10,284 nucleotides of DNA from Gemmatimonadota bacterium (GTDB lineage Bacteria > 4572-55 > J002). The DNA is taken from contig RFFQ01000145.1 in assembly GCA_003697105.1 (NCBI GenBank), forward strand, positions 1 to 10,284, in the 5' to 3' direction. The notes under the pieces were generated by a model, which worked only from the letters and a program-made list of their open reading frames with translations, made no database searches and was not told the origin of the DNA. This document shows, piece after piece, positions 1 through 10,284 of the stretch; position 1 is the first letter of the stretch; every line of letters begins with the position of its first letter. Position numbers and translations under genes: made by a program.

Positions 1-1098
1 CTAGCTGATTTCGCGACGCTCCAATTGAATCGTCACCGTCGTATATTTTCCCATTTCGGATTGTACCGATAAGTGCCCACCGTGAATTTCGGTTAAGCGG
101 CGGGCAATGATCAATCCTAAACCCAAGCCTTTTTGTTCGTACAATTTCCGGTCAAATTGGACATAAGCACCAATTCTATCAATCTGGTGGCGGCTCATGC
201 CACGTCCGTGGTCGGTTACATCCAGAATAAAATGGGTTTCTGTATTTCGGGATTTGACTTCCACCGTTGTACCGGCTTCCGAAAATTTAAACGCATTGCT
301 GATCACTTCCTCAACAAGTTTGGGCAGGTCTTTCTCGGAGACCTGAACGGTACAGGGTTCGACATCCAACACGAGGTCCTCTTCGCGCCCATATGCTTTA
401 GCGACATTCATTGCCACATAGGAGACCACACTTGCGACGCCGGTGGTTATATTTTTTTTGACCAACTCCATCTTTTCATGATCCATCAAGGCGATTTCAA
501 TTTGGGCGTATAGGAGATAATTTTTAACCAATCTATCGAGCCGGTCTGCTGATTCATAGATCGTTTCCAACATCCGGTGCAGGTCTTCCCGGTCCACGGT
601 TTTATACTCTTCCAGCAATAATTGAGTAAATCCAAGGATGGAGGTGAGTGGGGTGCGGAATTCATGGGGCAGGGCATGGATCAAGTTCCAGACCAGATCA
701 CCATCCTTTTTGGATCGGAAAGTGTCCACTTTAGTAAACCGGGCTTCGATGGCGGCGATAAGCTCTTTACCGGAAAATGGCTTCATTAGATAGTCATCTG
801 CACCCATTTCAATCCCGCGCCGCCAATGGTTGCGGTCGGTTTTCGCGGTCAAAAAGATGAACGGAATTTGTGCCAGTACGGGGTCTGCTTGAACGGCGCT
901 TAATACGTCATAGCCACTCATGCCGGGCATCATAATGTCACAAATGATCAAGTCGGGCGGGTCTTCCTGAATGCGTTTCCACCCATCCAGACCATTATCC
1001 GCCTCAATAGCCTCATAGCCGGAAACCTCTAACATCGTCGCGACATTCTCGCGGATGGTCGCTTCATCTTCAATGAGCAATATTTTTTTTCGTGGCAT
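1..1098 (-). CDS. REC-histidine kinase hybrid (response regulator fused to a cytoplasmic sensor kinase)
   Basis: 365 aa, complete; the TAG stop lies at the first bases of the window. An N-terminal receiver domain (about residues 4-122) has the acidic pair E10/D11, phospho-acceptor D54 in a CDIMMPG context, T84 and K106 before PF. A HisKA dimerisation domain follows directly, with H145 in LPHEFRTPL. The HATPase_c domain (about 250-360) shows N268 (N box), D296-G298-G300 (G1) and GLGLGL at 324-329 (G2). There is no signal peptide, membrane segment or PAS/GAF input, so it should be a soluble kinase whose own receiver is the input. The ATG at 1098 is supported by AGGA 5 nt upstream, inside the end of the preceding gene, which stops only 2 nt before this start; translational coupling is likely. 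It is last in the CheW-kinase-kinase run. The partner that phosphorylates D54 and the acceptor of H145 phosphate are unknown. All catalytic motifs are intact. Confidence 0.93.
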   Translation of the reverse strand: MPRKKILLIEDEATIRENVATMLEVSGYEAIEADNGLDGWKRIQEDPPDLIICDIMMPGMSGYDVLSAVQADPVLAQIPFIFLTAKTDRNHWRRGIEMGADDYLMKPFSGKELIAAIEARFTKVDTFRSKKDGDLVWNLIHALPHEFRTPLTSILGFTQLLLEEYKTVDREDLHRMLETIYESADRLDRLVKNYLLYAQIEIALMDHEKMELVKKNITTGVASVVSYVAMNVAKAYGREEDLVLDVEPCTVQVSEKDLPKLVEEVISNAFKFSEAGTTVEVKSRNTETHFILDVTDHGRGMSRHQIDRIGAYVQFDRKLYEQKGLGLGLIIARRLTEIHGGHLSVQSEMGKYTTVTIQLERREIS

Positions 1099-1100
1099 TG

Positions 1101-2651
1101 TTATCCTGCTTTGGCTTGATAGAGAATTGGAATATGAACCGTAATCACGGTACCCTGAGTTATGTTACTTTCCAGATGGATCGTCCCACCATGCAACTGG
1201 ACGGCGCGATGCACCATGAATAACCCCAACCCGGTGCCGGGGATATTTTCGACCGGTTTTGCCCGGTAAAACGGGTCAAAGATGTGGGCTTGGTCGGCTT
1301 CGGGAATCCCGGGACCCTCATCGGCAACCATTAACCGGATGTCCTCATCCGTATAAGTGATAGTAAACCGGATCGCTTTATCCGCGGGGGTGTATTTGAT
1401 GGCATTTGAGAGCAAGTTCCGAATAATCACTTCCAACAACCACTTGTCGAGCCAGTACCGGCGGGAACTACCGTTGGTATGAAAATCGATCCGGTGTTTT
1501 TGCAAATCGAGTTGCCGTTCGGACTGAAGCAGATCAAGCGCAAATTGATCCAAATTCAGTGGTTCCGGGTTAAACTGGATGGAATTCGCCTCTAATCGAC
1601 CGGTATTGAGGACATCTTCTAGCATACAGGTCATGTGCTGAATGGCGGCACGGATTTTATCATAGCGCTTTTGGCGTTGTTCCGGTGACATTTGGTCGCC
1701 AAAAGATTCCAGTAGCTCACTGGAGGAGCCGATAGCCGTCAACGGTGTCCGAAACTCGTGCGAAACCATCGTGATAAACCGGCTTTTCAGTTGGTGGAGT
1801 TCTTGTTCTTTTTTAAGGGCGTCATATAAATCTGAGGTTCGTTCGGCTACTTTTTTTTCAAGTTCGTCATTCATCGTTTTTAACGCATTTTCCGTCGCTT
1901 TGCGCTCAGTAATATCCTCGCTAATCGTAATCAAGGCGATGGGCACCCCCTGTGCGTTTTGGACGGTGGTGGAAATCAGTTGTACCGGAAATGTTGAACC
2001 ATCTTTGCGGACATTCACACTCTCCCGTCGCCAATTTGAAAGGGGTTTGGTGATTTCAAAATCGGAGCGTTGAACTGCAGATGGACCGGCAAAGATCTTC
2101 GCAGACTTCCCAATGAGTTCCGCAACGGTATAGCCGTGCATTCTGGCTTCCATTGGGTTTACATAGATAATGGTTTGGTTCAAATCGGTAATAGTGACAC
2201 CGAGTTCAATCGTCTCAATAGCTTCTTTTAGCAGTTGCAAATGTGCTTCATCCTCCTGTTGTTTTTGCCGTATCTGCGCGTGTGTTTCCGCGAGGGTCAT
2301 CCGGATTTTCAGAAGGTTCGGGTCAATAGGTTTCGCCAGATAATCATCCGCCCCTGCTTCTAAAACCGCAGGAAGATGATCCAGCCCTTCATCCAATGCC
2401 GTCATGACTAATATGACGCTAGGGGATTTTTGGGATAGGTTGCGTAACGCCCGGCAGATGGCGAGTCCATCTATATCCGGCAAGACTAAATCCAGCAACA
2501 CAATCGGAAAATCGTTATGTCGGTAGGCTTCTAATGCGGGTTTGCCCTCCGCAAATGCAGAGACTGGATACCCGAAATCCACCAGTGTTTTCTCAAGCCA
2601 GCGTTGGGTCAACAGGTTGTCTTCGATGAGCAATACGTTCGGAGTCGCCAT
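1101..2651 (-). CDS. REC-PAS-histidine kinase hybrid
   Basis: 516 aa, complete. Domain order: receiver (about 5-122; E10/D11, phospho-acceptor D54, T84, K107), a short helical linker, PAS (about 138-250, ending in the ISEDITERK signature typical of a PAS/PAC C-terminus), a charged coiled coil (about 251-290), HisKA with H298 in VSHEFRTPL, and HATPase_c with N416, D444/G446/G448 and G472-L477 (GTGLGL). All motifs needed for autophosphorylation are present. No transmembrane segment is visible, so it is predicted cytoplasmic and senses through PAS plus phosphorylation of its receiver. The start ATG at 2651 is 6 nt after the stop of the CheW-CheW gene, and an AAGGTG Shine-Dalgarno lies within the last codons of that gene (9-nt spacer). 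Co-transcription with both neighbours is therefore very likely. The ligand of the PAS domain cannot be read from the sequence. Confidence 0.93.
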   Translation of the reverse strand: MATPNVLLIEDNLLTQRWLEKTLVDFGYPVSAFAEGKPALEAYRHNDFPIVLLDLVLPDIDGLAICRALRNLSQKSPSVILVMTALDEGLDHLPAVLEAGADDYLAKPIDPNLLKIRMTLAETHAQIRQKQQEDEAHLQLLKEAIETIELGVTITDLNQTIIYVNPMEARMHGYTVAELIGKSAKIFAGPSAVQRSDFEITKPLSNWRRESVNVRKDGSTFPVQLISTTVQNAQGVPIALITISEDITERKATENALKTMNDELEKKVAERTSDLYDALKKEQELHQLKSRFITMVSHEFRTPLTAIGSSSELLESFGDQMSPEQRQKRYDKIRAAIQHMTCMLEDVLNTGRLEANSIQFNPEPLNLDQFALDLLQSERQLDLQKHRIDFHTNGSSRRYWLDKWLLEVIIRNLLSNAIKYTPADKAIRFTITYTDEDIRLMVADEGPGIPEADQAHIFDPFYRAKPVENIPGTGLGLFMVHRAVQLHGGTIHLESNITQGTVITVHIPILYQAKAG

Positions 2652-2657
2652 CTGAGA

Positions 2658-3725
2658 TCACACCTTTTCATCTACAATCAATTCACCTTTGATTAGTAAT
2701 TTCGGAACATCAATCAGTGCCATCATTTTACCCCTAAAGGGTGCAGTTCCCTTTAGATATCCTTCGCTGATGGACTGCACGGCTACCGGAATCGACCGCA
2801 TTTTCGATTCATCCACATAGGTAATTTCCAAAATTTGGTCCACCAGAATCCCCACCTGCAGGGAATCAACCCCCGTGACAACAACTTTTGTGGTACCGGT
2901 AACGGACAAATAGTTCATATTCAACGCGCCGGAAATATCCAGCAACGTTAGAATTTCCCCGCGCAAATTCATACACCCGATAATATGCGGCGGGCAACAG
3001 GGAATAACCGTAATCGCGGTAACATCGGCAAATTCCCGCACCACCTCAAGGGGGAATCCAAAATATTCGCTATTTAAACCGACAACGGCGACCGGTGTTA
3101 AACCTTTCAGGTCATGGCTTTCCACCACGAGCCGCAACTCTTGGGCACGTCGCTGGAAGATTTCACGTTCTTCTGGGGTAGCCTCAGGACAAAAGATATT
3201 CGGATTGGTAAATTTGTGTTTTATTGTTTCCGTTTCGTCATCTATTTCTGCCAGTTCATCTTTTAAGTCTTCATCAAAAAAATCACCCCGAATCAAGTTA
3301 TCGGGATCAATTAGCATGATGATTTTATCATCCAATGTCGCTTGTTGGGCAATCAGATGATTTGATTTGGGGAGACCGTTCCGTCGAGCTGTTTTAATAT
3401 CATTCGGATCGATGGAGACCACATCAAACACCTGATTCACAATCAACCCGATCCAGAAATCTTCCGTGGTATCCAGCACCAGCACCATATCCGTAAGATA
3501 GTAGCACCGGCGAGCATGTTCAAAACGCAAGTTGATATCCATCACCGGAATAATTTTACCCCGCATATTGACGACCCCGACCACATACTCAGGGGCTTCC
3601 TCAATGGGCGTTAATTCGGGTAGCCAAAAAATCTCTTTAACACACGTGGTGGGAACACCGTAGAGCAGGTTTTCGATTTTAAATATCAGATAGGAATGCT
3701 GAGCTACTATCTGCTGTCCGGTCAT
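2658..3725 (-). CDS. Tandem CheW-domain chemosensory adaptor (CheW-CheW)
   Basis: 355 aa. Two complete CheW (SH3-like) domains lie in one chain, about residues 10-148 and 208-348. Each has the family core G(V/C)(V/M)N(M/L)RG: N53-G56 in the first and N253-G256 in the second. The arginines R55 and R255, exactly 200 residues apart, align by eye with the receptor/kinase-contacting Arg of classical CheW. The domains are joined by a strongly acidic linker (about 151-170) and a helical stretch (about 184-202). There is no receiver domain, so it is not a CheV. CheW couples chemoreceptors to CheA; a double CheW could bridge two partners or array units, which is inference. The start ATG at 3725 has a clear GGAGG 9 nt upstream. 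It is the first gene of a three-gene run with two receiver-kinases. No CheA or receptor is in the window. Confidence 0.92.
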   Translation of the reverse strand: MTGQQIVAQHSYLIFKIENLLYGVPTTCVKEIFWLPELTPIEEAPEYVVGVVNMRGKIIPVMDINLRFEHARRCYYLTDMVLVLDTTEDFWIGLIVNQVFDVVSIDPNDIKTARRNGLPKSNHLIAQQATLDDKIIMLIDPDNLIRGDFFDEDLKDELAEIDDETETIKHKFTNPNIFCPEATPEEREIFQRRAQELRLVVESHDLKGLTPVAVVGLNSEYFGFPLEVVREFADVTAITVIPCCPPHIIGCMNLRGEILTLLDISGALNMNYLSVTGTTKVVVTGVDSLQVGILVDQILEITYVDESKMRSIPVAVQSISEGYLKGTAPFRGKMMALIDVPKLLIKGELIVDEKV

Positions 3726-3734
3726 GGTTCATTG

Positions 3735-3739
3735 CCTCC
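3735..3739 (-). promoter_or_regulatory. Ribosome binding site of the CheW-CheW gene
   Basis: GGAGG on the minus strand, 9 nt before the ATG at 3725. It is the strongest Shine-Dalgarno on this strand. It selects this ATG over another ATG 7 nt upstream that is out of frame. Confidence 0.7.
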
Positions 3740-3898
3740 ATTCGGATATTAGGAAACCATTAGGAACGTCAACAGGATACAAAATTCACACCACTATTTT
3801 TATACTTGTACTTGAAAACCCATAATTGATTTATTGACATGAAGTTATATCCCTATTGTTGGGGAAATGCACAAAAAGGGAGAAAAACGAGGGAGGCA

Positions 3899-3936
3899 TC
3901 TTGACGGTAAAAAAGCCGCCAAGAATCAAGTCAAGA
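3899..3936. promoter_or_regulatory. 7-bp inverted repeat enclosing a sigma-54-like element upstream of CheW-CheW
   Basis: TCTTGAC at 3899-3905 and GTCAAGA at 3930-3936 are perfect inverted copies separated by 24 nt. On the minus strand between them is TTGGC (ending at 3918) and TTAC (3910-3907), in the -24/-12 register of sigma-54 promoters. The normally invariant G of the -12 GC is A here. Either a regulator operator or a degenerate sigma-54 site is possible; the adjacent gene encodes a sigma-54 activator, which makes it worth noting. No function is proven. Confidence 0.25.
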
Positions 3937-3954
3937 AATGAAATATCAAATTTA

Positions 3955-3991
3955 CCAGCCGGTTACGCTTGTAAAACAACCGCCAGTCTGG
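3955..3991 (-). repeat. Imperfect stem-loop after the NtrC-type gene
   Basis: On the minus strand, CCAG/CTGG (3988-3991 with 3955-3958) and CGGTT/AACCG (3978-3982 with 3960-3964) give nine base pairs with an asymmetric internal loop and a 13-nt apical loop. It begins 8 nt after the TAA of the regulator gene. It has no U-tract, so it is not a standard intrinsic terminator; it may be a 3'-end stabilising hairpin, a weak attenuator, or chance. Confidence 0.3.
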
Positions 3992-3999
3992 GGAGAGTG

Positions 4000-5370
4000 T
4001 TACGAGGTTTGCAGTTGAATATGGTGTTTTTGTAGTTTCTGCCAGAAGTTTTTCCAATGCATACCAGACCGGCGGGCGGCTTCCCGGGCATTGCCGTTAC
4101 TTTCTTGTAAGGCACGAATCAGGTAATCACGCTCAAATTCCGCTTTTGCCTGCTGGTAGGGTAAAAAACCCGCCGGCTTCCGGTCATTCTGGGAATGTGG
4201 CAGGTCGAGGTCAACCCGTTGAATGGTGGAGGTCTGGGTTACGAGCAATGCTTTTTGAATCACATTTTCTAATTCACGCACATTACCCCGCCATTCATGC
4301 CGGATCAGCGCTTGCATTGCGGCGGGCGAGAAATCCCGCACCGCTTTATTAAATTTTTGACTATATTTTTGCAAGAAATGCAGTGCCAAGGGGGGAATAT
4401 CCTCGGGGCGATCTTGTAAAGGGGGTACAATAATTTTGACCACATTCAGGCGATAATATAAATCTTCCCGAAAATCTCCGCTGGCAACCCGGTCTTCTAT
4501 ATTTTGATTGGTGGCGGCGATAAATCGGACATCAATTTTTTGGGGGTGGGTTGATCCAACCCGGCGAATCTCGTTTTCTTGTAGCGTCCGCAGCAGTTTC
4601 ACCTGTGTACTCAACGTGAGTTCAGTGACTTCATCCAAAAACAAGGTTCCACCGGATGCGGCTTCAATCAGCCCGATGGCGTGACGATCTGCACCGGTAA
4701 ACGCCCCTCGGACATGCCCAAAAAGTTCACTTTCTAGCAGGCTATCAGGTAACGCGCCGCAATTGACCGGCAAAAAGGGATGTTGGCGGCGTGCACTGGA
4801 AAAATGAATTGCCCGCGCCACTAATTCCTTGCCCACACCACTTTCCCCTTCCACAATCACCGGAACATCCGTACTGGCAACCATTGCCACTTGTCGTAAC
4901 ACCTGTTGCATTAAGTGGCTCTGCCCGATGATTGAGCCAGCAACATTCACGTGTTGCAACTGTTTTTGCAAGGTGTCCACCCGTCGCCGTAATTTTTGCT
5001 GTTCGAGCAGCCGTTCGATCCGGTACGCGAGGTCTTTGAGTTCAAAGGGCTTTGTAATATAATCATCAATGCCATGCCGGAGCAATTCTACGGCATGGTC
5101 GACGTTGCCGTAAGCGGTGATTAAAATCGTGGCGGTATAGGGTGAAATCGCCCGAATGCGTTTCAAGATCACATCGCCGGTGACATCCGGTAATCTGAAA
5201 TCGGAGACAACAAGGTCGTACACGTTGCTTTCCACAAGCTTTAATCCGGCGGCGCCACTCATGAGCGAGGTGACCTCGTATTTCTCGGCGCGTAGCAAAT
5301 ATTCCAGATTTTCCAGCAGGGTTTCATTATCTTCGATAATCAAAATTTTAGCGGTGCGGAGGTTCATCAT
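4000..5370 (-). CDS. NtrC-family sigma-54-dependent response regulator (REC-AAA+-Fis HTH)
   Basis: 456 aa, complete and of normal length for the family. The receiver (about 7-122) has E13/D14, phospho-acceptor D57, T85 and K107. The AAA+ domain (about 145-380) has Walker A GESGVGKE (175-182), the sigma-54-contacting GAFTGA loop (222-227) intact, Walker B GGTLFLDE (D246/E247) and the RGNVRELENV sensor-II region. A Fis-type helix-turn-helix closes the protein (about 425-452). Phosphorylation of D57 should drive oligomerisation and ATP-dependent opening of sigma-54 promoters. The gene starts 6 nt after the CheR-TPR stop with only a weak GGTAAG in front, so translation is probably coupled to that gene. 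Two adjacent ATG codons (5370 and 5367) make the exact start uncertain by one residue. The CheR coupling suggests a chemosensory pathway controls its phosphorylation, although either neighbouring histidine kinase could also do so. Its target promoters are not identified. Confidence 0.95.
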   Translation of the reverse strand: MMNLRTAKILIIEDNETLLENLEYLLRAEKYEVTSLMSGAAGLKLVESNVYDLVVSDFRLPDVTGDVILKRIRAISPYTATILITAYGNVDHAVELLRHGIDDYITKPFELKDLAYRIERLLEQQKLRRRVDTLQKQLQHVNVAGSIIGQSHLMQQVLRQVAMVASTDVPVIVEGESGVGKELVARAIHFSSARRQHPFLPVNCGALPDSLLESELFGHVRGAFTGADRHAIGLIEAASGGTLFLDEVTELTLSTQVKLLRTLQENEIRRVGSTHPQKIDVRFIAATNQNIEDRVASGDFREDLYYRLNVVKIIVPPLQDRPEDIPPLALHFLQKYSQKFNKAVRDFSPAAMQALIRHEWRGNVRELENVIQKALLVTQTSTIQRVDLDLPHSQNDRKPAGFLPYQQAKAEFERDYLIRALQESNGNAREAARRSGMHWKNFWQKLQKHHIQLQTS

Positions 5371-5376
5371 ACTAAC

Positions 5377-6873
5377 TTACCGGCAAGAGGTTATATTTTT
5401 GAGTTCATTGCATAAATCCGCCACCGTGACGTGATACGGCTCAACAAGTTGGTCTGCCTCCAATTGGGTGAGCAAGCTCAGCGCGATAGCTCGCATTTTT
5501 TGAGCGCGTTTGGAGTCACCATCCCTATCATAAAGATGGGCTAAATCCAGATACGCCGGCACAAACTCAGGGGCGGCATAGATAATCTTTTTATAATATT
5601 CCCGGGCATCTTTCAGGTTGCCTTGTTCTTCCGCCAGATGCGCCAGTAAATAATAAGGTTTTGGGGCGTAGGGGTCAATGCGCAGTGCTTCCCAGCAACA
5701 TTCTGCCGCTTCGGTGTATCGCGCCAGATTCGCGTAGCTTTCCGCCAAAAGTTCGTAGGCTTCCAGTATATCCCGCTGTGTTTGGAGTTGCTTACCTAAC
5801 ATATCAATGACTTCCGTATAACGTCCCAAGCGGAATGCGGCTTTAGCATCCTCTAGGGGAGAAGCCAGTACTGTTTTTGCTTCGGGTGGCTTTACAATGG
5901 GGACAACAACCGGTGGTAATTTTCGTGTTGGCGGCGTACTGACGTCCATCTGGTTGCGTTCGACGAGGGGTTCCGGTACGGTGGGTTTCGTGACACTGGG
6001 GAAGGTTTTCAGGGTAGAAAACGGGTCGGAATGGTGAGCCGAATCATCTCGTTGATAAATGACCGATTCTGGGAAAAAACGGGCTTTAAGATGGTCTAAC
6101 GGTTGATCATATAACTCGGAATGACCGGTAATCAAATACCCGCCGGGGCGGAGCGTTTGGGCAAACTTTTGAACCACCGCCTGAATTGCCTCCCGGTGAA
6201 AATAGATAAACACATTGCGGCATAGAATCACATCCATATCGTGTATACCGGTCTGGTACTCCGGGAAGATATCCTGACGTAGATTACCGGTACGAAAGGT
6301 CACCATCCGGCGGATAGAGTCCACAATCTGCCATCCCCGCCGCCCTCGATGAAAATAGGTTTCTTGCACCTCCGGGGCGACCATCCGGAACGACCACGCG
6401 CCATAGTGACCTTGACGGGCGCGGTCGATGGATGATTTATTGATGTCCGTCCCTAAAATGAAGATGTCCCACTCCTGCCAATCTGGGAGGAGTTCTGATA
6501 GCAGAATCGCCACGGAATAAGGCTCTTCACCGGTGGAACAACCGGCACTCCAAATGCGTAACTTCCGCTCCTGCCGGCGATGGTCAACAATCTCCGGCAA
6601 TAAGTGATCCCGTAAAAGTTTGAACTGCCCTTTATCCCGGAAGAAAAAGGTTTCTGCGGTGGTTAGCCCTGCGACCAGTTTGTTCCACTCCAAATGTGAA
6701 GCGGGCGTATTTGATGTTAATCGCGAAAGATATTCGCGTTCACCGGTGATCCGCAACACACGCATCCGGTCTTGAACGGCTTTGTCCAGTTTGGGATAGT
6801 CCTCCTGCCGCAAAAAAAGGCCGGTATGCGCTAAAATTACCTCTTTAAATTGATTAAGCAACACACTATCCAT
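5377..6873 (-). CDS. CheR-type chemoreceptor glutamate methyltransferase with C-terminal TPR repeats
   Basis: 498 aa from the ATG at 6873. The reading frame can extend 8 codons to a GTG at 6897, but that lacks a Shine-Dalgarno and CheR proteins normally begin as the ATG form does; a GGGA about 10 nt before the ATG is modest support. The N-terminal helical CheR domain holds LTTAETFFFRD (70-80). The SAM-binding domain has WSAGCSTGEEPYS (108-120), the acidic TDIN (D143) and CRNVFIYF (218-225). A proline/valine-rich linker (about 277-340) leads to three or four TPR-like repeats (about 341-470). The protein should transfer methyl groups from SAM to receptor glutamates; the TPR array probably handles partner binding, as in the CheR-TPR protein FrzF of Myxococcus. 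It is first in a unit with the NtrC-type regulator 6 nt downstream. A methyl-esterase (CheB) is not seen in the window. Confidence 0.93.
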   Translation of the reverse strand: MDSVLLNQFKEVILAHTGLFLRQEDYPKLDKAVQDRMRVLRITGEREYLSRLTSNTPASHLEWNKLVAGLTTAETFFFRDKGQFKLLRDHLLPEIVDHRRQERKLRIWSAGCSTGEEPYSVAILLSELLPDWQEWDIFILGTDINKSSIDRARQGHYGAWSFRMVAPEVQETYFHRGRRGWQIVDSIRRMVTFRTGNLRQDIFPEYQTGIHDMDVILCRNVFIYFHREAIQAVVQKFAQTLRPGGYLITGHSELYDQPLDHLKARFFPESVIYQRDDSAHHSDPFSTLKTFPSVTKPTVPEPLVERNQMDVSTPPTRKLPPVVVPIVKPPEAKTVLASPLEDAKAAFRLGRYTEVIDMLGKQLQTQRDILEAYELLAESYANLARYTEAAECCWEALRIDPYAPKPYYLLAHLAEEQGNLKDAREYYKKIIYAAPEFVPAYLDLAHLYDRDGDSKRAQKMRAIALSLLTQLEADQLVEPYHVTVADLCNELKNITSCR

Positions 6874-6917
6874 CTGAAACCATTCCCGGCAAAACACACA
6901 TTAAGTCCGTAAATGAG

Positions 6918-6946
6918 ACATTACAGTTTTTTGAAAAAGAAGGCAA
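6918..6946 (-). promoter_or_regulatory. Possible weak promoter of the CheR-NtrC unit
   Basis: On the minus strand TTGCCT (6946-6941) and TAATGT (6923-6918) are spaced by 17 nt. They match the sigma-70 boxes at 4 of 6 and 3 of 6 positions. The predicted start, near 6911, would lie about 40 nt before the ATG at 6873 and also upstream of the alternative GTG. It is the best candidate I see in this divergent gap, but weak. Confidence 0.25.
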
Positions 6947-7002
6947 CCTTTATTTTTAGAAGGGCATTCCTGCCACCCTCTCGGAGGAACTCATCCTAAT
7001 CA

Positions 7003-7031
7003 TTGACACAACTCTGTTGATATATTAAAAT
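7003..7031 (+). promoter_or_regulatory. Sigma-70-type promoter of the GAF/PAS pseudokinase gene
   Basis: A perfect TTGACA at 7003-7008 and TAAAAT at 7026-7031 (5 of 6 to consensus) are separated by exactly 17 nt. Transcription should start near 7038, leaving a leader of about 50 nt before the ATG at 7088. It is by far the best promoter-like sequence in the window. Confidence 0.65.
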
Positions 7032-7044
7032 GATTCACGTTCCC

Positions 7045-7079
7045 GCTTGCTCTTAACTCACTCGCACGAGAGGCAAAGC
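7045..7079 (+). promoter_or_regulatory. Leader hairpin that could cover the ribosome binding site
   Basis: GCTTGCTCT (7045-7053) can pair with AGAGGCAAAGC (7069-7079) with two single-base bulges. The 3' arm contains most of the only plausible Shine-Dalgarno, GAGAGG (7068-7073), which itself sits an unusually long 14 nt from the ATG. An alternative small hairpin, CTCG-CA-CGAG (7061-7070), competes. This may reduce translation of the downstream gene; the prediction is by eye. Confidence 0.3.
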
Positions 7080-7087
7080 ATCCACCA

Positions 7088-9022
7088 ATGACGATTGTCC
7101 ATCCTGAGCCTAAATTTAATCTGAATGAGGTATTGGATCGAATTGATGTGCGCCAATTGCTGGCTAATTATCACCAGTTGTTCCATAGTGAATGGCTCAT
7201 TGTAGATGATACCGGAAGCGTGTTACACCAAGTACCCTCTCAAGTCTCTCTTTCTGGAGATGAAAAGGCTCAGGTGATAGCCACACTTGCCGGGCAGACG
7301 TACTATATTGACGAACACGAAGCACCGCGGGTCGTATTCGGCGCAGCCCTGAAACTGTGGAACCGGAATTGGGGGTTTGTGGTGGGCACATCCACCGAAC
7401 CGGTGGAAAAAGTCCGCTTGAGCCTACAAATGTTGTCTGAAACCCTTATCTACCGCCTCTCTAAAGAATTTGAGATCGAAAATATTGCTCAGGAACTGCT
7501 AGGTCAATACGAGCATCTGGAACTCCTCCACGACATCAGCTACAACATCGTTTCCCATCTGGATATCCCCACTACCACCCAATTTGTGCTGGAGAAAGCC
7601 ATTGAAATCATCGACGCAGAAGATGGCGCCTTGCTCCTTTTTGAGCAATACAATTCGGAGAAAAATCTATACATTGATTCCGTCAGCAGTTATCAAAAAC
7701 GGGGCGAAACATTACCGGAACAGACCCGTCACGGGTTGGATGAAACGGTGATCGAGCGGCTGATAAATGAAGGTGAAGCTATTGTAGATAACCATGTGGA
7801 ACGCGAAATTTTTCTGGTAAACGGAGACCCCCGCACCCGCATCCGGTCGGCACTGTGTATTCCGATGAAGACAAAGGAATCCGGTGTTTTAGGTGTGGTC
7901 ATTCTCATCAACAAGCGAGACACCACCGGCTTTACCTCTATGGATAAAAAATTACTGATCACCCTGACCACACAAGCCGGGCACATGCTGAAAAATGCGT
8001 ACTTGTTTCACAGTCTGCAACGGGAAAAAAAGAGCATTGAACGCATCATGGATACCACCGCGGATGCCATTATTGTTACGGATCAGAACTTCCAACTGGT
8101 ACGTATCAATGAAAGTGCAAAAGCACTTTTTCATCCGGAAAACAACACGGCAGACCCGAAACTGGCGGTCATTTTGTACAAGTTAGAAACCCTCAAAGCG
8201 GAGGCGGCGTACTTTGATATTGCGTTTATGACCCCGCAAAGCACGATTTTATCCGTTCGCGCCAAAAAATTATGGGAAGACCAGCACGAACCCGCCGGCT
8301 GGGTGATTTCCTTCCAAAATATCACCGCGTTAAAAGAAGACGAACGGAAACGGCGCGAGATTGTTTCCTTTCTTGCCCAACCGATTCCAGTCGAAGCCGC
8401 TAATCTGATCGCCAAAATGTATCACCTGAAACAGCAGGTGCCACCGGAAACCGTGAATCCGGCAATGAAACATGCCAAACAAATCCAAAAACAGGCACAC
8501 CGCCTATGGAACTTTTTACAAATCATCGCCGGTCCCCTCCGTTTGGAACGTTCCAACATCAATGTGAACCGTTTGATTGAGACCACCATCGAACAAAAAT
8601 CCTATCTATTTGATGAGAAAGCCATTCGCGTGGAACTTCAACTCCCCGACGAACCCCTCATCAGCCGTATTGACCAAGACTGGTCCCAACAACTCATCGA
8701 AAGTTTGCTGGAAAATGCTATCCAAAGTTCCGCCCCCCATACCGCGGTACAAGTGCAACTCGAAGGACATCCCAGTGAGATTGTCATCCGCGTCATCAAT
8801 GCCGGAAAAGGGGTTACCGATGAAGAACGCCGGTTATTATTCGATCCCATGCAACAATTGGAAGCCGTCGAACAAATGCACTGGGATGAAATTCGGATGG
8901 GGTTACCGTTTGCAAAGCACATCGTTGACGCTCATGGCGGCACATTGCATATCTCTTCCATCGAAGAGAATCCCGATGAGTGTATTGTGGAAGTAGTCCT
9001 GCCGCATGTTCATCATTTTTAG
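7088..9022 (+). CDS. GAF-PAS sensor protein with degenerate histidine kinase core (putative pseudokinase)
   Basis: 644 aa, soluble. Residues about 20-115 form a small sensor-like domain, followed by a helical connector (about 118-150) of the kind seen before GAF domains in signalling proteins. A GAF domain spans about 150-305 and a PAS domain about 315-418. The C-terminus (about 420-642) has the layout of HisKA plus HATPase_c but with key changes. Where the H box (F-x-x-HELRTPL) should be, the sequence reads FLAQPIPVEAAN, with Q431 in place of His and the RTP lost. The N-box N543 is kept. The G1 aspartate is N571 (VINAGKGV), and the G2 glycine-rich loop is reduced to IRMGLP (602-607). Autophosphorylation is therefore unlikely. 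The open frame is long and otherwise well conserved, so it is not a simple decayed gene. It has its own sigma-70-like promoter, is divergent from the CheR unit, and is followed after 15 nt by a small DUF3006-like gene. A role as sensor scaffold or allosteric partner of the nearby kinases is inference. Confidence 0.9.
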   Translation: MTIVHPEPKFNLNEVLDRIDVRQLLANYHQLFHSEWLIVDDTGSVLHQVPSQVSLSGDEKAQVIATLAGQTYYIDEHEAPRVVFGAALKLWNRNWGFVVGTSTEPVEKVRLSLQMLSETLIYRLSKEFEIENIAQELLGQYEHLELLHDISYNIVSHLDIPTTTQFVLEKAIEIIDAEDGALLLFEQYNSEKNLYIDSVSSYQKRGETLPEQTRHGLDETVIERLINEGEAIVDNHVEREIFLVNGDPRTRIRSALCIPMKTKESGVLGVVILINKRDTTGFTSMDKKLLITLTTQAGHMLKNAYLFHSLQREKKSIERIMDTTADAIIVTDQNFQLVRINESAKALFHPENNTADPKLAVILYKLETLKAEAAYFDIAFMTPQSTILSVRAKKLWEDQHEPAGWVISFQNITALKEDERKRREIVSFLAQPIPVEAANLIAKMYHLKQQVPPETVNPAMKHAKQIQKQAHRLWNFLQIIAGPLRLERSNINVNRLIETTIEQKSYLFDEKAIRVELQLPDEPLISRIDQDWSQQLIESLLENAIQSSAPHTAVQVQLEGHPSEIVIRVINAGKGVTDEERRLLFDPMQQLEAVEQMHWDEIRMGLPFAKHIVDAHGGTLHISSIEENPDECIVEVVLPHVHHF

Positions 9023-9026
9023 TAAA

Positions 9027-9031
9027 GAGGG
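9027..9031 (+). promoter_or_regulatory. Ribosome binding site of the 70-aa gene
   Basis: GAGGG located 6 nt before the ATG at 9038, in the 15-nt space after the pseudokinase stop codon. Its quality and spacing argue that the small frame is translated. Confidence 0.6.
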
Positions 9032-9037
9032 CTTGGA

Positions 9038-9250
9038 ATGATTGTTATTTATGAACGCCTTAGCGCCGGTATTGCCATTTTTGAGAGCAAAGCTGGGTCC
9101 GTGTTGGAAATAAAAGTAGAAGAACTGCCGGCTCACGTGCGACCCGGCGAAGCATATCAGGTGGAATGGAAAGCGGCACCAGAAGTCACGGCGGCATATC
9201 GCCAGCAACTCCAGCAATTGGAACAAGAGACCCGATCTATCCCGGATTAG
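9038..9250 (+). CDS. Small DUF3006-like protein
   Basis: 70 aa. The N-terminal 45 residues look like a small beta-rich fold: hydrophobic strands around MIVIYERL, GIAIFES and VLEIKVEELP, then a PGEAYQVEW strand. This resembles the DUF3006 pattern (short proteins starting with an I-V-D/E-R-F-like strand, an A-V-I/F-E strand and an L-P motif near residue 30). The last 25 residues form a glutamine/glutamate-rich helix. There is no signal peptide or membrane segment. It follows the pseudokinase gene by 15 nt with a good Shine-Dalgarno, so the two are probably co-transcribed. Its last 14 nt overlap, tail to tail, the 3' end of the broken kinase on the other strand. The family's function is not known to me, and the DUF3006 assignment is from memory of the pattern and not from a search. 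Confidence 0.7.
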   Translation: MIVIYERLSAGIAIFESKAGSVLEIKVEELPAHVRPGEAYQVEWKAAPEVTAAYRQQLQQLEQETRSIPD

Positions 9251-9597
9251 CCACCGGAAAATAAAGCGAAAAGGTGGAACCCTCGTTTACCACACTAGAC
9301 ACTTCGATTTTACCCCCCATAATCTTCATTGCCTGTTTCACAATTGCCAAACCAATGCCTAACCCTTGTTGTTCCCGCTCATCGCGATTATATTGGTAAA
9401 ATGGCTCAAAAATTAGCGGTATAACTGCCAGAGGTAAACCGATACCATTATCGGTCACGGTTACCGTCACGTAGTTTTCCACATAACCAAGCTCGACATC
9501 GATTTGTAATGAACGTTCCGGAGCGGCGAACTTGCGGGCATTATCCAGCACACGTAACAGCACATCATCCAGTAAATCCGGGCAGACCAAAGCAAGC
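9237..9597 (-). pseudogene. 3' part of a broken REC-histidine kinase: HATPase_c domain
   Basis: This frame has no ATG start: its first possible initiator is a TTG at 9590. It begins in the middle of a kinase fold and carries a complete HATPase_c C-terminus, with N box LDNARKF, G1 DNGIGL and G2 GLGIGL followed by the usual IVKQ helix and GG. It ends at a TAG at 9237. Upstream residues continue smoothly from the REC-HisKA fragment if one C is removed from the C5 tract at 9598-9602 (minus strand): the protein would then read TSDTPLALVCPDLLDD. So this is the severed C-terminal half of one kinase, displaced by +1. The ATP-binding motifs are intact, suggesting recent breakage or an error in the read at a homopolymer. 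Its 3' end overlaps the 70-aa gene by 14 nt. Confidence 0.8.
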
Positions 9598-10284
9598 GGG
9601 GGTATCTGAAGTTATAATATCGCGTAGCGTTAATTCCGGGTGCGCCGTACCGAAAGTGCGGATCGCCGTTTGAACCCGTGCCAGTAAAGGGATCGATTCA
9701 CAGTGTTCCCGGTACAGAAAAAAACCACTATCTGACTGCAAATAAATCAATTGGGTAAAGTCATCCATTAATTTGGAAATCCGATTACATGCCCAGCGCA
9801 TCATGTGAAGCCATTCTTGAAGTTGGTCTGGAGTAAACTCGATTTCCGGGCAGGTCAGTAAATCCGTCCAGCCCTGAATGGTCGTGAGCGGGGTCATAAT
9901 TTCATGGCGGAGATGAAATAAAATATCATTTTTCAGACGGTCGGCTTCCTGAGCGATCACTCGGCGGCGTTCTTTAGCTCGTTTGAGTTTACCTTTTACT
10001 GTCGAGATCAAATCCATACTTTCAAAGGGTTTTTTGATATAGTCATCAACACCAAGTTCTTTGCCAAACCGCACATCTGGGAGAGCGGTTTTCGCCGTGA
10101 GAAACACAAACGGAATGACCGCCAATTCAGGGTCATTCCGTAACTGATTATCAAAATCGTACCCGTTCATTTCCGGCATCATTATATCAATACCTTCGCC
10201 AAAAGTGACCTTTTAGGCTGTATGAATAGCGCCAATTCCGGCGAGATGGTTTTTGATTTGTTGAATTAAAATTGGGTGAGCCAA
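9565..10284 (-). pseudogene. 5' part of a broken REC-histidine kinase: damaged receiver plus HisKA
   Basis: From 10188 downward the frame encodes the second half of a receiver (phospho-acceptor Asp codon at 10188-10186 before IMMPEMNGYDF, FLTAKT, DDYIKKPF), a coiled linker and a HisKA domain with a normal H box, LRHEIMTPL. After the C5 tract it runs into an unrelated tail and stops near 9565. Upstream, the same frame has a TAA at 10215-10213. Beyond it, up to the window edge, it encodes QQIKNHLAGIGAIHTA, which resembles receiver helix 1 and strand 2. Only about nine codons separate that stop from the Asp, where a receiver needs around 18-20, so a short deletion is also implied. The start of the gene lies outside the window. 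The first usable ATG (10182) would give a receiver without its Asp or acidic pair. The layout matches the intact REC-kinase at 1-1098, a likely paralogue. Confidence 0.75.

Follow-up and report, generated by a model that had tools for sequence, protein, structure and literature searches.

What can a protein built like a histidine kinase still do once the histidine that should be phosphorylated is gone? This question is raised by a 644-aa protein encoded in a 10,284-nt stretch of DNA (hereafter the window), which is the entire contig (C21) of a 4.18-Mb draft genome (G000). The genome belongs to GTDB phylum 4572-55, or Candidatus Cenuriota, a phylum of two genomes (4.09-4.18 Mb) recovered from sediments of deep-sea hydrothermal vents and from a hot spring rich in iron (PMC11382960), both of which make up its share of the sampled set. 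In agreement with the original prediction of a full-length gene, the open reading frame is free of internal stops over all 644 codons. The strong promoter that had been claimed is a fair description of an 11/12 pattern match for which 0.3 occurrences would be expected by chance. The features of the locus are as follows.

7003-7031, plus strand: sigma-70-like promoter match TTGACA-17-TAAAAT (11/12 positions; pattern match only)
7088-9022, plus strand: pseudo-histidine kinase gene, 644 aa, with N-terminal region, GAF, PAS, DHp-like hairpin and CA (HATPase_c)
7088-7558, plus strand: N-terminal region, residues 1-157 (no Pfam match)
7559-7990, plus strand: GAF domain, residues 158-301 (Pfam GAF_2, 44 bits)
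8036-8332, plus strand: PAS domain, about residues 317-415 (weak Pfam PAS match at 317-350)
8339-8551, plus strand: DHp-like hairpin lacking the phospho-acceptor His, residues 418-488 (no HisKA match; from alignment)
8378-8380, plus strand: Gln431 at the phospho-acceptor His position (from alignment; Gln also in the 4572_55 orthologue)
8531-8542, plus strand: GPLR motif, G482-P-L-R485 (clade-invariant as GP[LMV]R)
8672-9004, plus strand: CA/HATPase_c domain, residues 529-639 (Pfam HATPase_c, 49.6 bits)
8714-8716, plus strand: Asn543, the N-box Mg ligand, retained (from alignment)
8798-8800, plus strand: Asn571 in place of the G1 adenine-binding Asp (from alignment)
8891-8908, plus strand: degenerate G2 loop IRMGLP, I602-P607 (from alignment)

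Divergent from the pseudokinase gene, positions 1-6897 (minus strand) carry genes for a CheR-TPR protein, an NtrC-like regulator, a double CheW, a REC-PAS-HK and a REC-HK. Directly 3' of the pseudokinase, at 9038-9250 (plus strand), lies a 70-aa DUF3006-like gene, whose score of 27.6 bits falls below the Pfam cut-off of 32.3. At the contig end (9237-10284, minus strand), a REC-HisKA-HATPase gene is spread over at least two overlapping frames (9237-9590 and 9565-10182) with its start in another frame, reflecting either a frameshifted gene or contig-end errors.

The loss of catalytic motifs is apparent from the protein itself. A Pfam scan that recognises HisKA in the REC-kinases nearby found none in this protein. 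It was aligned with 24 canonical homologues, which without exception possess the His, the N-box Asn, the G1 Asp, both G1 glycines, the F-box Phe and the G2 Gly-Leu. Missing from the window protein are the acceptor His (Q431), the G1 Asp (N571) and the first glycines of the G2 GxGxG loop (IRMGLP); the HATPase_c domain is retained with its N-box Asn (N543). Together with a check of the residue numbering, this alignment confirms the Gln at the His position and the intact N-box Asn that had been described from the sequence. Since the acceptor His is absent, the usual autophosphorylation should not occur; with the E/DxxT/N phosphatase motif missing as well, the protein should be neither a kinase nor a phosphatase. 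The same genome also encodes a canonical kinase of the same architecture (contig C143, L012:6101-8908), with the H-box SHKLRTPL and the same N-terminal region, which is also found in the Cenuriota orthologue described below. The gene for this canonical paralogue lies directly 3' of folP and a cdaA-like diadenylate cyclase gene.

The window protein alone gave no match among the genome contigs, and a search with a two-row alignment matched only one protein, the sole relative within the phylum, encoded on contig NBMB01000015.1 of 'Candidatus Cloacimonetes bacterium 4572_55' (G001) at 29% identity. At the His site this orthologue likewise carries Gln, within REIVSxLAQ, and the segment FLQIIAGPLR(L/I)ER is common to both proteins, so the loss of the acceptor is a shared state of the two. 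The remaining substitutions are less general. Pro432 is present as originally described, but it is not a family feature, as the orthologue has Lys at this position, like many active kinases. Similarly, Asn571 and IRMGLP are real but largely specific to the window copy within the phylum: the orthologue retains the G1 Asp and most of G2 (GLGL), and may therefore bind ATP, while erosion of the nucleotide site has gone further in the window copy. Conservation between the two genomes, proposed at the outset as a check, thus holds for the Gln and not for the G1 Asn. An orthologue with canonical motifs, which was looked for as a sign of decay in this copy alone, was not found, nor was any alternative His conserved beyond the two Cenuriota proteins.

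Profile searches recovered additional relatives from two further phyla, placing the window protein in a clade that spans three phyla with branch support of 97-99. The hallmark of this clade is GP[LMV]R following the DHp-like hairpin, present in 21/21 aligned members and 0/24 canonical homologues; the frequency inside the clade is partly a matter of construction, because members were gathered with motif-containing profiles and then labelled by the motif, while the absence from canonical homologues is not. A maximum-likelihood tree separates the clade from the 24 canonical homologues (support 99/93), and the split persists at 97/97, with the window protein inside, once four long-branch rows and the columns for H, N, G1, F, G2 and GPLR are taken out. 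The two Cenuriota proteins group with two His-keeping cNMP-PAS members (98/92). Catalytic positions vary freely, and erosion differs from branch to branch: the His site is occupied by Q in both Cenuriota proteins, T in one lineage, Y in two, and R, N or, in a few members, H, the last lacking other kinase motifs. Considering that His is kept in some members and differently replaced in others, the acceptor probably disappeared on more than one occasion. Most members have a KPE motif in the PAS domain (TPQ in the window protein), and the sensor domain ahead of PAS varies, with cyclic-nucleotide-binding or FHA domains instead of, or besides, GAF (L081, L086, L095, L097 and L175). Judged from the alignment, what the clade conserves is the non-catalytic part of the protein. 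Two observations bear out the idea of a pseudokinase that is maintained and takes GAF and PAS inputs: the Gln shared with the phylum's other genome and, throughout the clade, the erosion of the active site alongside conservation of a non-catalytic motif.

A possible function is indicated by the genomic context of the clade. Its genes are usually followed, on the same strand and often with overlap, by a gene for a 140-170-aa protein with a HATPase_c_2 domain. Among 24 distinct GP[LMV]R loci, labelled from sequence independently of their neighbours, one stops at a contig end and two are from Cenuriota; in the 21 others, such an RsbW-like gene adjoins downstream in 19 and is fused in-frame in one (20/21 in total), the exception being G458:C151, where thrS is the downstream neighbour and no partner is adjacent. 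By comparison, an RsbW-like gene adjoins none of 73 canonical kinase loci, each with at least 600 nt of downstream sequence. In the fusion (L158:1504-2928, minus strand, contig G458:C228), the HATPase_c of the pseudokinase module and the HATPase_c_2 of the RsbW-like protein lie in one polypeptide; the search showed one TAG inside the matched frame. The partner has the HATPase_c_2 fold with the catalytic Glu, Asn and G1 Asp typical of RsbW/SpoIIAB proteins, its profile matches SpoIIAB and RsbW structures, and Glu50, Asn54, Asp85, Gly88 and GGRG, which align with SpoIIAB, are invariant in 11/11 aligned partners. It retains what a serine kinase needs and is predicted to be active. No STAS or sigma factor gene was seen as a conserved neighbour of the pair in the clade loci.

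In the window, no RsbW-like gene lies directly downstream of the pseudokinase gene, its place being taken by the DUF3006-like gene. Searches of both Cenuriota genomes nevertheless identified an unlinked partner in each. The one strong candidate in the window's genome is on contig C7 at about 47,093-47,527, where the search matched 47108-47518 (163.8 bits vs 74.5 for the next best match), and the one in the 4572_55 genome (143.7 bits vs 74.6) is likewise not adjacent to the pseudokinase. In a tree, both fall among the linked partners (95/92) and apart from the paralogues of their own genomes; each genome has one such paralogue accompanied by a STAS gene. Contig C83 of the window's genome encodes a candidate STAS protein. 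The C7 partner (L172:7094-12633) is flanked by panB and a gene for an mscS-like channel, after which come PilZ, cheW, cheY, cheA and one cheC-like gene. At a threshold of E ≤ 1e-30, the partner subfamily occurs in 5/386 genomes; these are precisely the five with clade members, the window's genome among them. The test is strong without being wholly independent, because the profile was derived from 11 linked neighbours (the Cenuriota partners being outside it), and the count takes no account of kinship among genomes that are not phylogenetically independent. Copy numbers of pseudokinase and partner are 1:1 in the eight genomes compared, including 2:2 in G468 and 3:3 in G458, where one of the three partners is unlinked.

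Taken together, these observations are best explained, at a probability of about two-thirds, by a maintained pseudo-histidine kinase that relays GAF and PAS signals to an RsbW-like kinase. Because clade members almost always adjoin or are fused to this kinase, the pairing suggests that the role of the dead kinase is to steer a living RsbW-type kinase. The GAF and PAS domains would sense signals in a protein that is most likely dimeric, held together by its DHp-like hairpin, a structure of a kind expected still to dimerise. A signal would reshape the helices of the hairpin together with the conserved GPLR linker, and the altered region would bind or release the RsbW-like kinase, activating or silencing it with respect to a target of its own, probably a client of the STAS or sigma type. 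The natural docking site for the partner would be formed by the GPLR linker and the conserved signal helix. A single operon supplies both proteins in most lineages, with the partner gene lying elsewhere in the window's phylum.

Other explanations fit the evidence less well. It had originally been suggested that the pseudokinase regulates the neighbouring REC-kinases by heterodimerising, and in a DivL/RetS-like version of this idea it would bind those kinases or their receiver domains, modulating them by heterodimer formation or docking. REC-HK genes do share the window with it, and DivL provides a precedent for a His-less kinase able to read a receiver (PMC4211667). However, the pseudokinase gene is divergent from the REC-kinase cluster, no two-component gene occurs within about 8 kb of the 4572_55 orthologue or as a conserved neighbour at other clade loci, and conservation of the H-box region does not extend across the clade; the clade's regular companion is the gene for an RsbW-type serine kinase. 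Regulation of the REC-kinases is therefore improbable, and an equally low chance is given to a shared regulatory input, in which pseudokinase and RsbW-like kinase would have a common target without making contact. The latter would accommodate the unlinked partners of Cenuriota, and direct binding of the pair is something that we infer; the in-frame fusion of both proteins and their 1:1 copy numbers in eight genomes argue against it.

Phosphorylation by another route is more doubtful still. The protein could be phosphorylated on a different residue, such as His446, or in trans by an intact kinase, and in support of this, His446 aligns with a His in the 4572_55 orthologue, whose G1 Asp and GLGL are compatible with ATP binding. 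Yet His446 lies 15 residues past the acceptor site and is absent from the rest of the clade, and an alternative acceptor at the His site itself is rejected, since the residue there (Q, Y, T, R, N or H across the clade) is not a conserved one. The least credible explanation is a decaying gene or an assembly error, to which the frameshifted REC-HK gene at the contig end might point. Against this stand the intact frame over 644 codons, the promoter match and the occurrence of the same His to Gln change in an independent genome at 29% identity, on account of which a pseudogene or assembly error was rejected.

NifL of Azotobacter combines PAS domains with a histidine-kinase-like module and acts by binding a partner, the activator NifA, rather than by phosphotransfer. 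A similar mode of action is proposed for the clade, although its partner is a GHKL serine kinase instead of a transcription activator and the likeness comes without demonstrated orthology. AlphaFold models built from two-row alignments reached a mean pLDDT of 48 and 43, and a Foldseek search with the first of these low-pLDDT models returned histidine kinases, phytochromes and NifL (PDB 9qq6), which serve only as a lead because TM-scores were about 0.3 over the whole model.

Further parallels are found in other regulatory systems. DivL of Caulobacter works without kinase activity and reads the receiver DivK~P (PMC4211667). Like the clade proteins, it has PAS and DHp-CA modules with the acceptor His replaced across homologues (Tyr in DivL); unlike them, it has intact N, G1, F and G2 motifs (PMC4211667). 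The clade erodes these (Q431, N571 and IRMGLP in the window protein), carries GPLR and pairs with an RsbW-type kinase. RsbT binds the helical linker of RsbU and also occurs with histidine kinases that have RsbU N-domains (PMC12143880), and the clade may resemble this arrangement, in which a stand-alone RsbW-related protein engages a dimeric sensor enzyme at its helical linker. However, RsbT controls the sensor enzyme, in a setting of RsbU N-domains and stressosome genes, and the kinases there are not described as degenerate (PMC12143880). RsbT-RsbU linker binding and DivL demonstrate that both halves of the proposed mechanism occur in nature. The partner itself resembles the anti-sigma kinases RsbW and SpoIIAB (1til, 6m36) in sequence and keeps their catalytic and nucleotide-binding residues, but it scores below the NCBIfam equivalog cut-offs (about 42-52 bits vs 135-155) and has no conserved STAS gene beside it. 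As in the clade fusion, a sensor domain and an RsbW-like kinase are united in one polypeptide in Rv1364c of M. tuberculosis (3ke6; PMC12143880), where a PP2C phosphatase stands as the middle domain instead of a degenerate histidine kinase. A pseudokinase-RsbW pair was not described in the literature searched, in which coverage of subscription papers was thin.

With slightly better than even confidence, the clade is considered a previously undescribed module that joins two-component and partner-switching signalling, in which a histidine kinase scaffold without catalysis serves as a sensor and binding regulator of an RsbW-type kinase in at least three phyla, with a course of erosion that differs by phylum. 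To our knowledge, the pseudo-histidine kinases described so far are for the most part isolated examples (DivL, RetS and RocA), and annotation pipelines are likely to label the clade proteins as histidine kinases. Here, a whole pseudokinase family would be recognisable by one non-catalytic motif and a genetic partner, offering a testable route by which a signal from a two-component-type sensor may reach a serine kinase or anti-sigma factor without phosphotransfer.
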